A stretch of DNA of 40,156 bases from Kiritimatiellia bacterium (lineage in GTDB: Bacteria; Verrucomicrobiota; Kiritimatiellia; JAAZAB01): the NCBI GenBank assembly GCA_028715905.1, contig JAQUQV010000022.1, positions 1 to 40,156 of the forward strand, given 5' to 3'. The notes under the pieces were generated by a model that had not been told where the DNA came from, searched no databases, and saw nothing but the letters and a program-made list of their open reading frames with translations. Of this stretch, positions 1 to 40,156 are shown in pieces (the first letter of the stretch is position 1; each line of letters starts with the position of its first letter). Made by a program: the position numbers and the translations under genes.

Positions 1-71
1 AATGGTCTTGTCCCGCCTTCCGGGCCTGCCCGTAGCGGGCAAAGCCTTCCAAATCTTGCTTCTGTTGCCCT

Positions 72-179
72 CTAAACCGCACTCCTCTCGCCTTTTATCA
101 CTCTCCGGCTTTCTTGACGCGGCCCTGTTAGTTCCTCCTGGTTGACTTTCAACGGTCCGGGCATCATTACATAATTCAT
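72..179 (-). pseudogene. 35-codon ORF, probable 5' remnant of a GH20-like gene
   Basis: A minus-strand ATG at 179 is preceded by a near-ideal ribosome binding site (GGGAGGA on the minus strand, 187-193, 7 nt spacing). It opens a 35-codon frame that ends in TAG at 72-74. The first residues, MNYVMMPGPL, closely resemble the start of the complete GH20 gene at 6541-8070 (MNYIMSPAPL), and the DNA of the first ~30 bases is also similar. After about 12 codons the similarity disappears and the frame soon stops. It sits 30 nt downstream of the large glycosidase-like gene, so it would be the last cistron of the LacI operon. I read it as the surviving start of a truncated paralogue. A genuine small peptide, or a frameshifted gene continuing beyond the window, is possible. 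Confidence 0.4.
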
Positions 180-209
180 TTTTTCGTCCTCCCTTTGATA
201 CAACAATAT

Positions 210-2408
210 TCATTGCTCTATTATCGTTACTTTCAACCGATGGAATGCGCAATTATCGCCCTCCGCCAGTTGAATCCTGAAATTATACAATCCCTCCTTG
301 TGAATTTTAATCTGAGCCGAAGGAACACTCCAACCATTTGAGCTTTTGTTATCAGAATCAATCGGCTCAACGGGAAAAACCGCTTCCACTTTGCCGTTAA
401 GCAGCAACTGCACTTTACATGCCGCCGCTGTAAAACACTTCAAAACCGCTTCAATCTCATATTTACCAGCGCAAAGAGGGACTTCTTTTTCCGCAAAACA
501 TCCGTTTCTTAATATTAAAATCCCTTCCCAGGGAACAGAAGTTTTATCCGCCTTAACCACAACCGGAAAGTCACTTCCCGCAATCAAATTGTATGAATGC
601 TCCGCCTGCCATTTTAAAAACTCCAGCGATTTGATACCTGCCTTGATTTTTTCAATAATCTTGGAGTTTCCATAATAATCTTTAAAAAGGTCTTCCAGCG
701 CACTTTTGGCTTTTTCCAGAATTTCCGCAATGTTTTCCGTATCCAGCCATTCCGCGGGCAGCCGTCTGACTTTGAATTTCAGGGTGTTATCCGCGTCAAG
801 GTAACGCATCCAGTTCAGATATATTTGGACGGCGGCCGGGTCAATTTTTCGATCTTCCCTGATAATATTCAGCAGGGCAAAATCTTCCAGCGTCATGTCC
901 GGGTTCCAGGCAAATTCTTCATAAGCGCGGAGCCGGTGTCTCCATTCCTCGTATTTCAAGCCCCTGATCTGGACGCCTGCGATGGCGTTGCGGCTGAGCG
1001 AGTTGATCGCTTTCCTCAGATACTCCTCAAGAATTTCCTCGTCAGCGCCCGTATGGCAAAGGAACCAGTCTTCGCGCGGCGCCGAACGCCGCAAATTCCA
1101 GAGTTCCGTATAACCCCAGCCGATCATGGTTATATCGCCGAATTCTCCGCGCCGTTTGGCGATCAATTCGGCGCCGGCGGCGCGATAAAACCAGAGCTTC
1201 ATGTCCGGCTTGATTTTCCGGGCCGTATCCGCCATGATTTTAAAATACTCATACCCCAGTTCCAATTCGCGTCCCTTGCATTTGGGGCACTGGCAATAAT
1301 GATCCATGTGTTCGCCCATTTCACAACCTATGCCGTCCAGCAAAGGATAACGGCTTACTATCTCGCGGATATATTCCTCCCAGAATTTTTTTGTGTCCGC
1401 ATTGGACAGGCAGACCCAGCGGATCATTCCGCCGTCCATTTTATCCGGATCAAAGCAGGGCGTTTTGACACATGGAATTATCACCTGATCCATCAGTTTG
1501 GTTTCCAAGTCAATTTGGTGCGACCGGCTTTCGGCGCAACTTTTATCCATTGCGTAGTCGCGGAACGGAACCTTGAAAAAGAGCCAGGTTTTTACGTGTT
1601 TTTTTTGCGCATAGGCCAGCATGTCCGGCATGTATTCGTTCCGCACGTTCGGATGCAATTCATTGACCAGTTCGGGATGGCGAGCGGACTTGAACCCGAT
1701 CCCGGCATCAAGCGTAAAAGACCAGTCCAATAGATGGTTCAGCTTGTGTCCGCTCATCCAGTCTATGAATTCTTTATAGCCGCCTTTAAATTCCTTTTCC
1801 CATTGCCCGGGATAAATATAGCACGGTCCGGAAAGAAAGGCGGCGATACTGCGATGTTTGAAAGCGGGCCGGTTCAATACCGGCAGAAACCGCGTGCCGA
1901 TCCCGAATATTTGCCATGTCCCGTTATCCTCGTAAATCCTGTTCTTGATTGTCTCAACGGCATAACTCAGCCCCTGTTCCGCGTTGGCGGTTATAATCAA
2001 CGCGCTTTTGCCATTGTATTGCGCGCCATAAACCAGGAATCCCTGCTCGCCCATATCGGAAGGAAACAATGTCAAGGCGCTCAAAACCGCCATTTTGTAT
2101 TTCTTTTCCTCCGCGCCGCTTATCAATATTTCATCGTTCCTCAGAATGTCCCTGATCAGCGCCGATTGATCCAGAAGACCGATAAGGATCGCGGGCATCT
2201 CCATTCCCGTATCATTCTCAACCACCGGTATTTCCGCGCCGCTTATTTCCCTGATAAAATCACCTAATTCCCGGACCTGGGCCGACAACTCCTGGTTCCC
2301 GGAGTTTTCATTAATCATGCAACAAAGCGCCTGGCGATCTTTTGCCAATTCAAATTGCATGCCTATGTTTTGCATGCCAGCAGGCCGATCGTTGTTTTTT
2401 TGGTTCAT
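210..2408 (-). CDS. large glycoside-hydrolase-like TIM-barrel protein
   Basis: The 732-residue product has the layout of GH20-like/DUF4838-type proteins. An N-terminal alpha/beta domain (about 15-170) resembles the non-catalytic N-domain of hexosaminidases and alpha-glucuronidases. A TIM barrel follows (about 180-500), then a helical region and a beta-rich C-terminal domain (about 620-732). Acidic residues that could be catalytic lie in DGIGCEMGEH (358-367), just before a CQCPKC motif (372-377) of the type seen in this group. No signal peptide is visible, so the protein is probably cytoplasmic and acts on imported oligosaccharides. Its ATG overlaps the stop of the preceding gene as ATGA, and an AAGGA element lies upstream, so translation is probably coupled. 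Substrate cannot be told from sequence. The general glycosidase-like call is fairly safe; the exact family is not. Confidence 0.65.
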   Translation of the reverse strand: MNQKNNDRPAGMQNIGMQFELAKDRQALCCMINENSGNQELSAQVRELGDFIREISGAEIPVVENDTGMEMPAILIGLLDQSALIRDILRNDEILISGAEEKKYKMAVLSALTLFPSDMGEQGFLVYGAQYNGKSALIITANAEQGLSYAVETIKNRIYEDNGTWQIFGIGTRFLPVLNRPAFKHRSIAAFLSGPCYIYPGQWEKEFKGGYKEFIDWMSGHKLNHLLDWSFTLDAGIGFKSARHPELVNELHPNVRNEYMPDMLAYAQKKHVKTWLFFKVPFRDYAMDKSCAESRSHQIDLETKLMDQVIIPCVKTPCFDPDKMDGGMIRWVCLSNADTKKFWEEYIREIVSRYPLLDGIGCEMGEHMDHYCQCPKCKGRELELGYEYFKIMADTARKIKPDMKLWFYRAAGAELIAKRRGEFGDITMIGWGYTELWNLRRSAPREDWFLCHTGADEEILEEYLRKAINSLSRNAIAGVQIRGLKYEEWRHRLRAYEEFAWNPDMTLEDFALLNIIREDRKIDPAAVQIYLNWMRYLDADNTLKFKVRRLPAEWLDTENIAEILEKAKSALEDLFKDYYGNSKIIEKIKAGIKSLEFLKWQAEHSYNLIAGSDFPVVVKADKTSVPWEGILILRNGCFAEKEVPLCAGKYEIEAVLKCFTAAACKVQLLLNGKVEAVFPVEPIDSDNKSSNGWSVPSAQIKIHKEGLYNFRIQLAEGDNCAFHRLKVTIIEQ

Positions 2409-3529
2409 GTTTGTTCTTTCCTTATGAATCCCGTGCCGCCGTCCCAGACTTCCAGCAGGTTCGCGCCCAGGCGCCAGGCCGGGCGCGTTTCCGGATAAAG
2501 ATGGTTCATGATCATGGCAATGGTCAGCAAGCGGCTGTAAGTCGCCCAGAGACTGCTTTTGCCCGCCGCCACCGCCGTGGTTTTGGTTCCGAAATAATAT
2601 GTTTCATTCCGCCGGTGGCACGCGAATCCGCCGTCGATATTTTTGCAAACCATGATGCCTTGCAGACACTTTTGAAATGCGGTTTTGACCGCCTGTTCAT
2701 GACGCCTGTCCATGAGAGAAAGATTGGATAAAATCATAATTGCGTCGTAATCCAGACAGTCCTCTCCGCCCTGGCCGGTTTCATATCCGAACAGTCCGTC
2801 CGCCTGTTGGAGACTGATTGTCGTGCGAATGGCTTCGCCAATACGCAAGACGGGGCGTTTCATGAGGATATAAACCGGATAAAGGTGCATGGCGCCGGCC
2901 ATGGCGTTGCGCGTTTCGCTTAAGCCCCCGTCATGAAAGCCCGTCTTCGGGTTAATATGTTCATCGCAGAAATCCAGAAGCTCGCGCACGGCCCGCCAGG
3001 CTTCCTCGTTTTTTTGATGCAAGCCGGCATTCATCAGATAAGTTGCCGCGTCCATCATCATGTTGCTGGAATACCAGTAATCGGCCAGGTTAAGGCCTTC
3101 GCACCATTTGCGCATTTTGCCTTGACCAAGCCAATGACGGATGAAATGAAATTGATGGCGCGGTCTTGCGCCCAAAGCATTGAGAGCAAAGAGCGCGTGG
3201 CGCGTCCGGTGCAGCAGTGCCCGGTCTTTCCTATATCCCGGACAAAGATTTTTTTCAGAAATGTCCTCGTCCTCAAACCAGCCGTCCTGGCGCTGGAAGC
3301 TGTTTATATGACCGGCCCATTCCCGTTTGTCGTCCGCGGTTAATGCGTCAAAATAACCGATAAAGCATCCCAGCATCGCGGCCAGCGAAGAGGCAATGAG
3401 TGAGTCGCCGTTATCCTCGCAAAACCTGAAACGCCATGGCGCGGCGCCCCGCATGGCCTGCAGAAATTTTACGGCGGCTTCTTTTAACGTTTTGGCTTTA
3501 CCTTGGCTTGATTGTTCCTCTTTTTTCAT
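2405..3529 (-). CDS. alpha/alpha-toroid protein of unknown function
   Basis: The 374-residue protein is rich in helices and in short repeated elements around motifs such as QRQDGWFED, ADYWYSSNMMMDAA, NPKTGFHDGG, QQADGLFGYE and IDGGFACH. Such QxxDGxF/W turns are typical of (alpha/alpha)6 barrels, found in terpenoid-cyclase/prenyltransferase-like folds, unsaturated glycosyl hydrolases and polysaccharide-lyase toroids. No signal peptide is seen. It lies between lacI (21 nt gap) and the glycosidase-like gene (ATGA overlap), which suggests a role in the same carbohydrate pathway, but no catalytic residues can be assigned. It may be an enzyme on a glycan intermediate or a non-catalytic toroid. Confidence 0.55.
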   Translation of the reverse strand: MKKEEQSSQGKAKTLKEAAVKFLQAMRGAAPWRFRFCEDNGDSLIASSLAAMLGCFIGYFDALTADDKREWAGHINSFQRQDGWFEDEDISEKNLCPGYRKDRALLHRTRHALFALNALGARPRHQFHFIRHWLGQGKMRKWCEGLNLADYWYSSNMMMDAATYLMNAGLHQKNEEAWRAVRELLDFCDEHINPKTGFHDGGLSETRNAMAGAMHLYPVYILMKRPVLRIGEAIRTTISLQQADGLFGYETGQGGEDCLDYDAIMILSNLSLMDRRHEQAVKTAFQKCLQGIMVCKNIDGGFACHRRNETYYFGTKTTAVAAGKSSLWATYSRLLTIAMIMNHLYPETRPAWRLGANLLEVWDGGTGFIRKEQT

Positions 3530-3550
3530 TCTGTTCCCTGTAATCGGCTT

Positions 3551-4612
3551 TCACTGGCGGCATGGTTGCGGCCGCCGGACGCCTTGTTTGGGCTGACTTG
3601 AGAAATCGCGCGGACGAGCGGAGGATTTCCTGACAATCAATTGAGGCGTTATCACAATATGCCGCGCCGCGGCCTCCTTGTTTTGAATTCTATGTGCGAG
3701 CGTCTTCACCAGAGCCGCGGCCACTTTTTCCTTGGGATGCGCAACGGTTGTAAGGGGCGATTCAAGGTAGGGCGCAAAGCTGATATCGTCAAAGCCGACC
3801 AGGGAAATATCGTCCGGAATCTTTAACCCCGCTTGCCGGACGGCGGAAAACGCGCCCATGGCAAGCAGATCGCATTGCAGAAAAATAGCGCTCGGCCTAT
3901 CTTTCATCGCCAGAATTTCCTTCGTTACCTTGCGTCCGTCGTCAAGGTTTGTGCCACACGGCCTGACGAGCGTCTCGTCAAAGGCAATCCCCATTTCAGC
4001 CAATGCTTTCCGATATCCCTTGAGCCGGCCCAGTTTTCGCCCCGCGGCAAGCATCGTTGTTACGCAGGCGATCCGGGTATGCCCCAGGGCCAGCAGATGT
4101 TTTACGGCGTCGTATCCTCCCTGCTCCATATCCACCGCAACCGAATCAACTCCGGCCAGCCATTCAATTTCATCCCGGATGACGATCGGCAAGCGCGATG
4201 CGGCCAGGGATGCGTATGAGTCTCTGTTAACATCGGGATAAGCCGGAACCAAAATCAAGCCGTCAAACTGCTGTTCATATATTTTTTCCAGAAAGCGCCG
4301 TTCCCGCAACGGGTCCTCTTCAATAAAACAGGCGAAAGTATCATACCCGCTTGCAAAGGCCGCTTTTTCAATCAAGGCGCTGGTTTCAACATAGATCGGG
4401 TTGGCGCTGCTCGGCAGAATAACGCCTATGGCGTTTGTTCTTTTCTGAACCAGACTTCGGGCTATCCGGCTGGGCTTGTAATTCAACCGAGCCGCGACGG
4501 CCTGAACACGCAGTCTGGTCGCCTCGTTGAGTTTTGAGCTGTTTCTCATTGCGAGCGAAACCGTGGAAGTGGAGACCCCTGCAATTCTGGCTATATCGAA
4601 AATGTTTGCCAT
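3551..4612 (-). CDS. LacI-family transcriptional regulator
   Basis: The 353-residue protein has the standard LacI/GalR layout. The N-terminal helix-turn-helix (about 2-25: IFDIARIAGVSTSTVSLAMR) and hinge helix (YKPSRIARSLVQKRT, about 46-60) are followed by a periplasmic-binding-protein-like effector domain starting at NAIGVILPSS and containing SLVGFDDISFAPY. The C-terminal 20 residues (RPRDFSSQPKQGVRRPQPCR) form a basic tail. It is the first gene of an operon with the toroid and glycosidase-like genes, so it probably represses them and itself in response to a sugar. A perfect palindrome 53-72 bp upstream of its ATG is the likely operator. There is no clear Shine-Dalgarno sequence before the ATG. 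The effector sugar is unknown. Confidence 0.9.
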   Translation of the reverse strand: MANIFDIARIAGVSTSTVSLAMRNSSKLNEATRLRVQAVAARLNYKPSRIARSLVQKRTNAIGVILPSSANPIYVETSALIEKAAFASGYDTFACFIEEDPLRERRFLEKIYEQQFDGLILVPAYPDVNRDSYASLAASRLPIVIRDEIEWLAGVDSVAVDMEQGGYDAVKHLLALGHTRIACVTTMLAAGRKLGRLKGYRKALAEMGIAFDETLVRPCGTNLDDGRKVTKEILAMKDRPSAIFLQCDLLAMGAFSAVRQAGLKIPDDISLVGFDDISFAPYLESPLTTVAHPKEKVAAALVKTLAHRIQNKEAAARHIVITPQLIVRKSSARPRDFSSQPKQGVRRPQPCRQ

Positions 4613-4651
4613 AATAACGTTATAATGACAATGCGATATGTTTTTGTTTCG

Positions 4652-4666
4652 CTGGAAAATTTCCAG
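4652..4666. repeat. 15-bp inverted repeat next to the LacI operator
   Basis: CTGGAAA-A-TTTCCAG is a perfect inverted repeat with a single central base. It overlaps the 20-bp palindrome at 4665-4684 by two bases. It may be a second regulator site or part of a composite operator. No function is shown. Confidence 0.45.
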
Positions 4667-4684
4667 TTTAGAACGTTCTAAACT
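4665..4684. promoter_or_regulatory. putative LacI-family operator, perfect 20-bp palindrome
   Basis: AGTTTAGAACGTTCTAAACT is a perfect palindrome with the central CG step typical of LacI/GalR operators. It lies between the lacI start and the rest of the upstream spacer, where an autoregulatory site would be expected. The assignment to the adjacent LacI protein rests on proximity and symmetry. No second copy was noticed in the window. Confidence 0.7.
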
Positions 4685-4744
4685 CTTGCAGAAGACATGA
4701 AATCATATTTTCATGACCAAGTCAAGCATCATGTAATTTAATGC

Positions 4745-5178
4745 TAGGAATTTCAAACTTGCCGCAAAAGAGCGCAAAATCGCGGGTAGGAGCCGAACCC
4801 CTGTTCGGCGATGCATCTGGTGTTTGGAATCGCCGCATGGGGATGCGGCTCCTACGTCTATCAAATACAGTTGCCCCGCTTTGCGGGCCTAATTGAAGGC
4901 ATAGGAATTTCAAAGATATATGTTCGTCCGAAAATCCCGTAGGGGCGTCGCTTGACGACGCCCGCCGGAAGGGCTTCGCAAGCGAAGCCCCTACGTCGAA
5001 CGGGATAATAGTTGCCCCCGATGCGCTTCGCGATCGGGGACCTAATTCAACGTATAGGAATTTCAATGTTGTCTATTTTTTGTAGGGGCTTCGCTCGTCG
5101 AAGCCCTCTGAAGGGGCGCGACAAGCACGCCCCCTACATGCGAAAAATAACAGTTGCCGCCTTTTGGCGGCCTAATTG
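4745..5178. repeat. three tandem intergenic hairpin cassettes
   Basis: The spacer between lacI (from 4613) and the E2 gene (ends at 5201) holds no credible gene. It has three head-to-tail units starting with TAGGAATTTCAA at 4745, 4902 and 5055. Each unit continues with a segment bounded by GTAGGRGC and its complement GCYCCTAC (about 4786-4854, 4939-4994, 5082-5136). Each then has AGTTGCC followed by a GC hairpin and CCTAATT (ending near 4894, 5047 and 5177). The hairpin stems differ in sequence while pairing is kept, which suggests selection for structure or mobile repeat elements. A 114-codon frame through this block (4722-5066, minus) only reads the repeats. Confidence 0.75.
5143..5171 (-). 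terminator. probable terminator of the E1-GH20-E2 operon
   Basis: On the minus strand a GCCGCC-AAAA-GGCGGC hairpin (5156-5171) is followed, after CAACTG, by TTATTTTT (5143-5150). It lies about 30 nt beyond the E2 stop codon. The U-tract is displaced from the stem, so termination may be weak. The hairpin also belongs to the last unit of the tandem cassette array. Confidence 0.5.
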
Positions 5179-5200
5179 ATGCGCACACGTATGCGCAAAA

Positions 5201-6538
5201 TTAAGGTATCATATTTGTCCATGTTTGCGTGTTCTCAAGCAGGTCCTTGATGCGGTTGATGAATCGGGCGGCCAGCGCGCCGTCCGCCAGGCGATGGTCG
5301 GAGGAAAGAGTTATCTTCATCATGGAGCGGATTTTTATTTCGTTTTTGACCGCCACCGGCGCGGGAATCACGCTGGAAACCGCCAGAATGGCGCTCTCGC
5401 CCGGGTTGATGATGGCGGTGAAATTTTCCACGTTCAGCATGCCCATGTTGGAAACGGTAAAAGTGCCGCCCGTCATTTCGTCGGGCTTCAGTTTTCCGTC
5501 CCTGGCTTTTGCCGCGAGGGCCATAACCCGTTCGTGCAGTTCGGTTAAAGAAATGGTATCGGCGTTGCGGATGACCGGCACTACCAGCCCCTCTTTTATG
5601 TCAACCGCCAGGCCCAGATGAACCCGTGAATGCCGGCGGATCATTCTGGCGTTTTTTTCGTCAATGGCGCTGTTCACCGCCGGGAATTCCCGCAGCGCTG
5701 CGGCGCAGGCCTTCAGGATGAAATCCGTGACCGAGTAAGATTTGTTTTCCTTCCTCAGTGTTTTTCTGAATTCCAGCAGAGCGGTCATGTCCACGGAAAC
5801 GGTAACGTAAAAATGGGGCGCGGAGGAAAAACTTCCGGCGAGCCGCTGGGCGATGATCTGGCGCATTCTGCTCATTTCCTGCGGTTTTTCGGCCGCCGCT
5901 CTCTGAATGTCTTCAACCGTAATCCGGCCGGGTTCGTCGGATTCCATGCCGAGCACGTCAATGTTTTCCTTGACGGCCAGGGCTTTGGCGGCGGGCGTGA
6001 TTTTTAATTCATCATATTTTTTGGCGGCCAGATAGTTGCGGACGTCTTTTTCAATAACGCGTCCGCCGGGGCCGGTGCCGTTGATCGGTTCATAACTGAC
6101 GGCGCTTTCTTTTGCCAGGCGTTTGGCGCGCGGGGAGACGGCCTTGGCGGGCGCGAGAGCAGGGACAGGTTGCGGAGCGACGGAGGCTGGCGCGGCGTAT
6201 TGGTGTATCGGAGTATCGGGGTGAGGAGTGGAAGCTGGGGTTGGCTTTGCTTCTTTACTTGGCTCCGGGGCGGGGGCGGGAACATCAGGAAGAGCCTCGC
6301 CGGGCTGGCCGATGAACGCCACGGGCGCCATGACCGGCACGGCCTCGCCTTCTTTCGCCAGAATTTTAAGGAGGGTGCCTTCGGCAAAACTTTCAACCTC
6401 CAGCACGGCCTTGTCGGTTTCAATTTCAAACAGGATGTCGCCCTTTTTCACCGGGTCGCCGGAGCGTTTGTGCCATTTAAGGATGGTTGATTCCTCGGCC
6501 GTCTGGCCGAGTTTCGGCATTATGACGGTATGGGCCAT
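5201..6538 (-). CDS. pdhC: dihydrolipoamide acyltransferase (E2) of a 2-oxoacid dehydrogenase, probably pyruvate
   Basis: The 445-residue protein carries one N-terminal lipoyl domain (1-78, lipoylated Lys43 in ETDKA). A Pro/Ala-rich linker (about 85-133) follows, then a peripheral-subunit-binding domain (134-170). A second, similar short segment (180-216) looks like another such domain. The C-terminal catalytic domain has the DHRLADG motif with active-site His415 and Asp419. It transfers the acyl group from E1 to CoA. The start is fixed by GGAGGA eight bases before the ATG. Only 2 nt separate it from the upstream GH20 stop, and the fused E1 gene lies before that, so all three are probably co-transcribed. 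E3 is not in the window. Pyruvate is the most likely substrate; a branched-chain or acetoin enzyme cannot be excluded. Confidence 0.88.
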   Translation of the reverse strand: MAHTVIMPKLGQTAEESTILKWHKRSGDPVKKGDILFEIETDKAVLEVESFAEGTLLKILAKEGEAVPVMAPVAFIGQPGEALPDVPAPAPEPSKEAKPTPASTPHPDTPIHQYAAPASVAPQPVPALAPAKAVSPRAKRLAKESAVSYEPINGTGPGGRVIEKDVRNYLAAKKYDELKITPAAKALAVKENIDVLGMESDEPGRITVEDIQRAAAEKPQEMSRMRQIIAQRLAGSFSSAPHFYVTVSVDMTALLEFRKTLRKENKSYSVTDFILKACAAALREFPAVNSAIDEKNARMIRRHSRVHLGLAVDIKEGLVVPVIRNADTISLTELHERVMALAAKARDGKLKPDEMTGGTFTVSNMGMLNVENFTAIINPGESAILAVSSVIPAPVAVKNEIKIRSMMKITLSSDHRLADGALAARFINRIKDLLENTQTWTNMIP

Positions 6539-6540
6539 GT

Positions 6541-8070
6541 TTAAATCCTCCGCCGCGGGGTGTCTTCGCCTTCGCCCGCCCAGGAAGCCTGGCCGGCATA
6601 CATGATGCTGGCGGCATAGGCTTCAAAAGGCATGGAATACCAGGTGGTGGCGATCAAGCCCATGGCGCCGGATTCCTTCGCGCGCCGGGCAAAGGAAAAC
6701 AGATTGTCGGCATATCTCGGAAAATCCGGCAAACCGCGCCAGGAACTGTGGTTCGCGGAAGCGGCCCCGGCGCAGATCACCTTGAATCCATGGTCGCGGT
6801 AATACTCCAGGTATGGGAAGGCCCGGACTCTTTTCGGGAATCCGGCGCCGAGGTATTTGCGGAATCTTTTTAAAAACCGGCTTGAAAGTTCATGCGCCAT
6901 ATCCAGCGGCCGCCCGAAATGGTCCAGCATCCGGCGCTCAACCGGGTCCAATTCCTGCAGCCACGCGCGCTGCCAGCGCCGGTCCATCACCTGTCCGAAA
7001 CCGTCCGGCCGGGCCACAAACATGGCGCTCGGGTGTTTGGTCGTCCAGTATTCCCAATACATCAGAGGAATCGCGCGCGGCAATTGGTCAAGCACTTCAA
7101 TGTGCCGGCAGACCATGTCGTCCCAGATTATGGGCGTCAGACCGCGGGAAAAAATATGATTCGCGGCCTGGCGGATAAAATCCAGATACAGTTTGCCGAT
7201 GCCTTCCTTTTTTGCCGTTTCGGCGCAGGCCGGGCAAACACCCAGGCGTCTTGCCTCGTCCCCGCCGATATGGAAATAGTCGCCTGCGCCGTGCAGATCC
7301 AGAACTTCGTCCGCCATTTCTTTGAACAGCGCGATGGATTTGGGATTGAGCGGGCACCATTGATCGCGGTGCCTTTCCTCTTCCCGGAGGCCGGAGTAAG
7401 CCGCGTGCCGCAGGATAAATTCAACGTGTCCCAGCGACTGGTGGAGGGGAATAACATTTAACCCGAGGCGCCGGGCGCGGGTTATGAGTTCGCGGACCTG
7501 TTTTCTGGAAAAGGCGTCCGGCGCCGAGACGATTTTATGTCCGGCGTAGGGAAACCGGTTTGCATACTCAAAAATGACGGTGTTCAGATTCCAGGCCGCC
7601 ATGGTGTCCAGCAGGGCGAGATGTTCGGCAAAGGTCAAGTGGCGCAGGGCGGGAAAATAAAAGTGCATGCCGCGCATTGGCAGGAACGGGGCGTCGCTGA
7701 TGGTCTGGCATGACAATACGCCCGGATCAACCTCCGGTTCTTTGGCGTCCCATCTGCAGCAGAAATCGGAGCGGGCTTCCCGGAGCAGTTGTTCCAGACG
7801 GCGGACGCCGTATCGCGCGCCGTCCGGATCAGACGCGTAAATTTTAACGCCGCCGCGGCTGATATCCAGCTTGTAGGCGCCGGCCTGCAGTTTTTTCCGG
7901 ATGACGCTCAGTTTTATCTTGCCGCTTTTTTTCCGGTTGAAAATGGAAAGCCGTTTGGCGGCGTCCGCCGGCAGGGCGATTTCAGATTCCAGTTTTCCAA
8001 TCTCCGCGATCCGGATGACGCCGCTGCGCGGGACGCGGCTCAATGGCGCGGGACTCATGATGTAATTCAT
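6541..8070 (-). CDS. GH20-type beta-N-acetylhexosaminidase-like protein
   Basis: The frame is open from 8232, but the likely start is the ATG at 8070 (MNYIMSPAPL), preceded by AAGGAAAG and clear of the upstream E1 gene. This gives 509 residues. An N-terminal GH20b-like domain (about 15-125) precedes a TIM barrel with the family signature HIGGDE (267-272), whose Asp271-Glu272 pair stabilises the oxazolinium intermediate and acts as acid/base in GH20 enzymes. WCPLNP (238-243) and several barrel tryptophans also fit. No signal peptide is seen, so it may cleave GlcNAc- or GalNAc-containing oligosaccharides in the cytoplasm. The odd point is its place: 31 nt after the fused E1 and 2 nt before E2 of a 2-oxoacid dehydrogenase complex. 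Confidence 0.78.
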   Translation of the reverse strand: MNYIMSPAPLSRVPRSGVIRIAEIGKLESEIALPADAAKRLSIFNRKKSGKIKLSVIRKKLQAGAYKLDISRGGVKIYASDPDGARYGVRRLEQLLREARSDFCCRWDAKEPEVDPGVLSCQTISDAPFLPMRGMHFYFPALRHLTFAEHLALLDTMAAWNLNTVIFEYANRFPYAGHKIVSAPDAFSRKQVRELITRARRLGLNVIPLHQSLGHVEFILRHAAYSGLREEERHRDQWCPLNPKSIALFKEMADEVLDLHGAGDYFHIGGDEARRLGVCPACAETAKKEGIGKLYLDFIRQAANHIFSRGLTPIIWDDMVCRHIEVLDQLPRAIPLMYWEYWTTKHPSAMFVARPDGFGQVMDRRWQRAWLQELDPVERRMLDHFGRPLDMAHELSSRFLKRFRKYLGAGFPKRVRAFPYLEYYRDHGFKVICAGAASANHSSWRGLPDFPRYADNLFSFARRAKESGAMGLIATTWYSMPFEAYAASIMYAGQASWAGEGEDTPRRRI

Positions 8071-8101
8071 ATGCTTTCCTTGTTCAGTCAAAATATGCCG
8101 G

Positions 8102-10387
8102 CTAAAAGAGATCCCGCGCCGCCGCGGCGATATCATTGGCATTTGGCAGGAAAGCGGATTCAAGGATGTGCGACTGGGGCGCAATGCCGTTTTTCGCCCC
8201 GACTCTTTTAACAGGCGCGTCCAGCCAATCAAAGGCCTTATCCGCGATGTTGGAGGCTATTTCGCCGGTAAAACTGCCGATGTTGACGCTCTGGCTGGCG
8301 ACCACGCAGCGGCCGGTTTTGCGGACGGACTGCAGAATGGTTTCCATGTCCAGCGGCACCAGGGTGCGCACGTCCACCACTTCGGCGCTGATGTTTTCCT
8401 GCTGCAACAGCTGGGCCGCTTTCAGAGCGTCGTGGACCGCCGGGCCCCAGGCGATGAGGGAAACATCGGAGCCTTCCTTTTTAACGTCGGCCGCGCCGAT
8501 CGGCAGAAGATAGTCAGTTTCCGGCACAACGCATTTTTGCGGATAAAGCAGCTGCGATTCAACGAACATGATGGGATTGTTGTCGCGGATGGCCGATTTG
8601 AGCAGGCCCTTGGCGTCGTAAGCCGTGGCCGGATAAATTATGTACAGCCCGGGAATGTGTGCGAAGACGCTTTCCAGGCTTTGCGAATGCTGACCGCCGT
8701 AGCCTTTTCCGCCGCCGACCGAAGCCCGGATCACCAGCGGGATTTCAATGTTGGCGCCCGACATGTAATGCCACTTGGCGGCCTGGTTGCTTATCTGATC
8801 GGACGCCATCAGTGTGAAATCCATGTACATGAGTTCCACCACCGGCCTCAATCCGATCATGGCCGCGCCCACCGCGGTGCCGCAGATGGCCGCTTCCGAA
8901 ATCGGGGCGTTGAAAATGCGGTTGCGCCCGAACGCCTCCAAAAGCCCCTTGGTAACCTTGAAGGCGCCGCCGTAGTCCGCCACATCCTCTCCGTAGAGAA
9001 GAACGCGGTTGTCGCGGAGCATTTCCTCGTAAAGCGCCTCCTTGATGGCGTCCTTGTAGCTCAACTCGCCGTTGACGCGTTTGAACTGGAGCTTTTCCTT
9101 GATAATTTTTGTCCGGCGGTGGATTTCAGGAACGGTTATGCAGCTTGTGCCGGTGTACATGTATTTAATGACGTCTTCCGCGGCGGGGTCGGGGGCGCCG
9201 GCCGCCTTGACCGCGGCGCGCGCATTGCGGTCGCTGACCTTTTTCCGCAGGGCGGCCAGGGTTTCGTCGTCCAGAACGCCGCATTCTTTCAATTGTTTTG
9301 AAAACACGGCGATCGGGTCAATTTCCTTCCAGGCGGCTTCCTCATCCCTGGTGCGGTATTCGCTGCGCGGGTCGGTCAGCGAGTGGCCGTAATAGCGGTA
9401 AGTGTTCAACTCAACCAGGCGGGGGCCTTTTCCGGCGCGGCAGGCTTCCGCCGCGCGCGAAACCGCGTCGCGGACGGCGAGGACGTCCATGCCGTTGACC
9501 ACTTCGGCCTGCATGTTGTTTTCGGCGAAACCGGCCGCGCGGCGGGCTATGGCCTGGATTCCGGCCACTTCCTTTTCGGCCCGGCCGGTCATGCCGTAAT
9601 GGTTGTTGTGAATCACGAAAACAATAGGGAGGCCGAATTTTTCCCGCGCGATTTCATTCGTGAATTGCCCCATGGCCGCCCAATTTAACGACTCAAGGAC
9701 GACCCCGTTGGCGTAGGCGCCGTCACCCGCGAAACAGCAGACCACCGAGCCGTTTTTAAAGTAACGGCAGCCCAGCGCCGCTCCGGCGGCGATGGGCACT
9801 CCGCCGCCGACGATGGCGTTGGCGCCGAGGTGGTTCATGGTAAAATCGGCGATGTGCATGCCGCCGCCGCGGCCCTTGCAATAGCCGCTTTCCTTGCCAA
9901 AAAGCTCCGCGATTGTTTTAAAGATATGATCTTCAATGGCGGCCTCCGCGAGCTCCGCGCGCGCGGCGTTTTTCAGGGAAGGCAGTCGTTTTTGGAGGGC
10001 CTCGTCCGGCGCCGACCGCAGGGCGGCGCAAACCTTGGCAATGCTGTCGCCGTGGCCGCGGTGGGTGCTGGTGATGTAATCGGTCCATTCCAGTGCGTGG
10101 CAGGCGCCGGTGGAAGCCGCTTCCTGGCCGATGGAAAGATGCGTCGGCCCGCGGTAGTTGAAGTCGGGCAAAGGTTCGTAAGCGCCCGACCGCAGCTTGA
10201 CGATCATTTCCTCAAACTCGCGGATCGCCAGCATATCCTCCAAAAGGGAAACGGCGCCGGCTCTGTCAATTTTTCCGGCGGCGAGTTCTTTCGGCAAATC
10301 GCCATTTGCGGAATAGCAATCTATGTATCCGCAATCAATTTTGCGCGGGGAAAAATCGGGCCGGCTGTTGCTGAGATAGTTTGGCAC
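8102..10387 (-). CDS. pdhAB: 2-oxoacid (pyruvate) dehydrogenase E1, fused alpha and beta subunits
   Basis: The 761-residue protein joins the two E1 chains. The alpha part (about 40-400) has the thiamine-diphosphate motif starting GDGAYANG (221-228) and ending near the Asn pair in VIHNNHYGMT. The phosphorylation-loop-like region YYGHSLTDPRSEYR follows. The beta part (about 430-761) starts near LSYKDAIKEALYEEM and has LLYGEDVADYGG and the C-terminal transketolase-like domain. It decarboxylates the 2-oxoacid and acetylates the E2 lipoyl group. Translation probably starts at the GTG at 10385-10387, six bases after AAAGGAAAG. The gene is followed by the GH20 and E2 genes and preceded by rpoZ (91-nt spacer plus the GTG leader). 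Fused E1 is known in several bacterial phyla. Pyruvate versus branched-chain specificity is inferred. Confidence 0.87.
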   Translation of the reverse strand: MPNYLSNSRPDFSPRKIDCGYIDCYSANGDLPKELAAGKIDRAGAVSLLEDMLAIREFEEMIVKLRSGAYEPLPDFNYRGPTHLSIGQEAASTGACHALEWTDYITSTHRGHGDSIAKVCAALRSAPDEALQKRLPSLKNAARAELAEAAIEDHIFKTIAELFGKESGYCKGRGGGMHIADFTMNHLGANAIVGGGVPIAAGAALGCRYFKNGSVVCCFAGDGAYANGVVLESLNWAAMGQFTNEIAREKFGLPIVFVIHNNHYGMTGRAEKEVAGIQAIARRAAGFAENNMQAEVVNGMDVLAVRDAVSRAAEACRAGKGPRLVELNTYRYYGHSLTDPRSEYRTRDEEAAWKEIDPIAVFSKQLKECGVLDDETLAALRKKVSDRNARAAVKAAGAPDPAAEDVIKYMYTGTSCITVPEIHRRTKIIKEKLQFKRVNGELSYKDAIKEALYEEMLRDNRVLLYGEDVADYGGAFKVTKGLLEAFGRNRIFNAPISEAAICGTAVGAAMIGLRPVVELMYMDFTLMASDQISNQAAKWHYMSGANIEIPLVIRASVGGGKGYGGQHSQSLESVFAHIPGLYIIYPATAYDAKGLLKSAIRDNNPIMFVESQLLYPQKCVVPETDYLLPIGAADVKKEGSDVSLIAWGPAVHDALKAAQLLQQENISAEVVDVRTLVPLDMETILQSVRKTGRCVVASQSVNIGSFTGEIASNIADKAFDWLDAPVKRVGAKNGIAPQSHILESAFLPNANDIAAAARDLF

Positions 10388-10483
10388 GATGCTTTCCTTT
10401 CCGACGCCGTTCAGCGTTTTTTTCTGCCGCGCAAACGCGTTGTGGATGTCCGCGCCGGCAACCGGCGGCGTTCCGATGGATGA

Positions 10484-10693
10484 TTACTCGCGGGCGAGGT
10501 CAATTTCCGCCATTATCTTGCCTTCGGCTGTTTCCCGAATGGCGATATCTTCAAAGTCTGCCGACGGGGTTTCAATCTTTATCAGCGGACGCTGGCCCGC
10601 GATCAGTTGCCGGACCCTCTTGGAAACCATGTTGATCAGAACCGACGTGTTCGGCACTCTGCGTTTGGCTGCTTCTAATAATTCAATGTTCAT
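10484..10693 (-). CDS. rpoZ: RNA polymerase omega subunit
   Basis: The 69-residue product MNIELLEAAKRRVPNTSVLI... has the omega features: N-terminal helix, a VLINMVSKRVRQLIAGQRPLI core and a C-terminal DIAIRETAEGKI segment. Omega aids assembly and stability of RNA polymerase. The frame could also begin at an ATG at 10720, but that lies inside the groEL terminator hairpin. The ATG at 10693 matches the usual omega N-terminus. There is no strong Shine-Dalgarno sequence. It heads the operon containing the E1, GH20 and E2 genes and appears to have its own promoter in the terminator region just upstream. Confidence 0.85.
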   Translation of the reverse strand: MNIELLEAAKRRVPNTSVLINMVSKRVRQLIAGQRPLIKIETPSADFEDIAIRETAEGKIMAEIDLARE

Positions 10694-10703
10694 ATTTTTA
10701 CCA

Positions 10704-10738
10704 TAAAAAAAACGGGGCATAGTATATATGCCCCGTTT
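10704..10738 (-). terminator. rho-independent terminator after groEL
   Basis: An 11-bp perfect stem (AAACGGGGCAT / ATGCCCCGTTT; 10728-10738 with 10710-10720) with a 7-nt loop is followed on the minus strand by a run of eight T. It lies about 50 nt past the groEL stop. It is the best terminator in the window and separates the chaperone operon from rpoZ. Confidence 0.85.
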
Positions 10739-10749
10739 CCTTTTTACAA
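10721..10749 (-). promoter_or_regulatory. putative sigma-70 promoter of rpoZ, inside the groEL terminator
   Basis: On the minus strand TTGTAA (10744-10749) and TATACT (10721-10726) are separated by exactly 17 bp. The -10 box falls in the loop of the terminator stem, so transcription would start in its second arm, about 20 nt before the rpoZ ATG. A transcript from here would lack the first arm and could not form the hairpin. Confidence 0.55.
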
Positions 10750-10784
10750 GAGAAATAAATCGCGTTTTTTTAACGCATTTTATT

Positions 10785-12434
<1,650 letters not shown>

Positions 12435-12500
12435 AATAATCGTTCCTTTCTCTGTTACTATTGGTTTGTTTTTCGGTTATTTCCGGATAACGGCCGGCAG

Positions 12501-12791
12501 TCATCCCGTGATGATTCCCAGAATGTCGTCTTCGCGCACGATTTGGTATTCCTTCTCGTCAAGCTTGACTTCCGTTCCGCCGTATTTCGGCAGCAGGATC
12601 AGGTCGCCCTTTTTGACGTTCATGGGAATCAGCTTGCCGTTATCGTCGTATTTACCGGCGCCGACGGCGATGACTTTTCCCTGCATGGGTTTTTCCTTGG
12701 CGGAGTCGGGAATAATGATCCCGCCCTTTTTGGTTTCCTCTTCCTTTTGGGGTTCAACCAGCACCCGGTCGCCCAGCGGTTGAATTTTCAT
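12501..12791 (-). CDS. groS: co-chaperonin GroES (Hsp10)
   Basis: The 96-residue protein matches GroES over its whole length, starting [14 protein letters not shown]. It includes the mobile loop around [19 protein letters not shown], which contacts GroEL, and the [20 protein letters not shown] roof/beta-barrel region. It caps the GroEL cavity. A strong AGGAGG lies about 10 nt upstream of the ATG. It sits between dnaK and groEL. No CIRCE element (TTAGCACTC-N9-GAGTGCTAA) was found before it. Confidence 0.97.
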
Positions 12792-12887
12792 ATGTTGTGT
12801 CCCTCCTTTGTTTTGTTTTTTTTGTTTTTAATGAGCCTGGCTCGCTGTTCTTTGTTCCGGATTTTATAACCATGAACGCCGAACTTT

Positions 12888-12929
12888 TCCGCCTTGGCGC
12901 AAGGCTTCGGCGGATCAGCCTGCGGCTGA
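12888..12929 (-). repeat. two hairpins in the dnaK-groES spacer
   Basis: The 147-bp spacer contains TCAGCC-TGC-GGCTGA (12915-12929) and a longer imperfect stem with outer arms TCCGCC/GGCGGA (12888-12893 and 12909-12914) and inner CCTTG/CAAGG. Neither has a T-tract. They may be mRNA processing or stability elements that set the dnaK to groESL ratio. Confidence 0.5.
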
Positions 12930-12938
12930 GAACCCGAC

Positions 12939-14891
<1,953 letters not shown>

Positions 14892-14913
14892 TATATGGTT
14901 CTCCTTTGCCATC

Positions 14914-14935
14914 ATTATAAAGCAGTTTCTGTGCC
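14914..14935 (-). promoter_or_regulatory. dnaK promoter: sigma-54-like -24/-12, with overlapping sigma-70 -10 box
   Basis: On the minus strand TTGGCAC and CTGCTT place GG (14934-14935) and GC (14922-14923) exactly 10 bp apart, as in sigma-54 promoters (consensus TGGCAC-N5-TTGC). A perfect TATAAT (14914-14919) follows directly but has no good -35. Either would give a short leader of about 20 nt before the AAGGAG and ATG of dnaK. Which one is used cannot be decided from sequence. Confidence 0.45.
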
Positions 14936-15013
14936 AAATGGAGAATATTTTTGTATTTTATTGATTAATAATAGGTTGTAATTAAATAAAATTATTTTAA
15001 CTAAGGGGCGTTT

Positions 15014-15040
15014 TGTCGCACATGCGGCACAAGTGAGACA
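15014..15040. promoter_or_regulatory. 27-bp imperfect palindrome, possible activator site for dnaK
   Basis: Two inverted half-sites of the form TGTCKCACWTG face each other with 10 of 13 pairs matched. The centre is about 100 bp upstream of the sigma-54-like element, the usual position of an enhancer-binding-protein site. It could instead be an ordinary repressor site or chance symmetry. Confidence 0.35.
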
Positions 15041-15121
15041 TTTTGCGCATAGATGGTTGTTTGGCAAGGGGGCTTAATCTATACGCGGACTGCCCGGGAA
15101 AAAATGATTTTATCGCCGGCA

Positions 15122-16315
15122 TCAGGAATTTAAAATCCTGATTGTTTCCCGGACAATCATGAGCTCTTCATTGGCGGGGATAACGAGGACCGAGGGGCGC
15201 GTGTTTTTTTCTGAAATTGTCAGGGCGTTGGATTGATTGAGTTTTTCGTCCAGGCGCAGTCCCAGGTGGTTTAAGTGCGCGCACGTCCGCGCGCGGATAA
15301 GCGGGACGTTTTCGCCGATGCCGGCCGTGAAAACGAGAACGTCCAGTCCGTTCATAACGGCCGTGTAAGCGCCGACGTACTTGACCAGGCGGTGGACAAA
15401 AACATCAATGGCCAGGGCGGCCGCCGCGGAGCCGCTGTTCATTTCGCGGATAATGTCGCGCATATCATTGCTGCCGATGCCGGCCAGGCCCATCAGTCCG
15501 CTGTCCTTGTTGAGCATTTTGTCCACCTCGTCCAGGCTGAACCCGATCCGCCGCAGGAAAATCACCACGGCCGGGTCAATATCGCCGCAACGGGTTCCCA
15601 TGACGAGCCCTTCCAGCGGGGTAAGGCCCATGCTGGTGTCCACCACGGCGCCGTGCTTGACGGCGGTTATGCTGCATCCGTTGCCGAGGTGGGCGGTGAT
15701 TATTTTCAATTCCTTGATTTCCCGCCCGAGGATGGAAGCGGCCGTGACGGCCGCGTAATGGTGGGACGTTCCGTGAAAACCGTAGCGGCGGATTTTATTT
15801 TTCCGGGCGATGTCATGGGGGATGGCGTAAGTATATGCCGCCGGCGGCATGGTGGCGTGAAAGGCGGTGTCAAAAACGGCCACCATCGGGATTTGCGGCA
15901 GGAGATGCTCGCAGGCTTCAATGCCCTCGTAGTTGGGCGGGTTGTGCAGGGGGGCCAGCGGGAAGCAGTCAAGGATGACCTGTTTGACGTCGCCGTCAAT
16001 TTTAACGGCCGCGGATATGTTTGCGCCGCCATGGACCACGCGGTGGCCGATGCCGTTGATTTCCGTTAAATTTTCCAGGACGCCGTTGTCCTTGTCAATG
16101 AGCGCCAGGCATATTTTGGAGATGGCCGCCTCGTATGAATTGGCGGAAATGTCCTCTTTCAATTGTTTGTTGTTCCGGCAGTTCACATAATGCATGGTTG
16201 CCTTCGGCGTATTGATTCTTTCCACTATGCCTCTGGCGATTTGTTTTTCCCCTTCGCTTTCAAAGAGCGTGAATTTAATTGAGGAACTGCCGGCGTTGAT
16301 GACGAGAATTTTCAT
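15122..16315 (-). CDS. ackA: acetate kinase
   Basis: The 397-residue protein interconverts acetate plus ATP and acetyl phosphate plus ADP. ASKHA-fold motifs are present: KILVINAGSSSIKF at the N-terminus, GHRVVHGG, FDTAFHATMP, GFHGTSHHY, TAHLGNGCSI, DTSMGLTPLEGLVMGTRCGD and FTAGIGEN near the C-terminus, including the catalytic Arg/His/Asp set. The frame can be opened three codons earlier at a TTG (16324), but the ATG at 16315 matches the family start. No clear Shine-Dalgarno sequence is seen. It is divergent from transketolase and separated from dnaK downstream by a 230-bp spacer. With the pyruvate dehydrogenase genes nearby it fits acetate formation or use. Phosphotransacetylase is not in the window. 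Confidence 0.96.
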   Translation of the reverse strand: MKILVINAGSSSIKFTLFESEGEKQIARGIVERINTPKATMHYVNCRNNKQLKEDISANSYEAAISKICLALIDKDNGVLENLTEINGIGHRVVHGGANISAAVKIDGDVKQVILDCFPLAPLHNPPNYEGIEACEHLLPQIPMVAVFDTAFHATMPPAAYTYAIPHDIARKNKIRRYGFHGTSHHYAAVTAASILGREIKELKIITAHLGNGCSITAVKHGAVVDTSMGLTPLEGLVMGTRCGDIDPAVVIFLRRIGFSLDEVDKMLNKDSGLMGLAGIGSNDMRDIIREMNSGSAAAALAIDVFVHRLVKYVGAYTAVMNGLDVLVFTAGIGENVPLIRARTCAHLNHLGLRLDEKLNQSNALTISEKNTRPSVLVIPANEELMIVRETIRILNS

Positions 16316-16373
16316 GGGTTTCAACTGCTTAAAATTTTAAGGATAACATTTCGTCAAAAAATGCACAAGTTCC

Positions 16374-16401
16374 TTTACACCGGAAAAAAAAATAATATTA
16401 T
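16374..16401 (+). promoter_or_regulatory. putative sigma-70 promoter of transketolase
   Basis: TTTACA (16374-16379) and TATTAT (16396-16401) are 16 bp apart with an A-tract between them. The predicted start is near 16408, about 40 nt before the ATG. It lies in the divergent spacer shared with ackA. Confidence 0.45.
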
Positions 16402-16448
16402 TGCGGGCGCCGTTGAACAAGACAAAATTACCGCGAAAAGGAGATGGT

Positions 16449-18446
16449 ATGAATCTGGAGCTCGCCGCCAACACAATCCGCGTTTTAACCGTTGATGCCG
16501 TTCAAAAGGCCAATTCCGGCCATCCGGGCATGCCGATGGGCACCGCCGATTTTGCCGCGGTGCTTTTTCTGAAACATCTTAAACACTTTCCGCAGGACAA
16601 AGACTGGCCCGACCGCGACCGGTTTATCCTTTCGCCGGGCCACGGCAGCATGCTGCTCTACAGCCTGCTGCACCTCTCGGGATATGATTTGAAGCTGGAT
16701 GAATTGAAATCATTCCGGCAGTGGAACAGCCGCACCCCGGGTCATCCCGAATACGGCTTGACGCCGGGCGTTGAAACCAGCACCGGGCCGCTCGGCCAGG
16801 GCTGCGCCAATGCCGTTGGCATGGCGCTCGCGGAGGCAATGCTGGCCGAACAGTTCAATGCCGGTTCCGAAAAAATAGTTGATCATTATACCTATGGAAT
16901 CTGCAGCGACGGCGACCTGATGGAGGGAATTTCGCACGAGGCTTTTTCCCTGGCCGGACATCTCGGTCTGCACAAGCTTATTTTCTTTTATGACTGCAAC
17001 CGCATCACCATTGAGGGATCAACCGCGCTGGCCTACAGCGACGATGTCCGCAAGCGGTTTGAAGGCTATCACTGGAACGTTCTGGAAATAGACGGGCACG
17101 ACTATGCCGCCATTGACCGGGCTTTGACACAGGCCCGGCAGGAGAAGAGCCGTCCGACCCTGATTATCGGCCGCACGGTTATCGCGAAAGGCAGTCCGCA
17201 CATGGCCGGTAACGCCGAGGCCCACGGCGCCCCGCTGGGAAGCGAGGAGGTCAAGGCCGTAAAAATCAATCTCGGTTTTTCGCCCGACCGGGAATTCGCC
17301 GTGCCGGACGAGGTTTACGCCGCCTTTGCGGCCCGGTCCGAAGAATTGAATGCTGTCTACCGGCAATGGCGGGATGATTTTGAAAACTACCGCCGGAATA
17401 ATCCCGCCGGGGCGAAGCTCTGGGATGAGGCCCATAACCTGGCTGTGCCGGAAAAACTTGAAAAATGCCTGCCGATGTTTGATGTTTCCAAGCCCCTTGC
17501 CACCCGGAGCGCCTCGCATAAAATCATTCAGAGTCTGGCCAAAGCCATGCCTTGCCTGGCGGGTGGCTCGGCCGACCTTGCGCCCAGCACGCGCACCATT
17601 ATTGACGGGGCCGGGGACGTCGGGCCGAAGGCGTTTGCCGGGCGCAATTTTCATTTCGGCATTCGGGAACACGCCATGGGCGCCATGTTGAACGGCATGG
17701 CGCTTCACAATGGGCTGCGCGTCTATGGCGCCACTTTTTTTGTGTTTTCCGACTATTTTCGCCCTGCCATTCGCATGGCCTGTATTATGAAATTGCCGGT
17801 GATTTATGTGCTGACCCACGACAGTTTTTACGTCGGCGAGGACGGGCCTTCGCATGAACCGGTGGAGCACATCATGGCCTTGCGGCTTCTGCCGAATATG
17901 ACCGTTATCCGGCCGGCGGATCCGACCGAAACCGGCGCGGCCTGGATTGCGGCCTTGAAGAACACCCGGGGTCCGACCGCCATACTGCTGACCCGCCAGA
18001 ATGTGCCCGTTCTGGACCGCGCGCAGCTGCCGCCGGCTTCCAGGGTTGAGCAGGGGGCTTACACTTTATGGCAGAGCGCCGGCGGCCGGCCGCAGTTCAT
18101 TATTATTGCCACCGGTTCGGAAGTGCAGTTGGCTCTGGATGCGGCGCGCGCGCTGGCGCAGGCGAAGCAAGGTTTGATAATACGCGTGGTCAGCATGCCG
18201 TCCTGGGAGTTGTTTGAGCTTCAGCCTGAGAAATACCGGCGCAAGGTTCTGCCGCCGGCGTGCAAGCGCCGCCTGGTGCTGGAAGCCGGCCGCGCGGCCG
18301 GCTGGGAGAAATACGCCGGCCCCAAGGGACGCGTGTTCGGTCTGGAACAATTCGGCGCTTCCGCGCCCTATAAGATTCTGGCAAAGGAATACGGCTTCAC
18401 GACCGAAAACATCGTGCGCATCGCCGGGGAAATGACAGCAGGATAA
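16449..18446 (+). CDS. tkt: transketolase
   Basis: The 665-residue thiamine-diphosphate enzyme moves two-carbon units between sugar phosphates in the non-oxidative pentose phosphate pathway. Family motifs include [10 protein letters not shown] (22-31), [20 protein letters not shown], the TPP/Mg motif CSDGDLMEG (152-160), [27 protein letters not shown] in the pyrimidine-binding domain and [19 protein letters not shown]. The frame is open from 16401, but ATG 16449 has AAGGAG six bases upstream and matches the family N-terminus. It precedes murA by 57 bp on the same strand and may be co-transcribed with it. Confidence 0.97.
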
Positions 18447-18451
18447 TTTTC

Positions 18452-18500
18452 GGATTTTGGAACTTGAAATCTAAAATCCAAAATCGCAAATCGAAAATTA
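18452..18500. repeat. AT-rich degenerate repeat between tkt and murA
   Basis: Short degenerate words (AAATCnnAAATC-like) fill the spacer. GGATTTT (18452-18458) and AAAATCC (18473-18479) form inverted arms. Low-complexity spacers of this style recur in related genomes from general knowledge. There is no ribosome binding site for murA here. Confidence 0.4.
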
Positions 18501-18503
18501 CAA

Positions 18504-19775
18504 ATGGCGCGATTCATCATAAATGGCCGGCGCCGGGTGGGGGGAGTTTTCCGCCCCGCCGGCAATAAGAACGCGGCCCTGCCGATGCTGGCCGCCTGCC
18601 TGTTGACCGGGGAAAAACTCGTCCTGCATAATGTGCCCGCCATCCAGGATGTGCGGACCATGCTTGCCATCCTTGAAGACCTGGGCGTTGATGTCAATCG
18701 GCGCGGCCGCACGGTTGCGCTCTGCGCCGCTTCCCTCCGCAAACGGCGGCCGAACCGAGCCCTGTGCGCGCAGATGCGCGCTTCAATCCTGCTGGCCGGC
18801 CCGCTGGCCGCCCGCCATGGAAAAGCTGAAATTTTTCCGCCCGGCGGCGACGTTATCGGCCGGCGCCGGCTTGACAGCCATTTTCTCGGCCTGAAGGCGC
18901 TGGGTATTGCAATTTCCGGCGGCGATCGTTTCACGTTCCGCGGCGGCAGCCTGCGCGGCGCGCGGATTCTGCTGGATGAAGCCAGCGTAACCGCCACCGA
19001 AAACATTATCATGGCCGCGGCGCTCGCCGAGGGGCCGACATCTCTGTTCAACGCGGCCTGCGAACCGCACATCCAGGATTTGTGCCTGCTTCTGATGAAA
19101 ATGGGCGCGCGCATATCGGGGCTGGGAACCAACCTGCTGAAAATTGAAGGCGTTGCGGCGTTGCGCGGCGCGGAGCATTCTATCGGGCAGGACCACATTG
19201 AAATCGGCAGTTTTCTGGCGGCGGCGGCGGTAACCGGCGGGGAACTGGCCGTGCCGGGCGTTGATGAGAACAACGTTCTGCCGATTATCAGCCCCTTGCG
19301 CGTTCTCGGGGCGGATTTGCGGCTGGAAAAAGGAACGCTGCGTCTTGTTTCAGGCAAAAAAATGAGGTTGCGCGTTAAAAAGGGCGTCGTGCCGAAAATA
19401 GAGGACGGGCCCTGGCCGAATTTTCCCTCCGACCTGATGAGCATTGCGATCGTGCTGGGAACGCAGACGGCCGGCACCGCTCTTTTCTTTGAAAAAATGT
19501 TTGAAAGCCGGATGTATTTTGTTGACCGCCTGATTGACATGGGCGCGAAAATAGTGCAGTGCGATCCGCACCGCGTGGTGGTGATCGGGCCCGCGCGCCT
19601 GCACGCCATCCCGCTTTCCAGCCCGGATATCCGCGCCGGCATGGGGCTGCTCATTGCCGCGCTTTGCGCGCAGGGCGAAAGCGTGGTGCACAACGCCGAG
19701 ATCATTGACCGCGGCTACGAGCGCATAGAGGAAAGACTGCGCGCGCTCGGCGCGGATATTGTCCGGGAAAAATAG
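18504..19775 (+). CDS. murA: UDP-N-acetylglucosamine 1-carboxyvinyltransferase
   Basis: The 423-residue EPT-fold enzyme adds enolpyruvate from PEP to UDP-GlcNAc, the first committed step of peptidoglycan synthesis. The Lys22-Asn23 pair (AGNKNAALP), an Arg-rich UDP-GlcNAc-binding segment and the C-terminal DLMSIAIVLGTQ and DRGYERIEERLRALGADI motifs are present. The loop that normally reads PGGCxIGxRP has Asp116 (codon 18849-18851) in the Cys position: PGGDVIGRRRLDSH. Enzymes with this Asp, such as those of Mycobacterium and Chlamydia, are active and not alkylated by fosfomycin. The gene follows tkt and converges on the methyltransferase gene at 19807 with a 31-bp gap. Confidence 0.95.
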   Translation: MARFIINGRRRVGGVFRPAGNKNAALPMLAACLLTGEKLVLHNVPAIQDVRTMLAILEDLGVDVNRRGRTVALCAASLRKRRPNRALCAQMRASILLAGPLAARHGKAEIFPPGGDVIGRRRLDSHFLGLKALGIAISGGDRFTFRGGSLRGARILLDEASVTATENIIMAAALAEGPTSLFNAACEPHIQDLCLLLMKMGARISGLGTNLLKIEGVAALRGAEHSIGQDHIEIGSFLAAAAVTGGELAVPGVDENNVLPIISPLRVLGADLRLEKGTLRLVSGKKMRLRVKKGVVPKIEDGPWPNFPSDLMSIAIVLGTQTAGTALFFEKMFESRMYFVDRLIDMGAKIVQCDPHRVVVIGPARLHAIPLSSPDIRAGMGLLIAALCAQGESVVHNAEIIDRGYERIEERLRALGADIVREK

Positions 19776-19806
19776 CCGTTCCATTGTGGGCCCTGCGCGT
19801 GCAACT

Positions 19807-21048
19807 TCAACTACGGTTTCTCCGCACAAAAAAAACTATACTCTCCCTGGAGGGTTTGCGGCCATGATCGCGCATTTGTTGGGCGCTGTTGCCACGATAG
19901 CGGGTTACAACGATTCTATCGCAGTGGAGGCGGGCTTGTTCCCCAATCTCTGCCGTTAGTTCATCTACCATAAATGGGATGCCATTATACTGAGCATTGC
20001 CCACAACGACTGCAACTGGTGCACCGTAGCAACATACGCGACACGCTTCACGGAGTACTAAAAACATATCAAGGAAATACCCTCGTAACATCGGTGGAAT
20101 ACGTGGATCCGGATTCGTTCGCTCCAATTGGGCTAACGCGCAGGAGAGCGTTACTGGCTCTATATAATCTTTAAATATCGGCCTTTCTGGTCTCGCTTCG
20201 GGGTGTGATTCGAAGCTTTGGTAGCGAAGCCAACGGGTCTTTTTCCAGTCAAGAAAACCGAACATCAGTTCGACACCAAAAACTCTTGTGTAGTCGTGCC
20301 GATTTGGATACGGCGGAGACGTAATGACGGCGGAGAAAGAGCCAGTAGGTGCTGGCAGTTGCCGCGCATCGGCACAATGGACAGTCCACTTTTTATTATT
20401 TGCTTTGTCTGTTTGGTGGTTCAAATCCGCCAACATCCTATTGACATGTCCCGCAAGTCGGGCTGGAATATGTCGCTTTGAGACATGACGATCTATCCAT
20501 TCGAGCCAGCCCCCGCTGGGAATGGCACGGCTGAAGTCGGACAGTGTTGCCAACAAAGCCATCTTGAAAAAGTCTCGATCCTTCCGGGCACAGTCAAGAG
20601 AAGCAATCTGATGGGCTAAAGCATCAAACGCGCCGAGCAGGTTGCCAGGCAAAGCCTTCTTCACAAGATCCGGATAGTCACGCAAAACGCCGTTCCATTT
20701 TGACAAGTCAATGCGTTTTTGCATCGCTTTCCATGTTTTTATAAGGCGATCTGGGTCGTAGTTTGCCAATTTAACTTGTGTCGTGAACACCGCAAAAGGA
20801 GACAAGTCAGAGCCTTCAGCTGGAATGCCGCGTTCTTTCGCGGCCAGTGCCGTCGTGCCCGCGCCGCAGAATGGATCGAGAATACGGTCTTTTTCTGTCA
20901 ATCCCCACTCATTAATAAGACCGTGGACGAGCTCGCTGGTGAAACTATGAGGGAAAACGCACCAGCGGTGAATGGGTTTCTCTCTTAACAGTTTGGGCGT
21001 CACCCACCATCGCCATTCAGGTCTTTCCTCTATACGGTATCTTGTCAT
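19807..21048 (-). CDS. DNA methyltransferase, SPPY (N4-cytosine/N6-adenine) type
   Basis: The 413-residue protein has the SAM-binding motif I DPFCGAGTT (58-66), an acidic motif II residue in GSDLSPFA (79-86) and the catalytic motif IV SPPY (244-247). The SPPY form is most often found in N4-cytosine enzymes. Motif I comes first and about 180 residues separate it from SPPY, so a target-recognition-like helical region lies between them. It methylates DNA bases. It is the last gene of the operon with the HerA-like, NurA-like and large methyltransferase genes, starting 4 nt after the HerA stop without a clear ribosome binding site, so translation is probably coupled. It could protect host DNA from, or mark targets for, the other components. 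Confidence 0.82.
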   Translation of the reverse strand: MTRYRIEERPEWRWWVTPKLLREKPIHRWCVFPHSFTSELVHGLINEWGLTEKDRILDPFCGAGTTALAAKERGIPAEGSDLSPFAVFTTQVKLANYDPDRLIKTWKAMQKRIDLSKWNGVLRDYPDLVKKALPGNLLGAFDALAHQIASLDCARKDRDFFKMALLATLSDFSRAIPSGGWLEWIDRHVSKRHIPARLAGHVNRMLADLNHQTDKANNKKWTVHCADARQLPAPTGSFSAVITSPPYPNRHDYTRVFGVELMFGFLDWKKTRWLRYQSFESHPEARPERPIFKDYIEPVTLSCALAQLERTNPDPRIPPMLRGYFLDMFLVLREACRVCCYGAPVAVVVGNAQYNGIPFMVDELTAEIGEQARLHCDRIVVTRYRGNSAQQMRDHGRKPSRESIVFFVRRNRS

Positions 21049-21052
21049 TATC

Positions 21053-22780
21053 TCATGTTGTCCGGTCGTGTCCTATTGCTTGATAGATGGGTTTTGGAAA
21101 CTCAATGCGCACCGGTTGTCGGTAAATCGGATGGGTTAATAGGAGTTCACCCTTGTTCAGCCGTGTGAGATTTGCTTTCACGTCCTGTGAGATAAAACGG
21201 TAGGCCGGATCCGCCAGTTCGGATGAATCGCTTCGGCCAATGACTTTTGTCGAACAGTTGCCCACAACCTGACCGTGGACCTCGCTCATGAACTGTTCGG
21301 CGGAAATCAATACAACGCCAAGGGAACGGCCACGGGCGGCAATATCAAGCACGTAGTCGAGGATCGAGGATTCCCCTTCGCCGCGTCGGCCTGGTGCGTA
21401 CTTATTCAACTCGTCCACGAAAATGATAACCTTTTCCGGGATGTCGCCGCGTTCGTCAACGGTGGCCTCGGCGTACATGGCGTACACCTCTTTGATGATG
21501 TGCCCGAAGACAAGCGCCCGCTCCTCATCCTGCAACTTGGCGATGTCCACCACGAGAGTTTGCCCGCCCTTGATGTTCCGGACTTCCTCGCCCAGGTTTG
21601 CCGCGCGTTTCGGGTTGCGCTGGTCTACGAACAAGCCTGACTGCCGAGTCTTTACAACACGTCTCAGAATGCGGACAAATCGGCCAACTGATGACGCTCT
21701 GACCTGGTCAAGGTTCTGGGGCACACCTTTGTCCATGAGAGGCGGGCCACCAAGCAGTGAATCCCACGATCGCACGGACTGCCACTTCTTCTCGTTGTTC
21801 AGGATGCCTTGCTGAATCTCGCCAATCAGTGCGCCGAGCGTATCCCAGGGGTCCGGCACGCGGATTAAGAGGTCAATGCCCGGCCCCGGATTACTACGGT
21901 CTCCGATTACGTCTTCAAGAGAATAAGCGTAGGTGAAGAATTGATCCGGCGGCTCACCAAAACAGTTCGGCAGGCCGGTTGTGAGTGTCTTCTTTCCCCA
22001 AGGCAGTAGATAACGGACATTTTCAAAAACCTTTGGCTTGAGGCCAAGGAACTCCCAAAACTCGATTTCTTCCGGTTTGATCCCTTTCCGGTCCTTATCA
22101 ATAACAAGCAGGTCGTTCTGTTTCACGTTCAGCAGGATGACCGCCGTTTTCTCCGCCTCGGAAGTCTGTAGGATGGATTGAATCAGGAACGTGGCGTAAG
22201 AAGTCTTTGTTGCAAGTCCAGATATGCCGGCGATGTTCACATGCGCGCCTTCCGGCCCGAGAATATAGCGCTTGTCCAAGTACACACATGCCTTCGTGCC
22301 GTTGGACATGCGAATCATGCCGGCCGGAATCCGGTCTTTCTCATCCATCTTGTCAATGCCAAGTGCAACATGAATGCCTGCTTCGTCTGTGAACTGGACC
22401 GGCGACTCATTCTGCACGGGCATGTATATGCCCATTGGATAACGCAGTTGCGTGGACGGATCGTAGTTCGCCAGCACGTTGACTTCGGCAATATTCGCGC
22501 CTTGGCGTGGCGTCTGTGCTTCATTTGCCGTGCTGCCGAAATCGCTGGAAATGTAGTTGGATAGGTGTGACGGTGCGTCCGTCACTTGTTTGATGTTCGT
22601 CACAAGTCCGAAGGTGCGCGTCCCCTGCATCTGATCAGCCTCAACAATATCGAAGGGATTTGCGATTTCTTCCGGCGCAAGCCAGAACGAAAACTTCTCG
22701 GACGAATTCGGGTCGTTCTGCGTCGCAGACGCCTTCCCGATACATTTCTTGTCGGTCGCATTATCAGTTTTCTTAGCCAT
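21053..22780 (-). CDS. HerA-like (DUF87-type) hexameric ATPase/translocase
   Basis: The 575-residue protein starts at ATG 22780 after GGAGG; an upstream extension to 22828 overlaps the NurA gene. An N-terminal beta-barrel-like region (about 30-170) precedes an ATPase core. The nucleotide loop HVNIAGISGLATKTSYATFL (180-199) has Lys192-Thr193 but lacks the usual Gly before Lys, a form I associate with this HerA subgroup. Walker B is VIIFVDELNK (451-460) with Asp456-Glu457. The later LISAEQFMSEVHGQV and TKVIGRSDSSELADPAYRF are typical of HerA/FtsK-like motors. In archaea HerA drives NurA in DNA end resection. Here the NurA-like gene is directly upstream (20 nt), so the two probably form a translocase-nuclease. 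Confidence 0.82.
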   Translation of the reverse strand: MAKKTDNATDKKCIGKASATQNDPNSSEKFSFWLAPEEIANPFDIVEADQMQGTRTFGLVTNIKQVTDAPSHLSNYISSDFGSTANEAQTPRQGANIAEVNVLANYDPSTQLRYPMGIYMPVQNESPVQFTDEAGIHVALGIDKMDEKDRIPAGMIRMSNGTKACVYLDKRYILGPEGAHVNIAGISGLATKTSYATFLIQSILQTSEAEKTAVILLNVKQNDLLVIDKDRKGIKPEEIEFWEFLGLKPKVFENVRYLLPWGKKTLTTGLPNCFGEPPDQFFTYAYSLEDVIGDRSNPGPGIDLLIRVPDPWDTLGALIGEIQQGILNNEKKWQSVRSWDSLLGGPPLMDKGVPQNLDQVRASSVGRFVRILRRVVKTRQSGLFVDQRNPKRAANLGEEVRNIKGGQTLVVDIAKLQDEERALVFGHIIKEVYAMYAEATVDERGDIPEKVIIFVDELNKYAPGRRGEGESSILDYVLDIAARGRSLGVVLISAEQFMSEVHGQVVGNCSTKVIGRSDSSELADPAYRFISQDVKANLTRLNKGELLLTHPIYRQPVRIEFPKPIYQAIGHDRTT

Positions 22781-22800
22781 TGTCATCCTCCGTTTTCTTG

Positions 22801-23931
22801 TCACATCTTGGACATTATTAGCGGCCATTTCAGTCCTGCTTTCAGTGCTTCGTTGGAGATAAAACCGTTTTTCACCGCCTGTTCGGCAAGGTAGATTGCG
22901 TAAAGGTGGGCGTGCCAGCGCGCGTCCTTGCCGTGGGGTGTTGCCTGCCGTTCCGCCACGAGCACTGACGATATCTTGTCAATGAGTGCCGACGGAATCG
23001 CCTCTCCCTCACGGCTTGGATTAGGCAACTCAATCTTTACAACGCCCATGAGCGGATAATCCAGGTGCTTCTGCTCGCGCAACCGCACGAACCAAATTGC
23101 GGCCTTGCCAGAGCGGGATGCAAAGGCACACGTTCGTGCCGAATACGGCAAGTCGGCCAACAGCTCGTAAAGGTTCATCTTCTTGGTACCGCGTTTACTC
23201 TGAACCTGAAAAGTTGGCTCGCGGCTAAAGGACTTGTTCACCCAAAGCACGTTCGGAATTTCCTTCCACATGTACAGGTCCTTGCCGATATTGCCGTCGG
23301 ACAACAGCCAATGTCCGGCGTCTCGCGGCAACTTCCTGCCCAGTTCTTCTTCCAGTTTCGCCATCATGTGGTGGGCCTTGTGCGGGGCGCGTGAACGTGG
23401 TTCCTTGCTTGACGTTCTCTCGGTCTCGCCGTCATCCTCCTGAAGATCGCAGAATCCGAATCGTTCGCCAGCTTTCTTCACCAAGTCCTCGACGCCTTCT
23501 CCAAATGATACAGCTTTCTTGTCCATCATGAGGATGATTTGATGTCGGGATGCGGCCACATTCACCTGTCCGTTGTCCTTACGGAACACCGTAGCCGCGC
23601 CGATCTGCGAGACGTGAATTGAAGTCCGGCGACTGCCTTCAACCACGTCGCCTAGGAAAAACGTTCGCGCGGAACCGTCGAGGAAGTACCGCAGGATGTG
23701 TTTGTCGGCACGATAGACCGGCACCAATTCAACGTAAGGTTTGGTATTGGGCGTTTCCAGCAGAACTTCAAAGAAGCTATCCTCGCCCATGCGCAGTCGG
23801 TCAATGACCTCGGCATGATCCGGGCGCACCATGTCTTCCATAGCCTGTCCGGTTGCCGGCAGGATCTTGGCTTCCTTGGAGATGAACTCCAATGCGGGCC
23901 GCAGTCCGGTAAATGGATTCCGCGCGCTCAC
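22801..23931 (-). CDS. NurA-like nuclease
   Basis: The 376-residue protein begins at a GTG (23929-23931) overlapping the previous stop as GTGA and preceded by GGAGG; the longer frame to 23985 runs into the upstream gene. NurA features are LDGSART (84-90, conserved Asp85), a second Asp in SDGNIGKD (211-218) and a C-terminal segment WHAHLYAIYLAEQ. The order and spacing fit the RNase-H-like NurA fold, which has nuclease activity on DNA ends. A charged insert (about 163-195) is not typical. The HerA-like gene follows immediately. NurA is well recognised in archaea and is less usual in bacteria, where HerA partners often vary. The fold assignment is moderately sure; activity is inferred. Confidence 0.7.
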   Translation of the reverse strand: MSARNPFTGLRPALEFISKEAKILPATGQAMEDMVRPDHAEVIDRLRMGEDSFFEVLLETPNTKPYVELVPVYRADKHILRYFLDGSARTFFLGDVVEGSRRTSIHVSQIGAATVFRKDNGQVNVAASRHQIILMMDKKAVSFGEGVEDLVKKAGERFGFCDLQEDDGETERTSSKEPRSRAPHKAHHMMAKLEEELGRKLPRDAGHWLLSDGNIGKDLYMWKEIPNVLWVNKSFSREPTFQVQSKRGTKKMNLYELLADLPYSARTCAFASRSGKAAIWFVRLREQKHLDYPLMGVVKIELPNPSREGEAIPSALIDKISSVLVAERQATPHGKDARWHAHLYAIYLAEQAVKNGFISNEALKAGLKWPLIMSKM

Positions 23932-26900
23932 ATCTCCTCCAGAGACCGTTTGATTTCGGTCAAATCTTCGTCGGATAATCCCCACAACTTCGCCGCTGTC
24001 TTGTCGATCTCAGCCTCGATCTCCCGGACATCCGCATCATTTCCCTTTGCGGCGGTTTTGTGGGCGGACTGGGAAAGTTCAACCAATCGCATGTGTACCT
24101 TCGCGATGTCAGAGTATTTCGGGACCGCAATGTGCTTGAGCACGTGAACGCCGGTCTGGATTTCCATTCCATAAGCTGCCACTGCGAACCTTACCGGTAG
24201 TGAGTTAAGGACTGCGCAGAGGTAGTGCGCCTCGTTCTTGGTTAATACATCGACCATCATCAGTTTGTGGTCCGGGATGACCGATTGACCCTCTAACGGA
24301 CCAACGACGGCAGCCGTTAGTGTTTCAGCCTGTTCTCGCCAGACTACCTTGTACTTCGAAAGTGTGTACACCTTGATACTGTACAGAAAGTAAAAACCTT
24401 GTTTCTTTGCAAGACCCTTGATTACCGCACTCTTGCGTTGCGACAGCACATCCTCGAACCTCTTGAAATATGCATGCGCTTTCGGGTAATGCGCTTGCAT
24501 GATCTCCTCGGAGATGGCGTAACGTGGGTCCTTCGGATTCTGAGGGACAAGAATCGCAGCACCACAACTCGCAATCCATCGTTGAACATCCCTGCCCCGA
24601 AGGAGGGGAAACACCAATTCTGCCTCGACTGCAGCTTGGACAGAAGGAGTCTGTCGTCTTGCGCCTTCGGTGATATTGGAGACCATCAAGTTGCCGTCCG
24701 GGCGTTTCCCAACGACAGAGATCCAATAGACAGCGTTTGCCCCGCCCGTGTTGGCGCCCTCGTGAGCCACGTACTTTGACGGACCCAACACTTTCCGCGT
24801 CGCGTTGAGTGCCGCCCTCCTGCCTGTCATCCATGCAGATGTGCTGTCGTTTGGATCAACGGGCATGGCATACCAGTTCTTGGATGTGATCTTGTTCGTT
24901 GTTACTTCCTCATAGGGTGTGTCGAACGCAATTCCCGCGCCACGCCCTGTTCCCTTCTTCTTCCAATACTGATATGGTATCGGGTAATGAACAGCCCTGC
25001 CTTTTGTGAGTATGAGTACAGCGGTCCGGTTTGTAGCACCCTCGAACGGATTTAATGTGACCATGTCCTCGGCAACGGTAGGGGCGATGGGGGTTCCATC
25101 CGGTAGTAGGAACTTACGAAACCCTCTGCCGGCGTCGGACGTTTTTAGGAGGCCTTGTGTGATAATAAAACCGAGTTTGCCGTTTCGTACGAGGTGCTTG
25201 TCCGCGCAAACATAGGTCATCAACGACGAGATATCGATTTTAGAACTCCCATGCCTATCGGACAGACCTTTGTGCTGGAAGAGGTGGTAGTGGTCCTCAT
25301 AGAGAGGAATCAGACTGTAGCGATACTCCTCCGGCAGGCTCTCCCAGTTCACCCAAGGTGGATTGCCGACGACGAAATGACAACGTTCGAGAAAAACCGG
25401 GGCGAATGAATTCTTGATGATGCGCGCCCAAACGCCGTTCAGTCCCTGGTCGTGGAGTTCCTGGAGTTGTTTGAACATGGCGGTGAGTTCGGCCTTCGTT
25501 GCCTTTGCTTCGTCTGCCGTCAGTTCAGCCTTTTTCTCAATGCGCAAAAGAAACACGTCGGCATGGACGCCGGACTCTATTGCGTCGTCCAGCACATCCG
25601 CGAGCGCGTCCATCCGCTCGCGGTAAGCAAATATTACCGGGACACGGAAGACGCCAACAGATGTTTTCAGAGAAAAAACGCCGTCGTCAAAAAGGTCCGT
25701 GCCTTGCGACGGTGTCAAAACGGAGTCGGCCTGATAAACAGGAATGTCAATGTCACCCTTTCGCCCTTTCAACAAGTCGCCCAGAGCAAGCAGATAGTTG
25801 GTTCGGGCGGCAATCACGGCTAGTGGGTTCAAGTCAATGCCAACCACGTTTTTGAGGATCATGTCGAGCAGTTGAGCAGGCAGGATTTTCTTCTTTTCAG
25901 TACGTTCCCGGATGTACTTGATCAGGATGACAAGGAACGTGCCAGATCCGCATGCTGGGTCAAGAACGCGTTTGGTCGGATCGCCAAGATCGCGTCCTAA
26001 TGTTTGAATACATAACCGTTCGGCCAGCCAGTCTGGGGTGTAGTATTCGCCCAGGTCGTGCCGAATCTCGCGTGGCAAGAGATAGTGATACAGTTTCTTC
26101 AACAAATCACGGGCGTTCTCCGGGGCAAGTTCCAGCGTGCCCGGGTCGTACTCGGCAAGGCGTTGGATCAAACTGCTGACCGCCTCTTCGATCTCGGTGT
26201 TCCATGCTGGCAGATACCAGCCGAAGAAATCGCCTTCAAGGAAATTGCGGATGCCATATTCACGGAATAGCCCACCGCGTTCAAGATCGGCCATCGCCTG
26301 CCGCAAATCGTCGTTCTTCTTTGCGGCGAGCGAGGAGAGTGGAGCGGATTCGCCACCCGCGAAACGCGCGGCGGCGAGTGACGCGACCAGTTTGATCAGC
26401 AAGGCGTAGTAGGTGTGCAGTACGAAGAAAACCTTGGCCGCGTCGAGGTGCCTGATCTGCTCTTTTGTCCATAATGAGCCGACGAACCGCTTGAACTCCG
26501 GTTTTGATTCGATGCTCTCTGCCCATTCTTTGTAGTCCGTTGCTTCGCTGAAGAACTGCCGCCACTGCTCAAAAAGTTTTGCAACGAGTGGGTGTTTTGT
26601 GCTGTGCATGGCCGTGTAAAGGGCGCGCACAGCCTTCTGTGCCCGGATATTTTGAGGCCCAAAATCGTTAACGAGGTTTTCCGGTACCATTGCCGCGCCG
26701 GTTGAAAGCGAGAACAGAAGACGCAAGAACCGTTCGGTTGAAGCTGTGTTGACCGGGGTCGGCTCGTCAACAGACCAGCCTTCGCCGACACGCCGGACAA
26801 AAAGGAAGAAATGACCATCCGTCGCAACGCCGGCTAGACGATGGGCCTCCCGCTTTTCGCGTTTTGCCACGTCAAGGATATAGTCCTTAACTTGTTGGAT

Positions 26901-27182
26901 CACCTGGACATTGACAGCCGTTCGATTCGAGTTTTTTAGGATACCGGGCCGCTTGTACTCCAGTACAAGACGGTTATAGACCGAGTCCACTCGGCCACGG
27001 GCGACGGAAAATTCGTCGCGGGGAACGATGGTCAATCCGGCGGAAAGGCCGGCGTCTTCAAGAATGCGCGCCGCCTCCCGGCGGAAATCCGCTTCCGTGC
27101 CGCCGTGCCGGGCGGTTTCAACGAGCGCCTTTGCCACTGACGTCGCTTGTTCGGCTGCAGTTCTTTCCATGTTAACGATCAT
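23928..27182 (-). CDS. large N6-adenine methyltransferase with PD-(D/E)XK nuclease domain (type IIG/PglX-like)
   Basis: The 1084-residue protein has a type-IIG-like layout. The N-terminal domain (about 25-135) has the nuclease pattern Asp66...Glu75-x-Lys77 (RVDSVYNRLVLEYKRPG). A helical region (about 170-370) follows. The methyltransferase core has GEYYTPDWLAERL (378-390), motif I DPACGSGTFL (408-417), GIDLNPLAVIAARTNYLLAL (448-467) and catalytic NPPW (607-610). The C-terminal 400 residues resemble a target-recognition region. It would methylate adenine and may cut DNA. The ATG at 27182 follows AAGG at good spacing. It is the first gene of the four-gene operon, and its stop overlaps the NurA start. 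PglX of BREX is the nearest alternative, but PglX normally lacks such a nuclease domain. Confidence 0.82.
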   Translation of the reverse strand: MIVNMERTAAEQATSVAKALVETARHGGTEADFRREAARILEDAGLSAGLTIVPRDEFSVARGRVDSVYNRLVLEYKRPGILKNSNRTAVNVQVIQQVKDYILDVAKREKREAHRLAGVATDGHFFLFVRRVGEGWSVDEPTPVNTASTERFLRLLFSLSTGAAMVPENLVNDFGPQNIRAQKAVRALYTAMHSTKHPLVAKLFEQWRQFFSEATDYKEWAESIESKPEFKRFVGSLWTKEQIRHLDAAKVFFVLHTYYALLIKLVASLAAARFAGGESAPLSSLAAKKNDDLRQAMADLERGGLFREYGIRNFLEGDFFGWYLPAWNTEIEEAVSSLIQRLAEYDPGTLELAPENARDLLKKLYHYLLPREIRHDLGEYYTPDWLAERLCIQTLGRDLGDPTKRVLDPACGSGTFLVILIKYIRERTEKKKILPAQLLDMILKNVVGIDLNPLAVIAARTNYLLALGDLLKGRKGDIDIPVYQADSVLTPSQGTDLFDDGVFSLKTSVGVFRVPVIFAYRERMDALADVLDDAIESGVHADVFLLRIEKKAELTADEAKATKAELTAMFKQLQELHDQGLNGVWARIIKNSFAPVFLERCHFVVGNPPWVNWESLPEEYRYSLIPLYEDHYHLFQHKGLSDRHGSSKIDISSLMTYVCADKHLVRNGKLGFIITQGLLKTSDAGRGFRKFLLPDGTPIAPTVAEDMVTLNPFEGATNRTAVLILTKGRAVHYPIPYQYWKKKGTGRGAGIAFDTPYEEVTTNKITSKNWYAMPVDPNDSTSAWMTGRRAALNATRKVLGPSKYVAHEGANTGGANAVYWISVVGKRPDGNLMVSNITEGARRQTPSVQAAVEAELVFPLLRGRDVQRWIASCGAAILVPQNPKDPRYAISEEIMQAHYPKAHAYFKRFEDVLSQRKSAVIKGLAKKQGFYFLYSIKVYTLSKYKVVWREQAETLTAAVVGPLEGQSVIPDHKLMMVDVLTKNEAHYLCAVLNSLPVRFAVAAYGMEIQTGVHVLKHIAVPKYSDIAKVHMRLVELSQSAHKTAAKGNDADVREIEAEIDKTAAKLWGLSDEDLTEIKRSLEEM

Positions 27183-27475
27183 GTATGTGCCTTCTTGTCA
27201 GGAAATATGATCTTGTGTTACCAAATCTTACTTGGTCTTGCCGCTTTGGATCCAGCGGTCCACTTCACCAATCTTAAACTTTCAAAGGGTTTTTATGGAA
27301 GCAAAGATAGCAGGCCACGTCCGAAAAAACCATCAAAATCCCAAAAGAATCCAACAAAGTCATGATAAACAGGATCATCCTGCCTGTCCAGCCATGCCGT
27401 TGGCTTGGCAAGCCGCAGTTTTACCACGCAAAATACGTGGCCAGGGTTATCCTGTCAAATTTCTTCTGCGGATAG
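27183..27475. other. non-coding spacer at the boundary of the DNA-targeting operon
   Basis: No credible gene was found. It contains AGGATCATCCTG and TTATCCTGTCAA words, a type of degenerate repeat seen between genes in some genomes, and a short hairpin CCACG-N7-CGTGG (27424-27440). No tRNA, integrase or clear direct repeat marks an insertion site. It must hold the promoter of the operon running left, but no good -35/-10 pair was found. Confidence 0.4.
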
Positions 27476-28984
27476 CTAAATGGTTACCGGGAAAGACTCC
27501 AGCGTTTCAATCCGCAGGATGCCGTTCCGCGTCAGGATCAGCCGGTAGCGGAAGAACGACTGCCGCTGTTCCGGATGGTTGCGGTCCGTCAGGCAGACGA
27601 TCATGTTCACGTGGTAAACGCGGTTGGCCGTTACCGCGGCGATCTTTCCGTTTTGCACGCAGAAAAGCCGGTTGGCGGGATCGTCCATGTTCGCGAACCA
27701 GTAGTCCATTTTAAGCCTTATGATTTCCGTCAGCGATTCCAGCCGTTTGTGGTGATTGCGGATTTTGCCGGCGTCAAACCGGATTTCCTTGTGATAATGG
27801 AGGACGTTTTCCGGAGGGATGACGCCCTTGAAGACGTTCGCCCTGATATCGCGCAGGCGTGTTACCAGTTCCGGGACCTGGTCCGGCCGGCAAAACCGCG
27901 CGCGCGCGCGGTTGTTACCCACTTTTTTATCCAGCGCCGGGTCAATCAGGTTTTCCATCTGGTCCGCCATCAGCGAGGGGATCATGGTAATCAGGGCCGC
28001 CCGCAGGGAGTCCTTGATGCGGTCCTTGGCGATATATCCCAGGACAATCAGGACGACCCACGGCAGACTTTCCGCGACAAACCAGCGCGAGGCGAAGATG
28101 GTCGCCATAACCGCAAACACCATGGCGATGCCCGCCGCCGTGCCCATCATGATCTGGGCGACATGCGCCGCTATGCTGGAAGGCAGGCGGCTCAGGTAAA
28201 GGCAGCCCTCGGACCATTTTTTTAAAAGGCCTTCCCGGTAGACAAATAGTTCGTTGCCGGTTTCATTGCCGGGGTCAATGATGGCCGCGTATCCGCGCTG
28301 TTTCCGGTATTGCTGTTCCCGGTCCAGTCTTTTTTCAAGGGTCTGGCGGCAGGCATCCATGCCCGGGCGCCCGAGCAGGAGGCGATAAGCGCGGTAGTTG
28401 AATTTTTCGGTATGGAGGCTGATGGCTTCATCCGCCCAGAGGAGTCCTTCCCGGAGCATATCTTTGACCTGCGCGTCAAGGAATTCCTGGTGCAGGCGGC
28501 GGAATTTTTCCAGGAAACAATCCATTTCATTCAGGGACGATTCCAGGTAAGCGGCGGCTTGTTCAATGTCTTTTGCCTTGTCAAGTTTCTGGCCGAGGAG
28601 GCGCAGGATACCGGAGAGTTGCGCGTGATACACGTTGGCCAGCACCCTCAGTTCATAAATAACCGCCCTTTCATTCAGTTCCGAAACAAGGCCGGAATTG
28701 GACAGCATTCTGTAAATTCTGGAGAGGGGGCTGACCTCGCAGGCCGGGTCAATAAGTTTGTCCAGAGGAATGGCGGGCACGGTATACCGGGTGTAGGAGC
28801 GCAGATCGCGGAAGAAACCGGCGACTCCGTACCGGCCGGCGGTTATGGCCAGTTGGTAAGGATTGAACAAATAACAGTCAAACTGGAAACAGGCCTTGTC
28901 CCTGTGCCTGACGAGCGGATATTTCAGGTCCACTTCAAGCTGGCGACACCCGTGGGTTTTAATTGTGCAGTGATAATCCGTCAT
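27476..28984 (-). CDS. unknown protein with two central membrane helices
   Basis: I do not recognise this 502-residue protein. ATG 28984 was chosen; a TTG at 29002 would add six residues. The N-terminal 75 residues are polar and beta-like. About 90-230 is helical with many charged heptad-like segments. Two hydrophobic helices (about 276-299 and 307-319) with a short turn suggest a hairpin membrane anchor. About 340-502 is again soluble and ends in beta-like strands (FFRYRLILTRNGILRIETL). It lies 43 nt after uvrB and is probably co-transcribed with it. Both large parts are likely cytoplasmic. Nothing indicates an enzymatic function. Confidence 0.6.
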   Translation of the reverse strand: MTDYHCTIKTHGCRQLEVDLKYPLVRHRDKACFQFDCYLFNPYQLAITAGRYGVAGFFRDLRSYTRYTVPAIPLDKLIDPACEVSPLSRIYRMLSNSGLVSELNERAVIYELRVLANVYHAQLSGILRLLGQKLDKAKDIEQAAAYLESSLNEMDCFLEKFRRLHQEFLDAQVKDMLREGLLWADEAISLHTEKFNYRAYRLLLGRPGMDACRQTLEKRLDREQQYRKQRGYAAIIDPGNETGNELFVYREGLLKKWSEGCLYLSRLPSSIAAHVAQIMMGTAAGIAMVFAVMATIFASRWFVAESLPWVVLIVLGYIAKDRIKDSLRAALITMIPSLMADQMENLIDPALDKKVGNNRARARFCRPDQVPELVTRLRDIRANVFKGVIPPENVLHYHKEIRFDAGKIRNHHKRLESLTEIIRLKMDYWFANMDDPANRLFCVQNGKIAAVTANRVYHVNMIVCLTDRNHPEQRQSFFRYRLILTRNGILRIETLESFPVTI

Positions 28985-29027
28985 TTCTTTTTGAAGAATC
29001 AAAATTTAGATTATTGCGCCGTTATAT

Positions 29028-31025
29028 TCAAGACTTTTGTTTGCCGCGCCGCTTTGTTTGCCGCCCGCGCAGTTCAAAGAGCTGGTCGCGCAGCGCCGCC
29101 GCCCTTTCAAACTCAAGCGCGTCGGCGGCGGCCATCATTTCGCGTTCAATTTCGGCCATGGCCAGGCGGCGGTCGTATTCCTCGTCGGTCCCGGCCAGGG
29201 CTTTCCGTTCAATGTCCGCGCTTTCCGCGCGGGTTACGAGGCTTTCCTGAATGCTCTTTTTAATGCTTTTTGGCGTGATCTTGTGCCGGCGGTTGTATGC
29301 CTCCTGTTGGCGGCGGCGGTTCTGCATGATTTCAAGGGCGCGCTGCATGGATCCGGTTATTTCATCAGCGTAGAGGATCACCGTGCCGGAAATATGGCGC
29401 GCCGCCCGGCCGGCGGTCTGGATCAGCGCCGTTTCCGAGCGCAAAAAACCTTCCTTGTCGGCGTCCAGAATGGCGACCAGCGACACTTCCGGCAGATCAA
29501 GCCCTTCGCGCAGAAGGTTTATGCCGATCAAGCAGTCAAAATCTCCTTTGCGCAGGCCGCGCAGTATTTCCACCCTTTCAATGGCGTCAATATCAGCATG
29601 CAGATAAGTTACCCGCAGTCCCGCTTCCTGGAGATAGGAGCTCAAATCCTCGGCCGTTTTCTTGGTCATGGTGGTTACCAGCACGCGCTCTTTTTTTGCG
29701 GCGCGGCCCTGGATTTCACTCATCAAGTCGTCAATCTGGCCCTTCAACGGCCGCACCGATACGGGCGGGTCCACCAGTCCGGTGGGGCGGATGATTTGCG
29801 GGATTGTTCCATCCGAGATCTGGCGCTCGTAGGGACCGGGCGTAGCGGTCATGAAGATGATCGGGCCGGTTTTTGTCAAAAATTCATCAAAATTGAGGGG
29901 GCGGTTGTCGCGCGCCGAGGGCAGGCGGAATCCGTGTTCAATCAGGACGTTCTTGCGCGCCTGGTCGCCGTTGTACATGCCGCGCAGTTGCGGCAGGGTG
30001 GCGTGCGATTCGTCAATAACGGTGAGAAATTCCCCGCGGATGTAATCAATCAGGGTGGCCGGCGGTTCGCCCGCCGCGCGCCCGCTCAAATGCCGGGAAT
30101 AATTTTCAACGCCGGAGCAATACCCCGCGGTTTGCAGCATTTCCACGTCATACATCGTGCGCATTTTAAGGCGCTGGGCCTCCAGCAGTTTTTTGTTTGC
30201 TTCCAGGACGCGGATTTGTTCCTCAAGTTCGGCCGTGATGCGCGCAATGGCGGGCGCCACGGCGTCCGGGGGCATGACGAAATGCTTGGCGGGTGAAATC
30301 ACGAGCGCCTCAAGTTCCCCGCTGGTTTTGCCGCTGACCGGGTCAAAGCGGCGGATGCGGTCAATTTCATCGCCGGAAAATTCAATCCGGATGCCGGATT
30401 GCGAATAGGATGGAAAAACGTCAAGCGTGTCGCCCCGGGCGCGGAAAACGCCCGGCAGAGGCTCGTAGTCGTTGCGGGTGTAGCGGATGTCCACGAGGCG
30501 GCGCATAAGATCGTCGCGCTCAATCTTTTCGCCTCTCTTGGCCTCCACAAGCATGGCGCGGTAGTCCTCGGGCGAGCCCAGGCCGTAGATGCAGGAGACG
30601 GAAGCAACGATAATGACGTCGTCGCGGCTGATCAGGGAATTGGTGGCGGAAAGGCGCAGGCGTTCAATTTCCTCATTGATGGCCGCGTCCTTTTCAATGT
30701 AGGTGTCGGTCTGCGGAATGTAGGCCTCGGGCTGGTAATAATCGTAATAGCTTATGAAATATTCAACGGCGTTGTCCGGGAAATAATTTTTCAATTCATG
30801 GAAGAGCTGGGCGGCCAGGGTTTTGTTGTGGGAGATGACCAGCGCCGGCCTGGAAAAGGAAGCGATTGTGTTGGCGATCGTGAAAGTCTTGCCCGAGCCG
30901 GTTACGCCTTCCAGGGTCTGGAATCTTTTGCCGGCCTTCAGTCCGGCAAACAGCGATGCGATCGCCCCGGGCTGGTCGCCGGAAGGCTTGTAACGTGCGC
31001 GCAGTTTGAACAGATTTCCAGGCAT
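29028..31025 (-). CDS. uvrB: excinuclease ABC subunit B
   Basis: The 665-residue helicase-like subunit verifies DNA damage in nucleotide excision repair, between UvrA loading and UvrC incision. Motifs: Walker A GVTGSGKTFT (40-49), the damage-probing beta-hairpin YYDYYQPEAYIPQTDTYI (93-110), VIDESHATLPQ (motif II), FMTATPGPYE, QTAGRAARH (motif VI) and the C-terminal UVR domain (about 625-660, ADALEFERAAALRDQ), which contacts UvrC. No ribosome binding site is obvious. The gene follows nadA by 84 bp and precedes the unknown membrane protein. Confidence 0.98.
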   Translation of the reverse strand: MPGNLFKLRARYKPSGDQPGAIASLFAGLKAGKRFQTLEGVTGSGKTFTIANTIASFSRPALVISHNKTLAAQLFHELKNYFPDNAVEYFISYYDYYQPEAYIPQTDTYIEKDAAINEEIERLRLSATNSLISRDDVIIVASVSCIYGLGSPEDYRAMLVEAKRGEKIERDDLMRRLVDIRYTRNDYEPLPGVFRARGDTLDVFPSYSQSGIRIEFSGDEIDRIRRFDPVSGKTSGELEALVISPAKHFVMPPDAVAPAIARITAELEEQIRVLEANKKLLEAQRLKMRTMYDVEMLQTAGYCSGVENYSRHLSGRAAGEPPATLIDYIRGEFLTVIDESHATLPQLRGMYNGDQARKNVLIEHGFRLPSARDNRPLNFDEFLTKTGPIIFMTATPGPYERQISDGTIPQIIRPTGLVDPPVSVRPLKGQIDDLMSEIQGRAAKKERVLVTTMTKKTAEDLSSYLQEAGLRVTYLHADIDAIERVEILRGLRKGDFDCLIGINLLREGLDLPEVSLVAILDADKEGFLRSETALIQTAGRAARHISGTVILYADEITGSMQRALEIMQNRRRQQEAYNRRHKITPKSIKKSIQESLVTRAESADIERKALAGTDEEYDRRLAMAEIEREMMAAADALEFERAAALRDQLFELRGRQTKRRGKQKS

Positions 31026-31035
31026 TATAAAAAAT

Positions 31036-31107
31036 GCAGAATGTAGAATACAGAAACATTCAGATGCTGCGGCAGAGCAGGTAAGCCTTGATAATTCTGC
31101 ATTCTGC
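31036..31107. repeat. inverted repeat in the nadA-uvrB spacer
   Basis: GCAGAATGTAGAAT (31036-31049) and ATTCTGCATTCTGC (31094-31107) are inverted arms with 13 of 14 matches and a 44-bp loop. It could form a long RNA hairpin between the two genes. The arms are themselves tandem GCAGAAT words, a common type of degenerate intergenic repeat. Confidence 0.6.
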
Positions 31108-31109
31108 CT

Positions 31110-32132
31110 TTATGATATTTCCAGCATCCGTTTCAGCGCCCGTGCCGCGTTGGCCATGATGCCCGGCTCAACTCGGATTACATTTTCCTCCGGCCATGTT
31201 TCCATTGTTTTCAGCAGTTTTTCCTCGGTAATCAGGGCCATGTTGCGGCAGAGGGAGGCGCGCAGGGGATAGACGGCGACCCTGTCTTTATGCAGCGCCG
31301 CCAGTCTTTTCACCAGGTTGATTTCGGTGCCGACAATAATGGTTGCTCCCGACGGGGCGTTTTCAACGTATTTAATGATTTGCGAGGTTGAACCGTGGGC
31401 GTCGGCCAGCCGCAGGACTTCTTTCGGCGTTTCGGGGTGCACGATGATTTTTGCCAGCGGATGCTCCGCGCGGGCTTTCCGAACGTCATCAACCGCAAAC
31501 ATGTGCACATGGCAATATCCCTTCCAGAGCGCGATTTGCGCTTTTTCGGCCTGGCCGGGAAGCATCCCGCCGCCCGGCAGGCTCGGGTTATAAATTGCGG
31601 TTTTTTCATCGGGCAACCCGAGGTCGTGCGCGGTGTTCGCGCCCAGGTGCTCGTCCGGAAGAAACAAAATCCGCTTGTTTTGCTCAAGGAAAAACCGGAA
31701 CACTTCTTTCGCGTTGCCGGAAGTGCAGGTGGCGGCGTCGTGTTCGCCGCAGAAAGCCTTGACGGCCGCGCTGCTGTTGACATAGGCGACCGGCGACCAT
31801 CCGCCTCCGGCTGAATTAAGTTCGGTCCATGCCGGCAGGACCTCGCGTAAAGGCGCCATGTCGGCCATGGGACAGCCCGCCGCCGGGTCGGGCATATAGA
31901 CCGCCTGGCGCTCTCCGGCGAGAATACAGGCCGATTCGGCCATGAAATGCACGCCGCAAAAAACTATTTTTTCTGCCTGGCCGGCCGCGGCCGCGCGGCG
32001 GGCCAGCTCCAGCGAATCGCCGGTGAAATCGGCGTGTCTTAAAACTTCATCCCGCTGGTAATAGTGTCCCAGGATGCAAAGCCGTCCGCCCCATTGCTTT
32101 TTCAGCTTTTCAATTTTTTCCGAAACGCGCAT
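31110..32132 (-). CDS. nadA: quinolinate synthase
   Basis: The 340-residue [4Fe-4S] enzyme condenses iminoaspartate with dihydroxyacetone phosphate to quinolinate in de novo NAD synthesis. The three cluster cysteines are Cys87 (AAGCPMADM), Cys207 (WKGYCHVH) and Cys295 (SLCRNMALIT). Substrate motifs GHYYQRDEV (22-30), YVNSSAAVKA, TCTSGNA (135-141), HPE (232-234) and GSTSQI are present. The HPEC motif common in the family reads HPET here; that Cys is not a cluster ligand. NadB and NadC are not in the window. It lies 19 nt after the metallopeptidase gene and before uvrB, so co-transcription is likely. Confidence 0.96.
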   Translation of the reverse strand: MRVSEKIEKLKKQWGGRLCILGHYYQRDEVLRHADFTGDSLELARRAAAAGQAEKIVFCGVHFMAESACILAGERQAVYMPDPAAGCPMADMAPLREVLPAWTELNSAGGGWSPVAYVNSSAAVKAFCGEHDAATCTSGNAKEVFRFFLEQNKRILFLPDEHLGANTAHDLGLPDEKTAIYNPSLPGGGMLPGQAEKAQIALWKGYCHVHMFAVDDVRKARAEHPLAKIIVHPETPKEVLRLADAHGSTSQIIKYVENAPSGATIIVGTEINLVKRLAALHKDRVAVYPLRASLCRNMALITEEKLLKTMETWPEENVIRVEPGIMANAARALKRMLEIS

Positions 32133-32151
32133 TGTGTTTTCCGCCGTTTCT

Positions 32152-34896
32152 TCACATTTTCCCGTAGAGCGCCCAGTAAGTTATGGGCACATATTGTTCG
32201 CCGCCGAAATCGGTCAGATGCTCGGTTGTATCCGGGCCCATATAATAAATATGCCAGTCGCCGTAATAGGGCGAATAAACGGCCAGGTCGGAAATGCCGT
32301 CGCCGTCGTAGTCGCCGGCCACGGGGCGGTAGTAATATCCGTCGTAATCGGCAAAGCGGTAATCGGGAACAAGGAGCCATTCATTCACGCGCGACCACAC
32401 ATACCAGCCGCCGGAATGATAATCATAGAGGCCGAAATCGGTTATGCCGTCGCCGTCGTAGTCGCCCGGGGCGGGGACGTGGCGGCGGTCGGCGCCGAAC
32501 ACCTCGCTGAAATCGCAATATTCTATCCGGCCGGTCTCCAGGTAAAAAAGCTGCCATAAGGCCATGTCGTTGGAATAAATGACCGCGTCGGATTGGCCGC
32601 CGCCGTTATAATCGCCCGGCGCGGGCACATAGCCGTAGCCGCCGAAAATACCGCCGTTGGCCAGCCAGGTCTGGTTTGAGGAGCTCCAGGCGTGCCAGGC
32701 GCCGGTTCTGGAATTATAAAGCGCCAAATCGGTTGCGCCGTCGCCATCGTAGTCGCCCGGGGCGGGAATGAGATCGTTTCCGCCGGCCTGAAATATGTCC
32801 GTTCGTCCGGTGCCGAGATAATGAATCATCCACCATCCCGTTGCCTGCGAATAGAGCGCCGCGTCCGCCAGGCCGTCGCCGTCATAGTCTCCGGGTATGG
32901 GCAGGTAATCATAACCGCCGAATTGTTCGCCGGCGGCAATCGTGCGGCGGGCGGCGCCCGATGAGTCCGCGCGCCATTGGCCTGTTTGAAAATTGTAAAG
33001 CGCATAATCGGCCCGGCCGTCATGGTCAAAATCGTTATTCAATCCCAGCCGGAGCAGGTCGTAAGATGGGGCGGGGGACGGGCCTTCTTCTTTCACGCCG
33101 ACCGCCGCCCAGGCCGCCGCAACCGCGCCGGTCCAGGCGGAATCCAAGTCCGCCGCCGCCGAAATCCAGTAAATTCGCGCGGCGGCGTAGTCGGTGTCGG
33201 GCGTGCAGTAATTTGCGAGAGCGCGGTAGGCGACCAAGATCGCGTTTGTAATCCCGATGCCGGTGAAATCATAACTGGCGCCGTCGTTATTGCCGCTGCC
33301 GCCCTCGGCGAGCAGGTAAAAGAAATGGTTCTGGACGCCGCAGTTGTAATGGACGCCGCCGTTGTCGCCGCTGCCGTAGTACCAGTAGCTGCCGTGGTAC
33401 CGGCTCGGGTCTTGATAGCGCCGCGGATTGCGCATGTCGCGCAGGGCCGTGGAGTAAGGGTAGGTGCAGTCTTCGCCGATCAACCAGTCGGCATAACCGG
33501 CGGTTCTTTCGGGATAGGAGCTCCGTCCGTCCGGCTGGCTGGCGAATTCAATACCGGCGGCGAAAATATCGGAAAATGATTCATTGAGGGCGCCCGACTC
33601 GTTTTGATAGATCAAGTCCGCGGTATGCTCGGTTACGGCGTGGGTGAATTCATGGGCGCAGACGTCCAGCACCGTCAGATCGGCGAAATAACTGCCGGGA
33701 TAAAAGTAAAAAGCCTGCGCGTCCGGGTCCCAGAATGCGTTGTCGGTATCGCCTTCAACGCGCACGTTGGCCAGGGCCGGGGCGTAGGAATTATCATAAC
33801 TGTGGCGCGCGTGAACCTGGAAATAATAGGCTTGAATAGTGTTGAAATTGCGGGCGGCCGAGATTTCGGTCCGGCCGTATATAGTGTCCGGCCAGTCCGC
33901 CGAGTTATTGCGGGCGGTTGTGTTCTCAGGGTAATCGTATATCCGCCAGAGGTTGCCCGGAGAATAGAGGTAATAATATGCGCTGACTTTGTCGCCGGTG
34001 AGGCTGACCTCCGCGCTCCCTTCGCCGGCGAGGAGCGTTCCGGATATTGTTACGGCGTATTTGGAGCGTTCCGCCGCGGGAACGGTGCTTTTGCGCACGT
34101 CGTTATAGCAGTTTAAAATAGCGCCGTCCCGCGCGTTGACCCAATATCTCCAGTTTCCGAAACCGGCCCTGTTATCCCGGTAAACAAGCCGGAGCTCGTA
34201 GGCCAGGACCGGGGCGGCATTTCTTGCGTAGACGACCAGCTCAATCTCGCCCTTTAATGCGCCGGCGAGTTTGCCTTTTTCAACAAGGTCTTTCTGCGCC
34301 GCCGCAACCGCCGCTTTTTCGTCAATCGTTTTTTCCGGCGCAAGGTCAATGCCGGGGATGTAACGTCCGTTGACCTGGTAAGGCCGCCCGGATTCGTTGA
34401 AGTGAACAACAACCCCTCCGCCGACCACTTTCAATCCCAGATGCATCTGTTCCAGCCGCACATGGCGGAAGCCGAGCGCGTCGCGCTCAATTTTAAGGAG
34501 GGAAAACTCGCGGCCTGCGTCGCGCAGGCGGTAAGATTTTGAGAGATTTTCCATGACGGCCAGGGCGGCGGCGAAATCATTTGTCGGGAGCGGGGAAATG
34601 TTTTTGCCCCCGGCGGGAGCGGAAAGGTCTTTGCCGCGGATGGAGGCCGGCGCGCCGGTTTTCGCGTCCCATGCCACCGCCGCGGCGCCGAGATTTTCCA
34701 GCGCCGCCTTCTGGCCGGCGGAGGGCGTTTTGAGGGGCGCGGTTTGTGAAGCGGCGTAAGGCGCGGCGGCGGATTTTTTCCGTAAATGTTCGTCGTCAGC
34801 CCGGAAGGCTAACGCAGGGGATACGGTTAAAAAGATCAGCAGGGAGAAAACCATTCGCGCCGGAATTGTTGTCATTAAGCCGTTCCGTGAAGACAT
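32152..34896 (-). CDS. secreted M4-family (thermolysin-like) metallopeptidase with FG-GAP/VCBS-like repeats
   Basis: The 914-residue precursor starts with a signal peptide (about 1-30, cleavage near SPALA-FRAD). An FTP/PepSY-type propeptide covers about 60-270. The catalytic domain has the zinc motif HEFTH (415-419), the third ligand Glu439 in GALNESFSD and His515 in GGVHYNCGVQNH, equivalent to thermolysin His231. The C-terminal 270 residues hold six repeats based on DYDGDGxxDxALY (from about 645), Ca-binding beta-propeller-like units found in exported proteins. It is probably autoprocessed and exported to degrade protein, or held at the cell surface. ATG 34896 is used; the ATG at 34875 (MTTIPARM) is nearly as good. 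The next gene, nadA, is functionally unrelated. Confidence 0.93.
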   Translation of the reverse strand: MSSRNGLMTTIPARMVFSLLIFLTVSPALAFRADDEHLRKKSAAAPYAASQTAPLKTPSAGQKAALENLGAAAVAWDAKTGAPASIRGKDLSAPAGGKNISPLPTNDFAAALAVMENLSKSYRLRDAGREFSLLKIERDALGFRHVRLEQMHLGLKVVGGGVVVHFNESGRPYQVNGRYIPGIDLAPEKTIDEKAAVAAAQKDLVEKGKLAGALKGEIELVVYARNAAPVLAYELRLVYRDNRAGFGNWRYWVNARDGAILNCYNDVRKSTVPAAERSKYAVTISGTLLAGEGSAEVSLTGDKVSAYYYLYSPGNLWRIYDYPENTTARNNSADWPDTIYGRTEISAARNFNTIQAYYFQVHARHSYDNSYAPALANVRVEGDTDNAFWDPDAQAFYFYPGSYFADLTVLDVCAHEFTHAVTEHTADLIYQNESGALNESFSDIFAAGIEFASQPDGRSSYPERTAGYADWLIGEDCTYPYSTALRDMRNPRRYQDPSRYHGSYWYYGSGDNGGVHYNCGVQNHFFYLLAEGGSGNNDGASYDFTGIGITNAILVAYRALANYCTPDTDYAAARIYWISAAADLDSAWTGAVAAAWAAVGVKEEGPSPAPSYDLLRLGLNNDFDHDGRADYALYNFQTGQWRADSSGAARRTIAAGEQFGGYDYLPIPGDYDGDGLADAALYSQATGWWMIHYLGTGRTDIFQAGGNDLIPAPGDYDGDGATDLALYNSRTGAWHAWSSSNQTWLANGGIFGGYGYVPAPGDYNGGGQSDAVIYSNDMALWQLFYLETGRIEYCDFSEVFGADRRHVPAPGDYDGDGITDFGLYDYHSGGWYVWSRVNEWLLVPDYRFADYDGYYYRPVAGDYDGDGISDLAVYSPYYGDWHIYYMGPDTTEHLTDFGGEQYVPITYWALYGKM

Positions 34897-34966
34897 GATA
34901 CACTTTTGCGTAGAAGTTTAAACCTTAAACAAGACCGGCGGAGCGCCTGCCGGGAAAGTTTTGGAT

Positions 34967-34981
34967 GGCGGCACTGCCGCC
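34967..34981. repeat. GC hairpin next to the nucleotidyltransferase stop
   Basis: GGCGGC-ACT-GCCGCC forms a 6-bp stem directly after the nucleotidyltransferase stop on the minus strand, with no T-tract. It may weaken read-through into the peptidase gene. Confidence 0.4.
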
Positions 34982-35446
34982 TTATGTTTTTCTTTTTTTG
35001 TTTTTTCCTTCCAAAACCCGGCGCAACACGCGGGCGTCATCCTGATGGCGCGGATGTTTAATTGCGCTTTTGATCCGCCATAGCGACTCAAGATCAATCC
35101 AGAATGCCTTGCTTTTGCCGTATGGAGCTTTTATTCGTTTTTTCCACGCCTCTTTAAATTTGATGAATTCCACGTTCACAATAATATCGATGCGGTTGGG
35201 CGCAATGCCGATTTGGACTACCTGTGTCGGATTGTTGAAATCCAGCAGTACGGGACTGCCAAACTCTGCCAGTGCATGGTTGGCGCGGGTGATATTTTCT
35301 TTCGTTCCATCCACCCACAAATCCATGTCCTTTGTGTATCGCGGTTTTGCGTGAAAGGTGAATGCCAACCCTCCAATAATAAGATAGCGGACGCGATGGT
35401 CGCTTAAAAACGCAAGCATATCTTCAAAATCTGCGATGCTGTTCAT
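34982..35446 (-). CDS. MNT/AbiEii-like nucleotidyltransferase
   Basis: The 154-residue protein has the nucleotidyltransferase signature: a Gly-Gly turn in YLIIGGLAFTFHA (21-33) and the metal-binding Asp pair in TKDMDLWVD (Asp40, Asp42), followed by a helical C-terminal part. Proteins of this type (DUF6036/AbiEii/MNT) transfer nucleotides to RNA or protein and often act in toxin-antitoxin or abortive-infection pairs. The gene overlaps the preceding 78-codon gene by 23 bp and has no ribosome binding site of its own, so the two are probably translated together. Whether it is toxin or antitoxin is not clear. Confidence 0.7.
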   Translation of the reverse strand: MNSIADFEDMLAFLSDHRVRYLIIGGLAFTFHAKPRYTKDMDLWVDGTKENITRANHALAEFGSPVLLDFNNPTQVVQIGIAPNRIDIIVNVEFIKFKEAWKKRIKAPYGKSKAFWIDLESLWRIKSAIKHPRHQDDARVLRRVLEGKNKKRKT

Positions 35447-35660
35447 GAATATGTCTGGCTTGTTTCACCTTTTCCACGTCTGCGTGAATGGCGGCCAGCG
35501 CGGAAAGCCGATCCTGCGGTGTTTTTGACTGCCAATATGCAAAATCCCACTCTTCCGCCTCGCCAAAATTATTGGCGCGATGCGCCGCCATTTGTTTTCT
35601 GCGCGCTCCGGCCCGCAGCAATCTGGCCGCTCTTTTGTCCTGAATAATTGTTGTTTTCAT
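35424..35660 (-). CDS. small partner of the nucleotidyltransferase (antitoxin-like)
   Basis: The 78-residue protein is very basic at the N-terminus (RAARLLRAGARRKQM) and ends in a helical, charged region with EEWDFAYWQSKTPQDRL. I do not recognise a named family. Its size, its position before the nucleotidyltransferase and the 23-bp overlap fit the first gene of a toxin-antitoxin-type pair. There is no clear Shine-Dalgarno sequence. No DNA-binding fold can be shown by eye. Confidence 0.5.
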   Translation of the reverse strand: MKTTIIQDKRAARLLRAGARRKQMAAHRANNFGEAEEWDFAYWQSKTPQDRLSALAAIHADVEKVKQARHIHEQHRRF

Positions 35661-35890
35661 ACATAAATCATGATTGCAACTGCGGGAATATCATGTTTTT
35701 TTTATTTCAATTTGTCAATGATTTTTCAGCTGGATTTTTCAACTGTCCCCTCGTTTTTTTTATTACCTCTCAGCCCTTGCCCGGCATTTACGGCGGCACA
35801 CGGAACATCTGAACAGACATGACGAATTGACTGGACAAACCCCTGATTGAGGGGTAAAAAAATGCCTGTTAACAACGGAGTGTTACGGCA
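35661..35890. other. spacer between the toxin-antitoxin-like pair and the PRTase operon
   Basis: No clear gene. A hairpin ACCCCT-N5-AGGGGT (near 35840-35856) is followed by an A-run on the plus strand, so it is not a plus-strand terminator. A 35-codon frame from the ATG at 35862 is in another frame from the better-supported one at 35891. The spacer must hold promoters for both divergent directions, but none was recognised. Confidence 0.4.
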
Positions 35891-35998
35891 ATGCCTTTGG
35901 AAATTATTAATGTTAGCGCTCATGACCGCGAGATTCTGCGGCGGCTGGCGGCGCGCAAGGCGGAAATAACAATGGCTGCGGCGGAGAAACACGGGTGA
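35891..35998 (+). CDS. 35-codon leader ORF, possible relic of a uroporphyrinogen-decarboxylase-like gene
   Basis: This frame (MPLEIINVSAHDREILRRLAARKAEI...) starts at an ATG about 10 nt after GGAG and ends in TGA that overlaps the GTG start of the phosphoribosyltransferase (GTGA). The DREILRRLAARKAEI segment looks like the N-terminus of uroporphyrinogen-decarboxylase/methyltransferase-like proteins as I remember them. That would make it a remnant that now couples translation into the next gene. It could instead be a true small leader peptide or chance. Confidence 0.35.
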   Translation: MPLEIINVSAHDREILRRLAARKAEITMAAAEKHG

Positions 35999-36753
35999 AT
36001 CCGGAAGAGAAAAAAGTTTTGCAGGAAACAAACCTGCGCCATCTTGTCCGCGCCGGTGCTTTTCGGTTCATTGACCGCGAAACGCCCTGGTTTCCCTACA
36101 CCTCCGGCCAGGTCGGGGCGTATTACCTCCAGAGCGTCTGTATTGAAAGCGACGGCCGGGCCTACGCGCACGCGGCGCGTTCGCTGGCGGAATTAATCCG
36201 GTCGGAGGCCGGCGCTTTTGACGTTATTTCCGGCGGCGAGAGCCGTGACTGGGATTTTTCCAATCCGGCCGCGGTCCTGCTGGAAAAACCGCATGCCAAG
36301 ATTTACAAGGACGGCCGGCTCATCGGCGCGGCTCTGGGCGGAAAGAAAGTGGTGCACGTGGCGGACCTGAACAATGAAGGTTCGTCGGTGCGCGATTGCT
36401 GGAAGCCGGCCATTGAAAAAGCCGGCGGCGCGCTCGCCGGGGTGTTTTCTTTTGTTGACCGGCTGGAGGACGGGCACGACCTGTTCCTTGAAATGGGCCT
36501 TCCTTCTTTCAACGTGGTGCCACTGGATAAAAACGCCTGGGATATTATTCTTCAGGAAAACGTCATTTCCGGAAGTCTGCACGATCAGCTGGTTGCCAGG
36601 ATGCAAGACCGCAGAAAATGGGCAATCAACGCCTTGCTGAATAATCCGGAATATTTCAGGAAATTTTACAGCGAAAATTCAACCCGTGATAAGGCCTTGA
36701 AAATTATGCGGACTTATGTTGAGATTAGCGGTAAACTGAAAGCGATAATTTAA
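35995..36753 (+). CDS. PyrE-like phosphoribosyltransferase
   Basis: The 252-residue protein is a divergent orotate-phosphoribosyltransferase-type enzyme. The PRPP loop reads KKVVHVADLNNEGSS (117-131) where canonical enzymes have VVDDVITTGGS, so the second acidic residue is replaced by Leu-Asn. Upstream, WFPYTSGQVGAYYL (32-45) and ISGGESRDWDFSNPAA (78-93) resemble the N-terminal and flexible-loop regions of PyrE relatives. C-terminal residues 200-252 are helical and extra. It probably joins a base, or removes ribose phosphate, with PRPP. It starts at GTG 35995 and is followed 9 nt later by a dihydroorotase-like gene, which supports a pyrimidine-type substrate. The altered PRPP loop raises doubt about orotate. 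Confidence 0.65.
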   Translation: MNPEEKKVLQETNLRHLVRAGAFRFIDRETPWFPYTSGQVGAYYLQSVCIESDGRAYAHAARSLAELIRSEAGAFDVISGGESRDWDFSNPAAVLLEKPHAKIYKDGRLIGAALGGKKVVHVADLNNEGSSVRDCWKPAIEKAGGALAGVFSFVDRLEDGHDLFLEMGLPSFNVVPLDKNAWDIILQENVISGSLHDQLVARMQDRRKWAINALLNNPEYFRKFYSENSTRDKALKIMRTYVEISGKLKAII

Positions 36754-36762
36754 GTAATTATC

Positions 36763-37716
36763 ATGCGCATTGATCCCCATGTCCATTGCCGCGACGGACG
36801 GCAAAGCTACAAGGAAACCATTGAACACGTTTTCCGGCTCTGCGACCGGCAGGGCATTGACGTTGTTTTTGACATGCCCAACGCCGATCCGCCGGTTTTA
36901 AGAACCGCCGATCTTGAAAAACGGCTGGCGCTCGTGCCGGAAGGCGATGTGTCCCGTTACCGCGTTTTCCTGGGGGCGACCGCCGATGAAAACCAGCTGG
37001 CGGAAGCCGTTGCCCTGACAAAGAAATGCAAACAGGCCGTCGGCCTGAAAATGTACGCCGGCCGGTCGGTGGGTGAGCTCGGAATCTGCTCGGAAGAACT
37101 GCAGAGGAAAATATATGTCATTCTGGCCGGTCTTGGTTACGAGGGGGTTCTGGCCGTGCATTGTGAAAAGGAAAGCATGTGCCGGAATGTTTTTGACCCC
37201 CGGCATCCGGCCAGTCACTGCCGTTGCCGCCCTCCGGAGGCCGAAACCCTTTCCGTTGAAGACCAAATCAATTTCGCGCGCGCCGCCGGCTTTCGGGGGG
37301 GACTGCACATCTGCCATGTTTCCGCGGCCGCTTCGGTCGCACTTATTAAAGCGGTGCGGGCGGAAATAAAAATCACCTGCGGGGTTACCCCGCACCATCT
37401 TCTCTGGGACAATACCCGCATGAATAACAGGGAAGGGCTGTTGTACAAGGTCAATCCCCCCCTGCGCGAGCTGTCCGATTGCATCGCCCTGCGCCGGGCG
37501 CTCAAGGCCGGCGATATAGACTGGATTGAGACCGACCACGCCCCGCATCCGCTCAGCGAAAAGCTTTACCCGCCATATCTTTCCGGTTATCCTTCCCTTT
37601 GTCTTTACGGCGACCTGGTTGACAACGTTCTGCCCCTCTGGGGGCTTGATGAAAACATGATTAAAGATCTTACCTGCAACAATATAAAGAAAACATTTAT
37701 GGAAGGGGAATCGTAA
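36763..37716 (+). CDS. dihydroorotase-like amidohydrolase
   Basis: The 317-residue protein has all metal-site residues of the dihydroorotase family: His6 and His8 (DPHVHCRD), Lys96 (GLKMYAG, carboxylated in relatives), His133 (AVHCE), His185 (HICHVS) and Asp258 (TDHAPH). Also present are FDMPNADP, TPHHLLW (209-215) and NPPLR (231-235). It likely opens or closes a cyclic ureide, such as carbamoyl-aspartate to dihydroorotate. At 317 residues it is shorter than class I dihydroorotases (about 420) and closer to class II length, though the motifs look class I-like. It lies between a PyrE-like gene and an argininosuccinate-synthase-like gene whose ATG abuts its TAA. Confidence 0.75.
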   Translation: MRIDPHVHCRDGRQSYKETIEHVFRLCDRQGIDVVFDMPNADPPVLRTADLEKRLALVPEGDVSRYRVFLGATADENQLAEAVALTKKCKQAVGLKMYAGRSVGELGICSEELQRKIYVILAGLGYEGVLAVHCEKESMCRNVFDPRHPASHCRCRPPEAETLSVEDQINFARAAGFRGGLHICHVSAAASVALIKAVRAEIKITCGVTPHHLLWDNTRMNNREGLLYKVNPPLRELSDCIALRRALKAGDIDWIETDHAPHPLSEKLYPPYLSGYPSLCLYGDLVDNVLPLWGLDENMIKDLTCNNIKKTFMEGES

Positions 37717-38985
37717 ATGACCATCAAGGATCTGGCCGGCAAAAAGGTCGGCGTCTGCGTTTCCGGAGGACTGGACAGCCGGACCATTGCCCTGAAACTG
37801 ACTGAAATGGGGGTTAAAGTTCTTTGCTTTACGGCCGACCTCGGCCAGCCCGACGAAACCGATATCCGCCTGGTCCGCAAAAGAATGGCGGAATGCGGCG
37901 TGGATACCGTGATTGTTGATCTGAAGGACGAAATGGCCGAAGCCTGTTTCCAGACGCTCCTGGCCCAGGCAAAATACGACGGCGGCTACTGGAATACGAC
38001 CGGCATCGCGCGCGCGGTAACGGTGCGCGGCCTTTTGCCGGAGATGAGCAAACGCGGCTGCGCTGTCCTGGCCCACGGCGCGACCGGCCGCGGCAACGAC
38101 CAGGTGCGCTTTGAGCGCTACGTCAATGTGCTCGCGCCCCGCATGAAAGTCTATGCCCCCTGGCGCGATCCCGGACTGCTGGCTGAATTCCCGGGAAGAA
38201 AACAAATGGCGGATTATCTGCGCGCGCATGGAATAAAATGTTTTCCCGGCGGAAAAAAGAGATATTCAACCGATGCCAACCTGGCCGGACTTTCGCACGA
38301 GGCCGAAGACCTGGAAAGCCTGCAGACGCCCGGCACGATTGTCAGGCCGACCATGGGCGTCTGGCCGCACGATGCCCCGGACACAATTGAGAAATTCACG
38401 GCGGTTTTCAAGTCCGGCCGCGTTGTTAAAATCAACGGAAAAAAAGTCAATCCGCTGGCCGCCATGCGGCTTGCCAACAAAATCGGAGGGCGCAACGGGA
38501 TGGGACTTAAACACGCCCTGGAAAACCGGATTATCAGCACAAAAAGCAGGGGGGTCTACGAGGCGCCCGGCATGGAGCTTTTGGGGCGCTGTCTGGAATT
38601 CGTTTATCAGGCTGTGCTGGAACGGCGCGCCGGCCGGCTCTTCCGGCAATTGTCGGCGCTGCTGGCCGACCAGATATACGACGGGCGTTATTTTGATCCG
38701 GTTACAACCGCGGCCATGCAGGCGGTCAAGGAACTGGCGCGCCCGGCGTCGGCCGCGGTGGAAGTCGGGCTTTATAAGGGCAATATTTATTTTCAGAAGC
38801 TTGTCAATTGCCCGGGATCGCTTTATAATCCGGCCGATTCCTCCATGGAGGAGTCAGCCGGCTTGAATCCGGTCAGTTCCCAGGGGTTTGTTGAGGTGCA
38901 GAGCGTGGAGGCGTTTGCGCTGGCCCGCGCCGGGCAGGTGAGAGCAGGTTATCCAAGAACATTACGAAGGCGTAAAATATCATGA
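37717..38985 (+). CDS. argG: argininosuccinate synthase or a close paralogue
   Basis: The 422-residue protein is an E. coli-type argininosuccinate synthase. It has the N-type ATP motif SGGLDS (16-21), YWNTTGIARAVT (near 88-99), HGATGRGNDQVRFERY with the aspartate-binding Asn-Asp, and YSTDANLAGLSHEAEDLE. Further on it has GRNGMGLKHALENRI and KSRGVYEAPGMELL. The normal reaction joins citrulline and aspartate using ATP. The family's HGCTGKGND reads HGATGRGND. The gene directly follows the dihydroorotase-like gene and overlaps the next gene as ATGA. No argF or argH is in the window, so either it is a stand-alone arginine gene or it has been recruited to another ureido substrate. Confidence 0.8.
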   Translation: MTIKDLAGKKVGVCVSGGLDSRTIALKLTEMGVKVLCFTADLGQPDETDIRLVRKRMAECGVDTVIVDLKDEMAEACFQTLLAQAKYDGGYWNTTGIARAVTVRGLLPEMSKRGCAVLAHGATGRGNDQVRFERYVNVLAPRMKVYAPWRDPGLLAEFPGRKQMADYLRAHGIKCFPGGKKRYSTDANLAGLSHEAEDLESLQTPGTIVRPTMGVWPHDAPDTIEKFTAVFKSGRVVKINGKKVNPLAAMRLANKIGGRNGMGLKHALENRIISTKSRGVYEAPGMELLGRCLEFVYQAVLERRAGRLFRQLSALLADQIYDGRYFDPVTTAAMQAVKELARPASAAVEVGLYKGNIYFQKLVNCPGSLYNPADSSMEESAGLNPVSSQGFVEVQSVEAFALARAGQVRAGYPRTLRRRKIS

Positions 38986-39581
38986 AAAAAGATATTGTTC
39001 CTGAAATCAACGATATTCTGGCAACATCGGATTTGCTCTCAAAAGCTTTGAAATTGGCGGGGTTGATTACGCGTCTTTTTCGTGAGGTAGGATGGGAGCT
39101 TGTGGTTGTGGGTGGTTCGGCGGTGGAATTTTACACGGAAGGCGCTTATATGTCCGGAGACATTGACATGTGCCGGCGCAATCTTGACCCCATTCCATTG
39201 CGAACAGCACAAAACGTGATCGGCCGATTGGGCGGGAGTGGCGGACCACGCAGTTGGAAAGTGGCCGGATTGTACATTGATCTTCTGGGATTGCTGGAAA
39301 ATGAGGCGATCACTCCATGCCGCACAATTGAAACGCCTTACGGAATGATCAGCATCGTTCCCGCGGAACTCATCCTGGTGGAACGGGTTCTTATGGCTTT
39401 CTATCCAAGGCCTGACCCGGAAGCCCGCAATATTGCAAAAAAAATCATGGCTGTCTGCCAGCAAAAAATTACTCCTGTTGATTGGAACGAAGTAAAAAGA
39501 TTGGCGGCTTGTCCCTCTTTTGATGTTTTGAAAGAAACCAACCAGCTGCGCAAAGAAGTGCTTGATGAACTCAAAAAATAA
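38982..39581 (+). CDS. nucleotidyltransferase-like protein (AbiEii/DUF6036-like)
   Basis: The 199-residue protein has the nucleotidyltransferase signature: VVVGGSAVEFYTEG (41-54) and the Asp pair in SGDIDM (Asp60, Asp62), then VPAELILVERVLMAFYPRP (about 125-143) and a helical C-terminal end. It belongs to the same broad group as the protein at 34982-35446 but is longer and only weakly similar. Its ATG overlaps the stop of the argG-like gene as ATGA, so it is co-translated with the metabolic genes. That is unusual for a toxin-antitoxin component and may hint at nucleotidyl transfer in the pathway. No antitoxin-like partner is evident. Confidence 0.65.
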   Translation: MKKDIVPEINDILATSDLLSKALKLAGLITRLFREVGWELVVVGGSAVEFYTEGAYMSGDIDMCRRNLDPIPLRTAQNVIGRLGGSGGPRSWKVAGLYIDLLGLLENEAITPCRTIETPYGMISIVPAELILVERVLMAFYPRPDPEARNIAKKIMAVCQQKITPVDWNEVKRLAACPSFDVLKETNQLRKEVLDELKK

Positions 39582-39795
39582 ACTCAAAATTGCATGGACA
39601 TGGGAGGAATGGCAGGCGAGCCGCCAGGCGCGCCGGTCTGCCGCAAAACGGATCGGCCCATCCATTGTCCGGCGCAGGGAAAGCTCATCGGATCGTCGGC
39701 TCCGGACCGCTTTTGCAGGACAACGCGGGCCGGTTTTTCACGGCCAACATCGTCCGCATTAACGTATGGGAAATTCATTGGAAAGGATGGCCTGT
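39582..39795 (+). other. spacer with no convincing gene
   Basis: Several overlapping frames exist but none has recognisable features. One, from the ATG at 39565 overlapping the nucleotidyltransferase end (MNSKNKLKIAWTWEEW...), could encode about 65 basic residues. It is weakly possible as a small coupled gene. The rest may be decayed coding sequence. Confidence 0.3.
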
Positions 39796-40156
39796 ATGAC
39801 CAGAGAGCCGAATTTTAAAAATCTTCTCGCCGTATTACGCCGGGAACTGCCTGACCGCCCGACGCTGTTTGATTTTTTTTTGAACGAACGCCTTCATAAA
39901 AGATTGGCCGGACCGGCTTACAGCGCCGATCCGGACCAGCTCCCGCGTGGCCGGATGCTCATCGCCGCCTTTGCCGCGGCCGGCTACGACTATGCCACCG
40001 TTTACGGCTCCGCCTTTTTGTTTGAAACAGCATTCCTGCGGCAAGGCCGATGAAATCATGGGAGACATTATCAATGACATGCGTTACGACGGAAAACACT
40101 CGTTTGAGGACGCGATCATGCCGGTGGAGGAGGCCTACCGGAAATGGGGCCGGGAA
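39796..40156 (+). pseudogene. uroporphyrinogen-decarboxylase-like (MtaA/CmuA-type) gene, frameshifted and internally deleted; runs off the window
   Basis: The ATG at 39796 follows AAGGA and opens 85 codons that resemble the N-terminus of uroporphyrinogen-decarboxylase-family methyltransferases (LLAVLRRELPDRPTLFDFFL... AGYDYATVYGSAF) before TGA at 40051-40053. From 40028 the +1 frame reads QHSCGKADEIMGDIINDM, then KHSFEDAIMPVEEAYRKWG, open to the window end. That is the C-terminal active-site region of the same family (HSCGN...EDxIMPVEEA). In intact members more than 100 residues separate these two parts. I infer an internal deletion that also shifted the frame. Such proteins move methyl groups from methylated compounds in corrinoid pathways. 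Confidence 0.75.

Follow-up and report, generated by a model that had tools for sequence, protein, structure and literature searches.

Does an operon that joins a type IIG restriction enzyme to a NurA-HerA pair export DNA or destroy foreign DNA? The question is raised by four genes at positions 19807-27182 of a 40,156-nucleotide stretch from a Kiritimatiellia bacterium, the whole of which is called the window below. In the published work found, this type of operon has been described from Thermus alone, as a DNA secretion machine; its presence in at least nine phyla and in a phage, with defence-type genes adjoining it, makes the question a sharp one. The first-pass annotation had called the system undescribed, which it is not: the same four-gene order has already been published for Thermus, and the operon finds a confident match in a named system, the tdtA operon of Thermus thermophilus HB27 (PMC5365140). 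The reading preferred here, at a probability of roughly 0.6, is that of a horizontally moved tdtA-type cassette for restriction-modification that carries its own end-processing machine.

The operon and its four products

All four open reading frames were found in place on the minus strand, closely spaced and translated in the order IIG, NurA, HerA, methyltransferase. They and their neighbours are as follows.

23928..27182, minus strand: type IIG restriction endonuclease-methyltransferase, 1084 aa, TspDTI/Tth111II subfamily
22801..23931, minus strand: NurA-family nuclease, 376 aa from GTG 23931
21053..22780, minus strand: HerA/TdtA-like ATPase-translocase, 575 aa from ATG 22780
19807..21048, minus strand: DNA amino-methyltransferase, 413 aa
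18504-19775, plus strand: murA, operon neighbour on the low-coordinate side
27476-29002, minus strand: 508-aa gene of unknown function, the other operon neighbour, followed by uvrB

The mechanically called frames of NurA and HerA are longer, open to GTG 23985 (394 aa) and ATG 22828 (591 aa), respectively. The shorter starts are favoured because GGAGGAG precedes the NurA GTG that overlaps the IIG stop codon by 4 nt (GTGA; GGAGGAGATGTGA) and GGAGG lies six bases 5' of the HerA ATG 22780 (GGAGGATGACAATG). With these starts the spacing comprises a 4-nt IIG/NurA overlap, a 20-nt NurA/HerA gap and a 4-nt HerA/methyltransferase gap, confirming the tightly spaced, one-strand arrangement reported at first pass. 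The IIG/NurA overlap is seen again in relatives, and 376 aa is close to the length of most relatives of NurA and to the 377 aa of the Thermus protein. A promoter scan returned 7 matches against 5.1 expected, a number so near chance that no promoter is claimed.

The component identities proposed from the sequence all held. The type IIG protein scores 1167 bits against the PADLOC IIG model PDLC03630 and matches Pfam N6_Mtase and Eco57I. Its nuclease residues (D66, E75-x-K77), SAM motif DPACGSG (408-414) and catalytic NPPW (607-610) are conserved across 38 aligned sequences. The TspDTI enzyme has catalytic D66/E75/E77, DPACGSG and NPPW (PMC3384240), and the window protein shares all of these except position 77, which is K where TspDTI has E. 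The related enzymes TaqII and TaqIII are active in restriction-modification, and their sites are fully methylated in the host (PMC5587805). Identity within the close group declines only from about 0.7 to 0.45-0.55 across the final 130 residues, with no sign of strong hypervariability in the recognition domain. The recognition sequence of TspDTI cannot be predicted (PMC3384240), and the published recognition contacts belong to the TaqII branch.

NurA is the hardest component to place from sequence alone: a Pfam NurA search of the window's genome gave no match, and the window protein alone had no Pfam match at all. Because that search was negative, the assignment was tested by profile and fold. 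The single sequence reaches only E=0.085 against DrNurA, whereas a profile of 49 sequences reaches E=4.9e-7 (PDB 7f6d_H); PF09376 is matched by 14 of the 49 relatives, the window protein not among them. In Foldseek the AlphaFold2 model (pLDDT 87) retrieved below E=0.001 solely DrNurA (7f6d_G, E=4.9e-12) and the Thermotoga nuclease TmNurA (1zup, E=4.3e-8), the latter being the first bacterial NurA structure (PMC9960219). Fold and profile thus both place the protein in the NurA family. D103, K251 and R356 are invariant; judged by their spacing and not by an alignment of the three residues, they may correspond to D53, K201 and R309 of DrNurA.

HerA is the clearer case, matching Deinococcus HerA (7f6d_B) over its full length at E=1.6e-40 as a single sequence and E=1.6e-69 as a profile. 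In the numbering of the 591-aa frame, a variant Walker A-type motif, GISGLATKTS (K208, T209), and Walker B FVDE (D472, E473) place it in the HerA family, and these four residues are invariant in 49 sequences. The variant motif (residues 201-210; window 22199-22228, minus strand) is unusual, common to the branch and without a glycine in the customary place ahead of the lysine; all 49 sequences agree at G201-A206 and K208-Y211.

The fourth product carries motif I as DPFCGAGTT, followed by TSPPY, and is of the N4-cytosine or N6-adenine type. It matches Pfam N6_N4_Mtase and PADLOC MTase_II (PDLC03224, E=1.2e-55), and its TSPPY is invariant in 29 sequences. The activities of all four proteins are predicted ones, taken from relatives.

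Distribution, linkage and probable acquisition

Scanning 84,980 species genomes with a HerA profile left 80 loci, whose arrangements were established by tblastn and clustering of open reading frames. The full order IIG-NurA-HerA-methyltransferase, with all genes on one strand, recurs in 23 other loci spread over at least nine phyla and one phage contig, in agreement with the co-occurrence that the first-pass annotation had proposed to check. This count takes in the viral contig (L011) and two loci (L029, L035) in which one gene was masked by the caller and all four were found by tblastn; extra genes lie between IIG and NurA in 6 of the 23. A second arrangement, IIG-NurA-HerA without that methyltransferase, belongs mostly to thermophiles, including Thermus scotoductus DSM 8553 and T. 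altitudinis, and takes in three loci with the IIG gene last. One contig binned as Clostridiales (L043) holds a cluster nearly identical to that of T. scotoductus (L044) and is probably misbinned Thermus DNA.

A third arrangement lacks IIG; in it, genes for a GHKL ATPase and a radical SAM protein come after NurA-HerA. It was seen in about 24 loci from Bacillota, Bacteroidota and further groups (L079, L081-L085, L087-L097, L099, L102-L106, L009). Those of its GHKL and radical SAM proteins that were run against PADLOC had no match, no paper bringing these elements together was found, and this operon is possibly undescribed.

In the HerA tree the methyltransferase-bearing loci fall into one group of 25 with support of 91/95, just below the star of the tool used; four members of the group (L061, L065, L067, L071) have NurA-HerA-methyltransferase with no IIG detected. 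Across loci, distance matrices correlate at 0.90 for IIG-NurA, 0.90 for IIG-HerA and 0.93 for NurA-HerA, and at 0.65-0.75 for the methyltransferase with the other three proteins; none of 2000 permutations reaches the observed values. Correlation this strong argues that the four proteins act as a single functional unit; joint transfer through linkage alone adds to the correlation. The single operon proposed at first pass is borne out.

Linkage of this kind weighs against the possibility that NurA-HerA serves chiefly to resect double-strand breaks in host DNA, the role of the pair in archaea and Deinococcus, with the restriction genes as chance neighbours or as a means of ensuring that the operon is retained. 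The D. radiodurans resection complex is indeed the closest PDB match of the window HerA and NurA, and other HerA relatives adjoin SbcD-SbcC (Mre11-Rad50) on plasmids. Yet IIG distances would hardly track those of NurA-HerA at 0.90, nor would the two be linked in more than 40 loci, if repair were the main role; the host's relatives also live without the operon, and in HB27 stress tolerance is normal when tdtA is mutated but not when its paralogue TTC0147 is (PMC5365140). Repair as the principal function is improbable. In the plasmid loci themselves (L005-L008; cyanobacteria, Chloroflexota, Streptomyces), a HerA relative precedes exonuclease/SMC genes, which are SbcD-SbcC wherever a name was given.

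Members of the IIG family are not generally linked to NurA-HerA. Among 16 viral contigs with IIG relatives, several of them incomplete, NurA-HerA occurs in L011 only, and a single-sequence HerA scan of the viral contigs gave no match. In 388 genomes of the host's phylum an IIG relative (E<=1e-60) was found in the window and two others only, with no NurA or HerA in the available DNA of those two.

The closest HerA proteins, 74-86% identical to that of the window, come from Omnitrophota, Bacillota, Nitrospirota, Armatimonadota, Thermodesulfobacteriota and Pseudomonadota. Among 57 host relatives no more than two HerA matches were obtained, both remote, and the operon is absent from them. As compared among window genes, the operon is lower in GC (50-55%) and GC3 (0.49-0.64) than the eight nearest flanking genes (56-62% and 0.67-0.73), as had been judged by eye; low GC also marks three genes at the low-coordinate end of the window. 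Horizontal acquisition, which the first-pass annotation had suspected, is probable, and movement of the operon between phyla is counted among the results shown here, along with the identity of the four proteins, their conserved order and their co-evolution. No integrase or tRNA was found on the 40-kb contig, a length at which a larger element is still possible, and the repeat search returned no pair convincingly flanking the operon and no boundary repeat.

The operon had also been said to interrupt murA and uvrB. It does adjoin murA; on the other side lies the 508-aa gene, itself next to uvrB. Four relatives have both of these flanking genes, but each time on separate contigs, so interruption of a conserved gene pair is unsupported and no empty site can be drawn. 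The neighbouring window genes scanned are mostly housekeeping, the others being of unknown function. Further along, window 32152-34896 encodes a thermolysin-like M4 peptidase with C-terminal FG-GAP repeats, beneath which lie five DNA repeats spaced at 135-150 bp.

A compact, sporadic, apparently mobile, low-GC insert is also what a selfish addiction module might look like, with post-segregational killing by the IIG, cuts made lethal by NurA-HerA and no antiviral benefit. Plain type II systems manage without an extra resection machine, and addiction would be weakened when modification and restriction reside in one polypeptide. This explanation is very improbable, the least probable of those considered.

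Foreign-DNA destruction and DNA donation as possible roles

On the preferred restriction-modification reading, the type IIG enzyme would act at an asymmetric site and methylate adenine in one of its strands, and host marking, perhaps on the other strand, would be added by the separate methyltransferase. Unmodified sites would then be nicked or cut by the IIG a fixed short distance away; both the one-strand methylation and the 11/9-nt cleavage are predicted from characterised relatives (PMC5587805). A HerA hexamer, with a NurA dimer as its cap, would load on the end, translocate and degrade it, as may be expected from the Deinococcus complex, which resects DNA ends (PMC9960219), leaving foreign DNA beyond resealing or recombination. 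The hand-off from IIG to NurA-HerA is a putative step, and destruction of foreign DNA is the presumed biological output. Gating of the HerA-NurA nuclease by methylation status is plausible and would be consistent with the comparative evidence. An operon of this kind could explain how type IIG enzymes that cut incompletely restrict effectively in vivo.

The conserved order and strand, the co-varying distances, the HerA identity across phyla, the activity of TaqII/TaqIII and the end resection by DrNurA-HerA were all counted for this reading, and so were the following settings. On the viral contig the operon follows phage RecE-like, RusA-like, DnaC-like and minor-tail genes. Directly upstream of NurA, three loci (L050, L058, L062) carry a NACHT-like AAA and PIN pair and three (L060, L065, L067) an AAA_21/HEC-01A-like gene with DUF4276, both sets sitting between IIG and NurA where IIG is present. 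In the nearest relative of the window operon (L027), a GmrSD-HNH type IV-like restriction gene (12950-14812) starts 2 nt past the methyltransferase stop. The flanks of relatives also match BrxC, BrxF, DpdF, AbiLi and others in PADLOC, as matches uncorrected for background. Counted against defence are the mostly housekeeping neighbours of the window operon, the lack of strong hypervariability in the IIG recognition domain, and the fact that the only genetics on such an operon yielded a DNA-donation phenotype (PMC5365140); no phage challenge is reported in the literature found on it. The first-pass interpretation is partly supported; the tested role of the same gene order in HB27 is donation, not defence (PMC5365140).

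The HB27 operon, described in 2017 on the element ICETh1, comprises the co-transcribed genes TTC1877 (Tth111II), TTC1878 (NurA-like), tdtA and TTC1880 (N4/N6 methylase) (PMC5365140). Loss of tdtA leaves no transjugants and abolishes DNA donation, loss of the nurA-like gene lowers it by 4-5 logs and loss of the IIG gene by about 3 logs (PMC5365140), with only minor effects of the methylase (PMC7767461). The main rival explanation transfers to the window what was proposed for ICETh1: the IIG would nick the donor chromosome at many sites, NurA would process the ends, and the HerA-like TdtA would pump DNA out to a competence-using neighbour. The identical, co-transcribed gene order and the three knockouts that lose donation (PMC5365140, PMC7767461) speak for such a role. 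The ComEC competence channel is present in the host genome too, but does not discriminate since ComEC is very common.

Other observations fit donation less well. The 40-kb contig offers no integrase, tRNA or repeat boundary, and the operon is present in a phage contig as well. Of the eight flanking proteins scanned at the T. scotoductus DSM 8553 cluster, several are housekeeping and none is an integrase; the cluster lies near gltX-like and uvrD-like genes, so that an integrative element is not a constant companion of such clusters. Donation is a minority reading for this host, unlikely but the strongest competitor. Because the operon is spread over many phyla, phage included, destruction of foreign DNA is at least as likely as donation, and defence is modestly favoured as the main role in this host. 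It is possible that one cassette serves both defence and donation through the same cut-and-translocate chemistry. A broader reading, in which the operon represents a widespread, unrecognised restriction class whose IIG hands cut ends to NurA-HerA, with Thermus donation as a local exaptation of a defence cassette, is put forward tentatively, at slightly under even odds.

Comparison with known systems

Among described defence systems, PglZ-BrxC, DrmA/B, DndFGH and HsdR are all absent from the locus (the four proteins and neighbouring window genes scanned), as is any full BREX, DISARM, Dnd or type I set, in line with the first-pass annotation. BREX membership was rejected, the four proteins matching only shared methyltransferase or generic HerA models. 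The methylation-associated defence system (MADS), which has eight genes by its model names, shows a weak likeness in HerA, which matches mad8 (E=2.5e-12), and in the methyltransferases, which match mad2; the four proteins have no other MADS match. Membership was rejected here as well, as there is no multi-gene mad set and the NCBIfam MAD2 cut-off is missed (35/720 bits).

The plasmid loci with exonuclease/SMC genes recall the archaeal HerA-Mre11-Rad50 cluster. The D. radiodurans NurA-HerA complex (PDB 7f6d, PMC9960219) shares its HerA over the full length, Walker residues included, and the fold of its NurA, although the two NurA proteins are no more than 17% identical when aligned by fold; unlike the present operon, it is described as a repair system (PMC9960219). 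The TspDTI/Tth111II/TthHB27I/TsoI subfamily (PMC3384240) is alike in length, D66 and E75 numbering, DPACGSG and NPPW. The window enzyme has a D-EXK site, reported for some putative homologues, in place of the atypical D-EXE of TspDTI (PMC3384240), and it differs further in its linkage to NurA-HerA and a second methyltransferase.

The tdtA operon of HB27 has the same gene order as the window, with a 1106-aa IIG, a 377-aa NurA-like protein and a 410-aa methylase (PMC5365140), and intergenic gaps of 4, 2 and -4 nt against -4, 20 and 4 nt. It resides in an integrative element with an integrase and a tRNA attachment site, neither of which was found around the window operon, this being a feature of ICETh1 that is not shown to be common to all such clusters. 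The T. scotoductus DSM 8553 cluster, called tdtA-like by the authors of PMC5365140, shares the IIG-NurA-HerA order at 47%, 41% and 58% identity, respectively, without a fourth gene of the window's methyltransferase family. Gene order, strand and spacing agree with the tdtA type, as does homology to the T. scotoductus cluster; linked in this way and by protein lengths, the window operon almost certainly belongs to the tdtA-type family.
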